From Aquipluma nitroreducens (GTDB lineage: Bacteria > Bacteroidota > Bacteroidia > Bacteroidales > Prolixibacteraceae): a stretch of DNA of 64,000 bases. Position 1 is the stretch's first letter. Every line of letters begins with the position of its first letter. Under the pieces are notes generated by a model. The model was given only the letters and a program-made list of their open reading frames with translations, did no database searches and had not been told where the DNA came from. A program made the translations under genes and the position numbers. The stretch covers positions 3,177,001 to 3,241,000 of the forward strand of contig NZ_AP018694.1 of NCBI RefSeq assembly GCF_009689585.1. Reading direction: 5' to 3'. This document shows, in pieces, positions 1-64,000 of the stretch.

Positions 1-1719
1 GGATTGCTGAAAACAGGTAGCCCGGCTGAGCGCGAGGCTGCATTTACATCGCTTTCAAACTGGACTGACCCTAAAGCTGCACCATATTTATTTGCAGTTT
101 TTACCAATCCTGAAATGAAATCATTCAGGAGCAAAGCTTTGAAATCGTATCTGCGGATTACCCTTGAATCCAGTTTGCCCGCCGACGAAAAACTGTTGAT
201 GATTGAAAAACTGATGCCCGAATGCACCACTACTCCTGAAAAAGAATCGGTTATTCAGGCTACCCGAAATGTGAAAACGTTCCTGTCGCTGGTTTTCGTT
301 TCATCTTATCTGGATGATCCGGAACTGAGTGATGTGGCAGCATCAACGGCAAAAGCGCTTGCATTGCCATCTTCAGGAAAGAAAAATGGACTTACCGGTG
401 AATTTGTTGCCGACGTTTTGAAAAAAGTAATGGGTAAGATGGTTGGTCCCGACAGCCAATACGATGTGATCGACTTGCGCGAATACCTCGAAAAAATGCC
501 CAAAGAAAAAGGTTTTGTGAGCATTTTCAACGGAAAGGATTTAAGTGGCTGGCATGGTCTGGTGAAGAATCCTGTTCTGCGCGCAAAAATGAAACCTGAA
601 GAACTGGCCAAAGAACAAGTCGCAGCCGATGCCAAAATGTTAACCAACTGGTCGGTTAAAGATGGCTGTATTGTGTTTAACGGTGAAGGCGATAATTTGT
701 GCACCACAAAAATGTATGGCGATTTTGAAATGATTGTTGATTGGAGAATCAGCAAGAACGGCGATAGTGGAATTTATCTGCGAGGCGCTCCTCAGGTTCA
801 GATTTGGGATACTGCACGTGTTGATGTGGGCGCTCAGGTTGGTTCAGGCGGATTGTACAACAATCAGAAAAATCCAAGCAAACCGCTTGTTTTGGCCGAC
901 AATGCCATTGGCGACTGGAATACCTTCCGGATTAAAATGGTTGGCGAGCGCGTAACTGTTTACCTGAACGGCATTTTGGTGGTTGACAATGTGGTGATGG
1001 AAAATTACTGGGACCGCAGCATACCGATTTTCGCGAAAGATGCCATCGAATTACAAGCTCACGGAACAGATCTGGCCTTCCGGAATATTTTTGTGAAGGA
1101 ACTTAACACCGAAGAAGCTCAGTTGAGCGATCAGGAAAAAGCCGAAGGATTTAAATTGTTGTTTAACGGTAAAAACCTTGACAATTGGCAGGGCGATAAA
1201 ATTGATTACACTGCTGAAGATGGAATGATCGTTGTTAGCCCGAAAGAAGGCGGACACGGAAACATATACACCGATAAGGAATATTCTGACTTCATTTTCA
1301 GGATGGAATTTCAGTTGACTCCCGGTGCCAACAATGGTCTTGGCATTCATGCGCCGCTTGAGGGCGATGCCGCTTACGTAGGCAAAGAATTGCAGATTCT
1401 GGATAATACCGCCGAGATTTACAAAGACCTTCAGCCATACCAATATCACGGATCGGTTTACGGAATTATTCCGGCCAAACGGGGATTTTTAAAACCAGTG
1501 GGCGATTGGAATTACGAAGAAGTGATTGTGAAAGGCGACGACATTAAAATTACCCTGAATGGTACTGTAATCGTTGACGGAAACATGAAAGAAGCCAGCA
1601 AGAACGGCACGGCTGATCACAAAAATCACCCCGGATTGCTCCGCCACAAAGGTTATATCGGATTCCTCGGTCATGGTTCTGATCTGAAATTCAGGAATAT
1701 CCGGATTAAAGAACTTTAG
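1..1719 (+). CDS. Double DUF1080 (3-keto-disaccharide hydrolase-like) protein, 5' truncated
   Basis: The reading frame is open from base 1, so the gene starts to the left of the window; 572 residues are visible. Roughly residues 1-165 are helical, HEAT-like sequence. Two copies of the DUF1080 concanavalin-like fold follow, one beginning near residue 172 (FNGKDLSGWHG) and one near residue 386 (FNGKNLDNWQG). The FNGKxLxxW opening is the family hallmark, and the copies end with similar strands (DLAFRNIFVKEL and DLKFRNIRIKEL). Family knowledge: these are secreted or periplasmic proteins, some with 3-keto-glycoside hydrolase activity, so a role in carbohydrate breakdown is likely but the substrate cannot be read here. 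A signal peptide would lie outside the window. The domain assignment is firm; the enzymatic role is inferred. Confidence 0.85.
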   Translation, partial: GLLKTGSPAEREAAFTSLSNWTDPKAAPYLFAVFTNPEMKSFRSKALKSYLRITLESSLPADEKLLMIEKLMPECTTTPEKESVIQATRNVKTFLSLVFVSSYLDDPELSDVAASTAKALALPSSGKKNGLTGEFVADVLKKVMGKMVGPDSQYDVIDLREYLEKMPKEKGFVSIFNGKDLSGWHGLVKNPVLRAKMKPEELAKEQVAADAKMLTNWSVKDGCIVFNGEGDNLCTTKMYGDFEMIVDWRISKNGDSGIYLRGAPQVQIWDTARVDVGAQVGSGGLYNNQKNPSKPLVLADNAIGDWNTFRIKMVGERVTVYLNGILVVDNVVMENYWDRSIPIFAKDAIELQAHGTDLAFRNIFVKELNTEEAQLSDQEKAEGFKLLFNGKNLDNWQGDKIDYTAEDGMIVVSPKEGGHGNIYTDKEYSDFIFRMEFQLTPGANNGLGIHAPLEGDAAYVGKELQILDNTAEIYKDLQPYQYHGSVYGIIPAKRGFLKPVGDWNYEEVIVKGDDIKITLNGTVIVDGNMKEASKNGTADHKNHPGLLRHKGYIGFLGHGSDLKFRNIRIKEL

Positions 1720-1860
1720 AAAATGGTCATTAGAATACAAATATTACGGGATGCGAGTTACGTGAGACCACAAAACCTGAAAAAGCTTCGGTCTTCGGTC
1801 TCCTGACTTCCAGCTCCCGACTTTAAATTGAAACCCAAACTAAGTAGATTTATAAGCCGG

Positions 1861-1896
1861 CGCCTTCTGTTTGCAAAAGCAGGAGGCGTTTTTTTT
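1861..1896 (+). terminator. Rho-independent terminator
   Basis: CGCCTTCTG (1861-1869) pairs with CAGGAGGCG (1880-1888) with one G-U pair, followed by eight T residues. It lies 140 bases after the DUF1080 gene and just before the next small gene. Confidence 0.75.
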
Positions 1897-1950
1897 ATGG
1901 ATAAATTCCTTTTTTGGTATATCTTAGCTTGAAATTCAAAAACAAAATCC

Positions 1951-2202
1951 ATGGCACAGCGAAATTTTAAACCACAGCATTCGGTGGCTGGCAAAAAATA
2001 CAGCAAAACATCAGTGATAATGAGCAACGTGCTGCTTGCTGCCGGTTCGTTGATGATTGTTTTTTTGCTCGGTTATTTATTCTTCAACCTCGACAAATCC
2101 GATTTGCTGGTAAATTCTCTGATGCCTTTCTTTTTTGCAGGAATAGGCCTTATCATACTTAGCCAGTTGATTTGTCCGTTTCAGTTTAAGTCGCGTCGAT
2201 AA
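1951..2202 (+). CDS. Small two-helix membrane protein, unknown function
   Basis: This 83-residue ATG-initiated protein has a basic N-terminus (residues 1-25) followed by two hydrophobic helices, about 28-46 and 57-74, and ends FKSRR, so both ends should lie on the same, positive-inside, face of the membrane. I recognise no family motif. It stands alone between a terminator and the serine hydrolase gene. Support for coding is the ATG start, the typical membrane composition and the absence of any competing gene; the size alone would not exclude chance. Confidence 0.6.
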   Translation: MAQRNFKPQHSVAGKKYSKTSVIMSNVLLAAGSLMIVFLLGYLFFNLDKSDLLVNSLMPFFFAGIGLIILSQLICPFQFKSRR

Positions 2203-2339
2203 TTAAATTCAGTTCAACTTCTACTCAAAATATAGATGAAATAGCCATAAGAGCAAATGCTCATACAAACCGAAAATGTATAAATGGCTATTCCATGAGT
2301 ACGTTATAATTTTCAACAAAGCAAAAACATTTTATACGA

Positions 2340-3902
2340 ATGAAAAAATTATTACTGATTCTGGTAGTCCTGATTTTCCAAACTTTCCCGGGATCTTCGC
2401 AGCCTCTTTCTACTCCGGAAATCGATCAACTGGTGGAGCGGACGATGAAAACTTTTCATGTTCCCGGAATGGCAGTTGCTGTGATCAAAGATGGCAAAGT
2501 GGTTCACTCCAAAGGTTATGGGGTGAGTTCGATCAATACCGGTAAAAAAGTGGACGAGAATACCTTGTTTGGAATTGCATCGAACAGCAAAGCCTTTGCA
2601 GCCGCCACTTTGGCTATTTTAGTCGATGAGAAAAAAATCACTTGGAACGATAAAGTCATTCAATATATTCCTGAATTCAGGATGTATAATTCGTATGTTA
2701 CCGAAGATTTTACGATTAAAGATTTGCTTACCCATCGCAGCGGATTGGGACTTGGCGCTGGCGACCTGATGATTTGGCCCGATTCGACCGACTTCACCAT
2801 CAAAGATATTATTTACAACCTTCGGTTTTTGAAACAGACTTCCCCTTTCCGGACGAAATACGACTACGACAATCTGCTTTACATGGTCGCCGGAGAAGTG
2901 GTGACACGCGTTTCAGGAATGAGCTGGGAGCAATTTGTGGAAGAAAAGATCATGAAGCCGTTGGAAATGAGCCGGTCGGCAGCTTCGTTCAATCGACTGA
3001 AAGACAAAAGCAATGTCATCGATGGCCATTCGCTGGTCGATAAAAAGCTTCGTGTAACTCCGCGCGAAAGCATTAAACCGGGACAATGCTCTGCCGCTGG
3101 AATCTATTCGAGCATCTCCGACATGAGTAAATGGATGACTTGTCAACTCAATAATGGCAAATACGGTGCAAATCTGGATAAACAATTGTTCAGCGTTTCA
3201 ACTCAAAACGAAATGTGGAGTCCGCAAACCATTGTGCCGTTCAAAAAAGACAAATACAACGGCCATTTTAGCGCTTACGGTTTAGGCTGGAGATTAACGG
3301 ATGTGAAAGGAACGCAGCAGGTTTCTCATACCGGTGGGTTGGAGGGAATGGTTACTCAGGTCACTCTTTTGCCTGAAATGAAATTGGGAATCGTTGTCCT
3401 GACCAACCAGGAGTCGGGAGCTGCATTTACAGCGGTAACAAATGCGATTAAAGACAGTTATTTGGGCATTGCTCCTGAAGATTGGGTGCTTCGCTTCGAT
3501 ACATTGAACGCGAAATCGGAAAAGGAAGATGAGGAACTTTCGGCGAAAATTCAGGCAGAAATTGATAAAGCTCTTTTAGAGGCCGGGAAACAACCCGATG
3601 CCAATTTATTTGTTGGGGAATATGCCGACAATTGGCTTGGCAAAGTAACGATCTCGGAGCGGAATGGAAAACTTTGGTTTCAATCATCGCGCTCACCCCA
3701 ATTGCGCGGGGCAATGAGTTTTTACAAGGGAAATACATTTGCAGTGAAATGGGTTAACCGAATTATGAAAGCGGATGCCTTTGTGCTGTTTAACCTCGAT
3801 CAGGAAGGAAAACCTGCAGGATTTCGCATGAAAGCAATTTCGCCACTTACCGATTTTAGTTACGATTTTCAGGATTTGGATTTCCATAGATTAACCAATT
3901 GA
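2340..3902 (+). CDS. Serine hydrolase of the class C beta-lactamase/PBP family with C-terminal DUF3471
   Basis: This 520-residue protein has a signal peptide (residues 1-20, ending GSSQ). The beta-lactamase (PF00144) fold spans roughly 25-370 with all three active-site motifs: SxxK at 81-84 (SNSK), YxN at 176-178 (YDN) and HTG at 330-332 in place of KTG. The tail from about residue 420 (FVGEYADNWLGKVTI) resembles DUF3471, a small beta domain often attached to this family. Members are periplasmic or surface D-Ala-D-Ala peptidases, esterases or peptidases rather than true antibiotic resistance enzymes, and nothing here indicates resistance. The YdeI-like gene follows after 13 bases and may be co-transcribed. 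Confidence 0.9.
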   Translation: MKKLLLILVVLIFQTFPGSSQPLSTPEIDQLVERTMKTFHVPGMAVAVIKDGKVVHSKGYGVSSINTGKKVDENTLFGIASNSKAFAAATLAILVDEKKITWNDKVIQYIPEFRMYNSYVTEDFTIKDLLTHRSGLGLGAGDLMIWPDSTDFTIKDIIYNLRFLKQTSPFRTKYDYDNLLYMVAGEVVTRVSGMSWEQFVEEKIMKPLEMSRSAASFNRLKDKSNVIDGHSLVDKKLRVTPRESIKPGQCSAAGIYSSISDMSKWMTCQLNNGKYGANLDKQLFSVSTQNEMWSPQTIVPFKKDKYNGHFSAYGLGWRLTDVKGTQQVSHTGGLEGMVTQVTLLPEMKLGIVVLTNQESGAAFTAVTNAIKDSYLGIAPEDWVLRFDTLNAKSEKEDEELSAKIQAEIDKALLEAGKQPDANLFVGEYADNWLGKVTISERNGKLWFQSSRSPQLRGAMSFYKGNTFAVKWVNRIMKADAFVLFNLDQEGKPAGFRMKAISPLTDFSYDFQDLDFHRLTN

Positions 3903-3915
3903 TTTTGGATTGATA

Positions 3916-4476
3916 ATGAAAAAGCTACTCTTTTTCGAAACTCCTGCTGATTTCAGGAAATGGCTGGAAGAAAACCATCAGACAGAAACCGAGTTATTGG
4001 TTGGTTATTACAAGGTTGCCACAAAGAAACCAACCATGAATTGGTCGGAATCGGTTGACGAAGCCCTCTGTTTTGGTTGGATTGACGGTGTACGCAGGTC
4101 GATTGACGACGACAGCTACTGCATCCGGTTTACTCCGCGTAATCCGAAAAGTAACTGGAGCGCGGTGAATATCAAAAAAGTGGAAGAAATGATCCGGTTG
4201 GGCAAAATGACTCCGGCAGGCTTGGCGGCTTTTGAAAAACGGAAGGAAGATCGGTCGGCCATTTACAGCTATGAGAATCCGCCTGAAAAATTAAATCCTG
4301 AAATGGAAGCTCATTTCAGGAACAATAAAGCAGCCTGGGATTTCTTCGGGAAACAACCGCCTTCGTATCGAAAATCCAGGTTGTTATGGGTGATGAGCGC
4401 CAAACAGGAAGCAACGCAGTTTTCGCGACTCGACAAGCTGATTGCTGCCTGTGCCGAAGGGAAACGGTTGTTTTAA
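3916..4476 (+). CDS. YdeI/OmpD-associated (OmdA) family protein
   Basis: The protein has 186 residues. I chose the ATG at 3916; an in-frame TTG six bases upstream would add two residues. The start (LFFETPADFRKWLEENH), the ALCFGWIDGVRR block near residue 50, FTPRNPKSNWSAVN near 75 and the C-terminal basic YRKSRLLWVMSAKQ segment are typical of the bacterial YdeI/OmdA family (PF13376 at the C-terminus). These are small cytosolic proteins linked in the literature to stress or bacteriocin tolerance; no enzymatic reaction is established. The gene sits 13 bases after the serine hydrolase and probably shares its transcript. Confidence 0.85.
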   Translation: MKKLLFFETPADFRKWLEENHQTETELLVGYYKVATKKPTMNWSESVDEALCFGWIDGVRRSIDDDSYCIRFTPRNPKSNWSAVNIKKVEEMIRLGKMTPAGLAAFEKRKEDRSAIYSYENPPEKLNPEMEAHFRNNKAAWDFFGKQPPSYRKSRLLWVMSAKQEATQFSRLDKLIAACAEGKRLF

Positions 4477-4661
4477 GAGTGAGTTGAACAATGAATCAGG
4501 CGATCGCTTCTGGATTGATTTATGTCAAAACGTGGTAGATCGATTGAAAAATCAACTAAAATTACAACTAATTGTTCCGAAATTTGTTTGAAAGCTAAAG
4601 TTTTTGGGTTCAACGATTTCGCCAATGAATTAAAGTCGAAGAAATATAAAATTTATAAGTT

Positions 4662-5402
4662 ATGAGATCATTGTTTATTATTCTAGTCGTTTTGATTGGA
4701 TTTTCAGGTTGTGTTAGGAAAAATAAAGTACCAACAGCCCAGAATGCTGCCAATCCTGCCATGCACGAAGTAAAAGTTGCAGAAGTTATTCAGACTTCAA
4801 ATTATACTTACCTGAAAGTCAGTGATAACGGTGCTGAAAACTGGATCGCAGTTACACGTCAGGAAGCTGCTGCCGGCGAAGTTTATTATTACGATCAGGC
4901 TTTGGAAATGAAAAATTTCAATAGTAAAGAGCTTAACCGCACGTTCGAAACCATCTATTTTGTACAAGGATTAAGTAAAGAACCAATTGCTGCTTCTGCT
5001 GCGCCTGCCGGAATGGGTGGAATGAGCGGAATGACTGGTGATATGGCTGCCAAACACACTGGCAAGATTGCTTTGGAGAAAAAGGCCGGGATTAGTATTG
5101 CTCCTGCTGCCGGAAGCGTTTCGATTGCTCAACTGTGGGCCGACAAAGACAAGTATAGTGGGAAAGTAATCAAGATAAAAGGTCAGGTTGTTAAGATTAA
5201 CGAACAGGTGATGGGCAAAAACTGGATTCATATTCAGGATGGATCGGGCGATTCAGGTAATTTCGATTTGGCAGTTACCACGCTCGATGGAATGAAAATG
5301 GACGATGTGGTTACCTTTGAAGGTACGATTACGTTGAACAAAGATTTCGGCGCCGGATATTTCTATGAATTGATCATGGAAGATGCCAAACTGGTGAAAT
5401 AG
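4662..5402 (+). CDS. Lipoprotein with C-terminal OB-fold (NrfJ-like)
   Basis: The 246-residue precursor has a lipobox FSGC with Cys17. After it come an alpha/beta region (about 35-110), a Gly/Met-rich linker around 118-135 (GMGGMSGMTGDM) and a C-terminal domain (about 150-246) of the OB type: SGKVIKIKGQVVKI, WIHIQDGSG and VVTFEGTITLNKDFG are its strands. This arrangement is found in Bacteroidota lipoproteins and NrfJ-like proteins annotated as DNA-binding or OB-fold proteins; ligand unknown. The Met-rich linker could bind copper, which is inference. A strong terminator follows and there is no operon partner. Confidence 0.75.
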   Translation: MRSLFIILVVLIGFSGCVRKNKVPTAQNAANPAMHEVKVAEVIQTSNYTYLKVSDNGAENWIAVTRQEAAAGEVYYYDQALEMKNFNSKELNRTFETIYFVQGLSKEPIAASAAPAGMGGMSGMTGDMAAKHTGKIALEKKAGISIAPAAGSVSIAQLWADKDKYSGKVIKIKGQVVKINEQVMGKNWIHIQDGSGDSGNFDLAVTTLDGMKMDDVVTFEGTITLNKDFGAGYFYELIMEDAKLVK

Positions 5403-5437
5403 GCATTAGGAAAAAGTCATTAGTCAATAGAAAGAAG

Positions 5438-5475
5438 TACCCTGTAGGAATAATCAATTCTTGCAGGGTATTTTT
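5438..5475. terminator. Terminator between convergent genes
   Basis: TACCCTG (5438-5444) pairs with CAGGGTA (5464-5470), with an inner GGAAT/ATTC stem, and is followed by five T residues on the plus strand. It ends the lipoprotein transcript and may also stop the convergent response regulator transcript. Confidence 0.7.
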
Positions 5476-5497
5476 CGTTTTGAAGGAGTTCGAATCT

Positions 5498-6187
5498 TTA
5501 ATCACCATTTCCTCCCATTCGTTCTAGTAACTGTTCTTTATACTGTTCGGAAGCCGGCAATTTGTTTTCTCCTATGCAAATGAGGTTGCCTTCGAGGTGA
5601 TCAATTTTTTGCAGATTAACAATCGTGGTGCGGTGAACTTTCAGGAACGGCAGGCCTTTCAGCTTCTCTTCCCAGCTTTTCAGGGTTCCGTGAACGACCA
5701 ATTTCTTATCAGAGCAAAACAGGGTGACGTAATCACCGCAGGTTTCAATAAAACGGATGTCATCGATAGCTATCTGATAGATTCGTTTTCCTGATTTTAT
5801 ACTAAGTTTTGTAGGCATAACTGGCACCAAACGCGTATTGAATTTCTCCCGGGCTTTGTTTACTGCCTTGTGAAATCGCTCAAACGAAAAAGGTTTCAGC
5901 AAAAAATCAACCGCTTCCAGATCGAATCCGTCAACAGCATACTGGGAATAAGCAGTGGTAAAAATGACCAGTGGCGGATGAACCAACGAACGCAAAAAAC
6001 TAACGCCCGACATTTCAGGCAAATTGATGTCCAGAAAAATTAAATCGATGGGATTCGAGTTCAGAAAAGTTTGTGCTGAGAAAGCATCTCCAAACGTGCC
6101 GCAACACCTTAAGTCAGGGCATTTGGAAATGTGACTTTCCAGAATGGACTGGGCGGCAGGTTCGTCTTCAATAATGATGAAGTTCAT
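5498..6187 (-). CDS. LytTR-family response regulator
   Basis: The protein has 229 residues. The receiver domain (1-115) carries the acidic pair at D8/E9, phospho-acceptor D53 (FLDINLPEMSG), T77/T78 and K98 (LLKPF). A LytTR DNA-binding domain occupies about 125-225 (KSGKRIYQI, FIETCGDYV, FLKVHRTTIVN). Such regulators pair with LytS/YehU-type kinases; the kinase at 7152-8396 is on the same strand but separated by an oppositely oriented endonuclease III gene. Targets cannot be read from the window. Confidence 0.93.
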   Translation of the reverse strand: MNFIIIEDEPAAQSILESHISKCPDLRCCGTFGDAFSAQTFLNSNPIDLIFLDINLPEMSGVSFLRSLVHPPLVIFTTAYSQYAVDGFDLEAVDFLLKPFSFERFHKAVNKAREKFNTRLVPVMPTKLSIKSGKRIYQIAIDDIRFIETCGDYVTLFCSDKKLVVHGTLKSWEEKLKGLPFLKVHRTTIVNLQKIDHLEGNLICIGENKLPASEQYKEQLLERMGGNGD

Positions 6188-6248
6188 AACGTTTCAATTT
6201 TCAGGTTCTGATCTAAATATTGCAACTAATTTAATTTTGTATTTTTCA

Positions 6249-6328
6249 CCCCAAACCCCTGAAGGGGCTTTTGCTTCAAACATGGGAAACGCTTGACAAT
6301 GAAGTAAGTCCCCTTTAGGGGATTTAGG
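6249..6328. repeat. Inverted pair of REP-like palindromes
   Basis: A CCCCTGAAGGGG palindrome lies in 6249-6271 and CCCCTTTAGGGG in 6305-6328. Each has AAA-rich shoulders, and the two copies are inverted relative to each other. The pair sits between the divergent regulator and nth genes, in a 288-base gap with no other recognisable content. Confidence 0.6.
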
Positions 6329-6475
6329 AGTAAAAGAAAAACGATAACAATATGATTTCATACTCAACACTTAATTTGAAACACAAGTTACGTTTTTTTG
6401 CAACCTGCAGAGATTGGAAAGACATAAAGAAGCACTAAATTTGGTTAATTTTAAGGCAACAAAAACAATTCAGTC

Positions 6476-7114
6476 ATGGAAACAAATTGGGAACAAGCGC
6501 TTCAACCTTTATTTCAGCAATACGGGAAACGCCGTCATCCGCTCGATTATCAAAACCGATATCAGTTGGTTGTTATGGTTATCCTCTCTGCCCAGGATTC
6601 CGACAAGCACATCAATGAACTGGCTCCGGATATCTTTGCAGCCTATCCAACCCTGAATTCGCTTTCTCATGCAACTGAGGCTGATCTTCAACAGCACATT
6701 GGCTCGGTCAGAAATTGGGGCAATAAAGCCAAATGGTTGACTAAGCTTGCACAAACAGTTGGCGAGGATGAAAATATCCCACGCACCTTGGAGGGCCTGA
6801 CCAAATTGCCCGGACTTGGCAGGAAATCGGCCAACGTGATCATTCGCGAATCGGGCGATATGGCTGAAGGTGTGATTGTCGATCTCCATGTGTTGCGTGT
6901 TGCTCCGCGGCTAGGCATTGCTGATGAAAAGGATGCGGCAAAACCTGAAAAGATTGAAAAGCAAATCATGGCAGTTATTCCGCAGGAGTTCTGGAACGAA
7001 GGCGGAATGTCGATTTCGTTTCTTGGGAGGGAACTTTGCCGGCCGACCAACCCAAAATGTACAGAATGCCTGGTAAACAGCGTTTGTCAGTTCTTTCAAA
7101 ATTCCGGTCTTTAA
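6476..7114 (+). CDS. nth: Endonuclease III (DNA glycosylase/AP lyase)
   Basis: This 212-residue enzyme removes oxidised pyrimidines in base excision repair. The HhH-GPD fold includes the hairpin LPGLGRKSAN with catalytic Lys117 and the catalytic Asp136 in VDLHVLR. The C-terminal iron-sulfur loop has Cys188, Cys195, Cys198 and Cys204, exactly the C-x6-C-x2-C-x5-C spacing of E. coli Nth, so a [4Fe-4S] cluster is expected. Length matches the family. The gene is single, divergent from the response regulator and convergent with the histidine kinase. Confidence 0.95.
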   Translation: METNWEQALQPLFQQYGKRRHPLDYQNRYQLVVMVILSAQDSDKHINELAPDIFAAYPTLNSLSHATEADLQQHIGSVRNWGNKAKWLTKLAQTVGEDENIPRTLEGLTKLPGLGRKSANVIIRESGDMAEGVIVDLHVLRVAPRLGIADEKDAAKPEKIEKQIMAVIPQEFWNEGGMSISFLGRELCRPTNPKCTECLVNSVCQFFQNSGL

Positions 7115-7116
7115 AT

Positions 7117-7157
7117 GCTTAGTGAGCGGGTGACTTCAAGTCACTCGCTCACTAAGC
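7117..7157. terminator. Long hairpin between convergent nth and histidine kinase genes
   Basis: An approximately 19-bp stem (7117-7136 with 7138-7157, one G-U pair, almost no loop) starts three bases after the nth stop and includes the kinase stop codon on the other strand. No clear T-tract follows on either side, so it is either a bidirectional terminator of a non-canonical kind or an mRNA 3'-end stabiliser. Confidence 0.55.
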
Positions 7158-8396
7158 GTTGATCTGCACCTTCATTTCCAACCTGAATATTCCATCTTTC
7201 TCCTGAATTTCAAGCGAATGGCGGTCAGGATAAATCAGGGTTAACCGTTTTTCTACGTTTTGTATTCCAAGGCCTCCAGTCTTTTCAGTATCGGTTCTTT
7301 CGCGGGGTGCAACCTGATTTTCAGTAGAAAAAGTCAGCTTTGCCCCATCGTAGCTGATGTTGATGCGGATGGTGCTTGTATTTTTACCGATTCCGTGTTT
7401 GAAACAGTTTTCAGCCAGTGGAAGCAACAAAAGTGGCGCAATCTGAGCATTGGTAAAATTGCCTTCAGTTTCGAACTCAACTGTGGTAATTTTAGAATTT
7501 ATCCGTTCTTTCTGTAGCTCAATATAGGTGCGGATAATCTCAATTTCTTTTTCCAATGGTATTGTTTCACTTGAAGTATCGTACAAAACATACCGCAAAA
7601 AATCAGAAAGTTTCAGGACAACATCGGCGGTTCGCTCGTCTTTCTGGGATGCCATCGAATAGATCGTGTTCAGGTTGTTGAACAGAAAGTGAGGATTGAT
7701 TTGCGCTTTTAATGCCGAAAGTTCGTTGCGGGCAGCATCTCTTTTTTCAATCAGCATATCGACGTATTGCTTCACCAGAAATACCAGTATAGATACAATG
7801 AGGTAAACTTTAAAGATCAAAATCAGTTCCCAAAACTTGAAATAGGAAATGTAGTAAAGACTTGGGTACAACTTGTCGATAACGAAGTTGAAGATAGAAT
7901 AATTTGCGATCGCAGCAACCGGAAGTAAAATAACGATGCCGAGTACGTATTTAGTAAACTTGCTTCTGTTGAGATAACGGACCAGCAAGAAATTCAGGTT
8001 AAAATATACCGCTCCAATGATGGATAGGTGGAAAACAACCACATACAGAAAGTTTTTTACAAAATATTCCATAAAAACAGCGACATCGTCTTTGTTGCCA
8101 TTGGGATAAAAGTATTGCAGAATGACGTATCCCAACGGGAACAGGAATAAGATGCTGATTGGTATTTTGATCCATAACCGGGCTTTTCGGATCAGCCAAA
8201 TAAAAGGTAACGAACAGTAAAGCAGAAATACGGAATTTGCAAGGAGGATAAAATCCCATCCGACTTGTATTCCATCAATTGTACCCGTCGATTCGACTCC
8301 CGGATTTAAAATGGCGCTCCAAAAATTGAACGAAACAAACCAGAATGCTAGATGTAACGCGGGTATAATTTGTTTTTTGAGTTGTATTATTTTCAT
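7152..8396 (-). CDS. LytS/YehU-type sensor histidine kinase
   Basis: The protein has 414 residues. Five or six membrane helices fill about 12-208. They are followed by a His_kinase (PF06580) segment with the phospho-acceptor in NPHFLFNNLN (His236) and a HATPase domain with the N-box LAENCFKHG near 325 and the glycine motif GLGIQNVEKRL near 380. There is no separate periplasmic sensor domain, so sensing is probably by the membrane part. It lies seven bases after a lipoprotein gene, which suggests co-transcription and that the lipoprotein may be an accessory sensor. The likely partner is the LytTR regulator at 5498-6187. Confidence 0.92.
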   Translation of the reverse strand: MKIIQLKKQIIPALHLAFWFVSFNFWSAILNPGVESTGTIDGIQVGWDFILLANSVFLLYCSLPFIWLIRKARLWIKIPISILFLFPLGYVILQYFYPNGNKDDVAVFMEYFVKNFLYVVVFHLSIIGAVYFNLNFLLVRYLNRSKFTKYVLGIVILLPVAAIANYSIFNFVIDKLYPSLYYISYFKFWELILIFKVYLIVSILVFLVKQYVDMLIEKRDAARNELSALKAQINPHFLFNNLNTIYSMASQKDERTADVVLKLSDFLRYVLYDTSSETIPLEKEIEIIRTYIELQKERINSKITTVEFETEGNFTNAQIAPLLLLPLAENCFKHGIGKNTSTIRINISYDGAKLTFSTENQVAPRERTDTEKTGGLGIQNVEKRLTLIYPDRHSLEIQEKDGIFRLEMKVQINA

Positions 8397-8403
8397 GATG
8401 TGG

Positions 8404-9120
8404 TTAGTTTATTCGGTTTAGCTTCAACATGGCAGGCTGGTTTTCCCAGTCGATAAATCGTTTTTGGTCAGCATAGCGCTCAATCATATCGGTCAAATCT
8501 TCTGACGAGGCAGTGAGCAGTAATCGGCCGGCATCTGGCACATAGCGGTATTTAATTCTAACGCGCTTCTTTTCAATCATATCTTTCATGTAATCGGCTC
8601 CGAGCCACGAAACGAAAAGCTGTTTATTCTGAAACTGAATCCGGGCCAGCGTATGAACTGCAAAATAGTTTTCCTTAGCCATCAGGCTGCTTTTTATATC
8701 CGGTATTTCGCGCGGACTAAAATCTCCATACAAAATGCCGTTGATCCGGAAAAGAACCATTCGGAATTCGTATTGCGCCGAGTCGGGATTATTACCTGAA
8801 AGTTTGGCTACATAGAAGTTTTGTGGTTTGAAGGTGGTGGAATCCTTTCCGCTTTTGGTCTTCATTTTTTCTTCTGAAATGAATCGGTTGATCCGCCAGA
8901 TTAAAGTGGTATCGGCTTTTTCCCATTTCCCGCTATTTTTATTGTTTGAATCCGGTTTGGATTGAATTGGGTGAGCCGACCAGTTTCCTTCAATTTCAGG
9001 AGCAAGTGCAACGTTTTTTTCGAGATAGAATGGGTTCAGCGAGCAGATCATTGCGAAATCGGAGCATCCAGAAATAAACAGGAAGATTCCAAAGATGATC
9101 AGTAGTTTTCTGTAATTCAT
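8404..9120 (-). CDS. Lipoprotein of unknown function, in operon with histidine kinase
   Basis: The 238-residue precursor has a lipobox ISGC (Cys19) after a hydrophobic signal. The mature protein contains LAPEIEGNWSAH and TTLIWRINRF near the start and an alternating beta pattern after it. I recognise no named domain. It precedes the kinase gene by seven bases on the same strand, so the two are almost certainly one transcript. A role in ligand sensing or envelope monitoring for the kinase is inference only. Confidence 0.75.
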   Translation of the reverse strand: MNYRKLLIIFGIFLFISGCSDFAMICSLNPFYLEKNVALAPEIEGNWSAHPIQSKPDSNNKNSGKWEKADTTLIWRINRFISEEKMKTKSGKDSTTFKPQNFYVAKLSGNNPDSAQYEFRMVLFRINGILYGDFSPREIPDIKSSLMAKENYFAVHTLARIQFQNKQLFVSWLGADYMKDMIEKKRVRIKYRYVPDAGRLLLTASSEDLTDMIERYADQKRFIDWENQPAMLKLNRIN

Positions 9121-9226
9121 GGCTTTGAGTTTTTAATTCTGAACCGAAGATAAATTGAATAAAACCGATCGTGAATTTTTTTCGATGAATGCCCCTGTTT
9201 TTTCGATGGGGAAGCGAAAACATCGA

Positions 9227-10402
9227 TTATGCGAGATTATAGGCTTTTAGGATAGCGAAGATATTTTCGAAATTGGTTATTTTGATATTGTCTTTGCTGT
9301 TATATTCTTCAGAAACAGAGTGGGTAACTACAAATATCGGAATATTGCCCAAATCTTGAGAAGCTATTGTTGTTCCTTTGGTAATGGTTGGGGCATTCGA
9401 TAGTTTTATTTCTATGCCCAGTATGGGTTGGATTCCTTTAGTTAATACTAGATCGAGTTCTGTTCCGTCCTGTGTACGGTAAAAATAGGGAGATATTCCA
9501 GACTTAAGAATGGCTATAATTTGTTGTATTACGAAACTTTCCCACGAGTTTCCCTTGCCAATAAAACCATCAAGATCTTCTTTATTCTCAATATTGAACA
9601 AAGCGTGTAATATGCCAGTGTCTCGAATAAAGATTTTCGGCGATTTTACGATCCTCTTTTTTGAATTGGTGAAATAGGGCTGCAACCTTCTAATTAAGAA
9701 GGCGTTTTCGAAATAGTCGATATAGCGCTTAACTGTATTGACTTCTATGCCAAGTGCTTTTGCGAATTCAGAATAATTCAGAATTTGAGCTTGCGAGTGA
9801 GCTATCATTCTGAGTAAATTTTTTAGTAGAATAGGGGATGCCGATAGTCCTAAGATCGGTAATTCCCGTTCAAGATAGGTTTGAATGAACTGGATTTTCA
9901 TTTCGAAACTTACTTCCAGATCGTTTTTCAAGAAAATTTCAGGAAATCCGCCTTTTAACCACAATAAATCGAATACAAAATGATTGCTTATTTCAGGATA
10001 AACAAAAGGGTGAATTTCAAGATAGGCAATTCTACCAGCAAGAGTTTCGGAGCTGTGTGCCAATAATTGAGGAGAAGCCGAACCTAAGAGAATAAAGCGT
10101 CCATTAATTCTGTTTTTGTCGATTACAGAACGTAGAAGTGGAAATAGCTTTGGGTTTCTCTGGATCTCGTCGATTATGATTAATTTGTCTTGTCTTTCGT
10201 TAAAATACTGTTCGGCAAAAGTTAACTTTTGAGCATCTTCATCGGATTCCAAATCCAGATAAATTGAGTTTTTTGTTATCTGGCTCTGTAGCATTTTAAC
10301 AGTGGTAGTTTTTCCGACCTGTCTCGGCCCTAATAGGGCTACGCAAGGAAAGTTTTCGAGGTATCTTATTATTGCCGGAGAAATGAGCCTTTGAATTTCC
10401 AT
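9227..10402 (-). CDS. AAA_14/DUF4143 ATPase
   Basis: The protein has about 391 residues from the ATG at 10402 (MEIQRLISPAI). An in-frame ATG four codons upstream is also possible; longer versions would run into the upstream repeat. Walker A is LLGPRQVGKTT, Walker B is LIIIDEIQRNPKLFP, and sensor I is ILLGSASPQLL, all typical of AAA_14. The second half is DUF4143, with an antitoxin-like winged-helix segment (EFAKALGIEVNTVKRYIDYF) and a C-terminal nuclease-like core (GTELDLVLTKG, GIEIKLS) resembling PD-(D/E)xK. The role of this family is not established. Three copies of a 16-bp motif lie just upstream, suggesting autoregulation. Confidence 0.88.
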   Translation of the reverse strand: MEIQRLISPAIIRYLENFPCVALLGPRQVGKTTTVKMLQSQITKNSIYLDLESDEDAQKLTFAEQYFNERQDKLIIIDEIQRNPKLFPLLRSVIDKNRINGRFILLGSASPQLLAHSSETLAGRIAYLEIHPFVYPEISNHFVFDLLWLKGGFPEIFLKNDLEVSFEMKIQFIQTYLERELPILGLSASPILLKNLLRMIAHSQAQILNYSEFAKALGIEVNTVKRYIDYFENAFLIRRLQPYFTNSKKRIVKSPKIFIRDTGILHALFNIENKEDLDGFIGKGNSWESFVIQQIIAILKSGISPYFYRTQDGTELDLVLTKGIQPILGIEIKLSNAPTITKGTTIASQDLGNIPIFVVTHSVSEEYNSKDNIKITNFENIFAILKAYNLA

Positions 10403-10424
10403 GATAAAATGCATGATTTTAGTA

Positions 10425-10432
10425 CAAATGTA
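10425..10432 (-). promoter_or_regulatory. Candidate -7 promoter element of the ATPase gene
   Basis: TACATTTG on the minus strand matches the Bacteroidota TAnnTTTG element. It ends 22 bases before the ATG at 10402, implying a very short leader. No clear -33 element is seen at the usual spacing because the repeat copies occupy that stretch. Confidence 0.45.
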
Positions 10433-10439
10433 GATAAAA

Positions 10440-10508
10440 ATTGCAAATATGCAGGGGAATGTAGTATTTATTCCTGCATATTTGCAATCGAATTGCAAAT
10501 ATGCAGGA
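10440..10508. repeat. Three copies of a 16-bp motif upstream of the ATPase gene
   Basis: ATTGCAAATATGCAGG occurs at 10440-10455, as its reverse complement at 10473-10488, and again in forward orientation at 10492-10507. The first two form an inverted repeat around a 17-base centre; the third follows after a few bases. They cover the expected -33 region of the ATPase promoter and look like an operator cluster or a site acted on by the encoded protein. Confidence 0.8.
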
Positions 10509-10595
10509 ATAATAATTCTGCCAATCTTGTGTTTATCATTTCTTAATGTTGGTAATGTTTACCTTACTGTGCGATCGGAATTCCGTCTTTTTATT

Positions 10596-10603
10596 TACAT
10601 TTG
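10596..10603 (+). promoter_or_regulatory. Candidate -7 promoter element of the dipeptidase gene
   Basis: TACATTTG matches TAnnTTTG and lies 29 bases before the ATG at 10633. No convincing -33 TTTG is visible. Confidence 0.4.
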
Positions 10604-10632
10604 GTAGCTTGAAACGTAAATCAACCGACACA

Positions 10633-11886
10633 ATGATCAAAAAAGCATTAACCCTTTTCCTTACTTCAGGAATTTTAATGAGTTTCACTACAGTACCAGA
10701 TTCAGATAAGTTCGAAAAAAAAGCAAATCGCATTCACGAAAAATGCCTGACCGTTGATACACATTGCGATACGCCAATGTTGATGATCAAACCAGGGTTC
10801 TCGGTTCGTGACGAAAATAAAGCTCCACACAGCAGGGTTGATTTGCCCCGAATGAAAAAGGGCGGCCTTGATGCGATGTTCTTTGCGGTTTTCACTTCGC
10901 AGAAACCACGTACCGAAGAAAATTATCAGAAAACATATGCGCTTGCCAATCAGATGCTCGACTCCATTCATGCCATGTTGAAGAAAGACAGCGATTTGGC
11001 GACACTCGCTTTGAAAGCTGAAGACCTGGCTAAAATTGAGAAAACCGGAAAACGCGCCATTTACATAGGGATGGAAAATGGATTTCCTTTAGCTAAAGAC
11101 ATCTCGCGTGTTGAAGAATTTTATAAAAGAGGTGTTCGTTACATCACACTTTGCCATTCGTTTCACAACGACATTTGCGATTCGTCGAGCGACGGAAAGC
11201 CGGCTGAACACAACGGCGTGAGCGATTTTGGGAAACAGGTAATTGCCGAAATGAACCGATTGGGAATGATGGTTGATGTTTCGCATGCTTCCGACAAATC
11301 GTTTTTCGATGCCATTGAACTGAGTAAGGCTCCAATCATCGCATCGCACAGTTCGGTTCGGGCAATTGCTCAACACAATCGGAATATGACCGACGAAATG
11401 ATTAAAAAGCTGGCTGCCAAAGGCGGAGTTATCCAGATTTGCCTGCTCGACGAATATGTGAAAAATCCGGATACAACCACCGTGAATTACAAGCGCATCA
11501 AACAGATCAGGAAAATTTATGCAAACGATCTGGATAAAATGACCGAAGCCCAAAAAGATGCCATGTTTAAGGAGTGGGACGAGCTGAAAGCCTGGAAACA
11601 AAAAGATATGCCTAGTGTAAAAGATTTGTGCGATCATATTGATCATGTTAAAAATCTGGTAGGCGTTGATTATGTAGGAATTGGCAGTGACTTTGATGGC
11701 GGCGGCGGATTGATGGATTGCGGCGATGTGAGTCAGTTTCCAAACATTACCAAAGAATTACTTCGAAGAGGTTACACCGAAACCGAAATCAGGAAAATAT
11801 GGGGAGGTAACTTGTTGCGCGTTTTCAGGGAAGTTGAAAAAACTGCTGAAAAGATTAAAACCAATCCTCATTTAGCTTCGTTATAA
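10633..11886 (+). CDS. Membrane dipeptidase (peptidase M19)
   Basis: The 417-residue precursor starts at the ATG at 10633, which gives a signal peptide (residues 1-20, LTLFLTSGILMSFTT); upstream in-frame codons would precede it with unlikely sequence and overlap the promoter. Zinc-site features of M19 are present: HxD in VDTHCDTP (His44, Asp46), the bridging Glu in GMENGFPLA, histidines in TLCHSFHND and ASHSSVRAIAQHNRN, and IGSDFDGGGG near the end. It hydrolyses dipeptides, probably in the periplasm. It stands alone, divergent from the ATPase gene. Confidence 0.93.
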   Translation: MIKKALTLFLTSGILMSFTTVPDSDKFEKKANRIHEKCLTVDTHCDTPMLMIKPGFSVRDENKAPHSRVDLPRMKKGGLDAMFFAVFTSQKPRTEENYQKTYALANQMLDSIHAMLKKDSDLATLALKAEDLAKIEKTGKRAIYIGMENGFPLAKDISRVEEFYKRGVRYITLCHSFHNDICDSSSDGKPAEHNGVSDFGKQVIAEMNRLGMMVDVSHASDKSFFDAIELSKAPIIASHSSVRAIAQHNRNMTDEMIKKLAAKGGVIQICLLDEYVKNPDTTTVNYKRIKQIRKIYANDLDKMTEAQKDAMFKEWDELKAWKQKDMPSVKDLCDHIDHVKNLVGVDYVGIGSDFDGGGGLMDCGDVSQFPNITKELLRRGYTETEIRKIWGGNLLRVFREVEKTAEKIKTNPHLASL

Positions 11887-11955
11887 CAGAAGTTGAAATA
11901 TTGAAGCAACCTTTTGGGCTGCTGACCAGTCTGTTATTGTATTATCCCGGGAACC

Positions 11956-12348
11956 ATGAAACACATTGCTTTATATGGTCTCTTCTTCTTTCTTGTGCTT
12001 GCCTGTTCCGATCAGGTAATCGAGGTGCAATTAGTTGATCTTTAGGCACATAACATGAAAATCATTCCGGATAAACCAACAGCCAATGACGAAATTAAGC
12101 TCGTGGTATTTGACGATTGCACTTACAATGTCCTTTCAGGAGTAACTCGGAACAATAAAACGATTGACATCCTAAAGCAATTCAACAGCATGATGAAATG
12201 GCCATGTGTAATGAAAAACGATACCATTCTGATTGGCAAGTTGCCCGAAGGAACTTACATTGTAAACTACAAACTTCTGGATACTTCAACTCAGGTGACC
12301 AATCCAATTTCAATCTCTTTCTCGTTTAGCTTACCTGTTTCAAAATAA
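11956..12348 (+). pseudogene. Lipoprotein gene interrupted by an in-frame amber codon
   Basis: From the ATG at 11956 the frame reads a lipoprotein signal (MKHIALYGLFFFLVLACSDQ, lipobox VLAC) and nine more residues, then TAG at 12043-12045. The same frame continues without a break as AHNMKIIPDKPTANDEIK and runs to a stop at 12346-12348. Joined, this is a 130-codon lipoprotein with a small beta-rich domain. A single base change to a sense codon would restore it. Alternatives are a sequencing error, amber readthrough, or re-initiation at the ATG at 12055, which would give a 97-residue protein without a signal. I recognise no family. Confidence 0.65.
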
Positions 12349-12569
12349 TTCTCCCGGCTTTATAAGTTTAAGTGCTCATCATCCTGAAATCTTTCAGAAT
12401 GTGAACCTGCGACAATAGGTGTGTTTTCATGACAGAAATCACTCTTTTGTACATTATGGAAATTAGATAAGCATTTACGTATCTAACTAATTGAATATCT
12501 TGCGTCTGGTTAATGTTACTTAATGATTAAAAACTTATCAGAATATCGTGAGTCGTTGGATAAAAGCAC

Positions 12570-12577
12570 TAATTTTG
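12570..12577 (+). promoter_or_regulatory. Candidate -7 promoter element of mutA
   Basis: TAATTTTG fits TAnnTTTG and lies 30 bases before the mutA ATG. The 260-base gap upstream shows no cobalamin riboswitch features. Confidence 0.4.
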
Positions 12578-12607
12578 CACCGATTTTCTAAACAGTTACA
12601 TTATATT

Positions 12608-14479
12608 ATGGCAGAAAAATATAACAACTTATTTTCAGAATTTCCGCCAGTCAGCACCCAGCAGTGGATGGACAAAGTTACTGCTGACCTGAAAGGAGCC
12701 GACTTCAACCGCAAGTTGGTATGGAAAACAAATGAAGGAATTGATGTTCAGCCGTTTTACCGGGCCGAAAACCTGGTAGAGTTGGATTACCTGAATAGTC
12801 TTCCCGGAGAGTTCCCATTTGTTCGCGGAACCAAAAAGAACAACAACGAATGGTTAGTTCGACAGAGCATTGTAGTTACCGACCTCGCCGAAGCCAACAA
12901 AAAAGCCCTGAATTATTTGATGAGAGGGGTTGATTCGTTGGCTTTCGTATTTAAAGCATCGACAGAATTGTCGGTTGCCGATCTGTCGGTTTTGCTGAAA
13001 GACATTGCGTTGGACGCTATTGAAGTGAATTTTGTGGGCTGCTGCTCGCGCAAGGCTTCTGAAGCTTTCACTGCATTCGTGAAGCAAGGCGGATGGGATC
13101 CAAAAGCAATTCGTGCTTCTGTTGAATACGACCCATTTGGAAAATATGCATTGACCGGAGTTCTTCGCAATGGCGCAGAACACGTGATTGAAAATGCGAT
13201 CAAATTGATCAACTTAACCTCTGAACTGACTAAGTTCAAAACTTTGGCCGTGAATGGCAAAAACTTCGGAAACGCCGGATCATCAATCGTTCAGGAATTG
13301 GCTTACTCACTGGCTCTGGGTGCTGAATACCTGACTGTTTTGACTGAAAAAGGTTTGGACGTTGATGCTGTGGCTAAAAAGATGAAATTCAACGTGTCGG
13401 TTAGCGCCAACTATTTCCTCGAAATAGCCAAACTGCGTGCTGCCCGTTTGTTGTGGGCACAAATCGTAAAAGCTTACGGCCCAAAATGCGAATGTTCATG
13501 TAAAATGACCATTCATGCTGAAACCGGAAGCTGGAACAAAACCGTTTACGATGCCTACGTGAATATGCTTCGCACACAAACCGAAGCCATGAGCGCTTCG
13601 TTGGGTGGTGCCGATTCAATCACCGTTCTTCCTTTCAACGCCGCTTACGAAGAAAGCAACGAGTTTTCTGATCGTATTGCACGCAACCAACAATTGTTGC
13701 TGAAAGAAGAATCACACTTCTCGAAAATTGCCGACCCTGCAGCCGGCTCCTATTACATCGAAGAACTGACTGCTTCCATCGCTGATCAGGCCTGGAAACT
13801 GTTCCTCGAAGTTCAGGAAAAAGGTGGATTCCTGGCTGCGTTACGCGAAGGATTTATTCAGTCTGAAATTAAAAAGATGGCTGGCAAACGCGATATGAAC
13901 ATCGCAACCCGTCGCGAAAACCTGCTGGGTGTGAATCAGTTCCCAAATTTCACTGAAAAAATAGAAGGTAATGTTGATGCATCTGTTTTTGCTCCGGCTG
14001 ATTTGACTTCGGAAGAAGCTGAAATCGAAACACTGAAACCATACCGTGGTGCTCAGGCTTTCGAAGCGCTTCGTTACAAAACCGATGCTTATGCCAAGAC
14101 CAACAAACGTCCGCTGGCTTTCATGATGCCAATTGGTAATCTGGCTATGCGTAAGGCACGCGCTCAGTTCGCATGCAACTTCTTTGCTGTGGCTGGTTTC
14201 GATGTACTCGACAATAATGGTTTCAAAACTGTTGAAGAAGGGTGGAAAGCTGCTCAGGAAGCTGGCGCTCAAATCGTGGTTATTTGTAGCTCCGATGACG
14301 AATATGCTGAACTTGCTCCTGCCGCATTCGAAGCGATTGCCGGAAAAGCCATCTTCGTGGTTGCCGGTGCTCCTGCATGTTCTGAGGAACTGAAAGCTAA
14401 AGGAATTACCAACTTCATCAATGTAAAAAGCAATTTGCTTACAGAACTGAAAGCGTACCAGTCAACATTGGGAATTTAA
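12608..14479 (+). CDS. mutA: Methylmalonyl-CoA mutase small subunit
   Basis: The protein has 623 residues from the ATG at 12608 (MAEKYNNLFSEFPP); an in-frame GTG 60 bases upstream would overlap the promoter. The TIM-barrel half is conserved (FVRGTKK, GSYYIEELT, IARNQQLLLKEE). The C-terminal flavodoxin-like half lacks the DxHxxG cobalamin ligand, as expected for the non-catalytic subunit. With MutB it interconverts succinyl-CoA and (R)-methylmalonyl-CoA in the propionate pathway. The genes are co-directional, with one small gene between them. Confidence 0.95.
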   Translation: MAEKYNNLFSEFPPVSTQQWMDKVTADLKGADFNRKLVWKTNEGIDVQPFYRAENLVELDYLNSLPGEFPFVRGTKKNNNEWLVRQSIVVTDLAEANKKALNYLMRGVDSLAFVFKASTELSVADLSVLLKDIALDAIEVNFVGCCSRKASEAFTAFVKQGGWDPKAIRASVEYDPFGKYALTGVLRNGAEHVIENAIKLINLTSELTKFKTLAVNGKNFGNAGSSIVQELAYSLALGAEYLTVLTEKGLDVDAVAKKMKFNVSVSANYFLEIAKLRAARLLWAQIVKAYGPKCECSCKMTIHAETGSWNKTVYDAYVNMLRTQTEAMSASLGGADSITVLPFNAAYEESNEFSDRIARNQQLLLKEESHFSKIADPAAGSYYIEELTASIADQAWKLFLEVQEKGGFLAALREGFIQSEIKKMAGKRDMNIATRRENLLGVNQFPNFTEKIEGNVDASVFAPADLTSEEAEIETLKPYRGAQAFEALRYKTDAYAKTNKRPLAFMMPIGNLAMRKARAQFACNFFAVAGFDVLDNNGFKTVEEGWKAAQEAGAQIVVICSSDDEYAELAPAAFEAIAGKAIFVVAGAPACSEELKAKGITNFINVKSNLLTELKAYQSTLGI

Positions 14480-14511
14480 ATACGGACACAAGTATCAAGA
14501 CAAAAGCCAGA

Positions 14512-14868
14512 ATGCATAATTACAAGGAACTGAAAATATGGCAAAAGAGCAGAGAGATTGTTAAAGATGTTTACGCTTTGACAACAAAATTCCCTGCAAA
14601 AGAACAATTTGGGATTACCTCTCAGTTGTGTCGCGCTGTAGTTTCAATACCTTCAAACATTGCAGAAGGTGCGGGTCGGGAATCTGAAAAAGAGTTTGCT
14701 CACTTTCTGGCAATTGCCAATGGATCAGCATTCGAAGTAGAAACCCAGCTTTATTTGTGTTTTGATCTCAATTATATTTCTGAAGTGGAACTCAATGAAA
14801 TTCTGAAGAAAATTCAGGAAATACAACGAATGGTTTACCGCTTCAGGCAACAATTGAAAATCTCTTGA
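14512..14868 (+). CDS. Four-helix-bundle protein (S23/IVS-encoded family)
   Basis: This 118-residue protein has the family hallmarks LKIWQKSREIV, FGITSQLCRAVVSIPSNIAEG and a C-terminal helix pair. The family was first seen in 23S rRNA intervening sequences and is otherwise scattered singly through Bacteroidota genomes; its function is unknown and it forms pentameric helical bundles. Here it sits between mutA (32 bases before) and mutB (51 bases after) on the same strand, so it is probably transcribed with them. It looks like a later insertion into a formerly contiguous mutAB operon. Confidence 0.92.
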   Translation: MHNYKELKIWQKSREIVKDVYALTTKFPAKEQFGITSQLCRAVVSIPSNIAEGAGRESEKEFAHFLAIANGSAFEVETQLYLCFDLNYISEVELNEILKKIQEIQRMVYRFRQQLKIS

Positions 14869-14919
14869 TGCATTTTCTTGATACTTGATACTTGAATCTT
14901 GATACATAAAATTCAAAAC

Positions 14920-17073
14920 ATGAAGCCAAATTTTAAAGACATAAACATCAAAACGGCAGCTGCCCAGCCAAATACTGCTGAGTGGAATGCTGCCAATAAG
15001 ATTGAGAAAAACTGGATCACTCCGGAACAGATTCCGGTGAAACCGGTTTACACCAAAGAGGACCTCGAAGGCATGGAACACCTGAACTATGCTGCCGGTG
15101 TGGCTCCTTACCTGCGTGGCCCGTACTCGGTGATGTACGCCATGCAACCCTGGACCGTGCGTCAGTACGCCGGGTTCTCAACAGCTGAAGAATCAAACGC
15201 ATTCTATCGCCGTAACCTGGCTGCCGGTCAGAAAGGTTTGTCGGTTGCGTTCGACTTAGCGACTCACCGCGGATACGACTCCGATCACCCTCGCGTGGTT
15301 GGTGATGTTGGAAAAGCAGGTGTGGCTATCGACTCGATCCTGGATATGAAAATCCTGTTCGACCAGATTCCATTGGATAAAATGTCGGTTTCGATGACCA
15401 TGAACGGCGCGGTACTTCCGGTACTGGCCTTCTACATCGTAACCGCATTGGAACAAGGTGCAACTTTAGATCAGCTTGCCGGAACGATCCAAAACGATAT
15501 CCTGAAAGAATTTATGGTGCGTAATACGTACATCTACCCACCTGAATTCTCGATGAAAATTATTGCTGACATTTTCGAGTTCACTTCGCAGAAAATGCCA
15601 AAATTCAACTCGATTTCTATCTCCGGATATCACATGCAGGAAGCGGGCGCTACTGCCGACATCGAAATGGCTTATACCCTTGCCGACGGTTTGGAATACC
15701 TCCGCACCGGTGTGAAAGCAGGTATCGACATCGACGCATTTGCACCACGTTTGTCGTTCTTCTGGGCAATTGGAATGAATCACTTCATGGAAATCGCCAA
15801 GATGCGTGCCGCACGTATGATTTGGGCGAAACTGGTGAAACAGTTCAATCCAAAGAATCCAAAATCGATGGCTCTGCGTACTCACTCACAAACTTCAGGA
15901 TGGTCGTTGACAGAACAGGATCCGTTCAACAACGTAGGCCGTACGGCAATTGAAGCAATGGCTGCTGCGCTGGGTCACACCCAATCGTTGCATACCAATG
16001 CTCTTGACGAAGCAATCGCACTGCCAACCGACTTCTCTGCCCGTATTGCCCGTAACACACAGTTATACATTCAGCAGGAAACCGAAATCTGCCGTGCGGT
16101 TGACCCATGGGCAGGTTCGTACTACGTTGAATCGTTGACCAAAGAGCTTTACGAAAAAGCCTGGGCTTTGATCGAAGAAGTGGAAGCTTTGGGTGGTATG
16201 TCAAAAGCTGTTGAAACCGGTGTTCCAAAAATGCGCATCGAAGAAGCTGCTGCCCGCACACAGGGTCGCATCGACAGCGGTACCCAGGGAATTATCGGGG
16301 TAAACAAATATCGTTTGGAAAAAGAAGACCCGATTGATATTCTGGAAATTGACAATACTGCCGTTCGTTTGTCGCAGATCGAACGTTTGAATAAATTGCG
16401 TGCCGAACGCAACGAAGCCGAATGTCAGGCAGCTTTGGAGGTTCTCAGCAAATGCGTGGAAACCGGCGAAGGTAACCTGTTGGAACTGGCAGTTGTAGCA
16501 GCACAGAAACGTGCTTCGCTGGGCGAAATTTCTTATGCATGCGAAAAACATGTTGGACGTTATAAAGCAGTAATCAGAACTATTTCAGGCGTGTATTCAG
16601 CAGAAAGCAAAAACGATTCTACCTTCAAGGAAGCGCAGGATCTGGCTACCAAGTTTGCCAAATTGGAAGGCCGTCAGCCACGTATCATGATTGCCAAAAT
16701 GGGTCAGGACGGACACGACCGCGGTGCAAAAGTTGTTGCAACCGGTTATGCCGACTTGGGTTTCGACGTGGACATGGGACCGTTGTTCCAGACTCCGGAA
16801 GAAGCCGCCAAACAAGCCGTTGAAAACGACGTGCATGTATTGGGCGTTTCGTCATTGGCTGCCGGACACAAAACTTTGGTGCCATCGGTTATAGCTGAAT
16901 TGAAAAAACTGGGTCGCGAAGACATCATGGTGATTGCCGGTGGTGTAATTCCTGCGCAGGATTATCAATATCTTTATGATGCCGGTGTAGTCGCCATTTT
17001 CGGACCTGGCACCAACGTTGCCGCTGCCGGAAAGAAAATTCTGGAAGTGTTACTGGCCGCACACGAAGAATAG
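14920..17073 (+). CDS. mutB: Methylmalonyl-CoA mutase large (catalytic) subunit
   Basis: The protein has 717 residues from the ATG at 14920; a TTG seven codons upstream is less likely. The substrate barrel includes YPPEFSMKI and [11 protein letters not shown]. The cobalamin domain carries DxHxxG (D597, H599, G602), GVSSLAAGH and the [10 protein letters not shown] segment, so His599 is the lower axial cobalt ligand. Length agrees with the usual size. It forms the active heterodimer with MutA. The short leader contains repeated CTTGATACTTGA units, a common non-coding relic in this group. Confidence 0.97.
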
Positions 17074-17114
17074 GAAGCCCCTCCCAACCTCCCCGAGGGG
17101 GAGGAGAAAAATAC

Positions 17115-17150
17115 AAAAGCCGCTTTCCTGAAAAGGGAGGCGGCTTTTTT
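17115..17150 (+). terminator. Terminator of the mutAB operon
   Basis: AAAAGCCGC and GCGGCTTTT pair, extended by a G-U-containing inner stem around a TGAAAA loop, and the hairpin ends in a run of six T residues. It lies 42 bases after mutB. Confidence 0.85.
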
Positions 17151-17173
17151 GTGTTTTCGTACCACATACTTGG

Positions 17174-17261
17174 GATGCCGAAACAAGTTCGGCATGACGC
17201 TTTGAACAGCACAAACCATGATCAGGTGCGTCATCCTGAACTTGTTTCAGGATCTGTACGC
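17174..17261. repeat. Inverted pair of REP elements
   Basis: Two palindromic elements with the shared core GAAACAAGTTC lie in opposite orientation: 17174-17200 (GATGCCG...CGGCATGACGC) and 17228-17261 (GCGTCATCCTGAACTTG...). The 'GTCATCCTGAA...TTCAGGATC' form is a widespread dispersed bacterial repeat. The arrangement is that of a BIME-like unit. Confidence 0.75.
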
Positions 17262-17303
17262 ACACCTTAAAATTTTTTGGCAAAATATGAATGGATAATT
17301 AAA

Positions 17304-17341
17304 CAAAAAGCCCTGACCAGTACCAAAACCAATCAGGGCTA
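17304..17341 (-). terminator. Terminator of the GH109-like gene
   Basis: On the minus strand AGCCCTGAT and its complement TCAGGGCT form a stem followed by TTTTTG, 22 bases after the stop codon. Confidence 0.8.
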
Positions 17342-17362
17342 AAATCACTTTATTGTGTTGTT

Positions 17363-18811
17363 CTATTTTACATTTAGCTGTTTCGAATCATTCTCCTTTT
17401 TTTCTCTCACGCCGGTGGTTCCGCCGCCTTTTAGCGTCAGTTCTACAGGTGCGTTGGTTTTCCAAGCGCCATTGGTAAAGTCAGGAATATCAACCGAGTT
17501 GGAGCGGTTGGCTACCGATTTTTCGCTGAGTGGTGCAATGGCGCTCCACAAAGCTGCATCATATACATTTTGATCGAGTGGAAGGCCATTTCGCAAACAG
17601 TCGATCAGGCGCCAGTCCATCATAAAGTCCATGCCGCCATGTCCGCCTACCTTTTTGGCCATTTCGCCAATTCGTTTCACAATTTCGGGCGTGTATTGTT
17701 CTTCCAGTTTTTTCATTTCGTCCTCTTTCAACCATTCGTGGCTGGTTGCAATGCGTGCATCAGGATATTTACTGGCCATGCCTTTGGTGCCGCTTACCAG
17801 ATGAAGTCTTGAATATACCCTTGGACTGGTAACATCGTGCTGAATCATGATGGTTCGGCCATTGGCTGTGCGTACCGTGGTTGTATTCATGTTTCCGCGG
17901 TAATGATCGGTTGTAAACTCGTTAAAGAAATTGTCGCTGGCTGCCAGTTCTTTGGCATGTGCTGCCATCTGGAAATCGGCTGACGACATGGAGGTTAGGT
18001 ATTCCATTTGGTCGCCGCGATTAATATTCATCACCTGGCAAATCGGGCCCAATCCGTGCGTGGGGTATAGGTTTCCGTTGCGGTGTTGGTTTTCTTTCAA
18101 GCGCCACATTTCGGCATAACCTTTTTTATCGAAATTCAGGCCTAACAGGTTGTGGATGTAAGCGCCTTCCCCGTGAATAATTTCACCAAAATAACCTTGA
18201 CGAGCCATGTTCAATGTCAGTAATTCGAAGAAATCGTAGCAGCAATTCTCCAGCATCATGCAATGCTTTTTCGTGCGTTCCGAAGTTTCAACCAGTTGCC
18301 AGCATTCGTCGATGGTAACAGCTGCCGGAACCTCTGTGGCTGCGTGTTTGCCATGCTCCATAGCATAAACAGCCATTGGTGTATGCCATGACCAGGGTGT
18401 GGTAATGTAAATCAGATCAATATCCGGATTTTCGCACATGGCTTTCCATGCATCTTTGCTTCCGGAGTATGATTTTGCCTGAGGTAAGCCCTGTTTTTCG
18501 AGCAATTTTTGCATCGCTTCAACCCGGTCAGGGTATTGATCGCACAAAGCTACAATTTCAACCCCGTCGATGTACGACATCCGCTCAACGGCGCCTGGCC
18601 CGCGCATACCTAACCCGACAAATCCAATGCGTACCTTGTCGAGTTTTGGGGCAGCATAACCCGACATGTTAAAACGTTGAGCACTGTTTTGCCCTTTTTG
18701 TTTTGAAACTACCTCATTCCTGAAAGATGCCGCCTGACTGGTAAATCCAGTGGCTATTAATCCGGCGCCCATGAGGCTGTTCCGGAGGAACTCTCTTCTG
18801 TTTGAACCCAT
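17363..18811 (-). CDS. Gfo/Idh/MocA-family glycosidase, GH109 type (alpha-N-acetylgalactosaminidase-like)
   Basis: The protein has 482 residues from the ATG at 18811; in-frame codons further upstream give no signal. The N-terminus NRREFLRNSLMGAGLIATG is a Tat-like or hydrophobic export signal. A Rossmann NAD motif follows (GFVGLGMRGPGA). The blocks EVPAAVTIDECWQL, KHCMMLENCCYD and NLYPTHGLGPICQ are characteristic of GH109 proteins, which use tightly bound NAD for a retaining elimination-type mechanism; the founding member removes terminal alpha-GalNAc. Substrate here is unproven. The gene is single, with its own terminator. Confidence 0.9.
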   Translation of the reverse strand: MGSNRREFLRNSLMGAGLIATGFTSQAASFRNEVVSKQKGQNSAQRFNMSGYAAPKLDKVRIGFVGLGMRGPGAVERMSYIDGVEIVALCDQYPDRVEAMQKLLEKQGLPQAKSYSGSKDAWKAMCENPDIDLIYITTPWSWHTPMAVYAMEHGKHAATEVPAAVTIDECWQLVETSERTKKHCMMLENCCYDFFELLTLNMARQGYFGEIIHGEGAYIHNLLGLNFDKKGYAEMWRLKENQHRNGNLYPTHGLGPICQVMNINRGDQMEYLTSMSSADFQMAAHAKELAASDNFFNEFTTDHYRGNMNTTTVRTANGRTIMIQHDVTSPRVYSRLHLVSGTKGMASKYPDARIATSHEWLKEDEMKKLEEQYTPEIVKRIGEMAKKVGGHGGMDFMMDWRLIDCLRNGLPLDQNVYDAALWSAIAPLSEKSVANRSNSVDIPDFTNGAWKTNAPVELTLKGGGTTGVREKKENDSKQLNVK

Positions 18812-19520
18812 TATTTTTTGATTTAGTTGGTATCTATGAATGCGGCATAAATTTGGTTTATTTTTAGTTAAAATGAAAATGGTTTTTATCATGAAGTGAA
18901 GAGGTTCTTTCTTAATTGCTCAACGCATAAATGACGAATTTAAACTAGTTAGAACGGAATTGCCCATATGGAAATAGATCTAAAAAGGAAGATTCCTGGG
19001 CGTTTCTATTCTTGCAGAGCGCAAAGTAAATCATACCTATTTCATCGTTGTTTGGAATTAACAGTGTCAAGTAATTTGAATTTATTCTAAATAAGACATC
19101 GGAAATTATATTATTCTAATTTTACGCGATTTATTTGATTGTAATTGTCTGAAAATAAGCGTTGTAAAATTCTTATTTCATTCTGGTTTTTACGAAAAAA
19201 TGAATTATATTTACTTGTCTGGCCTTCCCCAACGAGGAATTCGTCGTATTGTTGTTTCGGGCTTGAGGTTTTTTGGTTAAAAATTCTTAATTTTTATATC
19301 TTTAAGCCGAATTGCAACAATCTACATTAAGAAACGACTCGCGAAAAAGGGAAAGGGAACCGGTAAAACGGTCTTTGAGATAGTCGAGCAATCAATGATT
19401 CGTTGAATATCTGAAAGAGTACATGTTTGAATGATTAAGCTTGTCAGTTGGTTAATCGATTGATATTCTTTTTACTGGCTGATCGGTGAGTTTGTATTTT
19501 GACTGGATTTGCAATTATAT
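18812..19520. other. 709-base gene-free stretch upstream of the giant adhesin
   Basis: No open frame with coding character, tRNA or repeat was found. It is AT-rich near 19080-19330 and must hold the divergent promoters. A small ACCG/CGGT hairpin occurs at about 19360 in what would be the adhesin leader. No clear TAnnTTTG element with a -33 partner was identified. Confidence 0.5.
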
Positions 19521-22500
19521 ATGTTTATTTTTAACAAAATAAGTTCTGGTGAGCCGGGATTATTTTTTGTTGTTGCATTGTGGATGCTAATCTGCTATGC
19601 TCTGCTGAATAATCGACATACCTCGTGGCTACACACCTGTTGCCTGTTTTTCGAACAGCTTGCATCTTCAATATACAAAAAATATAATGTCATATTAAAA
19701 GGGCAATTTCCAAATTCCTCAACAGGGCCCTGTCTTTTCTCCGTTATTTATCCTCAAGGTTTTACACCTGATCGCAAATCCAGTCGTCCGGATTTTCGTG
19801 CTCTTTTATCCGGATCAGTTCAAAAAACGGGCTTCCTGTTGGGAATTTTTGTGGTTTTTTCTTTTTCGAATCTCGATGCAGCAACCATTATTTCAACCGG
19901 AACCGGTGGTGCCTGGAGTAACCCGGCAACTTGGGTTGGAAGAACTGTTCCTGTTGCTGGTGATGATGTGACCATCGTTTCGGGAGCTATGGTTATTATT
20001 GATTCTGATATTACCGTAGGAACTTTAACTGTTTCGGGAACGCTGCAATTTAATGAGTTGACACCTCAGGTCTTAACTGCGAATAACATCATCACCGTAA
20101 ATGCTAAAGGTATATTCCGGAGCGCCCCTTCAGGAACTGTAAAAACGCATCAGTTAATTGCCCAGAGCAGTATTATTAACAATGGAACAATCGATTTTAG
20201 TTCCAATTTAAATGAAACGGGTGTCGAAATTATTTTTACGGGTTCGGGTAATGCAATCTTTAGCTGTAGTGATGCGGTTTTGACCAATTTGCGAAAAACC
20301 AATGGTTTAATGCTGAATAAAGGAACTTCTGCAGCATCGGTACTTTCGTTTATGCCTGGAAATACTTTTCAGGTTTTGTCAAATGGAGATTCAGGTGCAA
20401 GTGGATTTTTATCTATCGTTAACGGAACTTTTAACATTATCGGGTCAAGGAACTTCAGTAATCCGGTATTTAACACCGATGGAAATTATACGATTCCGGC
20501 GACGGGTGGTTTTTGGCTGGGAAACCAGAATGCAACTGTAATTGCGATGAATGGCACTGTTACAGTACTGGGCGAACTGAAAATTGCGAACGGAACGTAT
20601 TCTGTTGGAATTTCCGGATCGAACTCGTTGGAAATCCTGAATGACGGGCAATTTAAAATGTCCGGAGGAATCCTGAATATTTCGGGTAAATTAAAAATTG
20701 ATGGTGGCGCTGGTAGCGTTTCCGGAGGAAAAATTAACCTGGCACCCAGGAGAAATTTGGCAAATGTTGAACCTACAATTCATATTTCTGCCGATGCCCG
20801 ATTTGAAATGTATGGAGTTCCGCTGATTACCCTGGCATTTCCAAATTCTAATCCTATTCCTTCCAACGATATTCAGATTTTAGATGGTAGTGGATTTAAA
20901 TCGATAAAAGGTGGAACCATTCAGTTGGGAACCGAAGCTACACCTGTCGGAAGTACTTTCCTGATCAATGCCAACACAATACTGAGTCAACTGACCGCTT
21001 TTAGCGCTTGTACGATTCATGCGGTAAACACTTCAGATGCTGATGTTACCAATACTCCGATCGGCTCATTACCAGTAATTCCATTCGATCTGATCGCTCC
21101 CGAACTTACAGCCCCGGCTAAAATTACAATTCAGTGCGGCGAGACGATCCCGGCAGCGTATGCCACATTCCAGGAGTTTACCAATGCAGGTGGTTCGGCT
21201 ACTGACAATTGTACCCTTAAACCAGCCAGTTTTAAACTGATAAGCCAAGTTCAAAGCAAAACGAATTGTCCATATACCATTTCGCGGACTTATGAGATTT
21301 CGGATGTCTCTGGAAATGTTGGCAAAGCAGAACAACAGATTGTTGTGGAAGGTGAGTCCATTACATCACAGCCAGAAGTAATTGCTGAAAGTCCGGTTAA
21401 AGAGGAGTTGAAATTAAAATCGGCAATGGCTGTTTATACAGCTACTCAAAATGGAAACTGGAATGATCCTGCAACCTGGGGAAATTCAGGGCCACCGACC
21501 TCCGCTGACGACGTCAATACAGCTAGTTATACAGTAACTGTTAATGCTGATTCTTCTTGTAAAAATATCACGATTGGAGCCGGAGGAACTTTAAACCATA
21601 GTGGTACAAATACTTTAACGGTTACCGGAGACTGGACCAACAATGGAACATATAATGCAGGAACAGGAATTGTTTCTTTCTCAAACACCGGATCCACGAT
21701 TAATGGTGCCACAACATTTGGAATCCTTGTTATTAATTCAGGATCAAATGTTAATTCAAACATTATTGTAAATTCAGATTTAACAATCAATGATCTGCAG
21801 TTAATTAATGGATTATTAAAGATTAACGGGGGAACAACCACAATTACAGCGCTGAATGAACCAACTGTAAATCCAATACATAATACAATCCCCAAATCTG
21901 CAGGTTTGGAAGTTAATTCAGGAGGAAAATTGGTAACCCAGGACTTCACGATTAACAACAAAGGGTTGATTAGAATTAATTCTGGAACAGCCAATTTTGG
22001 CAATTCTACAGGAAACAGTGTTGAAACCAACACAGATGGAGCCTTTATTGTAGAAGGTGGTGGAACAGTTAATATAGCAGGGCGTTTACACAATTCGGCT
22101 TCCGGAACTGTTTTTGGAACAAGTTATACCTCGGGAATTACCATTTCTTCGGGTACAGTTACATTGAGTACAAAGGGAAATGCCTTAAGCAATGTGGGCT
22201 CTTTAAACGTAACTTCAGCCGGAACTTTTAATTTTAATGGAGGTACAATAATATTTCAGAATGCCAGCACTGCCACAACAGAATTAGACCTTGGGCTACT
22301 TAATGGAACCGGGACAAAAAATATTTCAGGAGGAACTTTTCAGTTTGGAAACGGTTCTCCTTCAGGTGAAACGTATAATATAATAAGTGAAATCCCCCTT
22401 TATAACTTGAAAACAAACGGCAATGCTAACATTGCATTAGGAAGTACTTTAATCTTGGGAAATCCACTTACCCTTAATGGTGCCAGCAAATTATTTTTAA

Positions 22501-25500
22501 ATGGAAATTCAATTCAAATACCTGTTTCTGCAACCGGCACTTATACTTTCCCTATTACTGATGCCAGCGGAACGGCAATCCCGGTTACAGTAAATCTTAC
22601 CGGTGGCAGTGGTGCAATTGCAGCTGGAGCATATATCGAGATAAAAACTTTTGATACGAAATATCCAGATAACGACAATGTTGCCAATTATTTAAATCGT
22701 TACTGGACCTTAACCACCAGCGGAATTACCAGCCCAATCTATACTGTTAATGCCACTTATTTGTCTTCCGATTTGCATAACACACCAGCTCATCTTACCG
22801 CTGCAAGTTATCTATCTCCAACATGGACAAAAATACCTGGGGCAACCATTGCTGGCAATGTGATTTCTTTTAGCAGCAATGTAACTAGTTTGGAATTTAC
22901 GGCTTTGGATGCACCAACCATAACGATTACAAATGCTGATCCTGAAGTTATTTGCAACAACTCGGCAGTAACTTTATCAACAACTACCACGGCTGATCCA
23001 CCAGCTTTAGCTTCCTATTCGTGGTCGTCCAATCCTGCCGGATTCACTGGTTCTACCCAAGACCTTACAATAACACCAACCATTGCAGGTACTTATACCT
23101 TTACTATCACGGTAACCGATGGAAACGGATTTACAGCAACGGATGCAACTACAGTTACCGTCAACCCGTTGCCAGTGATCAACAACATTACACTGGCAGC
23201 CATTTGCAGTGGCGGAGCATTTACCGTAACGCCTGCCAATGGTGCTGACGGAATAGTTCCTGTAGGAACAACTTACACCTGGATTGCCCCAACGGTTACA
23301 GGCATTACGGGTGCCGTAGCCGGAACTAATGCTGCCAGTATCAGCGGCACATTGACCAATACAACCAATGCACCGATTAATGTTGTTTATACCGTAACGC
23401 CAACGTCGGGCAGTTGTGCAGGTTCAACTTTTACGGTAACAGTGCCTGTTAACCCGAAGCCCGCGATCAACAACATTACACTGGCAGCTATTTGCAGCGG
23501 CGGAGCATTTACTGTAACGCCTGCCAATGGCACCGACGGAATAGTCCCAGCAGGAACGACCTATAGTTGGGCTGCCCCAGCAGTAGCTGGTATTACCGGA
23601 ACTGTTGCCGGAACTAATGCTGCCAGCATCAGCGGCACATTGACCAATACAACCAATGCTCTGATTAATGTTGTTTATACCGTAACACCAATATCAGGCA
23701 GTTGTGCAGGTTCAACTTTTACGGTAACAGTGCCTGTTAACCCGAAGCCCGCGATCAACAACATTACACTGGCGACTATTTGTAGTGGTGGAACATTTAC
23801 TACAACACCAGTCAATGGAACAGATGGAATAGTCCCCACCGGAACGACCTATAGTTGGGCTGCGCCAACAGTAGCTGGTATTACCGGAGCAGTTGCCGGA
23901 ATTGATGCTGCCAGTATCAGTGGCACATTGACTAATACAACTAATTCAAACATCAATGTTGTTTACTCGGTGATTCCAACATCGGGCGGTTGTTTCGGAG
24001 CAAGTTTTTCGGTAACAGTAACTGTTTACCCATTACCAACTGTCACAGCCCCACCTGATAAGACCTATTGCATGGGAGAAACAACTCTTGCGATCCCTTT
24101 AGTAGGAGTGCCTTCTGGTGTCGTTTTTGATATTAGCGGGGGAGCTACTATTGGCTTGACCAATAAAACTGGAGTTACTCAAATTCCTTCGTATGCGGCA
24201 ACTACAGGTTCGGCCACGATAACCATCACGCCCAGAGCCAATGGGTGTACCGGTACGCCAGTTACTTTTAATGTCGCAGTTAACCCAAGACCAAACATTC
24301 ATTTATCGGCTAGTGCACGAACCATTTGCTCGGGGGAAAGCACAAACATTAGTATAAGCAGTACAACTCCCGGGGCTACGTTTAGCTGGGATGTGTATAG
24401 TATGACCGGAACAATCTCAGGTGCAGGTAGCGGAACAGGAAACCTGCTTAACCAAACGTTACTTAACAATGCTCCCACATCCGGAACGGTTGTCTATCAG
24501 GTTACTGCATCAACGGGGACTTGTGAAGGTGCCACTATTAATTTGACTGTGAATGTACATCCTGCTGTTTCTGCAATTATTGCCGGAACAACAACGGTAT
24601 GCCAGGATGATAGCCCTGCTCCCTCAATTACGTTTACTGCAAGCGGGGGTACTGCTCCTTATACCTTTACCTATACGATTAATGGTGGTGCAAACCAGCA
24701 GGTCGTTGCCAATTCAGGAAGTACGGCAACCGTGACGGCGCCAACCAATGTTGCCGGAACTTTTGTTTATCAGTTGGTTAGTGTAGCTGGCTCTACCGGA
24801 TGTGCTTATCCGCAAACAGGAACTGCTACCGTAACTGTAAACCCAAAACCTGTTTTAACAAGCACCTTAACACCTCCGGGTATTTGCAGCAATACCTCGT
24901 TTAATTATACTCATATAAGTTCACTACTGAATACTGATTTCCATTGGGTTCGCGAAGTGGTTCTGGGTATTAGCAATCCCCGAGAAGAGGGAGATAACAT
25001 CTATCCTGATGAAACTCTTGTAAATACCACAACCAGCCCGATAGAGGTTGTTTATACATACACATTAACAGCTAATGAATGTACCAATGTTCAGTATGTA
25101 AAGGTGATGGTTACCCAATCTCCAGTTTTAATGAGCACACTAACACCGGCCACCATCTGCAGTGGAACAACATTTAGCTATACTCCTACCAGTAATATTA
25201 ATCCTGGAACTTCTTTCTCATGGACGCGTGCTGCAGATGGTTATGGCAATAGTGCCAAGTCAGGAACAGGAAATCCAAATGAAATACTATATAATAATTC
25301 AACCAGTGCAATTTCTGTTATTTATCATTATTCCTTAAGTTCCAATGGGTGTACTAATCCATTAGATTATCAGGTTATTGTGTCTGTTATACCTGCCCCA
25401 ATAGTAACTGCCAGCGCGTCAGAATATAATATTTGTCCAGGAACTAAAGTAGACCTTTTCTCCGGTTCTAATATTTCCTCAGGGCTTCCAACAACAATTT

Positions 25501-28500
25501 TAACTGAAAATTTTAACGGGACACCTAGTGGCTGGATAATAACTCCCACAACTGGAGAAGCTGCATGGACTTCTCAAATAGATGGATACGACTACATCTT
25601 GTATATTGATCATAAAAAACCAAAATGGACGGAAACGATTCATAATGTATTTCACTCCAACGACAATAGTACGTTCTATTTGTCCAATAACCATGCTGAT
25701 GGAGGTGGTACAGATTCACGATTAGTCACGCCTAAATTCAGTACGAATGGGTATACGAGTGTTACTTTAACATTTTGGCACCACTACAGCGATGGCAATA
25801 AATCAAAAGCATTCGTAGATTGGTCAACCAATGGGGCTACTTGGACTAATCTACAAACCTTTGATAATAGCGATTATGGTACAACTGATGGATTCGTTCA
25901 GGCAGTTGTCCCCATTCCTGTTGGACATCCATCAGTTTATATTCGTTTTAGACATCAGGCGGATGATGATTACTGGTGGGCGATTGACAATGTTTCAATA
26001 ACTGGTGTGCTTCAGGTTACTCCTGCCATCTTATGGACATCGAGCACCTCTTCCTGGACTTCAACACTAAAGGACCCAACTGGTGTCTCGCCAGCCGAAA
26101 CAACAACTTACACAGTAACTTATACGGATACTAATACAGGTTGCAGTGGAAGCGCCTCAACAACGGTAAACGTTTACCCAACGCCTGATGCCACCATACA
26201 TGCAGACTATTGTGTGGCTTCACCAAAAATACGGTTAACAACCGGGGCATTTTCAACTTATAGCTGGTCGCCACTACCGCTGGGCGAAACCAATGGAAAA
26301 CAATACATTGACATTGACATCGCTGGTATTTACACTGTAAATGTAACTGATGCACATGGTTGTTCTGGCACTGCTTCGATCAATGTGTCGAACGAATATG
26401 TTGTCAACGGAAGTTTTAATTCAGGAACTGCCGGATTTATAACTGATTATTTGCCAAGGGCTAATCTAAGTTCAGGAACTAGAGTCGTCAATGGAATTAC
26501 TTATACAGGGGGTGAAGGTTTTTTTGCTGTTGGTTCTGATGCTCATGATTACCATACGAACTTTTGGGGATGGGACCATACCGTTCACGATGGGAATGCT
26601 CCAAACAATTTTTTAATTGTAAATGGAGTCGGTAATACGTTAAGAGTGTGGGAAGAGACTGTAACAGTAGCCCCCAATACTAATTATTATTTTTCAGCTT
26701 GGGCCATAAATTTAAATGATGTTGGCCCTAACAGCACATATTGGCCAAGATTACAATTTTTTATCAATGATGACAATAGTACTAGTACAATCGCTCAACT
26801 AGGCAAAGGTATCACCGGTAGCAGTCAAAACAATCCGTGGTTAGACAAAGATCGTTTTTATGGTGTATGGAACTCGGGCAGTAACACTACAGCTAAAATA
26901 ACGATTAAACAATTAAATGCGGAAGCTGCGGGTAACGATTTTGGGATAGACGATATTTCTTTTGGGATACTTGATCCTTCTCCGGCAGCTATTAGTCCAT
27001 CAAAAGGCGGTGATGTTTGTGCTGGCGAATCCATTAACCTTCATGCCAATGTAACTGGAGGTAAAGAACCGATTCTCTTTTCCTGGTCAGGTCCAAATGG
27101 CTATACATCACACGATTCGATTCCAGTGATACCGAACGCGACTATAGCTTACTCAGGAACATATACATTAACCGTTAGTGACTGGTATGGTTGTGCTATT
27201 GCTCCTAAAACGGTTGATGTGGTTGTTTATCCGGCGCCTACAGTGAATGCCGGTCCCGATCAACTTTATGGCTGTTCGGCTACGAGTGTGTTCACTTTAA
27301 ATGGTTCTGTTGGAGGTTCAGCAACCAGTGGAACCTGGACTACCAGTGGTGATGGCACATTTGACGATATTCATTCAATGACTGCGGTATATACCATTGG
27401 AACTAACGATATTACAGCGGGTTCAGTTACCCTCACGCTCACTACCGACGATCCTACCGGGCCATGCGTACCTGTTAGCGACGATATGGTTATCACAATT
27501 CATCGTTCCCCTGAACTGACGGTAGTTGTTGCTAATCCACTTTGTGCCGGATATAGCGATGGTTCCGCAACAGCCTCGGTTACTAACGGTACGGCCCCTT
27601 ATACCTATTTATGGAGCGATGGTCAAACTACCGCTAAAGCTACGGATCTTGCCGATGGAACTTATACGGTAACGGTAACCGATGCCAACAACTGTACCGA
27701 CACCAAATCAATCGTTGTAGTTGAACCAACTCCATTGGTGGTTTCACCTGCTTCATTTACGCCGCCAACGTGTTATGGAGGCAACGACGGAACAGCAACC
27801 GTAAATGCTGAAGGCGGAACTGAACCTTACGTTTACCAGTGGGATGCAGCCACCGGAAACCAAACTACAAAAACCGCTGTTGGGTTAAAAGTTGGAATTT
27901 ACTTGTTTACAGTTACCGATGCCAATGGCTGTAACATAACCTCTGATTTTGTTTTGGTAACGCAGCCCGAACCTCCTGATCTGTTTTGCCCAATGGATCC
28001 TGAGGCGGTTCAGGCTGCTGCAGGTGAAACAACGGCTGATGTTATTCTTGATGACCCCATTTACGATCCTGATTGCCAGATACTCAGTTGGACAATGAGT
28101 GGCGCGACTGTTTCTGCTACAGCGAATTTGGGTGTTGTTCCTTCACCTTATACATTTAATGTAGGAACCACTACTGTTGAGTATAAGGCCGTAGATGTGG
28201 CAAATAATGTATTAACCTGTACGTTTGATGTGGTTGTGACTGGCGGCGGTGCCGATTTAGCCATCACCAAAACGGTCAATCCTTCCCCGGTAAATACAGG
28301 CGATCAGCTTGTTTATACGATAACCGTTACAAATGCAGGTCCGTCTGAAGCAACAGCTGTTAAAATTGCCGACGTTGTTGCCGTTTTACCATCTCCTGAG
28401 TTTACAACCGATTTGGTAAATGAACCCTGGAAACCGTGGGTAACACCTTACGATGCGGGTAATATTGCTAGCGGAGGTTCGGCTACCATTTACATCAGGG

Positions 28501-29126
28501 GTGCAGTTCCGATTACACAGTGTGCTGCTATAGGAAATACGGCTACAGTTACAAGCGATACCAACGACGATGATTTGACAAATAATAGTGCGACAATTAC
28601 TACAACTGTTACCGACAATCAACCGCCAACATTTACGCTGCCTGTTACTCCGTTACCTTATTGTGTAAGTACTATACAAAGTGCGGTTTACAACCCAACA
28701 CCTACAGCCGTACCGCCTGGTTATCCCGAGTACAACGATCTAACTACTCCACGTCCAGAATATTATCAGTTCACTAAAGGGAGTACCATTTTCGACCTCG
28801 ATCCGGCTATTGGTGCGAACAATTTTGAAGATAACTGCTGTCCGGTGGGTTCACTTATATTGCATTGGCGTATTGACATTGCCGATACTCCAGATCCTTT
28901 AAACCCAGCGCCGGCCAAGATAAGCTATGCTCCCATTACCGGAACTGACCAGCCTTCGAAACATGATGATTTTCGACTGCCTGGCGATGGGGTGACTTTT
29001 ACAGATGTCATTCATCAAATAAGCTATTGGTTGGAGGATTGCACCGGACCTCCCGGAAATATGTCGCCGGAACAATCACGGAGCATCATTATTAGCCCAC
29101 GACCCAACATTATAAAAATGCCATAA
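19521..29126 (+). CDS. Giant multidomain surface adhesin with PKD-like, SprB, HYR and DUF11 repeats
   Basis: The protein has 3,201 residues from the ATG at 19521. Hydrophobic segments lie at about 13-29 and 108-123, the latter a plausible signal (GFLLGIFVVFSFSNLDAA) after an odd long N-terminal stretch. Two beta-helix-like regions open with WSNPATW (about residue 130) and WNDPATW (about 645). Three 96-residue PKD-like repeats lie at about 1219-1507, with further PKD-like units beyond. A MAM/CUB-like domain occupies about 1995-2165, a carbohydrate-binding-like beta sandwich about 2295-2485, two SprB-type repeats about 2670-2810, a HYR-like domain about 2815-2910 and a DUF11 domain about 2911-3030. 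No T9SS sorting domain is evident at the C-terminus, so anchoring may depend on partners from the downstream genes. Likely role: adhesion or extracellular matrix. Confidence 0.85.
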   Translation: MFIFNKISSGEPGLFFVVALWMLICYALLNNRHTSWLHTCCLFFEQLASSIYKKYNVILKGQFPNSSTGPCLFSVIYPQGFTPDRKSSRPDFRALLSGSVQKTGFLLGIFVVFSFSNLDAATIISTGTGGAWSNPATWVGRTVPVAGDDVTIVSGAMVIIDSDITVGTLTVSGTLQFNELTPQVLTANNIITVNAKGIFRSAPSGTVKTHQLIAQSSIINNGTIDFSSNLNETGVEIIFTGSGNAIFSCSDAVLTNLRKTNGLMLNKGTSAASVLSFMPGNTFQVLSNGDSGASGFLSIVNGTFNIIGSRNFSNPVFNTDGNYTIPATGGFWLGNQNATVIAMNGTVTVLGELKIANGTYSVGISGSNSLEILNDGQFKMSGGILNISGKLKIDGGAGSVSGGKINLAPRRNLANVEPTIHISADARFEMYGVPLITLAFPNSNPIPSNDIQILDGSGFKSIKGGTIQLGTEATPVGSTFLINANTILSQLTAFSACTIHAVNTSDADVTNTPIGSLPVIPFDLIAPELTAPAKITIQCGETIPAAYATFQEFTNAGGSATDNCTLKPASFKLISQVQSKTNCPYTISRTYEISDVSGNVGKAEQQIVVEGESITSQPEVIAESPVKEELKLKSAMAVYTATQNGNWNDPATWGNSGPPTSADDVNTASYTVTVNADSSCKNITIGAGGTLNHSGTNTLTVTGDWTNNGTYNAGTGIVSFSNTGSTINGATTFGILVINSGSNVNSNIIVNSDLTINDLQLINGLLKINGGTTTITALNEPTVNPIHNTIPKSAGLEVNSGGKLVTQDFTINNKGLIRINSGTANFGNSTGNSVETNTDGAFIVEGGGTVNIAGRLHNSASGTVFGTSYTSGITISSGTVTLSTKGNALSNVGSLNVTSAGTFNFNGGTIIFQNASTATTELDLGLLNGTGTKNISGGTFQFGNGSPSGETYNIISEIPLYNLKTNGNANIALGSTLILGNPLTLNGASKLFLNGNSIQIPVSATGTYTFPITDASGTAIPVTVNLTGGSGAIAAGAYIEIKTFDTKYPDNDNVANYLNRYWTLTTSGITSPIYTVNATYLSSDLHNTPAHLTAASYLSPTWTKIPGATIAGNVISFSSNVTSLEFTALDAPTITITNADPEVICNNSAVTLSTTTTADPPALASYSWSSNPAGFTGSTQDLTITPTIAGTYTFTITVTDGNGFTATDATTVTVNPLPVINNITLAAICSGGAFTVTPANGADGIVPVGTTYTWIAPTVTGITGAVAGTNAASISGTLTNTTNAPINVVYTVTPTSGSCAGSTFTVTVPVNPKPAINNITLAAICSGGAFTVTPANGTDGIVPAGTTYSWAAPAVAGITGTVAGTNAASISGTLTNTTNALINVVYTVTPISGSCAGSTFTVTVPVNPKPAINNITLATICSGGTFTTTPVNGTDGIVPTGTTYSWAAPTVAGITGAVAGIDAASISGTLTNTTNSNINVVYSVIPTSGGCFGASFSVTVTVYPLPTVTAPPDKTYCMGETTLAIPLVGVPSGVVFDISGGATIGLTNKTGVTQIPSYAATTGSATITITPRANGCTGTPVTFNVAVNPRPNIHLSASARTICSGESTNISISSTTPGATFSWDVYSMTGTISGAGSGTGNLLNQTLLNNAPTSGTVVYQVTASTGTCEGATINLTVNVHPAVSAIIAGTTTVCQDDSPAPSITFTASGGTAPYTFTYTINGGANQQVVANSGSTATVTAPTNVAGTFVYQLVSVAGSTGCAYPQTGTATVTVNPKPVLTSTLTPPGICSNTSFNYTHISSLLNTDFHWVREVVLGISNPREEGDNIYPDETLVNTTTSPIEVVYTYTLTANECTNVQYVKVMVTQSPVLMSTLTPATICSGTTFSYTPTSNINPGTSFSWTRAADGYGNSAKSGTGNPNEILYNNSTSAISVIYHYSLSSNGCTNPLDYQVIVSVIPAPIVTASASEYNICPGTKVDLFSGSNISSGLPTTILTENFNGTPSGWIITPTTGEAAWTSQIDGYDYILYIDHKKPKWTETIHNVFHSNDNSTFYLSNNHADGGGTDSRLVTPKFSTNGYTSVTLTFWHHYSDGNKSKAFVDWSTNGATWTNLQTFDNSDYGTTDGFVQAVVPIPVGHPSVYIRFRHQADDDYWWAIDNVSITGVLQVTPAILWTSSTSSWTSTLKDPTGVSPAETTTYTVTYTDTNTGCSGSASTTVNVYPTPDATIHADYCVASPKIRLTTGAFSTYSWSPLPLGETNGKQYIDIDIAGIYTVNVTDAHGCSGTASINVSNEYVVNGSFNSGTAGFITDYLPRANLSSGTRVVNGITYTGGEGFFAVGSDAHDYHTNFWGWDHTVHDGNAPNNFLIVNGVGNTLRVWEETVTVAPNTNYYFSAWAINLNDVGPNSTYWPRLQFFINDDNSTSTIAQLGKGITGSSQNNPWLDKDRFYGVWNSGSNTTAKITIKQLNAEAAGNDFGIDDISFGILDPSPAAISPSKGGDVCAGESINLHANVTGGKEPILFSWSGPNGYTSHDSIPVIPNATIAYSGTYTLTVSDWYGCAIAPKTVDVVVYPAPTVNAGPDQLYGCSATSVFTLNGSVGGSATSGTWTTSGDGTFDDIHSMTAVYTIGTNDITAGSVTLTLTTDDPTGPCVPVSDDMVITIHRSPELTVVVANPLCAGYSDGSATASVTNGTAPYTYLWSDGQTTAKATDLADGTYTVTVTDANNCTDTKSIVVVEPTPLVVSPASFTPPTCYGGNDGTATVNAEGGTEPYVYQWDAATGNQTTKTAVGLKVGIYLFTVTDANGCNITSDFVLVTQPEPPDLFCPMDPEAVQAAAGETTADVILDDPIYDPDCQILSWTMSGATVSATANLGVVPSPYTFNVGTTTVEYKAVDVANNVLTCTFDVVVTGGGADLAITKTVNPSPVNTGDQLVYTITVTNAGPSEATAVKIADVVAVLPSPEFTTDLVNEPWKPWVTPYDAGNIASGGSATIYIRGAVPITQCAAIGNTATVTSDTNDDDLTNNSATITTTVTDNQPPTFTLPVTPLPYCVSTIQSAVYNPTPTAVPPGYPEYNDLTTPRPEYYQFTKGSTIFDLDPAIGANNFEDNCCPVGSLILHWRIDIADTPDPLNPAPAKISYAPITGTDQPSKHDDFRLPGDGVTFTDVIHQISYWLEDCTGPPGNMSPEQSRSIIISPRPNIIKMP
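23177..24040 (+). repeat. Three tandem 288-nt units within the adhesin gene
   Basis: Units start at 23177, 23465 and 23753 (exactly 288 nt, 96 codons). A stretch of about 77 bases around the unit 1/2 and unit 2/3 junctions is identical. The first two are nearly identical throughout, while the third has diverged. This indicates recent duplication or slippage. Confidence 0.9.
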
Positions 29127-29166
29127 TATATAAAAGAAAAAAGACAGATGAAACAATATAATCAGT

Positions 29167-29393
29167 ACTCACCCCAAGCCCATCTGCGATGTGCTTTGCC
29201 CCTCTCTCGAGAGAGAGGGGCGGATGTCAGCGAGCTGACATCGGGGTGAGTCAGGGAAACGGATTAAAAGTGAAAAGAGAGAATAAAATTGAAACAATAT
29301 AACTGGCACTCACCCCAAGCCCATCTGCGATGTGCTTCTCCCCTCTCTCGCGAGAGAGGGGCAGACTGGAGCTAGCGACAGTCGGGGTGAGTC
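29167..29393. repeat. Cloverleaf-like palindromic repeat, copies 1 and 2 (upstream of DUF559)
   Basis: Copy 1 is 29167-29252 and copy 2 is 29308-29393. Each is closed by ACTCACCCC/GGGGTGAGT and has three internal arms: CATC-tgc-GATG, a CCCCTCTCTCG palindrome, and a variable third arm (GATGTCAGC/GCTGACATC in copy 1, GACTG/CAGTC in copy 2). The start-to-start spacing is 141 bases and the A-rich spacers of the copies are similar. The third arm changes sequence on both sides at once, which suggests a maintained structure. Confidence 0.9.
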
Positions 29394-29425
29394 AACAAAA
29401 AAGAAGATAAATAAAACATCAAGTT

Positions 29426-29797
29426 ATGAGCGATAATCCAACACCGGTAAGCAGAGCAAGAGAGCTTCGGCAGAATATGACTGAAGCAGAGCAAGTGCTA
29501 TGGAAAGAACTTCGAAACCGAAAGTTTATGGGATTGAAGTTTGTTCGGCAGCATCCGATTATTTATCAGGTAATAGATAACCAGCCAAGATATTTTATAG
29601 TTGATTTTATGTGTTACGAAAAGAAGCTGGTAGTTGAGGTCGATGGTCTGATTCACGAATTTCAGAAAGAAGAAGATGAACATCGGGAAAAAATTCTGGA
29701 AAGTCTTAGCTTAAATGTTTTGAGAATTAGGAATGAGGAAGTTAAAGACATTTCAACAGCGTTAGAGAAGATTAGAGCATATGTTTTACGATTATAA
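29426..29797 (+). CDS. DUF559 (Vsr-like) endonuclease-domain protein
   Basis: The protein has 123 residues. The DUF559 family start (RARELRQNMTEAEQVLWKEL) is followed by the PD-(D/E)xK-like core: D60 in IVDFMC and E71-x-D73 in VVEVDG, with a later basic helix and the C-terminal NVLRIRNEEV strand. It is a predicted small nuclease related to very short patch repair endonucleases. It is embedded in an array of five palindromic repeats, two before and three after, and begins 32 bases after copy 2 and ends five bases before copy 3. This suggests it acts on or moves with the repeats, but function is inference. Confidence 0.92.
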   Translation: MSDNPTPVSRARELRQNMTEAEQVLWKELRNRKFMGLKFVRQHPIIYQVIDNQPRYFIVDFMCYEKKLVVEVDGLIHEFQKEEDEHREKILESLSLNVLRIRNEEVKDISTALEKIRAYVLRL

Positions 29798-29802
29798 CCA
29801 TT

Positions 29803-30203
29803 ACTCACCCCGCGCTCATCTGCGATGTGCTTTTCCCCTCTCTCGCGAGAGAGGGGGAACGTCAGCTTGTGGACGTGGGGTGAGTCAACAATCAAATGAA
29901 TAACACCGAATAGGCCAGAAAAAAGGCTTGTCGAAAAAAGAGAATGAAAGATGAACAAATTAAAATAATACACAGACTCACCCCAAGCCCATCTGCGATG
30001 TGCTTTTCCCCTCTCTCGCGAGAGAGAGGGGCAGACTGGAGCTAGCGACAGTTGGGGTGAGTCAGAAAAATGAATTAAAAATGGGAAGAGAGAATGAAAT
30101 TGAAAAATAAAACCCTTACTCACCCCAAGCCCATCTGCGATGTGCGTTTCCCCTCTCTCGTGAGAGAGGGGCTGACTGGAGCTAGCGACAGTCGGGGTGA
30201 GTC
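29803..30203. repeat. Cloverleaf-like palindromic repeat, copies 3 to 5 (downstream of DUF559)
   Basis: Copies lie at 29803-29886, 29976-30063 and 30118-30203. They keep the ACTCACCCC/GGGGTGAGT closing stem and the central CCCCTCTCTCG palindrome. Copy 3 has a different third arm (ACGTC/GACGT); copies 4 and 5 share GACTG/CAGTT or CAGTC with copy 2. Spacers between 4 and 5 resemble those between 1 and 2. Confidence 0.9.
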
Positions 30204-30568
30204 AACAAAATACAATAAAGAAGTTATTAACCTTAAATAAATAAAAAATGGAACAAAACTACATCGAAAAGCAAGTGAAGAATCAAATTCAATTAATCGT
30301 TCGCGAAACAAATTCCGAAGTGAATTATTCAGCACTTCGATTTCAATCGAAACTGAAATTATCCGGTATTTTTATAATCCCTAATAAAGGGAAAGGGCCG
30401 CCAGGCCAAACGCGTAGCCCGGGTTATTTTCCTAAGCACCCGCCCGATGAAGTCGCCACCCCCGACAGGGTTTCGAACCCTGTTAGGGGTAAAGGCCACA
30501 TTTTTAATAGTATACATTTTTTTAAAACAATAAAACCAAATTTTTTATTACAATTAAATTTTTTAATC
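30204..30568. repeat. Leader of the secreted protein gene with a REP-like palindrome
   Basis: The stretch holds a palindrome at 30458-30490 (CGACAGGGTT...AACCCTGTTAGGGG) in a GC-rich block (30380-30500) unlike its AT-rich surroundings. The open frame from 30248 that runs through it ends inside the true signal peptide and is not a convincing gene. Confidence 0.6.
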
Positions 30569-31537
30569 ATGAAAAAGCAATTTTTATTTCTCACGATGTT
30601 TTCGGTTGCGTTAATTTTCGCTGGTACTAACAAATCTTATGCGCAGTGCGCTGATGATGCTTTACATCCAATGGCTGGAAAGGATTACCATTATGTGATT
30701 ACAACAGCTGGTGGTGGTACTGCTAAATCCTATGAATGGATTGTTACAACTTCAACTGACATTGTTAAAACAGGGACTTTTGCAACAACGATCGCTCCAG
30801 GACCAACTACTTATACAATAACTAATGCAGGTACTGCAGATGCAACTATTAACTGGTCACCAACTGTAATTGCAGCAGCGATGGCGGCAACTCCTACTGA
30901 TTATTATGTAGCGGTTAAATATGTAGCTACGAGTGCGGCGGATGGTTGTGATGTGGATAATGTTAAGGCTTATAAAATCAACCCTGTGAATATGTTCCAA
31001 ATCGACCTTGCTAATGTTAAATCGGATGGTTCTGCAGGTACTGGTAATAATTGTACATCTACTGTTGTTGATGCAAAAATTACTGCTGGTGCTACTCCTA
31101 CTATTACTTATGATTATGGCACAAGCAGTGTATATGTAAAAGTTACTGCCAAAAATTTCAGTGGCAGTTGGGATATGACTGTTGGAAGTGGCCTTTTGGC
31201 TGCTCTTAATGCTGCCGAATCTGGAAAGCTGTATTGGTCACCAACTATTGGAGGTACAGAAATCGAAGTAACTCCTGGGACTGCTATAACTATTCCGGAA
31301 AAAACTATTGATCCTACTGATGCAGAAGATATTTATTTAAGACTTGAGGTTGATCATAACACATGGGAAGGGTTGACTGCAGAAGCATTCCCATTTGCTG
31401 TTGATGGAAAAGATAAAGCAGGAAATGATGATGTTTCCGCAACTTGCGCCGCAGATGCTGACATTGTCACTCAAACGATTCTGGAACGTCCAACAATTAC
31501 TAATGGCACTGTTGTTGGTGGGTTTATTATGCCGTAA
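30569..31537 (+). CDS. Secreted PKD-like protein of the adhesin cluster
   Basis: The 322-residue precursor starts at the ATG at 30569, which gives a clean signal peptide (residues 1-26, ending KSYAQ). The N-terminal part has the pattern KSYEW...INWSP...YYVAVKY...DGCD, shared with the N-termini of the next two secreted proteins at 33124 and 34019. A Thr/Ala-rich beta region follows, ending GGFIMP. No T9SS sorting domain is seen. It is probably a surface or periplasmic component of the same apparatus as the large adhesins; its function is unknown. Confidence 0.75.
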   Translation: MKKQFLFLTMFSVALIFAGTNKSYAQCADDALHPMAGKDYHYVITTAGGGTAKSYEWIVTTSTDIVKTGTFATTIAPGPTTYTITNAGTADATINWSPTVIAAAMAATPTDYYVAVKYVATSAADGCDVDNVKAYKINPVNMFQIDLANVKSDGSAGTGNNCTSTVVDAKITAGATPTITYDYGTSSVYVKVTAKNFSGSWDMTVGSGLLAALNAAESGKLYWSPTIGGTEIEVTPGTAITIPEKTIDPTDAEDIYLRLEVDHNTWEGLTAEAFPFAVDGKDKAGNDDVSATCAADADIVTQTILERPTITNGTVVGGFIMP

Positions 31538-31800
31538 TTATATTTTAGAATTATAAAGATAGATATTTTTGCTTTTTCATGAAACCCTATACTTTTTCCG
31601 GTTGGGTGGCTTCTGTAGCTTCGATGAACTCAGTTAACGAAACCCCCGATCGGAAAAGGAAGTGGGAAATGAAAAACAGAAAGGAATTTGATCCTGAGCC
31701 ACGGCTCCTACTGTAAGGTTTAAAATATTCATTATCATTTAAAACATCAACTAATGAATTCAAACGCTCACATTGAACATTCAATCTTCAACTTAAGAGC

Positions 31801-32136
31801 TTCGAACGGTTCCTTTAACCTTCCGAACGCCCACTTCATGCTTTCGAACGACTGTTTCAGCCTTTCGAATGCCTTCTCAATGTCTTGCAACGACTACTTA
31901 AGCCTTTGCAACCGTTACTTAAATGCTTGCAGCCGTTACTTAGTGTCTTGCGGGAGCTACTTAAGCCTTTGCAACCGTTACTTAACGTCTTGCAACGAGT
32001 ATTTCACATCTTGCGACGAGTATTTCATGTCTTGCAATGAGTATTTCATGTCTTGCAACGAAGATTTCACGTCTTGCAACGAGTATTTCGCGTTTACGAA
32101 CGATGTTTACACGTTTTCAAACGGTTATTTAACTTT
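31801..32136. repeat. Minisatellite of sixteen 21-nt units
   Basis: Units start at 31801 and every 21 bases thereafter to 32116, without a single insertion or deletion. Typical units read TTGCAACGAGTATTTCAtGTC; earlier ones begin TTCGAACG. On the plus strand the frame starting at 31754 is open across the array and gives a seven-residue repeat (SCNEYFT). On the minus strand the ancestral-looking unit reads as a coiled-coil heptad (RLKQSFE, SLQDMKY) but several units carry stops where Gln was. Whether either strand is translated cannot be decided here. Confidence 0.85.
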
Positions 32137-32432
32137 TTCGGGCGACCTGATGCCCAAAAAGCAGAATGACCATGCGAAAATCCATCGGGATTGTGGCAAT
32201 CCATCAAAAAAAGAACAGATTGCTTCGTCGTACCTCCTCGCAATGACGGGTAATGGAATTAATTAAATACGATGTGACCCATGTGGTTCAACAATTATTA
32301 AAAACTGAAATGCCAATGAATACAGGACAGATGCCGGAAATTCAACCTTTTGCAAATCCATTGAATTGTCCGGAAGAAAGCCGATAAGAGTTATAAGTTA
32401 AGAATGATGAGTTATGAGTTCCCTCAACGGAG

Positions 32433-32590
32433 TGTCATTGCGAACTCAGTGAAGCAATCTGTTGGAAGAACCAGAAATGATGAACATGATTGCCGGTATG
32501 CGAATAGATTGCCACGGCTTCGTGCCTCAGCCTCGCAATGACGATGAATTACGCATTATCCTTTGCCGTCTGCTTTAGCTGACGGACATG
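32433..32590. repeat. Composite MITE-like repeat, copy A
   Basis: This 158-base unit begins GTCATTGCGAAC, passes through an inverted AAGCAATCT...AGATTGCC pair and CTCGCAATGACG, and ends with a TTTGCCGTC...GACGGACAT hairpin. It is about 90 percent identical to copy B at 32899-33057. Confidence 0.85.
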
Positions 32591-32608
32591 GAAATCATCA
32601 TCAGCGCG

Positions 32609-32692
32609 TCATTGCCTGCCCGATGTAAGCGGACGAACGCAGTGAAGCAATCTCAAATTAGAACGGATTGCTTCGTCCCTCGCAATGACGGG
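32609..32692. repeat. GTCATTGC...CGCAATGAC palindromic repeat
   Basis: A shorter relative of the flanking composite repeats, opening GTCATTGCCTGCCCG and closing CCTCGCAATGAC, with inner AAGCAATC/GATTGCTT arms. Confidence 0.8.
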
Positions 32693-32785
32693 TAAAAGAA
32701 TTGATTAAATACTATGTGCCCTATGTGGCTATGTAGGTTACATTAAAAACAACAAAAAATGAAAAACAAACAATATGGCCCGAAA

Positions 32786-32870
32786 GGATCACGGGGCGAC
32801 CCGCCCATCGAATCCGGATCACGGGGTCACCCTTACTGGATTTATGATCCATGGGGTGATTCCCCGGATC
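32786..32870. repeat. GGATCACGGGG-type repeat cluster
   Basis: GGATCACGGGG occurs at 32786 and 32817, with a partly inverted form (CCATGGGGTGATTCCCC) before GGATC at 32866-32870. The short frame through it is repeat-derived and not considered a gene. Confidence 0.55.
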
Positions 32871-32898
32871 GTTGGTGCGAACAGCACTTTCACGGAAC

Positions 32899-33057
32899 GT
32901 CATTGCGAACGTAGTGAAGCAATCTGTTGGAAGAACTAGAAATGATGAACATGAATTATCCGTATGCGAATAGATTGCCGCGGCTTCGTGTCTCAGCCTC
33001 GCAATGACGATGAATTAAGCATTATCTTTTGCCGTCTGCTTTAGCGGACGGACATAG
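32899..33057. repeat. Composite MITE-like repeat, copy B
   Basis: Near-identical direct copy of 32433-32590. It ends 66 bases before the TTG start of the next secreted-protein gene and so may carry regulatory or terminator activity. Confidence 0.85.
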
Positions 33058-33123
33058 GGTACGACAGAGCTCACACCGAAGTCGGACTGACATACAGAAA
33101 CAGAAATTAAAATTGAAAATTAA

Positions 33124-33819
33124 TTGAAGAAGCTCTTGTACATAGCACGTTATCCGGCACTGGCAGTTCTGCTGCTGATGCTGTTGGCTTGGACACCCGT
33201 CCTGGCCCAGACCGTCGTGTACCAGGGACAAACCACGCCACTTTCTGTGGTTGACCAAAACGTGGGTGATACCTATTCCTGGGAATTGTACGATGATGGT
33301 ACTGTAAACTTTGCAACAGTGCCAGGCTCCTGTCCAACCAGTAAAGCTGATTTTGTTGGTGGAAATACAGGTGCAACAGTGAGTGTTGAGTGGAAACAAC
33401 CGGGAACTTATTTCTTTAAAGTCAATGCTTTAAACATAACAGGATGTACGAATAATCTGAGAGTCGGAATTGTTAAGGTAATTCCTTCGTTGCCAAAAGC
33501 GGTTCTGGAGATGAGCCCTGAAGATATTTGTGTTGGAGAATCGGCTGAACTGAAAGTTACGTTTAGCGGCAAAGATCCGTGGAGTATGAAATTGCAGGCT
33601 AAGGATCTGGTAACAGGAATAATTTCGATAGAGGATCATTCGGGAATCACGGCAGCGGGTAATCCATTACGAATACCGGTTAATCCAAATACAACAACCG
33701 AATACACGGTAATTGAGGTAAGTAATGAGTTCGGTGTACAGACAATTCCGTCAAATTCCGTAACATTGACAGTTCATCCATTGCCTGAAAAAACGCCTAT
33801 TTATCTGAAAACACCCTGA
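33124..33819 (+). CDS. Secreted Ig/PKD-like protein of the adhesin cluster, TTG start
   Basis: The 231-residue precursor has a strong signal peptide (residues 1-29, ending PVLAQ). The start is forced to TTG at 33124 because an in-frame TAA immediately precedes it. An N-terminal PKD-like domain (SWELYD...VSVEWKQPGTYFFKV...GCTNN...VGIVKVIP) matches the domain in the neighbouring proteins at 30569 and 34019. A second Ig-like domain covers about 128-225 (SPEDICVGESAELKV...TVHPLPEKTP). No T9SS sorting domain is present. The role is probably structural, in the surface complex. Confidence 0.8.
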   Translation: MKKLLYIARYPALAVLLLMLLAWTPVLAQTVVYQGQTTPLSVVDQNVGDTYSWELYDDGTVNFATVPGSCPTSKADFVGGNTGATVSVEWKQPGTYFFKVNALNITGCTNNLRVGIVKVIPSLPKAVLEMSPEDICVGESAELKVTFSGKDPWSMKLQAKDLVTGIISIEDHSGITAAGNPLRIPVNPNTTTEYTVIEVSNEFGVQTIPSNSVTLTVHPLPEKTPIYLKTP

Positions 33820-33917
33820 GGATAAAAAAGGAATGAGGAATGAGACAATTTGAAAATAAGAAGATGAAACAATTTAAAGATGAGACAATTTAGTTTATTA
33901 GATAACTTAATAATGGT

Positions 33918-33981
33918 CGTCATTGCGAGGAACGAAGCAATCTGTAAATCGCGAGCTTGCTTCACTACGTTCGCAATGACG
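33918..33981. repeat. GTCATTGCGA...CGCAATGAC palindromic repeat
   Basis: A 64-base imperfect palindrome with inner AAGCAATCT and GCTTGCTTC arms, in the 199-base gap before the 1,831-residue protein gene. Same family as the elements at 32.4-33.1 kb. Confidence 0.8.
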
Positions 33982-34018
33982 AAATACATTTCGTAACCCG
34001 AAACCCGAAACATATAAA

Positions 34019-37000
34019 ATGCTGAAATTGCTGAAATACATACTACTGATGACCTTCTTCCTGGTTGCGCCTGCCGCAGCAAGGGCTCAGTATGTCATCG
34101 ACAAAGTATGTAAAGATGCGGTGCGTACCTATCGGGTTGATCAGGGAAATGGAGAGCCCGTGTTAAGTTATAACTGGATATTGACTGATGTTTCAGGAAG
34201 TCAGTTACTCGTTTCTGCCGGAAGTCCATCGGGTGCCGGAAGTGAAATTAAAATTACATGGAGCTTCGATCCGGGAGTTTACACCTTGTCGGTAGAGAAG
34301 CTGACTCAATTTAGTTGTCAGGTTAAGGAGCTGGGAATCGTTGAGGTTACACCTGTCCCCATTGTGGATGCCGGTGCCGATCAAACGGTTTGTGTTGAAA
34401 CTGGAACGCTGGTGAGTCTGGACGGTGCCAAAGTAACTGATGTAACTGCTGCCGGAGTTGAATGGACAACCAGCGGAGATGGAACGTTTATTGATTCGAA
34501 AGCAGTAAATCCAATTTACACGCCTGGACCGGGCGATCTGTTGGCCGGAAAAGTAACTCTTAAGCTTACTGCGAAGAGTATGGGTGATGATGAGGATGGT
34601 TGCCTTCAGGAAGATGAAATTGAAATCAAGCTCAGCCCCAAACCCTTGTTAGTAATTACAAATCCGAAAGCGGTATGTGAACCTGATGGGGTCGATCTGA
34701 CCGCTGCATCGGTAACTGTAGGAAGTACTAAACCTATTGGAGTAGAGCCGACATACTGGATGGATGCTGCCACGACAATTGCACTGGCAAATCCTAACCA
34801 TGTGATCGTATCAGGAACTTATTACATTAAGCTTGGTGACAATGTAAATTGTCAGGATATACAGCCAGTAATTGTTACTATCAACAAACAGCCCAATCTT
34901 GTGATTAAAGATCCACTGGCAGTTTGTGAACCCTCAACGGTCAATTTAGCAGCCTCTTATATTACTGCAGGAAGCGATCCTGGTCTGACATTCTCGTATT
35001 GGAACGATGCTTCAGCAACATCACCGCTTGCAAATTATAATGCAGTAAGTTCAAATGGAACTTTTTACATTAAAGCTGTTATTGGAGCTGAATGTTCTTC
35101 AAGCATAAAGCCGGTAACAGTATCGATTATACAAAAAAGTGAGCCACAATTTAATATCTTAAATTTATTGTGTCAAAACAGCACTCCTCCGGATTTGCCA
35201 ACCATTTCAACGGACAACATTACTGGTTCATGGAACCCATCTGTTATTTCGACCAGTTCACTCGGAGATGCTTCCTATGTGTTTACGCCTAATCCGGGAG
35301 AATGTGCATTACCAACATTAGTTAATATTACCATTACCGATAACATTGTTCCAGCATTTTCGGCCATTGGTCCATTCTGCGTAGGCGAATCTCCAACTCC
35401 GTTGCCCCTAACATCGAACAATGGTATTAAAGGAACGTGGAATCCTGCAACAATTTCAACAACCACAAGCGGAACGAACAATTATATTTTTACTCCTGAT
35501 CCCGACCCCGGGCAGTGTGCAAATCCGTTACCAATACAAATAAAAGTTACTGATCCGGTTACTCCAACTTTCGATCCAATTGATCCAATTTGTCAAAATT
35601 CAGCGAATCCCTTGCCTGGCAAATCCATCGAAGGAATTCCGGGGAGCTGGTCGCCAGCGTTTTCATCGGCTACAGAGGGTTTAACCACGTACACATTTAC
35701 TCCAAATAATAGTTTCTGCTTCAAAACCACAACAGTTGATGTTGTGGTTAATCCGCCAATAGTCATCACCGAGACTCATGTAAATCTTGATTATAGCGTT
35801 ACTCCTATTGGCAGCATTAATCTTACAGTAAGTGGCGGTAGTGGAGATTTTAGTTACTCATGGACTGGACCAAATGGGTTTACATCATCCTCGAAGGATT
35901 TAATAGGTTTGGCTGAAGGAAGTTATGCTGTGACCGTTGTTGACAATTTAACAAATTGCCAGGAAATAAAAACGATAATTCTTACTTCGTTTGTTGTCCC
36001 ACTTACTGTTACTACAAATAATACACTTGAAACCTGCCCCGGTAGTGGTGATGCAACTGCAACAGCAATTGCTTCCGGAGGAACTTCACCATATTTCTAT
36101 CAATGGGAAAATGGGCAAACCGGACAAACGATAGGCGGTTTAACTGCAGGGACTTATAATGTTACAGTTACCGATGCTGATGGAACAAGCATACCTGCAA
36201 GCGTTTCTATTCCAAAAGCAACGAGCAAATTTGGGTTTAATCCAACATACAATAATCCTTGCTTTGGAGAAAAAGCTTATATCGAAATATATTTTACAAA
36301 TGTGCCTAACGGTCTTGGACTTATTGATGTTTATTATGATGGCGGCAAGTTTCCAGACTTGACCATTATTGACAATTACGTTAAGATTGATAATGTGGAT
36401 GTAAGAACCTACAATAATGTAAGGATTCAAATCAACGGATGTTGGTCGGATGGGATTCCGCTTTATATAAAATACCCTGATTACACTTTGGCAGCTGTCG
36501 GGAAAAACCCTCTTTGTGCCGGTGATAATGGAAGTATAGATTTAAGCTTCACCTATGTATTGGATGGTTTTTATGAAATTTTATATGATGGTGGTTCTTT
36601 GGGGATGGTCGAGGTTAAAGGAGGTAAGGCAAGCGTATCGGTGCCACCCGGAGAATACAACAACCTAAAAATTGTTGTAGAATCCTGTCCAACACCAGAT
36701 GGTGTTTCAGTTAAAATAAATGAAATGCCAGCATTGACCCCACCAACAGTTGAAATTGTTCAACCCGATTGCGATATTCCGGCAGGAACGATCAAGGTAC
36801 TAACTCCTTTGCCATCGGCTGGTATAACCTATACATTAAAAGGCACAAATCCGGTAGTTCTTCCACAAACAAATACAACAGGTGTATTCGCGGGATTGGC
36901 CGCGGGTGATTACGACCTGTTTTATACCGATGCAATGGGGTGTACTTCAACTCCGGCGGTCAGCATAAAGATTAATGCTCACCCTGTAACGCCAGCCGAT

Positions 37001-39514
37001 CCAATCGCTATCGTTGTTGCTCCTGAATGTGAAAAATCTCCAATTCAAACGCTCAACGCCAACAGTGGTATTTTTCCTCCTCCTGCAGGGGTTGTCATTG
37101 TTTGGTACGATGCCCTCACTGGAGGCAATGCGATTGCTAATCCAATATTAAATACAACAACTACAATAACTTATTTTGCAGAAGCAACAAATGGCGAATG
37201 CGTAAGTAAAAACCGTACTCCGGTGACTCTTACTTTAATTCCAACGCCGCCTGCCCCTGTAAGTAAAGGCGATATATCGGCATGCGAAAGTTCACCTTTG
37301 GTTATTCTTGATGCCCGCGATGCCATTGATGCTACAGGTAAAAATATTGTATGGTACGACAAATTGGTTGGTGGAAATGTGGTTGCTGCACCTACATTGA
37401 ATGCTGTGAGATCGGTAACTTATTATGCTGAAGATGTAAACGGTGTTTGTGCCAGTTCTCCTCGTACTGCGGTAACATTGTCCATATACCCTTTGCCCGT
37501 CAAACCTGTTGCCGTGGTTAGTGTCGCGCCACGATGTATCGATACTTCAGGAGTGATTGAAGTTAAATCGCCAATAGGATCAGTCTATAATTACAGCATC
37601 GACAATGGGGCTTACCAATCCTCCATGACTTTCGCTAATCAGACCCCTGGTGTTCACTCCATACGGGTTAAAAACATGATTACGAATTGCGAGTCAGGCC
37701 TGACTCCCATAACTGTTCCTGACATTCCGCCTGTGCCTCATATTACAAATTTAACTGCGGAAGACTGCATCTGTTATGGGGATTCAGGAAAACTGAATTT
37801 TGAATTCGCAAATGTTGTTGATGGAACCTACGTCATTGTTTATGTTGGTGGTCAGTTCAACAATGTAAAAGTAGTTAACGGCAAGGCATCGATTATGGCG
37901 CCTGCCGATACCTATAACGTTTTAGCGATTGAGGCCAATGGATGTACTTCGCCTGAAAATTGGAATGTCGAGATTAAACAACCCGATCAGATTTCGGTTA
38001 GTGCAACAATTACTGAAATTGATTTAAAATCGAAGCAAAAAGGAGAAATCAATCTGACGATTACTGGTGGTACCGGACCTTACCAAACCATTTGGCAACC
38101 TAATCCTTTCAATGGTTTTGCCGGCGCTACAACTGAAGATATTAAAAATCTGGATGCCGGAGTATATGTGGTGTCGGTTACCGATGCCAATGGCTGTCAA
38201 AAAACATATTCAGAGACCATACCAAAAGCAAACATGCCGCCAATTGCAACGAACGACGAGTTTACAGCCAGTTGCGGTGTTATAACCGGAAATCTGGTTT
38301 ATACCGATAATGGCAGCGGGGTTGACTCAGATCCGGATAACGATCCAATTTCTATTGATACGACACCTATTAAAAATCCGTCGCATGGAACATTGACTAT
38401 TCATGCGGATGGTTCATTTGAATATGTAGCAGATCCAGGACGTACCGGTGATGATAGTTTCCGCTACCAGATTTTTGATATAAAGAAAAATCCGAGTATT
38501 CCGGCAACTGTGACCATTCATATTGTTCCGGATACTGACGGCGACGGAATTGTTGACGAATTTGATCCGGATGCTGATGGTGATGGAATATTAAATGTTG
38601 ACGAATCGACAGCTGGGGGCGATTGGAAGAAAACTGACAGCGATGGCGATGGATATCCAAATTATCTTGATATCGACTCCGATAATGATGGTGTCGTTGA
38701 TAATATCGAAGCACAAAGTACGCCTGGTTATAACAGACCTTCAGGAACAGATAAAGATCACAATGGGATTGACGATTCTTACGATCCGGCACAGGGCGGC
38801 ATCAGTATTGTACCAGTTGACACTGACGGTGATGGAATCCCAGACTTTTTGGATGTCGATTCCGATGGCGATGGTGTTCCGGATTACATCGAAGGGCATG
38901 ATTTAAATGCGGATGGGAAACCTGATTATGTTTCTATCGGTAAAGATTCTGATGGCGATGGTTTGGACGATGGGTTTGATACATTTGTAAATGTGTGTAC
39001 CCCTTCCGATAATGTACTCGCAAGTAATGCGGACATACAGGATTTCGATGGTGATGGCATAAAAGACTGGCGCGATGAAGATGACGACGATGACGGTTAT
39101 TTGACCCGGTTTGAAGATATGAATGGCGATGGCGATTTTAGTAACGATACGTTTGGACATCCCGGACATCCCGAATACCTCTGGAAAGGGCGCGATTGCG
39201 ATTTGTTTATCCCGAATGCCTTCTCGCCAAACGGAGATAACATTCACGACTATTTCCAAATTTATTGCACGAACGACTATCCAAATGCCAAATTGTATAT
39301 TTTTGATCAACTGGGGAATAAATTGTATGAAAAGGAACATTACGGAAATCTTCAGTTTTGGGGCAGTTACGACCGGGCATGGTGGGATGGACGAACAGCT
39401 AACCGGGCAGCCACAACAACGAATGGGGGAATGGTAACTCCGGGAACCTATTACTATGTGTTGCAATTGGGTAATGGCGATGTTCGAAAGAGTTTCGTAT
39501 TTGTATCGTATTAG
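34019..39514 (+). CDS. Type IX secreted surface protein with type B (gliding) C-terminal domain
   Basis: The protein has 1,831 residues with a signal peptide (1-23, ending ARAQ). An N-terminal PKD-like domain shared with the two upstream secreted proteins is followed by many Ig/PKD-like units, including two CEPD/CEPS-type units near 220 and 300, and SprB-type repeats near 590 and 665 (ATAIASGGTSPYFYQWENG). A cadherin-like domain spans about 1406-1500, then calcium-binding thrombospondin type 3-like repeats about 1506-1700 (DTDGDGIPDFLDVDSDGDG). The C-terminal gliding-associated domain begins about 1727 (CDLFIPNAFSPNGDNIHDYF) and ends at KSFVFVSY. Such proteins cross the outer membrane by T9SS with the help of a PorP/SprF protein, here encoded 29 bases downstream. 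Confidence 0.95.
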   Translation: MLKLLKYILLMTFFLVAPAAARAQYVIDKVCKDAVRTYRVDQGNGEPVLSYNWILTDVSGSQLLVSAGSPSGAGSEIKITWSFDPGVYTLSVEKLTQFSCQVKELGIVEVTPVPIVDAGADQTVCVETGTLVSLDGAKVTDVTAAGVEWTTSGDGTFIDSKAVNPIYTPGPGDLLAGKVTLKLTAKSMGDDEDGCLQEDEIEIKLSPKPLLVITNPKAVCEPDGVDLTAASVTVGSTKPIGVEPTYWMDAATTIALANPNHVIVSGTYYIKLGDNVNCQDIQPVIVTINKQPNLVIKDPLAVCEPSTVNLAASYITAGSDPGLTFSYWNDASATSPLANYNAVSSNGTFYIKAVIGAECSSSIKPVTVSIIQKSEPQFNILNLLCQNSTPPDLPTISTDNITGSWNPSVISTSSLGDASYVFTPNPGECALPTLVNITITDNIVPAFSAIGPFCVGESPTPLPLTSNNGIKGTWNPATISTTTSGTNNYIFTPDPDPGQCANPLPIQIKVTDPVTPTFDPIDPICQNSANPLPGKSIEGIPGSWSPAFSSATEGLTTYTFTPNNSFCFKTTTVDVVVNPPIVITETHVNLDYSVTPIGSINLTVSGGSGDFSYSWTGPNGFTSSSKDLIGLAEGSYAVTVVDNLTNCQEIKTIILTSFVVPLTVTTNNTLETCPGSGDATATAIASGGTSPYFYQWENGQTGQTIGGLTAGTYNVTVTDADGTSIPASVSIPKATSKFGFNPTYNNPCFGEKAYIEIYFTNVPNGLGLIDVYYDGGKFPDLTIIDNYVKIDNVDVRTYNNVRIQINGCWSDGIPLYIKYPDYTLAAVGKNPLCAGDNGSIDLSFTYVLDGFYEILYDGGSLGMVEVKGGKASVSVPPGEYNNLKIVVESCPTPDGVSVKINEMPALTPPTVEIVQPDCDIPAGTIKVLTPLPSAGITYTLKGTNPVVLPQTNTTGVFAGLAAGDYDLFYTDAMGCTSTPAVSIKINAHPVTPADPIAIVVAPECEKSPIQTLNANSGIFPPPAGVVIVWYDALTGGNAIANPILNTTTTITYFAEATNGECVSKNRTPVTLTLIPTPPAPVSKGDISACESSPLVILDARDAIDATGKNIVWYDKLVGGNVVAAPTLNAVRSVTYYAEDVNGVCASSPRTAVTLSIYPLPVKPVAVVSVAPRCIDTSGVIEVKSPIGSVYNYSIDNGAYQSSMTFANQTPGVHSIRVKNMITNCESGLTPITVPDIPPVPHITNLTAEDCICYGDSGKLNFEFANVVDGTYVIVYVGGQFNNVKVVNGKASIMAPADTYNVLAIEANGCTSPENWNVEIKQPDQISVSATITEIDLKSKQKGEINLTITGGTGPYQTIWQPNPFNGFAGATTEDIKNLDAGVYVVSVTDANGCQKTYSETIPKANMPPIATNDEFTASCGVITGNLVYTDNGSGVDSDPDNDPISIDTTPIKNPSHGTLTIHADGSFEYVADPGRTGDDSFRYQIFDIKKNPSIPATVTIHIVPDTDGDGIVDEFDPDADGDGILNVDESTAGGDWKKTDSDGDGYPNYLDIDSDNDGVVDNIEAQSTPGYNRPSGTDKDHNGIDDSYDPAQGGISIVPVDTDGDGIPDFLDVDSDGDGVPDYIEGHDLNADGKPDYVSIGKDSDGDGLDDGFDTFVNVCTPSDNVLASNADIQDFDGDGIKDWRDEDDDDDGYLTRFEDMNGDGDFSNDTFGHPGHPEYLWKGRDCDLFIPNAFSPNGDNIHDYFQIYCTNDYPNAKLYIFDQLGNKLYEKEHYGNLQFWGSYDRAWWDGRTANRAATTTNGGMVTPGTYYYVLQLGNGDVRKSFVFVSY

Positions 39515-39543
39515 AATGAGAAGGTGAAGTATAGAAAAAACTG

Positions 39544-40485
39544 ATGATTCGAAGGTTCAGACATATTGCTGTTTTAATATTGCTTTTGGTTGTTGCTGGT
39601 ATTAAGGCCAAAGGACAGGAATTCCCTTGGTCGTTGCAATATGTTACCAATATGAACACCATCAATCCGGCATATGTAGGGATGTGGGATAGAGCGGGTT
39701 TGTTGGTTTCAACGCGAATCAATTGGGTAGGTATTAAAGGATCGCCATTAACACAGCAGTTTTCATATTACACGCCTATAAAAGATCAGAAAAGCGGTAT
39801 CGGAGTGAATCTTCAGCGAAGAAATCTGGGGCTGGAAAAAAGTTTGTTCCTGACTGGCGATTATTCTTACCAAATTCGGCTTGATGTGTACAATTACCTT
39901 CGCTTTGGGTTTCGTGCTGGTTTTGTGAATTACGATAACAATTTGAATGCCTATCAACTTTATCCAGATCAAATTCCTGATTCTGAATTTACTACCGATG
40001 TTCGCCAATATTTCATGACTGTGTTTGGGGTGGGAGCGGTATTGTTTGATGACAGGTATCATGTCAGTCTGTCTATTCCGCAGATCATCAACAATACGTT
40101 TAAAGTAAATCAAAATGGGTTCTCATCGCTGCACGAACTTCGGACAATTTATCTGGCCGGCGGATATGTTATCAAACTGCCAAGCACCATTATGATTCGT
40201 CCTAATTTGCTTGTTGTTGCAACCGTTGGAAAACAAGTTTATTTTGATGCCTCTGCAATCGTATATTTACCCGGTGATCTTCAGTTTGGGCTGAATGTTA
40301 GGAGTAACGGCGCCATATGTTTATCCGCCCAATACACATTTAAAAATAGCATTCGGATAGGTTACGCCTCAGAATATCATGTGATTGAGGATATTCGGAA
40401 ATATCAGCTTGGAAGTTATGAAATTATGGTTGGATATGATTTTAACTTGTATCGGAAGAAAAATACCAGACCATATTACTTCTGA
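39544..40485 (+). CDS. PorP/SprF-family type IX secretion system membrane protein
   Basis: The 313-residue precursor has a signal peptide (1-25, ending KAKGQ). The opening NTINPAYVGMWDRAGLLVSTRINWVGIKGSP and the beta-barrel body (FLTGDYSYQIRL, NLRFGF-like strands, MVGYDFNLY at the end) are typical of the PorP/SprF family. SprF-like proteins help the cognate type B cargo, encoded directly upstream, reach the surface. Placement 29 bases after the CTD protein and before a strong terminator marks the operon end. Confidence 0.93.
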   Translation: MIRRFRHIAVLILLLVVAGIKAKGQEFPWSLQYVTNMNTINPAYVGMWDRAGLLVSTRINWVGIKGSPLTQQFSYYTPIKDQKSGIGVNLQRRNLGLEKSLFLTGDYSYQIRLDVYNYLRFGFRAGFVNYDNNLNAYQLYPDQIPDSEFTTDVRQYFMTVFGVGAVLFDDRYHVSLSIPQIINNTFKVNQNGFSSLHELRTIYLAGGYVIKLPSTIMIRPNLLVVATVGKQVYFDASAIVYLPGDLQFGLNVRSNGAICLSAQYTFKNSIRIGYASEYHVIEDIRKYQLGSYEIMVGYDFNLYRKKNTRPYYF

Positions 40486-40505
40486 TCAGTTTATATTCTC
40501 TCATA

Positions 40506-40550
40506 AATAATCCTGACAGATAACATTTCTGCCAGGATTATTTTTTTTTT
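40506..40550 (+). terminator. Terminator of the T9SS cargo operon
   Basis: AATAATCCTG pairs with CAGGATTATT, with an inner CAG/CTG pair, and is followed by ten T residues. Confidence 0.9.
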
Positions 40551-40593
40551 GTAGATTCTGTCTGCCAGAATGGAACAGTTTTTTCAGATCAGA

Positions 40594-42774
40594 TTAATTT
40601 CCCAATTCAGAAAGGAAGCGAATTCGCATCAACCGAACGTCTGAATCGGTATATTCATCTTCGCCAAGTTCCTTGAGCGCATCTTCAATACTGTCGTTGT
40701 TCGCCTCTCTGAAGTATTCAAAAATTTCTTCCTGACGGTCTTCATCAAGTATTTCGTCGAGGTAATAATCGATGTTTATCTTGGTTCCGGAGTTTACAAT
40801 GGTTTCAATTTCCGAGATCAGATCTTTCATGTCGATGCCAATCGAAGCGGCAATGTCATCGAGCGAAAGTTTACGGTCGATGCTTTGGATGATGCCCACT
40901 TTAATTTTTGATTTGTTGGCAACACTTTTAACCACCATGTCCTGTGGACGGTCAATTTCGTTCTCTTCGACATACGACTTGATCAGTTCAACAAATTCTT
41001 TACCATAACGCTTGGCTTTCCCTTCTCCAACCCCCTGAATGTATTTCAGTTCTTCTAAAGTAATCGGATATTGCAAAGCCATATCAGCCAGCGACGGATC
41101 CTGGAAAATGACGAACGGCGGAAGGTTAAGTTTCTTCGAGATCTTCTTCCGAAGATCTTTTAACATCGAAAAAAGCTCCGGATCACCAGCGCCACTGGCC
41201 TGAGCAGCTGCTGCGTTGGCCTCTTCCTCAATGGCGTCGTAGTCGTGGTTGCGAACCAGTAAGAAGTCAACAGGGTTTTCCAGAAAATCGTATCCCTTTT
41301 GAGTCATTTTAAGCAACCCGTAGTTTTCGATGTCTTTATAAATAAACCCGGCAATCAAGCTTTGCCTGAACACTGCATTCCAGAATTTTTCGCCATGATC
41401 GTTACCCGAACCAAAAGCTTCGAGTTCGTAATGCCTGAACGATTTAATGGCGGCAGTTTTTTTTCCGGTAAGAATATCCGACAGATGCTCAGCTTTATAT
41501 TTTTCCTTTACTTCGATGATGGCCTGCAAAGCGCGGCATATTTCATCTTTTGCTTCAATTTGTTCTTTTGGATTAACGCAGTTATCACAATTTCCACAAG
41601 GTTCTTCTAATTTTTCGCCAAAATAATTCAGAAGAATTATGCGTCGGCATATGGCTGATTCGGCATACGAAGCTGTATCGAGCAACAATTGACGCCCAAT
41701 CTCCTGCTCGGCAACAGGTTTGCCTTGCATGAATTTTTCCAGTTTCTGAATGTCTTTTGCCGAATAGAGCGTAATGCAAATTCCCTCACCGCCATCCCTG
41801 CCTGCTCGTCCGGTTTCCTGATAATAGCCCTCCAGACTTTTAGGAATATCGTAATGGATCACAAAACGTACATCCGGTTTGTCTATTCCCATCCCAAAAG
41901 CAATAGTGGCAACAATTACATCAACTTCTTCCATCAGGAATTTGTCCTGATTGCCTGATCGGGTTGTCGAATCCATTCCGGCGTGATAAGGCAGAGCCTT
42001 AATGTTATTTACAACCAGTGTTTCCGTTAATTCTTCAACTTTCTTTCGGCTCAAACAGTATATGATGCCCGATTTTCCTTCATGTTCCTTGATGAATTTA
42101 ATGATCTGGGATTCAGGTTTCGACTTCGGTTTTACTTCGTAAAATAAATTCGGACGGTTAAATGATGCTTTGAAAACATTGGCTTCTAACATTCCTAATG
42201 TTTTCTGGATATCATGCTGAACTTTGGCTGTTGCGGTTGCAGTAAGAGCGATTAATGGCGCTTGTCCGATTTCAGAAACGATAGGTTTGATTCGACGGTA
42301 TTCCGGCCTGAAGTCATGACCCCATTCAGAAATACAATGCGCTTCGTCAATCGCATAAAACGATATTTTGACATTTTTCAGGAAATCAATATTGTCTTCC
42401 TTAGTTAAGCTTTCGGGAGCAACGTAAAGTAACTTTGTTTTTCCTGATGTGACATCATCGCGTACCTTTTGAGCTGCAGCCTTGGTTAGCGACGAGTTTA
42501 AAAAGTGAGCAATGCCATCCTCCGTGCCAAAACTCCTGATCGAATCGACCTGATTCTTCATCAACGCAATCAATGGAGAAATAATGATGGCCGTACCATC
42601 CATGATAAGTGCGGGTAATTGGTAACACAGCGACTTTCCTCCTCCCGTGGGCATTAATACAAATGTATCATGGCCATCCAACACACTTTTGATCACTTCT
42701 TCCTGTTGGCCTTTGAAACGATCAAATCCGAAATATTTCTGGAGATGCTCAGTTAACTTGTAATCTATTCCCAT
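40594..42774 (-). CDS. recQ: ATP-dependent DNA helicase RecQ
   Basis: The protein has 726 residues. The SF2 helicase core shows Walker A PTGGGKS (42-48), DEAH box D143-H146 with the aromatic loop ISEWGHDF, and the motif VI region YYQETGRAGRDG. The RQC zinc site C-x16-C-x2-C-x2-C lies in the segment ending PCGNCDNC, and an HRDC domain spans about 530-605 (LQYPITLEELKYIQGVGEGK). The C-terminal extension past HRDC is acidic and helical. It unwinds DNA in recombination and replication restart. The gene is single. Confidence 0.97.
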   Translation of the reverse strand: MGIDYKLTEHLQKYFGFDRFKGQQEEVIKSVLDGHDTFVLMPTGGGKSLCYQLPALIMDGTAIIISPLIALMKNQVDSIRSFGTEDGIAHFLNSSLTKAAAQKVRDDVTSGKTKLLYVAPESLTKEDNIDFLKNVKISFYAIDEAHCISEWGHDFRPEYRRIKPIVSEIGQAPLIALTATATAKVQHDIQKTLGMLEANVFKASFNRPNLFYEVKPKSKPESQIIKFIKEHEGKSGIIYCLSRKKVEELTETLVVNNIKALPYHAGMDSTTRSGNQDKFLMEEVDVIVATIAFGMGIDKPDVRFVIHYDIPKSLEGYYQETGRAGRDGGEGICITLYSAKDIQKLEKFMQGKPVAEQEIGRQLLLDTASYAESAICRRIILLNYFGEKLEEPCGNCDNCVNPKEQIEAKDEICRALQAIIEVKEKYKAEHLSDILTGKKTAAIKSFRHYELEAFGSGNDHGEKFWNAVFRQSLIAGFIYKDIENYGLLKMTQKGYDFLENPVDFLLVRNHDYDAIEEEANAAAAQASGAGDPELFSMLKDLRKKISKKLNLPPFVIFQDPSLADMALQYPITLEELKYIQGVGEGKAKRYGKEFVELIKSYVEENEIDRPQDMVVKSVANKSKIKVGIIQSIDRKLSLDDIAASIGIDMKDLISEIETIVNSGTKINIDYYLDEILDEDRQEEIFEYFREANNDSIEDALKELGEDEYTDSDVRLMRIRFLSELGN

Positions 42775-42945
42775 AAAAAAAGACCGATTTACAGATCAAA
42801 AAAAATATTTGCATTTTGTATAAGTATCCCGAAGGTATATAAAATATCAATTAAAACGCAATGGCGTTGTCCGAATTTCGATACTTTTAGCGCTCCTTTA
42901 ATTAAAATTAAGATATAGCCCAAGGAATGAGAAAGGAATATAAGC

Positions 42946-42953
42946 TATATTTG
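42946..42953 (+). promoter_or_regulatory. Candidate -7 promoter element of tatC-lptB
   Basis: TATATTTG matches TAnnTTTG, 45 bases before the tatC ATG. A -33 partner is not clear. Confidence 0.35.
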
Positions 42954-42998
42954 TGCGAACTTTTTTAATCCAACCTGAACATTTATTTATACTGTATT

Positions 42999-43856
42999 AT
43001 GGCTGAAGAAACCAACAGAGAAGAACAATCAACCAAGAAAAAAAGTGAGCCAAAGGCAGAAATGTCTTTTCTGGATCATCTGGAAGCGCTTCGGTGGCAC
43101 TTTCTCAAATCGATTTCAGCAATAATTATTGGGGGTGTAGTTGCCTTTATTTACAGTGATTTTGTTTGGAACTCTATTATTTTAGCGCCTAACAGTCCAG
43201 ATTTCTGGACCAGTAGAATGTTAATTAAACTTGGAGACTTTATTGGAGTTAAGTCAAATGGATTGAATCAACATCCGATTGAGTTAATTAATTTCGATTT
43301 ATCCGGACAATTTATGGTCGATGTTTGGACCGCCATTATTGCTGGTTTTATTGTTGCTTTTCCATATGTGGTCTATCAGTTCTGGAGTTTTATTAAACCA
43401 GCTCTCTACGAGAATGAACGAAGACATGCTTCAGGTGCCGTTGCCGTCATGTCGGGTCTTTTCCTGATTGGAGTTTTATTTGGCTACTTTTTAATTGTAC
43501 CTTTTTCATTAGACTGGCTGGGTTCCTATAGCATAAGTAAAGATATTGTCAATCAAATCAATATACTTTCATACATTAGTTCTGTTACTTCAATCGTTAT
43601 TGCCGGGGGTATCTCGTTCGAGCTACCGGTAGTGGTATATTTTCTGAGTAAAGTAGGACTGCTTACACCAAAATTTCTAAGAAAATACAGAAAGCATTCT
43701 TATGTGGTTTTATTAATCATTGCAGCTATTATTACACCTCCGGATGTGCTCAGCCAGATGATTGTAACTATTCCACTGGTAATTCTTTACGAGGTGAGTA
43801 TCTTTATTTCTGCAAACATTGATAGAGCACATCAACGAAAACTGGATGAAAATTAA
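42999..43856 (+). CDS. tatC: Sec-independent protein translocase TatC
   Basis: This 285-residue integral membrane protein has an N-terminal charged tail, the conserved [14 protein letters not shown] segment just before helix 1, and six predicted helices, with family signatures in [22 protein letters not shown] and [16 protein letters not shown]. It is the receptor for twin-arginine substrates in the inner membrane. It is followed 20 bases later by lptB; no tatA or tatB is visible in the window. Confidence 0.95.
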
Positions 43857-43876
43857 AATTGCAGGTACCCATTGAG

Positions 43877-44599
43877 ATGAAACTTAGAGCAGATAATATT
43901 GTCAAAAAATATCGTAAACGGACTGTCGTAAAAGGAGTTTCGTTCGAAGTGAATCAGGGTGAGATCGTTGGTTTACTTGGACCAAACGGTGCCGGTAAGA
44001 CCACTTCTTTTTACATGATTGTTGGATTGATAAAACCGCTTTCAGGTCGGATTTTTATCGACGATGAAGAGATAACTATGATCCCGGTTTATAAAAGGGC
44101 TCAAAAGGGCATCGGATATTTGGCTCAGGAGGCCTCGGTTTTCAGGCAGATGAGTGTCGAAGACAATATTCTTTCTGTATTGGAAATGACAAAGATCCCC
44201 AAAGCAGAACAATTACAAAAGGTTGAGACCCTGTTGAATGAATTTGGGCTTCAGCATATTCGTAAAAGCAATGGTTATCAGCTTTCGGGAGGAGAGAGGC
44301 GTCGTACCGAAATTGCACGTGCGTTGGCAATTGATCCGAAGTTTATTCTTTTGGATGAGCCTTTTGCCGGAGTTGACCCGATTGCCGTTGAAGACATTCA
44401 ATCAATTATTAAAAAGCTAAAAGCTAAAAATATTGGGGTGTTGATAACCGACCACAATGTGCACGAAACGCTTACAATTACCGACCGATCCTATCTTTTG
44501 TATGAAGGATCAATCATGAAGGCCGGTACTGCTGAAGAACTTGCTTCCGACGAGGAAGTCCGCCGCGTTTATTTGGGTCAGAATTTCGAACTTCGGTAA
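43877..44599 (+). CDS. lptB: LPS export ABC transporter ATP-binding protein LptB
   Basis: The protein has 240 residues from the ATG at 43877; a TTG six codons upstream adds little. Walker A is GPNGAGKT (35-42), the Q-loop is in YLAQEASVF, the signature is LSGGERRR, Walker B is [12 protein letters not shown] and the switch His is in [18 protein letters not shown] and [10 protein letters not shown] are characteristic of LptB rather than other ABC proteins. It powers LPS extraction with LptFG, which are not in the window. Confidence 0.95.
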
Positions 44600-44646
44600 T
44601 TTGTTCGGTTTTTGAAAAAAAACAATTCAAAAGATTTTGCTGTGGT

Positions 44647-44678
44647 GTTGGATGTGTAAAATAAATGACATACATTTG
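44647..44678 (+). promoter_or_regulatory. Promoter of tRNA-Leu
   Basis: GTTG (44647-44650) as the -33 element and TACATTTG (44671-44678) as the -7 element are 20 bases apart, the Bacteroidota arrangement. The tRNA begins 11 bases after it. Confidence 0.6.
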
Positions 44679-44689
44679 CACCGCATTTA

Positions 44690-44771
44690 GCGGGCGTGGC
44701 GGAATTGGTAGACGTGCCAGACTTAGGATCTGGTGCCTTACGGCGTGGGGGTTCGAGTCCCTTCGCCCGCA
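44690..44771 (+). tRNA. tRNA-Leu (anticodon TAG)
   Basis: The acceptor stem GCGGGCG pairs with CGCCCGC. The D-arm contains GGAATTGGTAGAC. The anticodon loop CTTAGGA gives TAG between CCAGA/TCTGG. A long variable arm (TGCCTTACGGCGT) is typical of leucine tRNA. The T-loop is TTCGAGT. The encoded 3' end is ACA rather than CCA, so CCA must be added after transcription. Confidence 0.95.
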
Positions 44772-44783
44772 CAACAAAAGAAT

Positions 44784-44828
44784 AACCGCCTTGCTTTACC
44801 TTGAAAAAGGATAAGCAAGCGGTTTTTA
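44784..44828 (+). terminator. Terminator after tRNA-Leu
   Basis: AACCGC and GCGGTT arms, extended by CTTGCTT/AAGCAAG, are followed by a TTTTTA tract, 13 bases after the tRNA. Confidence 0.75.
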
Positions 44829-44914
44829 TTAATTTAAAGCAATAGGTTTCGGATCCGGAACTTTCAAAAAGTTCTTCTTCCTTCCTCATTCCCAATAACT
44901 TTAAGAGTTGAATT

Positions 44915-46270
44915 ATGAATATTACCAGAGAAAACATCGACGAACTGAATGCAATTCTCACTGTTTCGATTGAGAAGAATGATTATGAAGCCACAGTAAA
45001 CGACGTTCTGAAGAACTATCGTAAAAAAGCTAATATGCCGGGATTTCGTCCCGGAATGGTTCCTGCAGGTTTGGTTAAAAAAATGTACGGAAAAGCAGCA
45101 CTTGCTGAAGAAGTCAATAAGATTCTTTCGAAAAGCCTGACTGAATATATTCATGCTGAAAAATTGAATGTATTGGGCGAACCACTTCCAAACGAAGAAA
45201 AGCAAACACCAATTGACTGGGATACTCAATCAGATTTCAGCTTTGTATTTGATGTAGCGATGGCTCCTGCATTTGATGTGAAACTTGATGAAATGACCGC
45301 TTTGCCTTTTTATACCATTGCTGCTGACGACGATATGGTTAATAAGCAATTAGAAGCTTATGCCGGTCGTTTGGGCGAGAATAAAGTAGTTGAAGCTGTT
45401 GAAGATAAAGATACTGTACGCGGAAACTTTGTTCAGTTGAATGAAGACGGAAGCGAACTGGAAGGCGGAATTGTTGCTGAAAAAGTGGTTATTGCAATTG
45501 ATGTCATGAAAGATGAAGAAATTAAAGCTTCATTCATTGGTAAGAAGGCAGGCGATGTGGTTGTTTTTGATCCGGTTAAAGCTTATGACAACAAACATGA
45601 AGTTGGCCACATGCTGAATATTTCGCACGAAGAAGCTGAAAAACTTTCAGGAAATTTCAGTTTTACCATTGTTGAAGTGCTTCATTTCGAAAAGGCAGAG
45701 CTGAATCAGGATTTATTCTCAAAAATTTATGGTGAGGATTCAGGAATTTCTACTGAAGAAGAATTCAAAGCCAGAATAAAAGCAGAAATTGAAGAGAACT
45801 TTGTTCATTCAAGCAATTATAAATTCGCTCTTGATAGCCGCGATGCTTTGCTCAAAGCAATCCCACTCAGTTTGCCTGAAGCTTTCCTGAAACGCTGGAT
45901 TAAAGCTACCAACGAAAAGATGACTGACGAGCAGATTGATGGCGATTTCGATAATTTCATGACCGACCTGAGATGGCAGTTGATTAAAGACAAAATTGTA
46001 AAAGACAACAACCTTCAGATCACCGAAGAAGATGTTCGTTCTTTGGCAAAAGAAATGGCAGCCATGCAATTCCGTCAATATGGTTTGAATAATGTGGGTG
46101 AAGAACATTTGGAAAACTATGCCAATCACATGTTGAAAGACGAAGAAGAACGTCGCAAATTGGTTTCCCGCAAACAAGAAGATGTAATCATTGCAACGAT
46201 AAAAGATAAAGTTACGCTCGATGTAAAAGGAATTAGTTACGAGGAGTTTAACAAAATGCTGGAAAATTAA
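44915..46270 (+). CDS. tig: Trigger factor-like ribosome-associated chaperone
   Basis: The protein has 451 residues. An N-terminal ribosome-binding domain contains the signature GFRPGMVP near 43. The PPIase region is degenerate, as in other Bacteroidota trigger factors, and the long helical C-terminal domain carries ALDSRDALLKAIPLSLPEAFL. It binds nascent chains at the ribosome exit. clpP and clpX follow on the same strand in the usual tig-clpP-clpX order, with a hairpin and promoter between tig and clpP. Confidence 0.93.
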   Translation: MNITRENIDELNAILTVSIEKNDYEATVNDVLKNYRKKANMPGFRPGMVPAGLVKKMYGKAALAEEVNKILSKSLTEYIHAEKLNVLGEPLPNEEKQTPIDWDTQSDFSFVFDVAMAPAFDVKLDEMTALPFYTIAADDDMVNKQLEAYAGRLGENKVVEAVEDKDTVRGNFVQLNEDGSELEGGIVAEKVVIAIDVMKDEEIKASFIGKKAGDVVVFDPVKAYDNKHEVGHMLNISHEEAEKLSGNFSFTIVEVLHFEKAELNQDLFSKIYGEDSGISTEEEFKARIKAEIEENFVHSSNYKFALDSRDALLKAIPLSLPEAFLKRWIKATNEKMTDEQIDGDFDNFMTDLRWQLIKDKIVKDNNLQITEEDVRSLAKEMAAMQFRQYGLNNVGEEHLENYANHMLKDEEERRKLVSRKQEDVIIATIKDKVTLDVKGISYEEFNKMLEN

Positions 46271-46303
46271 TTTTCTAGCTGTTTAGTCAATAGCTTATTT
46301 TTT

Positions 46304-46366
46304 TAACTTTGTGAAAATCTGATTTTGCTTGTATAAGTAAAACTGATCTTCACAAAGTTTTTTTTT
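46304..46366 (+). promoter_or_regulatory. Hairpin with T-tract and overlapping promoter element before clpP
   Basis: TAACTTTG (46304-46311) fits TAnnTTTG. Its sequence is also part of AACTTTGTGAA (46305-46315), which pairs with TTCACAAAGTT (46349-46359) ahead of nine T residues. It could terminate tig transcripts; the promoter could start clpP transcripts from inside the hairpin. Confidence 0.6.
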
Positions 46367-46383
46367 AACAAGAACCCACGATT

Positions 46384-47058
46384 ATGAGCAACGGAAACGA
46401 ATTCAATAAATATGCAACGAAGCATTTGGGTATCAGTAGCCTGAATATGCATCGTTTCGACTCTGTTTTTACCAACAGTTTAACTCCTTACATCATTGAA
46501 GAGCGTCAGTTAAATGTGGCCTCGATGGATGTATTTTCCAGGTTGATGATGGATCGGATCATCTTTTTAGGCACACCAATCGACGATTACATTGCCAATA
46601 TTGTTCAGGCGCAATTGTTGTTTTTGGAGTCAGCCGATCCGAGCAAGGACATTCAGATTTACTTTAATACTCCCGGAGGTTCGGTTCACGCCGGTTTGGG
46701 AATTTACGATACCATGCAAATCATTTCTCCGGATATTGCAACTATTTGTACCGGAATGGCGGCTTCTATGGGAGCAGTTTTGCTTACTGCCGGTACTCAT
46801 GGGAAACGCTCTGCACTTAAACATTCAAGGGTGATGATTCATCAACCAATGGGTGGCGCATCAGGACAAGCTTCTGATATTGAAATTACAGCCCGTGAAA
46901 TCATGAAACTAAAGAAAGAGTTGTACGATATCATCGCAATTCACAGCGGCAAAACGTATGATCAGGTTGAAAAGGATGCTGACCGCGATTACTGGATGAC
47001 TTCGACAGAAGCCAAAGAATATGGCATGATTGACGAAGTTCTGATCAGTCACAAATAA
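46384..47058 (+). CDS. clpP: ATP-dependent Clp protease proteolytic subunit
   Basis: The protein has 224 residues. The catalytic triad is Ser128 (TGMAASMGA), His153 (MIHQPMGG) and Asp202 (DRDYWMT). The N-terminus is about 25 residues longer than that of E. coli ClpP, so a propeptide is likely. It degrades unfolded and tagged substrates with ClpX, whose gene starts 18 bases downstream. Confidence 0.97.
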   Translation: MSNGNEFNKYATKHLGISSLNMHRFDSVFTNSLTPYIIEERQLNVASMDVFSRLMMDRIIFLGTPIDDYIANIVQAQLLFLESADPSKDIQIYFNTPGGSVHAGLGIYDTMQIISPDIATICTGMAASMGAVLLTAGTHGKRSALKHSRVMIHQPMGGASGQASDIEITAREIMKLKKELYDIIAIHSGKTYDQVEKDADRDYWMTSTEAKEYGMIDEVLISHK

Positions 47059-47076
47059 CAATTAGAACTATTGAAA

Positions 47077-48297
47077 ATGAAAATGGATAAATGTTCGTTT
47101 TGCGGGCGTGAGAAGAAAGAAGTTAACTTGCTGATTGCCGGCATGGAAGGACATATTTGCGATAGTTGTGTGGAACAGGCCCATGCCATTGTTGAGGAAG
47201 AATTCAAGAAAGATGATACTTTTGATACAAAAGGACTGAAATTGATGAAACCAATCGAGATCAAGAACTTTCTCGATCAGTATGTCATTGGTCAGGAGCA
47301 TGCAAAGAAAATTCTTTCGGTGGCCGTTTACAACCATTACAAACGATTAAATCAGCCTGTTTCAGCCGATGAGACTGAGATTGAAAAATCAAATATTATC
47401 ATGGTCGGTGAAACCGGAACCGGAAAAACCCTTTTGGCACGGACAATAGCCAAAATGTTGCATGTTCCGTTCACTATTGTTGACGCTACCGTACTTACCG
47501 AAGCTGGTTATGTGGGCGAAGATATTGAGAGTTTGCTGACCCGGTTGTTGCAGGTTGCCGATTACAATGTAGAAGCTGCTGAACGTGGAATTGTATTTAT
47601 TGACGAGATTGATAAAATTGCCCGTAAAGGAGATAATCCTTCCATAACCCGCGATGTTTCAGGCGAAGGCGTTCAACAGGGCCTTTTGAAATTGCTCGAA
47701 GGTGCCATTGTGAATGTTCCACCTCAGGGCGGGCGTAAACATCCGGAACAAAAAATGATCGCTGTAAATACAAAAAATATCCTTTTTGTTTGCGGTGGAG
47801 CATTTGATGGAATTGATAAAAAAATCGCTCAGCGCCTGAATACCAAGATTGTAGGTTACGGTGCCCAGAAAAAAGCAGATGTGATTGACCGCAATAATAT
47901 GATTCAATATATTTCCCCGCAAGACTTAAAATCGTTTGGTCTTATTCCTGAAATTATTGGTCGTATTCCGGTGTTGACTTATCTGGAACCTCTCGACCGG
48001 AAGGCTTTGCGCAGTATTTTGACCGAACCTCGTAATTCGTTGATCAAGCAGTACATTAAACTTTTCGAACTCGATCATGTGGAACTTAGTTTCGACGAAG
48101 AGGCGCTAGAATTTATTGTTGATAAAGCAGTTGAATTTAAATTGGGAGCGCGCGGACTTCGTTCGATCTGCGAAAATATCATGAACGATGCCATGTTCGA
48201 TACTCCTTCTGCTAATGTGAGTACCATGAAGATCACTCTCGATTATGCGCAGGAAAAAATTGACGGCGCAATAACCGTTCGGTTAAAAGCAAGTTAA
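47077..48297 (+). CDS. clpX: ClpXP unfoldase subunit ClpX
   Basis: The protein has 406 residues from the ATG at 47077; a TTG two codons upstream is also in frame. The zinc-binding domain opens CSFCG with the second pair CDSC. AAA+ Walker A is VGETGTGKT, Walker B is [10 protein letters not shown], the pore loop is AGYVGED and sensor 2 is LGARGLRSI. The substrate-unfolding ring hands proteins to ClpP. A short unknown gene follows after 78 bases. Confidence 0.97.
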
Positions 48298-48375
48298 CTT
48301 GCACTCAAAATATTCGAAAATGCAATCAGTTTTGGTTGCATTTTTTATTTCAGTTAAATATAAAAATTGATTAAA

Positions 48376-48618
48376 ATGGATGATGAATTGCCATTTGCAA
48401 AAGGTGATTTTGTGCGCGTTGATGGAATCAATGCGGTAGTTGTGGGGAATGAAGAAGATGAAAATATTCCGCACGATCACATAGCCGTGTTTTTCGGGTC
48501 TGAATTTGCCAAACGTGAATCGGAAGGCGGTGAAGGAAACGGCAATCCTGTGGTTTGGATTATTCCCATCGATGTTTGTGAAGACGGTTTGGAGCCGGAA
48601 TACAAAGAGGAAGATTGA
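48376..48618 (+). CDS. Small acidic protein of unknown function
   Basis: The protein has 80 residues from the ATG at 48376; a TTG three codons upstream is possible. Sequence runs DFVRVDGINAVVVGNEED, IAVFFGS, VVWIIPIDVCEDG, an SH3-like alternating beta pattern, and ends in an acidic tail. I recognise no named family. It follows clpX closely on the same strand and may be read from the same transcript. Confidence 0.65.
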   Translation: MDDELPFAKGDFVRVDGINAVVVGNEEDENIPHDHIAVFFGSEFAKRESEGGEGNGNPVVWIIPIDVCEDGLEPEYKEED

Positions 48619-48656
48619 TTATACGGGTAATGATTTTCACCCATTTACAGAAAATA

Positions 48657-48708
48657 GTCATCAGTCACTGGGAAATTTTTAAAAGCGACTTTCCGAATGA
48701 CTGATGAC
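48657..48708. repeat. Inverted repeat GTCATCAGTCA / TGACTGATGAC
   Basis: Two 11-base arms (48657-48667 and 48698-48708) in the gap between the small acidic gene and rmuC, with GGAAA/TTTCC extending the stem. No T-tract follows directly, so this is a repeat relic or weak bidirectional terminator. Confidence 0.6.
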
Positions 48709-48782
48709 CATTTCCCCATCACTAATCAGTTAGATATCGTTTCTAGTCCAAATAAATTTAGACAAGATTGCTCATGACCAAT

Positions 48783-50129
48783 TTATTCTCCAATCATTTC
48801 CGGCGGTAATTCTTTTGTAGTTTTCGCACCCAATTTCCTGATGTTTTCAGCTCGTTTCACTAGGTTCCCACTTCCGGAGTACAGCTTGCTTGTGGCTTGA
48901 TCGTATGTTTTTCGGGTGCTTTCCAGGCTTTTGCCGATCGATTCCATGTCGGAGATAAACGAGACAAACTTATCGTACAAAGCGCCGCTCTGACGGGCAA
49001 TTTCCAGTGCATTTCGGGTTTGGTTTTCCTGTTGCCAAATGGAGGCAATGGTTCGCAGCGTTGCCAGCAATGTCGATGGACTTACGATCACCACTTTATT
49101 GTCCCAGGCATACGAAAATAAATCCTGATCTTCCTGAACTGCAATGCTGAACGAGGATTCGATAGGTACAAACAGCAACACAAAGTCGGGACTGTTAAAA
49201 CTGGGCGAGTGCTGATAATGCTTTTCGCTCAGGATTTTAATATGACTTCTCACACTCAGCAAATGTTCCTTCACAAAAGCAACACGATCTTTGTCCAAAT
49301 CTGCGTTTACCAATCGTTCGTAGGCAACCAGCGACACTTTCGAGTCGACCACAATGTGTTTCTGGTCAGGCAAATGGATGACTACGTCGGGCTGAAAGCG
49401 CTGTCCGTCTTCCGAAAGAACACTTTCCTGTTTTGTGTATTCGCGCCCTTCGGTTAGGCCTGATCGTTCAAGTATTCGCTCCAGGATAACCTCGCCCCAG
49501 TTGCCTTGTTTCTTGACGTCGCCCTTCAGCGCTTTGGTCAAATTATTGGCTTCGTCGCTTATCTTCAGGTTTAGGTCGTGCAGTTTTTTGAGTTCAGCTT
49601 TCAGGTCGGTTTGATCCTTTAAACCCTTTTCGTAGGTATCTTCCACTTTCTTTTCAAATACCTGAATTTTCTCTTTCAACGGAGTAAGCAATTCGGCGAT
49701 GCTTTTCTGATTGGAAGCTGAAAATTCAACTGTATTTTGTTTCAGGATTTTGGCCGCAATACTTTCGAATTCTGAGGTAAATCTTTGCTGAAGGTTTTCC
49801 ATTTCCTTCTTTTGCGAATCGAGTTTCTCCTGAAGGTTGCCGAAATCGGCTTCGGCGCGTGCCTGTTGCTGTGCCTGAATTCCGTTTTCCATGCGAAGCT
49901 GTTGGACTTGAAGAAGCAATTCTTCCTTTTCTTTCTGAAGTAATTGGTTCCGGTCTTGAAATACTGATTTTTCCTTTTCAACCTCAAATTTTTGCTGAAG
50001 GAAGAGTTGATCGCTGATCTGTTTTTCGCGTTCAAAAACGGCTATCTGCTTCAGTTTTCCCGATTTCAGGATCAGGAATGAAACAACGAATCCAAGACAA
50101 AGTCCTGCCAAAAGAAATAGAATTTCCAT
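48783..50129 (-). CDS. rmuC: DNA recombination protein RmuC homolog
   Basis: The protein has 448 residues from the ATG at 50129; a GTG five codons upstream is in frame. A membrane anchor (about 3-23, ILFLLAGLCLGFVVSFLIL) precedes a long coiled coil (about 30-200), then the RmuC domain (about 215-425) with KQGNWGEVILERILERSGL and the nuclease-like QPDVVIHLPDQKHIVVDSKV core. RmuC limits inversions at repeats in E. coli; its exact reaction is unclear. The gene is single, convergent with the clpX cluster. Confidence 0.92.
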   Translation of the reverse strand: MEILFLLAGLCLGFVVSFLILKSGKLKQIAVFEREKQISDQLFLQQKFEVEKEKSVFQDRNQLLQKEKEELLLQVQQLRMENGIQAQQQARAEADFGNLQEKLDSQKKEMENLQQRFTSEFESIAAKILKQNTVEFSASNQKSIAELLTPLKEKIQVFEKKVEDTYEKGLKDQTDLKAELKKLHDLNLKISDEANNLTKALKGDVKKQGNWGEVILERILERSGLTEGREYTKQESVLSEDGQRFQPDVVIHLPDQKHIVVDSKVSLVAYERLVNADLDKDRVAFVKEHLLSVRSHIKILSEKHYQHSPSFNSPDFVLLFVPIESSFSIAVQEDQDLFSYAWDNKVVIVSPSTLLATLRTIASIWQQENQTRNALEIARQSGALYDKFVSFISDMESIGKSLESTRKTYDQATSKLYSGSGNLVKRAENIRKLGAKTTKELPPEMIGE

Positions 50130-50458
50130 GATTTTATTTTTCACTAAAAATACGATAAAGTTTTTGCCACAAAGTCACGATGACACCAGGAGTAGGTTTA
50201 AATCTAGTTTTTTGTTCCGTTAGGAACACCAGGTCGGTAGAATTAATGAAAATTTGTATGTCTTTTGTCCCGTACGGGACAATCCAAATCTTGTTATTCT
50301 ATATCCCTACCGACAGATTTTCCCTACAGCAGATTTTCAAATAATTTCTACGTAAAAGAAATAAATTTTTGTGCCTTTGTGCCCTTGAGCCGTTGAAAAT
50401 GGAATTTGAATTCCGGAGAATTTATGGCTACTTTGCTTTATCAAAATCAGGAATAATT
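50130..50458. repeat. 329-base gap with REP-like palindromes
   Basis: TTGTTCCGTTAGGAAC at 50213-50228 and TTGTCCCGTACGGGAC at 50265-50280 are palindromic and similar. GGTCGGTAGA (50232-50241) faces CCCTACCGAC (50305-50314). These are dispersed repeat relics common in Bacteroidota. No gene seen. Confidence 0.6.
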
Positions 50459-51121
50459 ATGGACGTAAAAATAGAAGCAAGCTGGAAAGAACAGCTTCGG
50501 GATGAATTTGAAAAACCTTATTTTAAACAACTGACTGATTTTGTTCGGTCGGAATATACCAGCCAAACCGTTTACCCACCGGCTAAGCTGATTTTTAATG
50601 CTTTCGAACAATGTCCGTTCGATCAGGTGAAGGTGGTCATCTTAGGGCAGGATCCTTACCACGGACCGGGACAGGCGCACGGACTGTGCTTCTCGGTAAA
50701 CGATGGTGTCGATTTCCCGCCCAGCTTGCAGAATATTTTTAAAGAAATTCAGGCAGATACAGGAGCTGCGGTTCCAACGAGTGGAAACCTGGAACGTTGG
50801 GCGAAACAAGGAGTTTTACTGCTGAACGCGACGTTGACTGTCCGTGCTCACACTGCTGGTTCGCACCAGAAAAAAGGATGGGAGCAATTTACCGATTCGG
50901 TGATTCATTTGGTGGCCAACCGGTTGGAGAATGTGGTTTTTATCCTTTGGGGAAATTATGCCATCAGCAAAGGTGAATTTATTGATTCGCGAAAGCACTT
51001 GATTTTGAAATCTGTCCATCCGTCGCCACTATCAGCCAGCCGGGGATTCTTCGGGAATCATCAATTTTCAACAACCAATAAATATTTGCTTGAGCATGGG
51101 AAAACGCCGGTGAAGTGGTAG
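50459..51121 (+). CDS. ung: Uracil-DNA glycosylase, family 1
   Basis: The protein has 220 residues from the ATG at 50459; a frame extending 30 codons upstream lacks conserved sequence. Motif [14 protein letters not shown] has the catalytic Asp65 and motif [14 protein letters not shown] has the conserved His; LLNATLTVR and VFILWGNYA are further core strands. It removes uracil from DNA. A shared terminator separates it from the convergent KAS III gene. Confidence 0.97.
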
Positions 51122-51159
51122 GTTTAATTTACCTGTTGAAGACAAAGGTTATAAAACAA

Positions 51160-51191
51160 GAACGGTGCAATGAATTCACATTGCACCGTTC
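51160..51191. terminator. Bidirectional terminator between ung and the KAS III gene
   Basis: Perfect 13-bp stem GAACGGTGCAATG/CATTGCACCGTTC with a six-base loop. Imperfect T-rich tracts follow on both strands (CTGTTTTAT and TTGTTTTAT). Confidence 0.85.
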
Positions 51192-51210
51192 CTGTTTTAT
51201 CAAGATCGTC

Positions 51211-52293
51211 TTAGAATTTATAAACAATAGAATTAATATTCATTCCGGCTCCAACAGAGCATAAAATAATATGATCGCCTGGATTAATCTGCTGACCTTC
51301 CATTTTTCCTTTCAAAACAATATCGAGCAAGGTAGGCACTGTGGCGGTTGATGAATTTCCTAATTTTTCGATACTCATCGGCATAATTCCTTCCGGGATT
51401 TGCTTCTCATTATACAGTTTGAAAACGTTCTTGAGAATAGCCTCGTCCATCTTTTCGTTTGCCTGATGAATGAGTACTTTTTTGATGTCGCTCAGGTGCA
51501 GTCCGGCTTTATCCAGACTGTCTTTTACTACTCCCGGAACATAGGTCAGTGCGTAAACATAAAGTTTATGTCCTGCCATTTTTATAAACTGGTCATTTCC
51601 TTCAAAATCAGGATTAAAAGAGTTGCCGTTGACCAGTAAATTCCAATAAGTTGCAGAGTCGGACCTGCTGGAATGGGCTAATATTCCAGTTGGTTCTTCG
51701 CTTTCAACTGCTTCCACAATTGTGGCTCCGGCGCCATCGGCATAAATCATCGTATCACGGTCGTGCGGATCGGAAATGCGCGAAAGAACATCTGAACCAA
51801 CCACTGCTCCTCTTTTGCCAAGACCACTTCGGATATAGGCATCGGCAGTAATCATTCCCTGTGTCCATCCGGGACAGCCAGAGATGATGTCGTGACAAAA
51901 ACATGAAGGATTCGAAATACCCAATTTATGTTTTACTTTATTGGCAAGACTAGGAAGGATATCAACTCGTGTAGTTTCCAGGTTTACGTCGCCGAAATTG
52001 TGCGCAACCAGAATGAAATCGAGCGTTTCAGGGTCGATCTTAGCTGACTCGCATGCTTCTTTAATTGCCATGGTTGCCATGTCAGAATTGTGCAGTTCGT
52101 CGCTAATCCAACGGCGTTCGCTGATGTTGGTTATTTCTTTAAATTTCCGGATAATCTCATCATTGTCCTTGTCAAACGGCGCTTTCGTACTTGGATCAAA
52201 AAAAGTATAATTATTGAAATATTCGTTTCCAATTGTACGAGTTGGAATATAACTGCCTGTTCCAACAATTCTAGTATATACCTGTTTTGTCAT
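51211..52293 (-). CDS. 3-oxoacyl-ACP synthase III-like (FabH family) enzyme
   Basis: The protein has 360 residues, within the family's range. Thiolase-fold motifs are present: catalytic Cys in IISGCPGWTQ, His in VLIHQANEKM and Asn in KLGNSSTATVP. The N-terminal signature is GTGSYIPTR. It condenses an acyl-CoA or acyl group with malonyl-ACP. It is longer than housekeeping FabH and opens with a different insert (FFDPSTKAPFDKDND), so it may serve a specialised fatty acid or secondary pathway rather than general elongation. The lpxH-like gene ends 10 bases upstream, so the two form an operon. Confidence 0.88.
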   Translation of the reverse strand: MTKQVYTRIVGTGSYIPTRTIGNEYFNNYTFFDPSTKAPFDKDNDEIIRKFKEITNISERRWISDELHNSDMATMAIKEACESAKIDPETLDFILVAHNFGDVNLETTRVDILPSLANKVKHKLGISNPSCFCHDIISGCPGWTQGMITADAYIRSGLGKRGAVVGSDVLSRISDPHDRDTMIYADGAGATIVEAVESEEPTGILAHSSRSDSATYWNLLVNGNSFNPDFEGNDQFIKMAGHKLYVYALTYVPGVVKDSLDKAGLHLSDIKKVLIHQANEKMDEAILKNVFKLYNEKQIPEGIMPMSIEKLGNSSTATVPTLLDIVLKGKMEGQQINPGDHIILCSVGAGMNINSIVYKF

Positions 52294-52303
52294 AATTCTT
52301 TAT

Positions 52304-53077
52304 TCAGTGGCCCTTGGGGCCTTGATAATTATATTGCTTTAAGTTAAACTCATTCCCATCAAAAACTCCGTACGAAAAATGGTTAATCCAGTCGCCCAAA
52401 TTGATGTACCGGCTGTTTTCACCAATCGGATGGTCAACCAATACATGACGGTGTCCGAAGATAAAATAATCAAACTTCTCATTCCGGAGAATTGACTCTG
52501 CAAAAATAAACATTCCTTCGTTGGTTGTACCTTTAAATCCTTCGCCGCTTATTCCTTTTGATATTCTGGAGCGTTTTGACCAATTGTGTCCAAACGAAAG
52601 CGAAAGATTTGGGTGAATACGGGCAAACATCCATTGGAGAATCTTGCTTGTAAATAGCTTTTTCAGAAACAGATAACCTTTGTCGGTATGGTCAAGCCCG
52701 TCACCGTGTGCAAGGAAGAATTTTTTTCCGTTAAGTTCTGTCTTAAACTCATTTCGGTGCAATGTCATTCCTAACTCGTTAGGTAGGTAATCAAACACCC
52801 AGACATCGTGGTTTCCTGTAAAAAAATGAACTTCAATTCCTGAATCAGCAATCTCAGCAATTTTCCCCAAAGTGCGCGTAAACCCGCGGGGAACAACTGT
52901 TTTGTATTCGAACCAAAAATCGAAAATGTCGCCCATCAGGAACAAATGAGAGGCATCTGTCTTAATCTCGTTCAGCCAATCTACAAAAGCCAGTTCCCGC
53001 TCTTTATTATTCTTCAGAGCTGGCGCTCCCAGATGGACATCGGATACAAAATATACTTTCTTATTTGGGTTTTTCAA
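52304..53077 (-). CDS. lpxH: UDP-2,3-diacylglucosamine diphosphatase-like phosphoesterase (LpxH family)
   Basis: The protein has 257 residues from the TTG at 53077; no in-frame ATG precedes the first conserved strand, and sequence further upstream is unconserved-looking. Calcineurin-type metal motifs are in order: VSDVHLG, MGDIFDFWFEY, GNHD, HGDGLD and GHRH. This is the lipid A biosynthesis enzyme that cleaves UDP-2,3-diacyl-GlcN pyrophosphate at the inner membrane. It lies between a thioredoxin-fold lipoprotein gene (113 bases before) and the KAS III gene (10 bases after). Confidence 0.9.
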   Translation of the reverse strand: MKNPNKKVYFVSDVHLGAPALKNNKERELAFVDWLNEIKTDASHLFLMGDIFDFWFEYKTVVPRGFTRTLGKIAEIADSGIEVHFFTGNHDVWVFDYLPNELGMTLHRNEFKTELNGKKFFLAHGDGLDHTDKGYLFLKKLFTSKILQWMFARIHPNLSLSFGHNWSKRSRISKGISGEGFKGTTNEGMFIFAESILRNEKFDYFIFGHRHVLVDHPIGENSRYINLGDWINHFSYGVFDGNEFNLKQYNYQGPKGH

Positions 53078-53190
53078 AACATTTTGAAATTGGTTCGAAA
53101 AATGAAATGCAAATATACTTGTAAAATTGGAAGAGGCAACATATTTGACTTGGCAGACCGGTTTCAAACCCGATTTGCTTCACGAAAAGT

Positions 53191-54339
53191 TTATCGGGTC
53201 AGTTCTCTGATTGCCTGATCAAGTGCAGGTCCCTGTACATTTTTGGCAACAACCCGCTTGTCTTTATCCAGAATGTAGTTTGAAGGAATAACCTGGATGT
53301 TGTATAGATTCGCAGCGATAACACTTCCTTTCATATCGCCAACATTGATCCAATCGAGCCTGTCTTGTTCAATCGCATTTAACCAGGCTGCCCGGTCGGT
53401 GTCCACGCTAACCTGATATATTTCGAGTCCTTTCGACTTGTATTTGCTGTACAAATCAACCAATGCCTCATTTTGAATTCGCGAATCACGGTTTTTTGCC
53501 GACCAGAATTGAATGAGAATTACTTTGTTTGGTAAAGATGCAAGAGAAACTTCACGACCATTGGCATTTGGAAGTGTGATGTCGGGTGAATTAACGCCGT
53601 TTTGAGCAATGAACTGTTGCAACTTATTATTTTTTTCCTGTTGCATTAGCCGTTGGGTATTCGCGTACAAAGCTTTTACATGTTCAGATTTTGGAAAAAA
53701 TGAATTTAATGCCGAAGCTGCCACCTTCAACGACTGCAAATCCTGAACAACATAGTTCGAATCATCGAATTTCTGATACAAAGCCAATACACAGGCCAAC
53801 GAAAACGGATGTTTCTGAATAAAGTTGGTTGAATATCTAATCTGGCTTTGCTTAATGTCTGCCATTTCCTGATCCCACTTTATGCGCTGAACACTGTAAT
53901 CATCGTGCAAGCGGAAAGCATTTACATTGTTTCGTATCGAATCCAGTTTATGCTTGTTTTTTGCCAGCATATTGTTAAGTTCCTGAACCAGAAGTGAACC
54001 TGGCGAACCTTGCACGACATAGTCGCGTGAGAAATTGGCAGCATCGCCAAAAACGGATATCTTTTCGGTCGTATCAACCAACAGCGTAACGAAATTATTC
54101 CGATTTAAGCTGAGGAGGTAGAAGTTAGGGTAATCGATTTTACCTTTGAATTTAAACGATCCATCCTTACCCAATTCGACTGAATCGACCGGTATACTTG
54201 AAGATACCTTTAATTCTTCCAGATATAAATATTTTCCTTGTGCGTTGGTTATTTTTCCATCGATAACGAATCCGTTCTGCTTTTTACAACCAATTGCCAG
54301 GACTGTAATTGCGAATGCAATTGAAAATATTTTCTTCAC
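53191..54339 (-). CDS. Thioredoxin-fold lipoprotein with DUF4369, lacking the CxxC motif
   Basis: The 382-residue precursor has a lipobox AIGC (Cys18). A DUF4369-like domain spans about 22-125 (GFVIDGKITNAQGKYLYLEEL), a helical linker follows, and a TlpA-like thioredoxin fold begins about 253 (SPDITLPNANGREVSLASL). Where WCxxC normally stands the sequence is FWSAKNRDSRIQNE, with no cysteine; the cis-Pro strand IQVIPSNYILD is kept. It therefore cannot be a disulfide reductase in the usual way and may be a binding or scaffold lipoprotein in the periplasm. Confidence 0.88.
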   Translation of the reverse strand: MKKIFSIAFAITVLAIGCKKQNGFVIDGKITNAQGKYLYLEELKVSSSIPVDSVELGKDGSFKFKGKIDYPNFYLLSLNRNNFVTLLVDTTEKISVFGDAANFSRDYVVQGSPGSLLVQELNNMLAKNKHKLDSIRNNVNAFRLHDDYSVQRIKWDQEMADIKQSQIRYSTNFIQKHPFSLACVLALYQKFDDSNYVVQDLQSLKVAASALNSFFPKSEHVKALYANTQRLMQQEKNNKLQQFIAQNGVNSPDITLPNANGREVSLASLPNKVILIQFWSAKNRDSRIQNEALVDLYSKYKSKGLEIYQVSVDTDRAAWLNAIEQDRLDWINVGDMKGSVIAANLYNIQVIPSNYILDKDKRVVAKNVQGPALDQAIRELTR

Positions 54340-54826
54340 AGTAGTTTTTTATTAGTCAATAACGGGCATAAAAATAATAATTTCGTGTTCATAATGTGCC
54401 CGGCAAGTTAAATTTTGAAACATACCTTTCGTTTTGATTGGTTTTTTTTTTTATTTGTGCCAGATGAAACGAGTTTTAAGAATTACGTTGCAGTAAGCGC
54501 AATACTTGGTGCCCGAGTTCCACCTGACAATTAAAAACAAATTATTATCAGATGAAACGGTCCTGATAATAACCTCAATTCACTGGAGTTGGATTGTTTT
54601 TCATGGGAGTTTCAGGTCGTTAAAATTCTAATATTTAAGAAATAAGGGGTTTGCGAAAATTGAAGGGTGATAATTAAAGAAATAAACACATGAAATGAGC
54701 ATGATTCACGGAAATACCAACCGGAATGAATATTTTCCAATCATGCGAATTCCATTCGGCAATTAAAAACAAATTATATACGAATGAAATTTCTAATTTT
54801 GAAGCCGAATACTAATTTTTGAAAAG
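54340..54826. repeat. 487-base gap upstream of ribF with a direct repeat
   Basis: CAATTAAAAACAAATTAT occurs at 54528-54545 and again at 54760-54777. The copies are part of related stretches of about 40 bases, each ending in ATGAAA, and each followed by a very short frame (MKRS and MKFLILKPNTNF). No FMN-riboswitch signature was recognised. The rest shows no gene. Confidence 0.6.
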
Positions 54827-55768
54827 GTGAAGATACACAGAGATCTGAATGACTTTTATGCTCATAATCCGGTTCTGACCGTTGGTACATTCGATGGAGT
54901 ACATTTGGGGCATCGTAAAATTATCGCCCGGCTGCATGATTTAGCAAAAGCGATAAACGGAGAATCTGTCATTTTTACTTTTGATCCGCATCCGCGCAAA
55001 ATTGTTGCTCCTGCTGAGTCTAACCTGCGTTTGCTGACCACCTTAGATGAGAAAATTGAGTTGTTTGAACAGTCCGGAATCGATCATTTGATTGTATATC
55101 CATTTACACCTGAATTTGCCCAATTATCATACGAACAGTTTGTTGAGCAGATATTGGTTGGCCAGATTCACACCAAATCGCTGGTGGTTGGTTACGATCA
55201 TAAATTTGGACGAGGCAGACAAGGCGACTTTGAATTTCTGAAAGGATGTGCTGACCGACATGAATTTCAGATTGAAAAGCTGGATGTTTTGCTCGTGAAT
55301 GAATCCAACGTCAGTTCAACCAAAATACGGGAAGCCATTCAGATTGGCGATTTTGAAACGGCCAATGTTTTTTTGGGTTATTCATTTGTACTTCATGGTA
55401 CAGTGGTTGAAGGGCAAAAACTTGGACGTCAGATCCAGTTCCCAACTGCAAATATTGAAGCTTCTGATCCTGATAAAATAATTCCAGGCTATGGAGTTTA
55501 TGCTGTTCAGGCCAAAGTTCAGAATAAAACCTACCGAGGAATGTTGAATATTGGTAGCCGTCCCACCGTTAATCGCAATGCCGATCATCGTAGCATTGAA
55601 GTTCATTTGTTCGATTTTGATTCGGATATTTACGGCGAACACCTTGAGCTTATTTTCTTCCGGAAACTTCGCGAGGAACAGAAATTCGAATCGCTCGATG
55701 CTCTGAAAGAGCAACTTGCTAAAGATAAAGCTAATACTATTTCGTTCTTTCAGGCTATTCAAAAATAG
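54827..55768 (+). CDS. ribF: Bifunctional riboflavin kinase/FAD synthetase
   Basis: The protein has 313 residues. Translation starts at GTG 54827; the nearest upstream ATG (54784) is out of frame. The N-terminal FAD synthetase nucleotidyltransferase has GTFDGVHLGH and VVGYDHKFGRG, and the C-terminal riboflavin kinase has GRQIQFPTAN and GMLNIGSRPTV. It makes FMN and FAD from riboflavin. The gene is single, with a repeat-bearing leader. Confidence 0.96.
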   Translation: MKIHRDLNDFYAHNPVLTVGTFDGVHLGHRKIIARLHDLAKAINGESVIFTFDPHPRKIVAPAESNLRLLTTLDEKIELFEQSGIDHLIVYPFTPEFAQLSYEQFVEQILVGQIHTKSLVVGYDHKFGRGRQGDFEFLKGCADRHEFQIEKLDVLLVNESNVSSTKIREAIQIGDFETANVFLGYSFVLHGTVVEGQKLGRQIQFPTANIEASDPDKIIPGYGVYAVQAKVQNKTYRGMLNIGSRPTVNRNADHRSIEVHLFDFDSDIYGEHLELIFFRKLREEQKFESLDALKEQLAKDKANTISFFQAIQK

Positions 55769-55840
55769 AAATCAGGTAAACTATTCATGTTATATACTGT
55801 TTCATGATCAATATTTGCTTATTGCATCTATTGATTTGAT

Positions 55841-55848
55841 TATCTTTG
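55841..55848 (+). promoter_or_regulatory. Candidate -7 promoter element of ahcY
   Basis: TATCTTTG matches TAnnTTTG, 23 bases before the ahcY ATG. A TTTG occurs at 55814-55817, slightly further away than usual. Confidence 0.45.
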
Positions 55849-55871
55849 CAATCAAAATTTAATTTTCAGAA

Positions 55872-57290
55872 ATGACAACAAAAACATTGGAGCAATTGGC
55901 TTATAAAGTGGCCGATATATCGCTCGCCGAATTCGGTAGAAAAGAGATTGAAATCGCGGAAAAAGAAATGCCAGGCCTCATGGCAACCCGAAAAAAATAT
56001 GGGAATGTCAAACCGTTGCAGGGTGCCCGCATCATGGGTTCACTTCATATGACCATTCAAACAGCAGTCTTAATTGAAACTCTGGTTGAACTTGGTGCTG
56101 ACGTGCGTTGGGCAAGCTGTAATATATTCAGTACTCAGGATCATGCTGCTGCTGCCATTGCTGCTGCGGGAATCCCGGTTTTTGCATGGAAGGGCGAAAG
56201 TCTTGCCGAATACTGGTGGTGCACAGAGCGTGCTCTTGATTTTGGAAATGGGCAGGGCCCAACCCTGATCGTTGATGATGGTGGCGACGCTACAGTAATG
56301 ATTCATCGAGGTTACGAAGCAGAGAAGAATCCATCGATTCTGGATGTTCCGGTTGATGCCGAAGACGAGCGTGAATTGAACAATGCGCTGAAAGAAGTTT
56401 TGGCTTTCGATCCACAACGCTGGACACGCCAGGTGCCATTTATGAAAGGTGTTTCAGAAGAAACCACTACCGGCGTGCACCGTTTGTATCAAATGATGAG
56501 TGAAGGAAAACTTCTTTTCCCGGCTTTTAATGTGAACGATTCGGTAACAAAATCAAAATTCGATAATCTTTACGGATGTCGTGAATCGCTGGCCGATGGG
56601 ATAAAACGTGCCACTGATGTAATGATAGCCGGGAAAGTTGTTGTAGTGGCTGGTTATGGCGATGTAGGTAAAGGTTGTTCTCATTCGATGCGCAGTTATG
56701 GCGCACGGGTAATTGTAACTGAAATTGACCCAATTTGTGCCCTTCAGGCAGCCATGGAAGGTTTTGAAGTAAAAACCATGGAAGATGCTGTTTCGGAAGG
56801 AAATATTTTTGTGACGACTACCGGAAACAAAGACATTATCACGGGTGAGCATCTGGCCGCCATGAAAGATCAGGCAATTGTTTGCAACATCGGTCATTTC
56901 GATAACGAAATTCAGGTTGCCCGTCTGGAAGCATGGCCCGGAATTCGCAAAACGAACATCAAACCTCAGGTTGATAAATATACCTATGCTGATGGTCACT
57001 CCATTTTCCTTCTTGCTGAAGGTCGTTTAGTAAATCTGGGTTGTGCAACAGGTCATCCATCGTTTGTGATGTCGAATTCGTTTACAAACCAGACTTTGGC
57101 GCAAATCGAACTTTGGCAGAAAAATTACGATGTAAACGTGTATCGTTTACCTAAATACCTCGACGAAGAAGTAGCCCGCCTGCATTTGGAACAATTGGGT
57201 GTGAAACTCACTGTTTTGAGTCCTGATCAGGCTGAATATCTTGGCGTTTCTGTTGATGGACCGTACAAGCCAGAGCATTACAGGTACTAA
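55872..57290 (+). CDS. ahcY: Adenosylhomocysteinase
   Basis: The protein has 472 residues. The substrate-binding part includes [30 protein letters not shown] and DDGGDATV. The NAD domain has [13 protein letters not shown], and the C-terminus KPEHYRY is the invariant tail with the Lys and Tyr used in cofactor binding. It reversibly hydrolyses S-adenosylhomocysteine to adenosine and homocysteine, which keeps SAM-dependent methylation running. The gene is single, with its own terminator. Confidence 0.98.
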
Positions 57291-57324
57291 GAAGTTTGAA
57301 GACGGGAGACCGGAGTCTGAAGTG

Positions 57325-57366
57325 GCTGATCCGATGACTTGAAGTTCATTGGATCAGCTTTTTTTA
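57325..57366 (+). terminator. Terminator of ahcY
   Basis: GCTGATCC (57325-57332) pairs with GGATCAGC (57351-57358), with an inner ATGA/TTCAT pairing, and seven T residues follow. Because it lies inside the longest version of the next frame, that version cannot be the true start. Confidence 0.85.
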
Positions 57367-57411
57367 CCAAAACCGACCCGGATATTATTCCATCACAATC
57401 GAAATCGTGCC

Positions 57412-57885
57412 ATGAGTTTTAACCAGTATTCGCAAATGTTGGAAGAAATGCTCATCATGGAGTATTTCAGAAATGAATATAAAGAATTTCCCAAAGGGAA
57501 ATTGATGAAGTCAGAATCTCCGGATTTTATTCTGAGTGTTTCACCCAAAAATGATATCGGTATTGAACTGACAAAACTCCATGGTCCAACGGTGAATAAG
57601 TACAAGACGCACTATCCGTGCAAGATAGTTGGATATAATGCTCCGGATTTTAATCGCGAGAATCTTGATTTTACGATCAATGCCAAGAATGAGAAGTTGG
57701 CATACTACCAGAAGAAAAGGCTTAGCCAAATTTGGTTACTGATAACTGCTGATCTGGAAGAAAGTCCTGTAAATTATAACTTGGGTAACAAACTTGAAAA
57801 CTGGAGTTTCTTTTCAGGTTTTCAGAAAGTGTTTTTGTTTGAACTGAAGACTCGGAAAGTGTTTGAGTTGAATGTTTCTGACTAA
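57412..57885 (+). CDS. Unknown protein with a possible PD-(D/E)xK-like core
   Basis: The protein has 157 residues from the ATG at 57412. An N-terminal helix (QYSQMLEEMLIMEYFRNEY) is followed by SPDFIL, then IGIELTKLHG: a D-x-n-ExT pattern that could be a degenerate PD-(D/E)xK nuclease core. Later LSQIWLLITADLE and KVFLFELKTRKVFEL are strands. I recognise no named family. It ends four bases into the convergent Rieske-like gene. Confidence 0.65.
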   Translation: MSFNQYSQMLEEMLIMEYFRNEYKEFPKGKLMKSESPDFILSVSPKNDIGIELTKLHGPTVNKYKTHYPCKIVGYNAPDFNRENLDFTINAKNEKLAYYQKKRLSQIWLLITADLEESPVNYNLGNKLENWSFFSGFQKVFLFELKTRKVFELNVSD

Positions 57886-58328
57886 TTGCGGATGATGATT
57901 CGACCTCCGATAAATGAAGTACGATACTGTCTAAGCGGCTCAACTGCTGGTCCTTTTATTGGGCTTCCATTGCCCGAAAACAAAATAAACTGAGATTTGC
58001 ATGTGGGGCATGTTGCAATTCCGCTAGCATCGGCAACGACTCTGGTTGTTGATGATACCTCGTGGGTGCATGCGGCGTCGTATGCTAAATAAGGATTGGA
58101 GCTATCGTTCAGGTCGCGAAAAACAATGATGCCACCATAGCCTTTGTCCGCAAAATAATAGAATCCTCCCGGGATATTGAGCTCAATCATATTGGCTATC
58201 GGGAAATTCATATCAACATAGACAGAAGGAATGACTGAAGTGTACTCATCCTTGCATGCATTGGTCGAGGCAAGAAGAAAGAAGATAACTAACAGTGGCG
58301 AATAGATCTTTCGGGAAAGGTGAAACAT
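57882..58328 (-). CDS. Rieske-like lipoprotein with a Cys-His/Cys-Cys ligand set
   Basis: The 148-residue precursor has a lipoprotein-like signal with Cys25 (STNAC, a loose lipobox). The Rieske fold pattern is visible: GGFYYFADKGYGGIIVFRDL, then C87-T-H89 and C107-P-T-C110 in place of the canonical CxxH. Three cysteines and one histidine would resemble mitoNEET-type ligation or bind zinc instead of [2Fe-2S]. The final strand SFIGGRIIIRN is typical. The gene stands alone in the envelope set; partner unknown. Confidence 0.8.
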   Translation of the reverse strand: MFHLSRKIYSPLLVIFFLLASTNACKDEYTSVIPSVYVDMNFPIANMIELNIPGGFYYFADKGYGGIIVFRDLNDSSNPYLAYDAACTHEVSSTTRVVADASGIATCPTCKSQFILFSGNGSPIKGPAVEPLRQYRTSFIGGRIIIRN

Positions 58329-58401
58329 TTTTTATATCTTTAGTGCATTAATAAAACAAAGAAAAGAACAAATTATTTTATTCGCTTCATAAATTTTCGG
58401 G

Positions 58402-58845
58402 ATGGAAGATTATATTTTTCTGATCATAGCTATTGTTCTTTCTATTTTTGGTGCGATTAATCAAAACAAGAAAAAGAAGGTTCAGGACAATCCATTTACT
58501 GAGGCTGATGAAAAGCCCCGAAACAGTTTTATGGATCAGTTGTTGGGTGCTGATTTTCTAAATGAGCCACAGGTTAAGAAGGTTCAACCTGTTCGGATTA
58601 AGCCTGAGAAGGCAAATGTTCCAACTAAAAGTAGTATCGATACTTCAGGTGGAAAGTTTTATCATTATGGATTTAAAAGTACTTTGCCCGACAGGCCCAA
58701 GCATGAAATGATAAAAACTCAATGGAAACCCAAAGAGAAAGAGGAGGAAGAGCCCGCTGAGGTTGAAGAATCAGTGAATTACCTTGAAGATTTTTCATTG
58801 CGAAAAGCATTTGTCTATTCAGAAATTATGAATCGGAAGTATTAG
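58402..58845 (+). CDS. Single-pass membrane protein of unknown function
   Basis: The protein has 147 residues: an N-terminal helix (MEDYIFLIIAIVLSIFGAI), a lysine-rich turn, a low-complexity charged middle and a conserved-looking C-terminus DFSLRKAFVYSEIMNRKY, which recalls similar tails on short Bacteroidota membrane proteins. No enzymatic motif is seen. It precedes greA by 160 bases, in which a hairpin with T-tract lies. Confidence 0.7.
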   Translation: MEDYIFLIIAIVLSIFGAINQNKKKKVQDNPFTEADEKPRNSFMDQLLGADFLNEPQVKKVQPVRIKPEKANVPTKSSIDTSGGKFYHYGFKSTLPDRPKHEMIKTQWKPKEKEEEEPAEVEESVNYLEDFSLRKAFVYSEIMNRKY

Positions 58846-58926
58846 CTTAATGCTTGAATTTTTTTACTATCGAGCTGATTAATTGTTTTATAAAATATTA
58901 GATTCGTAAAGATTAAAAATTTTATA

Positions 58927-58973
58927 TAAGTTTGTAACACAAAAGAGTTCCGCAATGGCCGGAATTCTTTTTT
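58927..58973 (+). promoter_or_regulatory. greA promoter and immediate leader hairpin/terminator
   Basis: TTCG (58903-58906) and TAAGTTTG (58927-58934) are 20 bases apart. An 11-bp stem (58942-58952 with 58960-58970) with a seven-base loop and a T-tract follows within about eight bases of the -7 element. It may be the terminator of the upstream gene or an attenuator at the very 5' end of greA mRNA. Confidence 0.6.
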
Positions 58974-59006
58974 GTTTTTAATAGTTTTAATAAAAAGGAG
59001 AAAAAC

Positions 59007-59480
59007 ATGGGAAAGGTTACTTACGTTACAGAAGAAGGCCTTCGGAATATGAAAGAAGAACTTGATCGGCTGACCAAAATTGAGCGTCCAGCCATTTCAA
59101 AAGCAATAGGCGAGGCCATTGAAAAAGGTGATATTTCAGAAAATGCTGAATATGATGCTGCCAAAGATGCCCAAGGCATGCTTGAAGCTAAAATTGCTAT
59201 TTTGAGTGCAAAAATCGCTTCTACAAGAATAATTGACGAATCAAAAATCGATACATCTTCGGTTCAGATGATGAACAAGGTTACCATAAGAAACAAAGTA
59301 AACAATGCAACCATGCAATACACTATTGTTTCTGAACCGGAAGCGAATTTGAAATTAGGAAAAATCTCGATTCAGACCCCAATTGCAAAAGGATTGCTGG
59401 GTAAAAAATTGGGTGATGTAGTTGAAATCCAGGTTCCTTCCGGAAAGGTGGAATTTGAGATTGTTGATATTGCAATCTAA
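59007..59480 (+). CDS. greA: Transcription elongation factor GreA
   Basis: The protein has 157 residues. The N-terminal coiled coil carries the tip acidic motif GDISENAEYDAAK, whose Asp and Glu stimulate RNA cleavage by RNA polymerase; the C-terminal FKBP-like domain ends GKVEFEIVDI. AAAGGAGAAAA is a good ribosome-binding site before the ATG, unusual for this group. The HIT gene follows after 13 bases. Confidence 0.97.
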   Translation: MGKVTYVTEEGLRNMKEELDRLTKIERPAISKAIGEAIEKGDISENAEYDAAKDAQGMLEAKIAILSAKIASTRIIDESKIDTSSVQMMNKVTIRNKVNNATMQYTIVSEPEANLKLGKISIQTPIAKGLLGKKLGDVVEIQVPSGKVEFEIVDIAI

Positions 59481-59493
59481 AAAAGAATTAAAA

Positions 59494-59889
59494 ATGGCAA
59501 GCCTTTTTACCAAAATTGTAAACGGAGAAATACCAGCCTGGAAAGTAGCCGAAGATGAGAATTTTCTCGCTTTTTTGGACATTTTCCCGGTGGCCAAAGG
59601 CCATACTTTAGTCATTCCGAAAAAGGAAGTGGATTACCTGTTTGATCTGGATGATGAAACTTACCTCGGACTACAGTTGTTCGCGAAGAAAGTTGCCACA
59701 GGTATCCGGAAAGCTATTCCTTGCCAGAAGGTAGGGGTAATGGTTCTTGGATTGGAAGTGCCTCATGCACACATTCACCTGGTTCCGATGCAAACTGAAG
59801 CCGATTTGCTGCATTTTTCAAAAAAGTTATCGTTCTCGAAAGAAGAAATGGCTGAAATAACTGCTGCTATTGCCCGGGAATGCCAGTAA
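59494..59889 (+). CDS. HIT-family nucleotide-binding protein
   Basis: The protein has 131 residues from the ATG at 59494; a frame extending into greA is not the start. The histidine triad is HAHIH (91, 93, 95) in VPHAHIHLVP. FPVAKGHTLVIPKKE is the conserved first strand. It hydrolyses adenosine mononucleotide derivatives. It is transcribed with greA (13-base gap). Confidence 0.93.
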   Translation: MASLFTKIVNGEIPAWKVAEDENFLAFLDIFPVAKGHTLVIPKKEVDYLFDLDDETYLGLQLFAKKVATGIRKAIPCQKVGVMVLGLEVPHAHIHLVPMQTEADLLHFSKKLSFSKEEMAEITAAIARECQ

Positions 59890-59897
59890 ACAGTATT

Positions 59898-59959
59898 CAG
59901 TCGCAGTGTTCAGTTTTCTTAGACTAAATTCGCAACATTTTTACTGCCAACTGCGACTG
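59898..59959. repeat. Inverted repeat CAGTCGCAGT / ACTGCGACTG
   Basis: Arms at 59898-59907 and 59950-59959 frame the gap between the HIT gene and convergent ruvC. A repeat relic that could also end transcripts. Confidence 0.6.
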
Positions 59960-59970
59960 AACACTGATCA

Positions 59971-60525
59971 CTACTTCACCCGATCTGGATTCTTCTTTAC
60001 AAAATCGCCCCAGCTTTTTATTCCGGATTTTCCCACCGGATTTTTCATTTGCAGGTAATGGCAAACAGCCACAGCCACTGCGTCAGTGGCGTCCAGTTCC
60101 TTCGGAAGTTCATTCAGGGTAAACATGTTTTTCAGGAAAAATGCTACCTGTTCTTTGGCCGCACGTCCCATTCCGGTTATCGACTGTTTTACTTTCAGTG
60201 GAGCGTATTCAAATACTGGAATCTCTCGGCTTAAAGCCAATCCCATAACCACTCCTTGCGCTCGTCCCAATTTCAGCATGGCCTGAATGTCTTTGCCGTA
60301 AAATGGAGATTCAATGGCCAGTTCGTCGGGTTGAAGCTCTTTCAGTAGTGCGTTGGTACGATCGAAAATATGCCTGAGCTTTTGGTAGTGATCAGTAAAT
60401 CCGGCAGTTTTTATAACTCCAACCTGCAAAATCCGCGGCTTATTATCCACCACTTCAATCAGTCCGTAACCCATGATGTTGGTTCCCGGGTCAATACCCA
60501 GAATTGTTATTGGTTTTTTGTCCAT
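59971..60525 (-). CDS. ruvC: Holliday junction resolvase RuvC
   Basis: The protein has 184 residues. The RNase H-like active site carries Asp12 (GIDPGT), Glu72 (AIESPFYG) and the C-terminal acidic pair in LDATDAVAVAVCH. It resolves Holliday junctions with RuvAB; ruvA and ruvB are not in the window. Length is typical. It lies downstream of a DMT transporter gene, 83 bases apart on the same strand. Confidence 0.97.
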   Translation of the reverse strand: MDKKPITILGIDPGTNIMGYGLIEVVDNKPRILQVGVIKTAGFTDHYQKLRHIFDRTNALLKELQPDELAIESPFYGKDIQAMLKLGRAQGVVMGLALSREIPVFEYAPLKVKQSITGMGRAAKEQVAFFLKNMFTLNELPKELDATDAVAVAVCHYLQMKNPVGKSGIKSWGDFVKKNPDRVK

Positions 60526-60608
60526 ATCTATTCAAATCAAGAAATCAAATGTACGCTTTTCGGGATGGAATATTGCAAAGAGCAAAGGGCATGGGGTAAA
60601 GTTCCGCT

Positions 60609-61481
60609 TCACTTTTTCTGCTGATACCAGATTCCTGAAATGATGAAAGCAAGTCCGATAAATGTAGTAACGAAAATGGTTTCACCCAGTATAAAATGAA
60701 TAAATACCAGAGAGAGAAAAGGCGAAAGGAAAATCAGGTTCCCGGTTTTTGCATTGTTCTCACTCAGTTGCATGGCTTTCATCCACAAAATATAGGTGAT
60801 TCCGAGTTCAAATAATCCGATATAAATGGATGCCGGTATGCCCCTGGGGTCGGGTAACCTAAAATCAGTAAATAAAAAAGCTGCAATTACGAGGTAGCTC
60901 AATCCAAAGGCGAAATTCCAGAAAAGTTTGAAAATCTCGTCACGTTTATCGAGCACACTTAAAACCCAAAAGAAAGCCCATATTATGCTACTTCCAACAG
61001 CCAGTAGTGCACCAGTCAAATTTGTATTCGCAATTCCGGAGAGACTTCCCTGCGACGAAATAAATACGACCCCGACAAAGCTGACAAGAATGGCGACAAT
61101 ATTTCGGATCGTAATTTTTTGTTTCAGTAATGGCGCTGAAAGCAATGCCAGTGTTACCGGCCAAATCATATTGAGCGGTTGTGCTACCTGTGCAGGTAAA
61201 AGGTTGTATGCCTGAAAAAGAATAAGGTAGTAGCCAAATGGATTTAATGCTCCAAGCAAAGCTGATTTTCCCAATCCGGTGAAAGTGACAGTGAATAATT
61301 CCCTGATTCTGCCTTGTAGGAGAATGACCACAAAAAATACAAGCAGTGAAAAAGCCGTAGAAAGTAAAATCAGGTAAAGTGGCGAAAGCACCATCAATCC
61401 CAGTTTAAAGGCAGTGGCAACTGTCGACCATAAAAGGACCGACAGCAGGGCATAGATATAGGCTTTCGAGATGCGCTTCAT
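60609..61481 (-). CDS. EamA/DMT-family transporter
   Basis: The protein has 290 residues from the ATG at 61481 and ten predicted membrane helices in two EamA repeats. The second repeat ends with GISGIWYQQKK-like sequence (FIGLAFIISGIWYQQ), a typical C-terminus. Substrate is unknown; family members export amino acids, sugars or metabolites. It may share a transcript with ruvC. Confidence 0.9.
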   Translation of the reverse strand: MKRISKAYIYALLSVLLWSTVATAFKLGLMVLSPLYLILLSTAFSLLVFFVVILLQGRIRELFTVTFTGLGKSALLGALNPFGYYLILFQAYNLLPAQVAQPLNMIWPVTLALLSAPLLKQKITIRNIVAILVSFVGVVFISSQGSLSGIANTNLTGALLAVGSSIIWAFFWVLSVLDKRDEIFKLFWNFAFGLSYLVIAAFLFTDFRLPDPRGIPASIYIGLFELGITYILWMKAMQLSENNAKTGNLIFLSPFLSLVFIHFILGETIFVTTFIGLAFIISGIWYQQKK

Positions 61482-61505
61482 TGATGAAATCAAATATTTA
61501 ACTGT

Positions 61506-61657
61506 GGGCTAAAGCCCTATTTATCTTGCTTTTGCTATATCCGTTGGCTGAAGCCAACGGCAAAGGATAGCTCAATTTACATCGAAAGAGTTGTTATCCT
61601 TTGCCGTCGCATTTATGCGACGGACATAAGGCCGATTCTGACTTTGGGCTTTAGCCC
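61506..61657. repeat. Nested palindromic REP block
   Basis: GGGCTAAAGCCC (61506-61517) and GGGCTTTAGCCC (61646-61657) enclose CCGTTGGCTGAAGCCAACGG (61541-61560) and a TCCTTTGCCGTC...GACGGACATAAGG hairpin (61597-61631). The latter also occurs at about 32560-32590 and 33025-33057. Confidence 0.8.
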
Positions 61658-61671
61658 TTTGACAAAATGCT

Positions 61672-63522
61672 TTATTTTTTCTCCTGAAAGACAGGTGTTT
61701 CGGTCTTGCTTTCAGCTTCCTCCATTTTTCGGTATTCTGTACGGGCATCGACCACATAAATACTTCCCGGGTAATCAGTCAGCATTTTCTTGAAAAGCTC
61801 CTTTGCTTCTGCTTTTCGGTTCAGTTTATCCTCGTAAATAGTTGCCAACTGAAAAAGCGCATCGTCAGCCAGCATTTCCCAACTGTGATCTTTAACGATG
61901 GAATTTAAGAGCGCCGATGCTTCTTCATATTTTCCTTGCTTCTGAAAGATCCCTGCTTTGCGAAAGTCAACATCATCAATGAGTGAATTGTCAGGATAAA
62001 TAGTGCTTACCGAATCCAAAGCTGCCAATGCTTCAGTAAAGTTATTTCGGAACAAATGCAGATCGGCCCGTGCAAATATTCTCAGCGGCGTGGCGAGACT
62101 GTCGTCCTCAAGGTTTTCGCTGATGAATAGCGAAAGATCCATGGCATCGTTGGCAATCAGCTTCGATGTACTTGCCCTCAAAGCATCGAGCTGAGCTTTT
62201 GCCCACTTGAAATTGCCCATGTAATAACCAAGTTTCGCTTTCTTAAATTTCACATCATCGCCCAACGGATTGGCTTTATTGCTCTCTATCACCTGAGAAT
62301 AAGATATTACCGCCTCCCACAAATCGCCTGAATACACATAAACATCAGACAGCTCAGCTTTCAGAGCCGAAATTTCCTGAACGTTGACACCTGCCATTCC
62401 AAGCCCGTCAGTCAAAATTCTGATGGCTTCAGCAGGTTGGCCGAGGTAAAAGGCAAGTAAATGAGCATATTCAATCTGAAGCGCTGTTGTTTTCACTGAA
62501 ATGCCGAGAGTTGCGAAGGTCTTGGTGAACTGGTTTTGAAGGTCTTTGGCACGAACTGCATCCAGAATGCCGTTGTCAATAAAACGATCATAATTCATTT
62601 GCATTTTCTGCTGATAGGCCAGATTGTAATATTCTGCATTTTTCCCTTTCCCGATTAAATAATCGTAGGCTTTTGCGGCATCATCGTAGTATTTATTGGA
62701 GGCCGAAACATTGGCTAGATCAAATACATTGGCATCTTCGGTTTCGGTTCGTTTGTCGAGGGCAATGGCTTGCCGGGTCGCGGCAATAAAATTTTTATCC
62801 TGAATGAATAGCCAGATCAGCAGCCGGTTATAAATCAATTGTGTTGGTTCTTGCTGAATGCGTTTCAGGACATAGTTTTTCAGTTGTTTACTGATGTCGC
62901 CATCGTTGTCCATCGACAGAACCGATTGAAGGTTGCTCTTTACTATTTCCAGATTGCTTTCCTTTTGCTTCATCCATTCCATGTACTCGTTCAGCATTCG
63001 GTCGTAGTTGCGCATGTAATAATAAATTCGCGCCAATTCATAATTGTAAATGGCTGGATTCTGTGTCGAACGGGCTTTGATGTAAACTTTCTCGGCATAT
63101 TCGTATTCGCGACGGTTAAGGAACTGGTTGGCAAGGTTCGGATATTCAGTTGGATTACCAGAAAGCGACGAAATTGCTTTTTCATACATTTTAGCCGATT
63201 CGGGTATCTGCCCCTGAGCCTTTTTCAGGAATCCCCACTGAACGTACCAATAAGAATCGGCAGAATTGCCACGGAGTCCTTTTTTTATTGCTTTTTCAGC
63301 CTTGTCGTAATCCGGAATTCCCAATAAACAATCGAAATAAATATTGAAATAACCTTCTGATTTGGTGCTTGTATACAATTGCTCGTACAGCTCGGCCGCT
63401 TTACCAAACTCCTTGTTCTGGTAATATTTGCTGGCCAGATTTGCCATATTTTGCAAATCGTTGTTTTGCCCAAATAAAATCGCCGGCGTCAACAGAAATA
63501 AAATCCAGAGCAAAGTCCTCAT
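61672..63522 (-). CDS. Tetratricopeptide-repeat protein with signal peptide
   Basis: The protein has 616 residues from the ATG at 63522, with a signal peptide (1-19, LLWILFLLTPAILFGQ). TPR-type helical pairs cover most of the rest (ASKYYQNKEFGKAAELYEQL, YAEKVYIKARSTQNP, SVSTIYPDNSLIDDV). It is likely a periplasmic scaffold of the YbgF/BamD-like TPR type. It is divergent from lipA. No operon partner. Confidence 0.9.
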   Translation of the reverse strand: MRTLLWILFLLTPAILFGQNNDLQNMANLASKYYQNKEFGKAAELYEQLYTSTKSEGYFNIYFDCLLGIPDYDKAEKAIKKGLRGNSADSYWYVQWGFLKKAQGQIPESAKMYEKAISSLSGNPTEYPNLANQFLNRREYEYAEKVYIKARSTQNPAIYNYELARIYYYMRNYDRMLNEYMEWMKQKESNLEIVKSNLQSVLSMDNDGDISKQLKNYVLKRIQQEPTQLIYNRLLIWLFIQDKNFIAATRQAIALDKRTETEDANVFDLANVSASNKYYDDAAKAYDYLIGKGKNAEYYNLAYQQKMQMNYDRFIDNGILDAVRAKDLQNQFTKTFATLGISVKTTALQIEYAHLLAFYLGQPAEAIRILTDGLGMAGVNVQEISALKAELSDVYVYSGDLWEAVISYSQVIESNKANPLGDDVKFKKAKLGYYMGNFKWAKAQLDALRASTSKLIANDAMDLSLFISENLEDDSLATPLRIFARADLHLFRNNFTEALAALDSVSTIYPDNSLIDDVDFRKAGIFQKQGKYEEASALLNSIVKDHSWEMLADDALFQLATIYEDKLNRKAEAKELFKKMLTDYPGSIYVVDARTEYRKMEEAESKTETPVFQEKK

Positions 63523-63640
63523 GAACCAATTTTTTAGGTTTGAGTACAAAAATAACAAACCAAAACGTTTCCGCTTGGCTAATCTGAAATTTGTAAGATG
63601 AATTGATTTGCTATTCAGGAATAACTTCAGATTTTAAACT

Positions 63641-63648
63641 TAATTTTG
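63641..63648 (+). promoter_or_regulatory. Candidate -7 promoter element of lipA
   Basis: TAATTTTG matches TAnnTTTG, 17 bases before the lipA ATG. A TTTG partner is not clear. Confidence 0.35.
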
Positions 63649-63665
63649 GGCAAATTTTGATTCGA

Positions 63666-64000
63666 ATGACGACAGAAATGAAGGAACGGGAAAGACTTCC
63701 GCGATGGATGAAGATGCAACTACCCAAAGGTGAAAGCTATTCGAGAGTGAAGAATCTGGTGAACGAGCACCATTTACATACCATTTGTACCAGTGGCAAT
63801 TGTCCCAATATAGGAGAATGTTGGAATCGTGGAACCGCCACGTTCATGATTTTGGGCGACATCTGTACCCGAAATTGTAAGTTTTGCGGTGTTACTACGG
63901 GCAAACCATTGGCTCCCGATCCGGAAGAACCACACCGTATTGCAGAATCAGTTCGGATCATGCAACTGAAACATGCAGTGATTACTTCGGTTGACAGGGA
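63666..64000 (+). CDS. lipA: Lipoyl synthase, 3' truncated by the window edge
   Basis: The first 111 codons are visible. The auxiliary cluster motif C-x4-C-x5-C (CTSGNCPNIGEC) and the radical SAM motif CxxxCxxC (CTRNCKFC) are both present, the hallmark pair of LipA. It inserts sulfur at C6 and C8 of octanoyl chains on lipoyl-dependent enzymes. Start is the ATG at 63666; an ATG four codons further (MKERE) is also possible. Confidence 0.97.
   Translation, partial: MTTEMKERERLPRWMKMQLPKGESYSRVKNLVNEHHLHTICTSGNCPNIGECWNRGTATFMILGDICTRNCKFCGVTTGKPLAPDPEEPHRIAESVRIMQLKHAVITSVDR

What the first reader, a model, noticed from the sequence alone, without database searches (positions are those of the whole stretch)
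29167..30203. DUF559 nuclease gene embedded in five copies of a cloverleaf-like repeat with covarying arms
Five ~86-base elements (29167, 29308, 29803, 29976, 30118) surround a DUF559 gene, two before and three after, with the gene ending five bases from copy 3. Each has a 9-10-bp closing stem (ACTCACCCC/GGGGTGAGT) and three inner arms. The third arm differs between copies while staying paired (GATGTCAGC/GCTGACATC; GACTG/CAGTC; ACGTC/GACGT), which is compensatory change. A four-way-junction-like DNA element next to a PD-(D/E)xK-like nuclease suggests the nuclease recognises or spreads the repeat, comparable in logic to RAYT transposases and REP sequences. Paired spacings of 141-142 bases suggest unit amplification.
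Basis: partly seen in the sequence, partly recalled or inferred. Interest (0 to 1): 0.75.

Follow-up and report, generated by a model that had tools for sequence, protein, structure and literature searches.

The report
Nuclease gene nested in mobile palindromic repeats
A small, little-studied bacterial nuclease gene sits between copies of a folding DNA repeat, and the same kind of pairing turns up in many kinds of bacteria, sometimes in frame inside important genes, which may explain how an old class of triplex-forming repeats spreads.

Summary
In detail: five ~85-base cloverleaf repeats bracket a DUF559 gene, and their side arms change while staying paired. The link is not chance. In four other genomes the same cloverleaf lies beside a DUF559 gene. 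Among 153 DUF559 loci, 119 carry a purine hairpin plus fitting third strand within 300 bp; two control gene families (30 loci each) have none. This motif is the intrastrand-triplex repeat (BoxC/PIT/TM), for which Holder et al. 2015 found no mobility gene. In E. coli K-12 one of its 23 copies lies 167 bp from ycjD, annotated as DUF559. The longest repeats shared by the two flanks are mostly direct (24 of 27). In valS within one genus the element is full, a solo repeat, or absent at the same site, patchily on the valS tree. About a third of loci (47 of 153) lie in frame inside other genes (LeuRS, MetRS, ValRS, MetH, HsdR, PriA and others). A solved relative, 3r3p, is a homing endonuclease (identity recalled). 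I conclude that DUF559 genes are the autonomous part of a repeat-nuclease mobile element. Cutting of the repeat and homing-type copying are inferred, not shown.

The parts
29167..29251 (+). cloverleaf repeat copy 1
   Evidence: match of model R1
29252..29307 (+). spacer between copies 1 and 2, resembles the spacer between copies 4 and 5
   Evidence: (families D2, D3)
29308..29392 (+). cloverleaf repeat copy 2, upstream of the gene
29426..29797 (+). DUF559 (PF04480) gene, 123 aa, nuclease-like by family
29803..29885 (+). cloverleaf repeat copy 3, five bases after the stop codon
29976..30062 (+). cloverleaf repeat copy 4
30063..30117 (+). spacer between copies 4 and 5
30118..30202 (+). cloverleaf repeat copy 5

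Best explanation
The DUF559 gene is the autonomous member of a mobile repeat-nuclease element. The element is [palindromic unit]-DUF559-[palindromic unit]; the unit in its usual form is the intrastrand-triplex repeat (purine hairpin plus third strand), here elaborated to a cloverleaf. Proposed cycle: the nuclease cuts at or beside a solo unit, possibly when it is extruded or single-stranded at a fork; the break is repaired from a copy that holds the gene, so the gene ends up between two copies of the unit (homing-like spread). Recombination between the copies, or deletion, removes the gene and leaves a solo unit. Insertion inside genes survives when in frame. Shown: association, architecture, full/solo/empty alleles, patchiness, in-frame hosts. 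Inferred: cutting, repair copying, direction of the steps.
For: Hairpins (stem >=8) per 100-bp flank bin next to DUF559: 0.58 and 0.77 against 0.046 farther out in the same loci. Triplex-type motif within 300 bp: 54 of 73 and 65 of 80 DUF559 loci; 0 of 30 ParE, 0 of 30 GIY-YIG. Third strand fits its own hairpin: 221 of 669 perfect, against 6.9% (max 9.0%) with downstream sequences swapped between loci. Cloverleaf beside DUF559 in four other genomes; flanks unrelated among the window locus and the three compared; these four DUF559 proteins are each other's nearest relatives among 156 (56-63% identical; next best 47.7-53.6%) and share a 9-residue insert. Long flank repeats are direct in 24 of 27 (score >=100); control flanks 0 of 139 at score >=60. 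Same-site full/solo/empty in valS, patchy on the valS tree; G310's nearest insert is G300's (82.7%, flanks 79.3%) although its nearest host among the full ones is G304 (flanks 87.5%, insert 73.4%). HrpA-type gene: site 1 full in L129 and L145, solo in L130; site 2 full in L130, no insert in the others. Relative 3r3p 'mobile intron protein', E 2.3e-5. E. coli TM 9 beside ycjD.
Against: No cleavage, binding or transposition was shown. Triplex-type motifs near the gene have no orientation bias (outermost pairs out/out 22, in/in 22, mixed 24), so they are not simple terminal inverted repeats. 34 of 152 loci have no such motif by the strict rule, and 74 of 146 have no strong repeat shared by the flanks. 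Purine hairpins more than 500 bp away fit the third-strand rule almost as often (29 of 114 perfect): it is their number, not the rule, that is special near the gene. Some genomes have many hairpins and no DUF559 match (G086 34, G125 20, G001 12). In nine of ten valS pairs the insert is less alike than the flanks, so old insertion with repeated loss is possible for most. If the nuclease cut every unit it would cut its own flanks; a further rule is needed.
Confidence: 0.55

Rival explanations
1. RAYT/REP-like: the nuclease acts on the folded single-stranded repeat at replication forks and moves solo repeats and the gene-bearing form as DNA, without homing into an allele.
For: Repeats fold strongly; solo copies are scattered in the genome; same DUF559 type at unrelated sites; arms vary but stay paired.
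Against: The only Pfam match is DUF559, not an HUH transposase, so rejoining needs another activity; recurrence at one valS site looks more like homing.
Confidence: 0.25
2. Upkeep role: DUF559 is a Vsr-like repair or structure-clearing nuclease whose substrate is the repeat; the two stay linked because the repeat is harmful or regulates the gene, not because the nuclease moves it.
For: The DUF559 protein VsrA of Caulobacter is needed for the SOS response seen in cells lacking a cytosine methylase (PMC12907096, passages); triplex repeats go with instability in E. coli (PMC4666352).
Against: Does not explain in-frame insertion in many host genes, direct repeats around the gene, or full/solo/empty alleles.
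Confidence: 0.12
3. Passenger: repeat-rich unstable sites merely collect DUF559 genes moved by something else.
For: Some loci lie in R-M genes or next to a transposase.
Against: ParE and GIY-YIG genes of the same phylum show 0 of 30 each with the triplex motif; a specific DUF559 clade goes with a specific cloverleaf.
Confidence: 0.06
4. Chance neighbourhood.
For: 17 of 22 cloverleafs in this genome are outside the window.
Against: The controls; five genomes with the cloverleaf beside a DUF559 gene.
Confidence: 0.01

Closest known systems
Intrastrand triplex motifs (BoxC, PIT elements, TM_ECO) of bacteria
   Same: Same hairpin plus third strand with G.GC, A.AT and T.AT triads, mostly a 3-nt spacer (174 of 221 perfect cases); copy 9 of Holder et al. 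2015 Table 1 is the sequence beside ycjD, same coordinates. BoxC noted in the 1990s, PIT in 2000 (PMC4666352, passages).
   Different: That paper reports no linked mobility gene; here DUF559 is linked. The window copies put a whole arm (19-23 nt) in the spacer.
REP sequences and RAYT proteins
   Same: Many palindromic solo repeats, few copies of a linked nuclease-like gene bracketed by repeats (RAYT side recalled, from no call).
   Different: DUF559 is not an HUH enzyme; repeats are triplex-type or cloverleaf; elements also lie in frame inside genes.
EDxHD homing endonuclease I-Bth0305I (3r3p)
   Same: Sequence relation of 3r3p to the DUF559 profile, E 2.3e-5 (that 3r3p is I-Bth0305I is recalled); PMC9403480 assigns a DUF559 gene to EDxHD (passage).
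   Different: No intron matched in the window (Rfam gathering); much smaller protein than the multi-domain enzyme described (PMC3943268, passages); the flanks are palindromic repeats.
Rickettsia palindromic elements
   Same: Palindromic elements inserted in frame in unrelated genes (PMC10969869, passage).
   Different: No nuclease gene known in them to my knowledge (recalled); sequence relation not tested.
DUF559 protein VsrA of Caulobacter
   Same: Same protein family.
   Different: Studied there as a mismatch-repair-like enzyme; repeats not mentioned in the passages seen.

Membership tests
DUF559 (PF04480) | profile match above gathering score | tested here: met
   105 bits, cut-off 20.6
DUF559 (PF04480) | PD-(D/E)XK-type fold and active site | tested here: inconclusive
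Intrastrand triplex motif (TM/PIT), DUF559 loci at large | purine hairpin with fitting third strand and short loops | tested here: met
   119 of 153 loci, with my rule (stem >=7, loop 2-8, spacer 0-7, >=8/9 fit), close to but not the same as the published search rule
Intrastrand triplex motif (TM/PIT), window copies | loops of 1-6 nt (published search rule) | tested here: not met
   Hairpin and third strand fit 9/9 on at least one strand in all five copies, but 19-23 nt lie between; L074 of another genus has 2-3 nt on one side and links the forms
REP/RAYT | HUH (Y1) transposase | tested here: not met
   Only DUF559 matched in Pfam
EDxHD homing endonuclease | homology to the 3r3p catalytic domain | tested here: met
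   E 2.3e-5 with profile A6; not significant with the single window protein, E 0.34
EDxHD homing endonuclease | cuts the empty allele and homes | not testable with these tools
   only indirect: patchy same-site alleles
MITE | terminal inverted repeats and short target duplication | tested here: inconclusive
   Seen by eye around some solo cloverleafs, not around the window copies; outermost triplex motifs at DUF559 genes show no inverted bias

The most novel reading that the evidence does not exclude
DUF559 is the missing mobility enzyme of the bacterial intrastrand-triplex repeats at large: a structure- or site-specific nuclease that homes its gene into these repeats, making a widespread selfish system with full, solo and empty states that also inserts in frame into essential proteins. 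GIY-YIG genes flanked by other duplicated repeats may be a parallel case with an unrelated nuclease fold.
Probability: 0.45. Interest if true: 0.92.

Novelty: new variant of a known kind. Interest (0 to 1): 0.84.

Why it matters
Triplex-forming repeats were noted in E. coli in the 1990s and described as such in 2000, and the 2015 survey found no agent that spreads them. DUF559 is still a 'protein of unknown function' in Pfam. Linking the two makes both testable in E. coli K-12, where ycjD and one of 23 repeats are neighbours. It also offers a source for odd in-frame insertions in tRNA synthetases, MetH and restriction enzymes, and would add a nuclease-repeat partnership with different chemistry from RAYT/REP.

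Tried and rejected
A structured-RNA reading: at gathering scores Rfam gave only one tRNA in the window. I prefer a DNA element because the motif is nearly strand-symmetric, occurs in frame in genes and fits triplex rules, but a transcript role is not excluded.

Simple terminal-inverted-repeat transposon: disfavoured because triplex-motif orientation is unbiased and the longest flank repeats are direct (at score >=60 it is 46 direct to 26 inverted).

Plasmid or phage cargo: tblastn with the window protein hit 38 of 72,556 plasmid records and 2 of 50,697 phage records, and a scan of viral contigs that finds close relatives only gave none, so not a usual cargo.

Defence system: only a weak PADLOC hit to 'homing endonuclease' (E 0.0021).

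PDB rows naming bacterial toxins (E 0.0064 and worse) are chance rows in my judgement; not followed.

First own-genome pattern had a miscounted gap and found nothing; replaced by model R1.

Genome-level co-occurrence: 54 of 126 genomes with strong DUF559 (E below 1e-15) have >=3 CCTCTCC hairpins, 10 of 170 others. This is partly circular, since the gene's own flanks count, and related genomes are not independent. The pattern gave 1,050 hits in all against 46 for the reversed control.

Full report
What is in the window. Five copies of an ~85-base repeat lie at 29167-30202, two before and three after a 123-aa DUF559 gene at 29426-29797. The closing stem is constant, the central hairpin nearly so, and the third arm changes and stays paired. 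All five fold better than shuffled sequence; copy 4 prefers another fold as a single strand.

The repeat in its own genome and relatives. The window lies in a 5.71-Mb single contig. A covariance model of the five copies (R1) finds 22 places there, five in the window. It matches in 23 of 61 genomes searched, in 4 of 39 genera, so this exact form is nearly genus-bound. In 53 distinct copies (51 parsed) the outer stem pairs at 8 or 9 of 9 positions while the side arms are swapped among many sequences that pair well. Of 28 relatives' loci fetched for R1 matches (best-scoring ones, not a random draw), four hold a DUF559 gene. In L060 and L074 the gene is bracketed by clear cloverleafs. In L070 there is one clear and one weak match (E 7e-4) before the gene and a weak one (E 0.009) after it. 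In L228/L056 five tandem copies lie beside it, a run of N follows, and the contig ends inside the gene. The flanks of the window locus, L060, L070 and L074 show no similarity. Their DUF559 proteins are each other's nearest relatives among 156 compared: 56-63% identical, next best 49.5, 49.5, 47.7 and 53.6%, and they share a 9-residue insert. So one nuclease clade goes with one repeat family at different sites.

The general picture. DUF559 occurs in 171 of 296 of them, 126 with E below 1e-15. L028 and L126 are the same place. Perfect hairpins of 8 bp or more lie within 250 bp in 65 of 73 and 73 of 80 loci, and fall to background beyond about 300-400 bp. The commonest motif is CCCTCTCCC-loop-GGGAGAGGG-3 nt-GGGTGAGGG and close variants. 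The last strand fits the hairpin's purine strand by antiparallel triplex rules: 221 of 669 near purine hairpins fit perfectly against 6.9% (at most 9.0%) with downstream sequences swapped between loci. Purine hairpins more than 500 bp away fit in 29 of 114 cases, so the rule marks this hairpin class rather than nearness. With >=8/9 fit, 119 of 153 loci carry the motif within 300 bp: 54 of 73 and 65 of 80, against 0 of 30 ParE and 0 of 30 GIY-YIG loci of the same phylum. Ten of 38 plasmid-collection hits were fetched as a further sample (Cyanobacteria, Deinococcus, Alphaproteobacteria, Neisseria): all ten have purine hairpins (stem >=6) within 350 bp, seven with a perfect third strand.

What the motif is. 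It is the intrastrand triplex motif of Holder et al. 2015 (PMC4666352; abstract, sections 15, 18, 20 and passages seen). They list 23 copies in E. coli MG1655 and state that gene contexts never showed a mobility activity. Copy 9 of their table is found letter for letter at 1351204-1351239, 167 bp from the end of ycjD, annotated as the DUF559 protein. The window's cloverleaf is not a strict member: an arm of 19-23 nt lies between hairpin and third strand, though the strand still fits 9/9 on at least one strand in all five copies. L074, from another genus, lacks that arm on one side and has 2-3 nt there, which connects the two forms.

Architecture. Outermost motifs show no inverted-repeat bias. 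Of 146 loci scored, 72 have a strong repeat shared between the two flanks (direct better in 46, inverted in 26), and among the 27 strongest it is direct in 24; control flanks 700-1000 bp away gave 0 of 139. In many of the 18 printed the repeated piece is a whole palindromic unit with two or more arms. In L002 the direct repeat is 61 bp of neighbouring sequence outside the short hairpins, 98% identical, like a very long target duplication. ParE loci gave 1 of 30, GIY-YIG 15 of 28.

Full, solo, empty. In valS of this genus the element is complete and in frame in G000, G310, G300, G304 and G299, only its right-hand repeat is present in G305, and the loop is plain in G303, G298, G306, G308, G301 and G307. 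G296 has one split match in a long frame that I did not examine and one plain copy; G297 gave no match, and G302 and G309 only a weak hit. On a tree of flanking valS, G305 (solo) is sister to G304 (full, support 1.0), G299 (full) to G301 (empty, 0.98), G000 (full) to G306 (empty, 0.8); one inner node of this group has support 0.14. The right-hand repeat of G305 is identical to those of G304 and G299. In nine of ten pairs of full copies the insert is less alike than the flanks; G310 and G300 are the exception (82.7 vs 79.3%), while G310's nearest host among the full ones is G304 (87.5%, insert 73.4%). In an HrpA-type gene of three Betaproteobacteria one site is full in two species and holds a solo repeat in the third, which has its own full copy at a second site that is plain in the others. 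This suggests that full copies come and go at fixed sites and reach new ones; repeated loss alone is not excluded for most valS copies.

In-frame hosts. 47 of 153 loci lie in a frame open for at least 100 codons before and 60 after the match. Of 38 scanned, hosts include LeuRS, MetRS, an Ile/Val-type synthetase, MetH, HsdR, HsdM, type IIG enzymes, UvrD-type helicases, HrpA-type helicase, PriA, a Mur ligase, an aminotransferase and methylmalonyl-CoA mutase; ValRS of this genome comes. Sites differ within LeuRS and within MetH. Nine of the 47 were not scanned, L001 among them. For restriction enzymes a native extra nuclease domain cannot be excluded.

Enzyme. The best solved structures for the DUF559 profile are 3hrl, 'endonuclease-like protein' (E 1.3e-34), and 3r3p, 'mobile intron protein' (E 2.3e-5), which I take to be the homing endonuclease I-Bth0305I (recalled; that enzyme is described in PMC3943268, passages). 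PMC9403480 also places a DUF559 gene in that family (passage); PMC1189080 counts YcjD among PD-(D/E)XK proteins, with a profile hit to Vsr (passages). PMC12308824 reports segments with a transposase and DUF559 as recombination hotspots in Legionella (passages).

Print status. 14 papers in the library hold 'DUF559'; I saw passages of seven of these and only the listing for the rest. In what I saw of them, and in the listings (one search found nothing), no paper links DUF559 with palindromic or triplex repeats. Taylor et al. 2011 on I-Bth0305I is not held.

Verdict. Shown: the association, its wide spread, direct-repeat architecture in the clearest cases, and same-site full/solo/empty states. 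Inferred: nuclease action on the repeat and homing-type copying.

Noticed in passing
L272-L301 (GIY-YIG loci of the same phylum): GIY-YIG genes are also often flanked by shared repeats (15 of 28 at score >=60, 9 at >=100; ParE 1 of 30 and 0) and by hairpins (15 of 30 within 250 bp), but of other kinds, some with pieces like tRNA ends, and with no triplex motif. Possibly a parallel nuclease-repeat system.
   Followed up: partly
L009-L024 (solo cloverleafs in this genome): By eye, many solo cloverleafs sit inside a ~170-bp unit with ends like TAAGTAATRGGAA; L009 and L010 are identical copies at two sites, possibly with a TA duplication.
   Followed up: no
L002:1343-1932: 61 bp of neighbouring sequence before the DUF559 gene is repeated after it at 98% identity, like a very long target duplication.
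   Followed up: partly
G086, G125, G001: Genomes of the phylum with 34, 20 and 12 CCTCTCC hairpins and no DUF559 match: repeats without the gene.
   Followed up: no
window 30450-30495: A further hairpin with C-rich left and G-rich right neighbours lies after copy 5, inside the open frame at 30248-31537 (by eye).
   Followed up: no
L047: One HsdR-type frame holds both a GIY-YIG and a DUF559 domain.
   Followed up: no
window 19509-29126: A single open frame of 3,205 aa, with repeated sequence by eye, ends just before copy 1.
   Followed up: no
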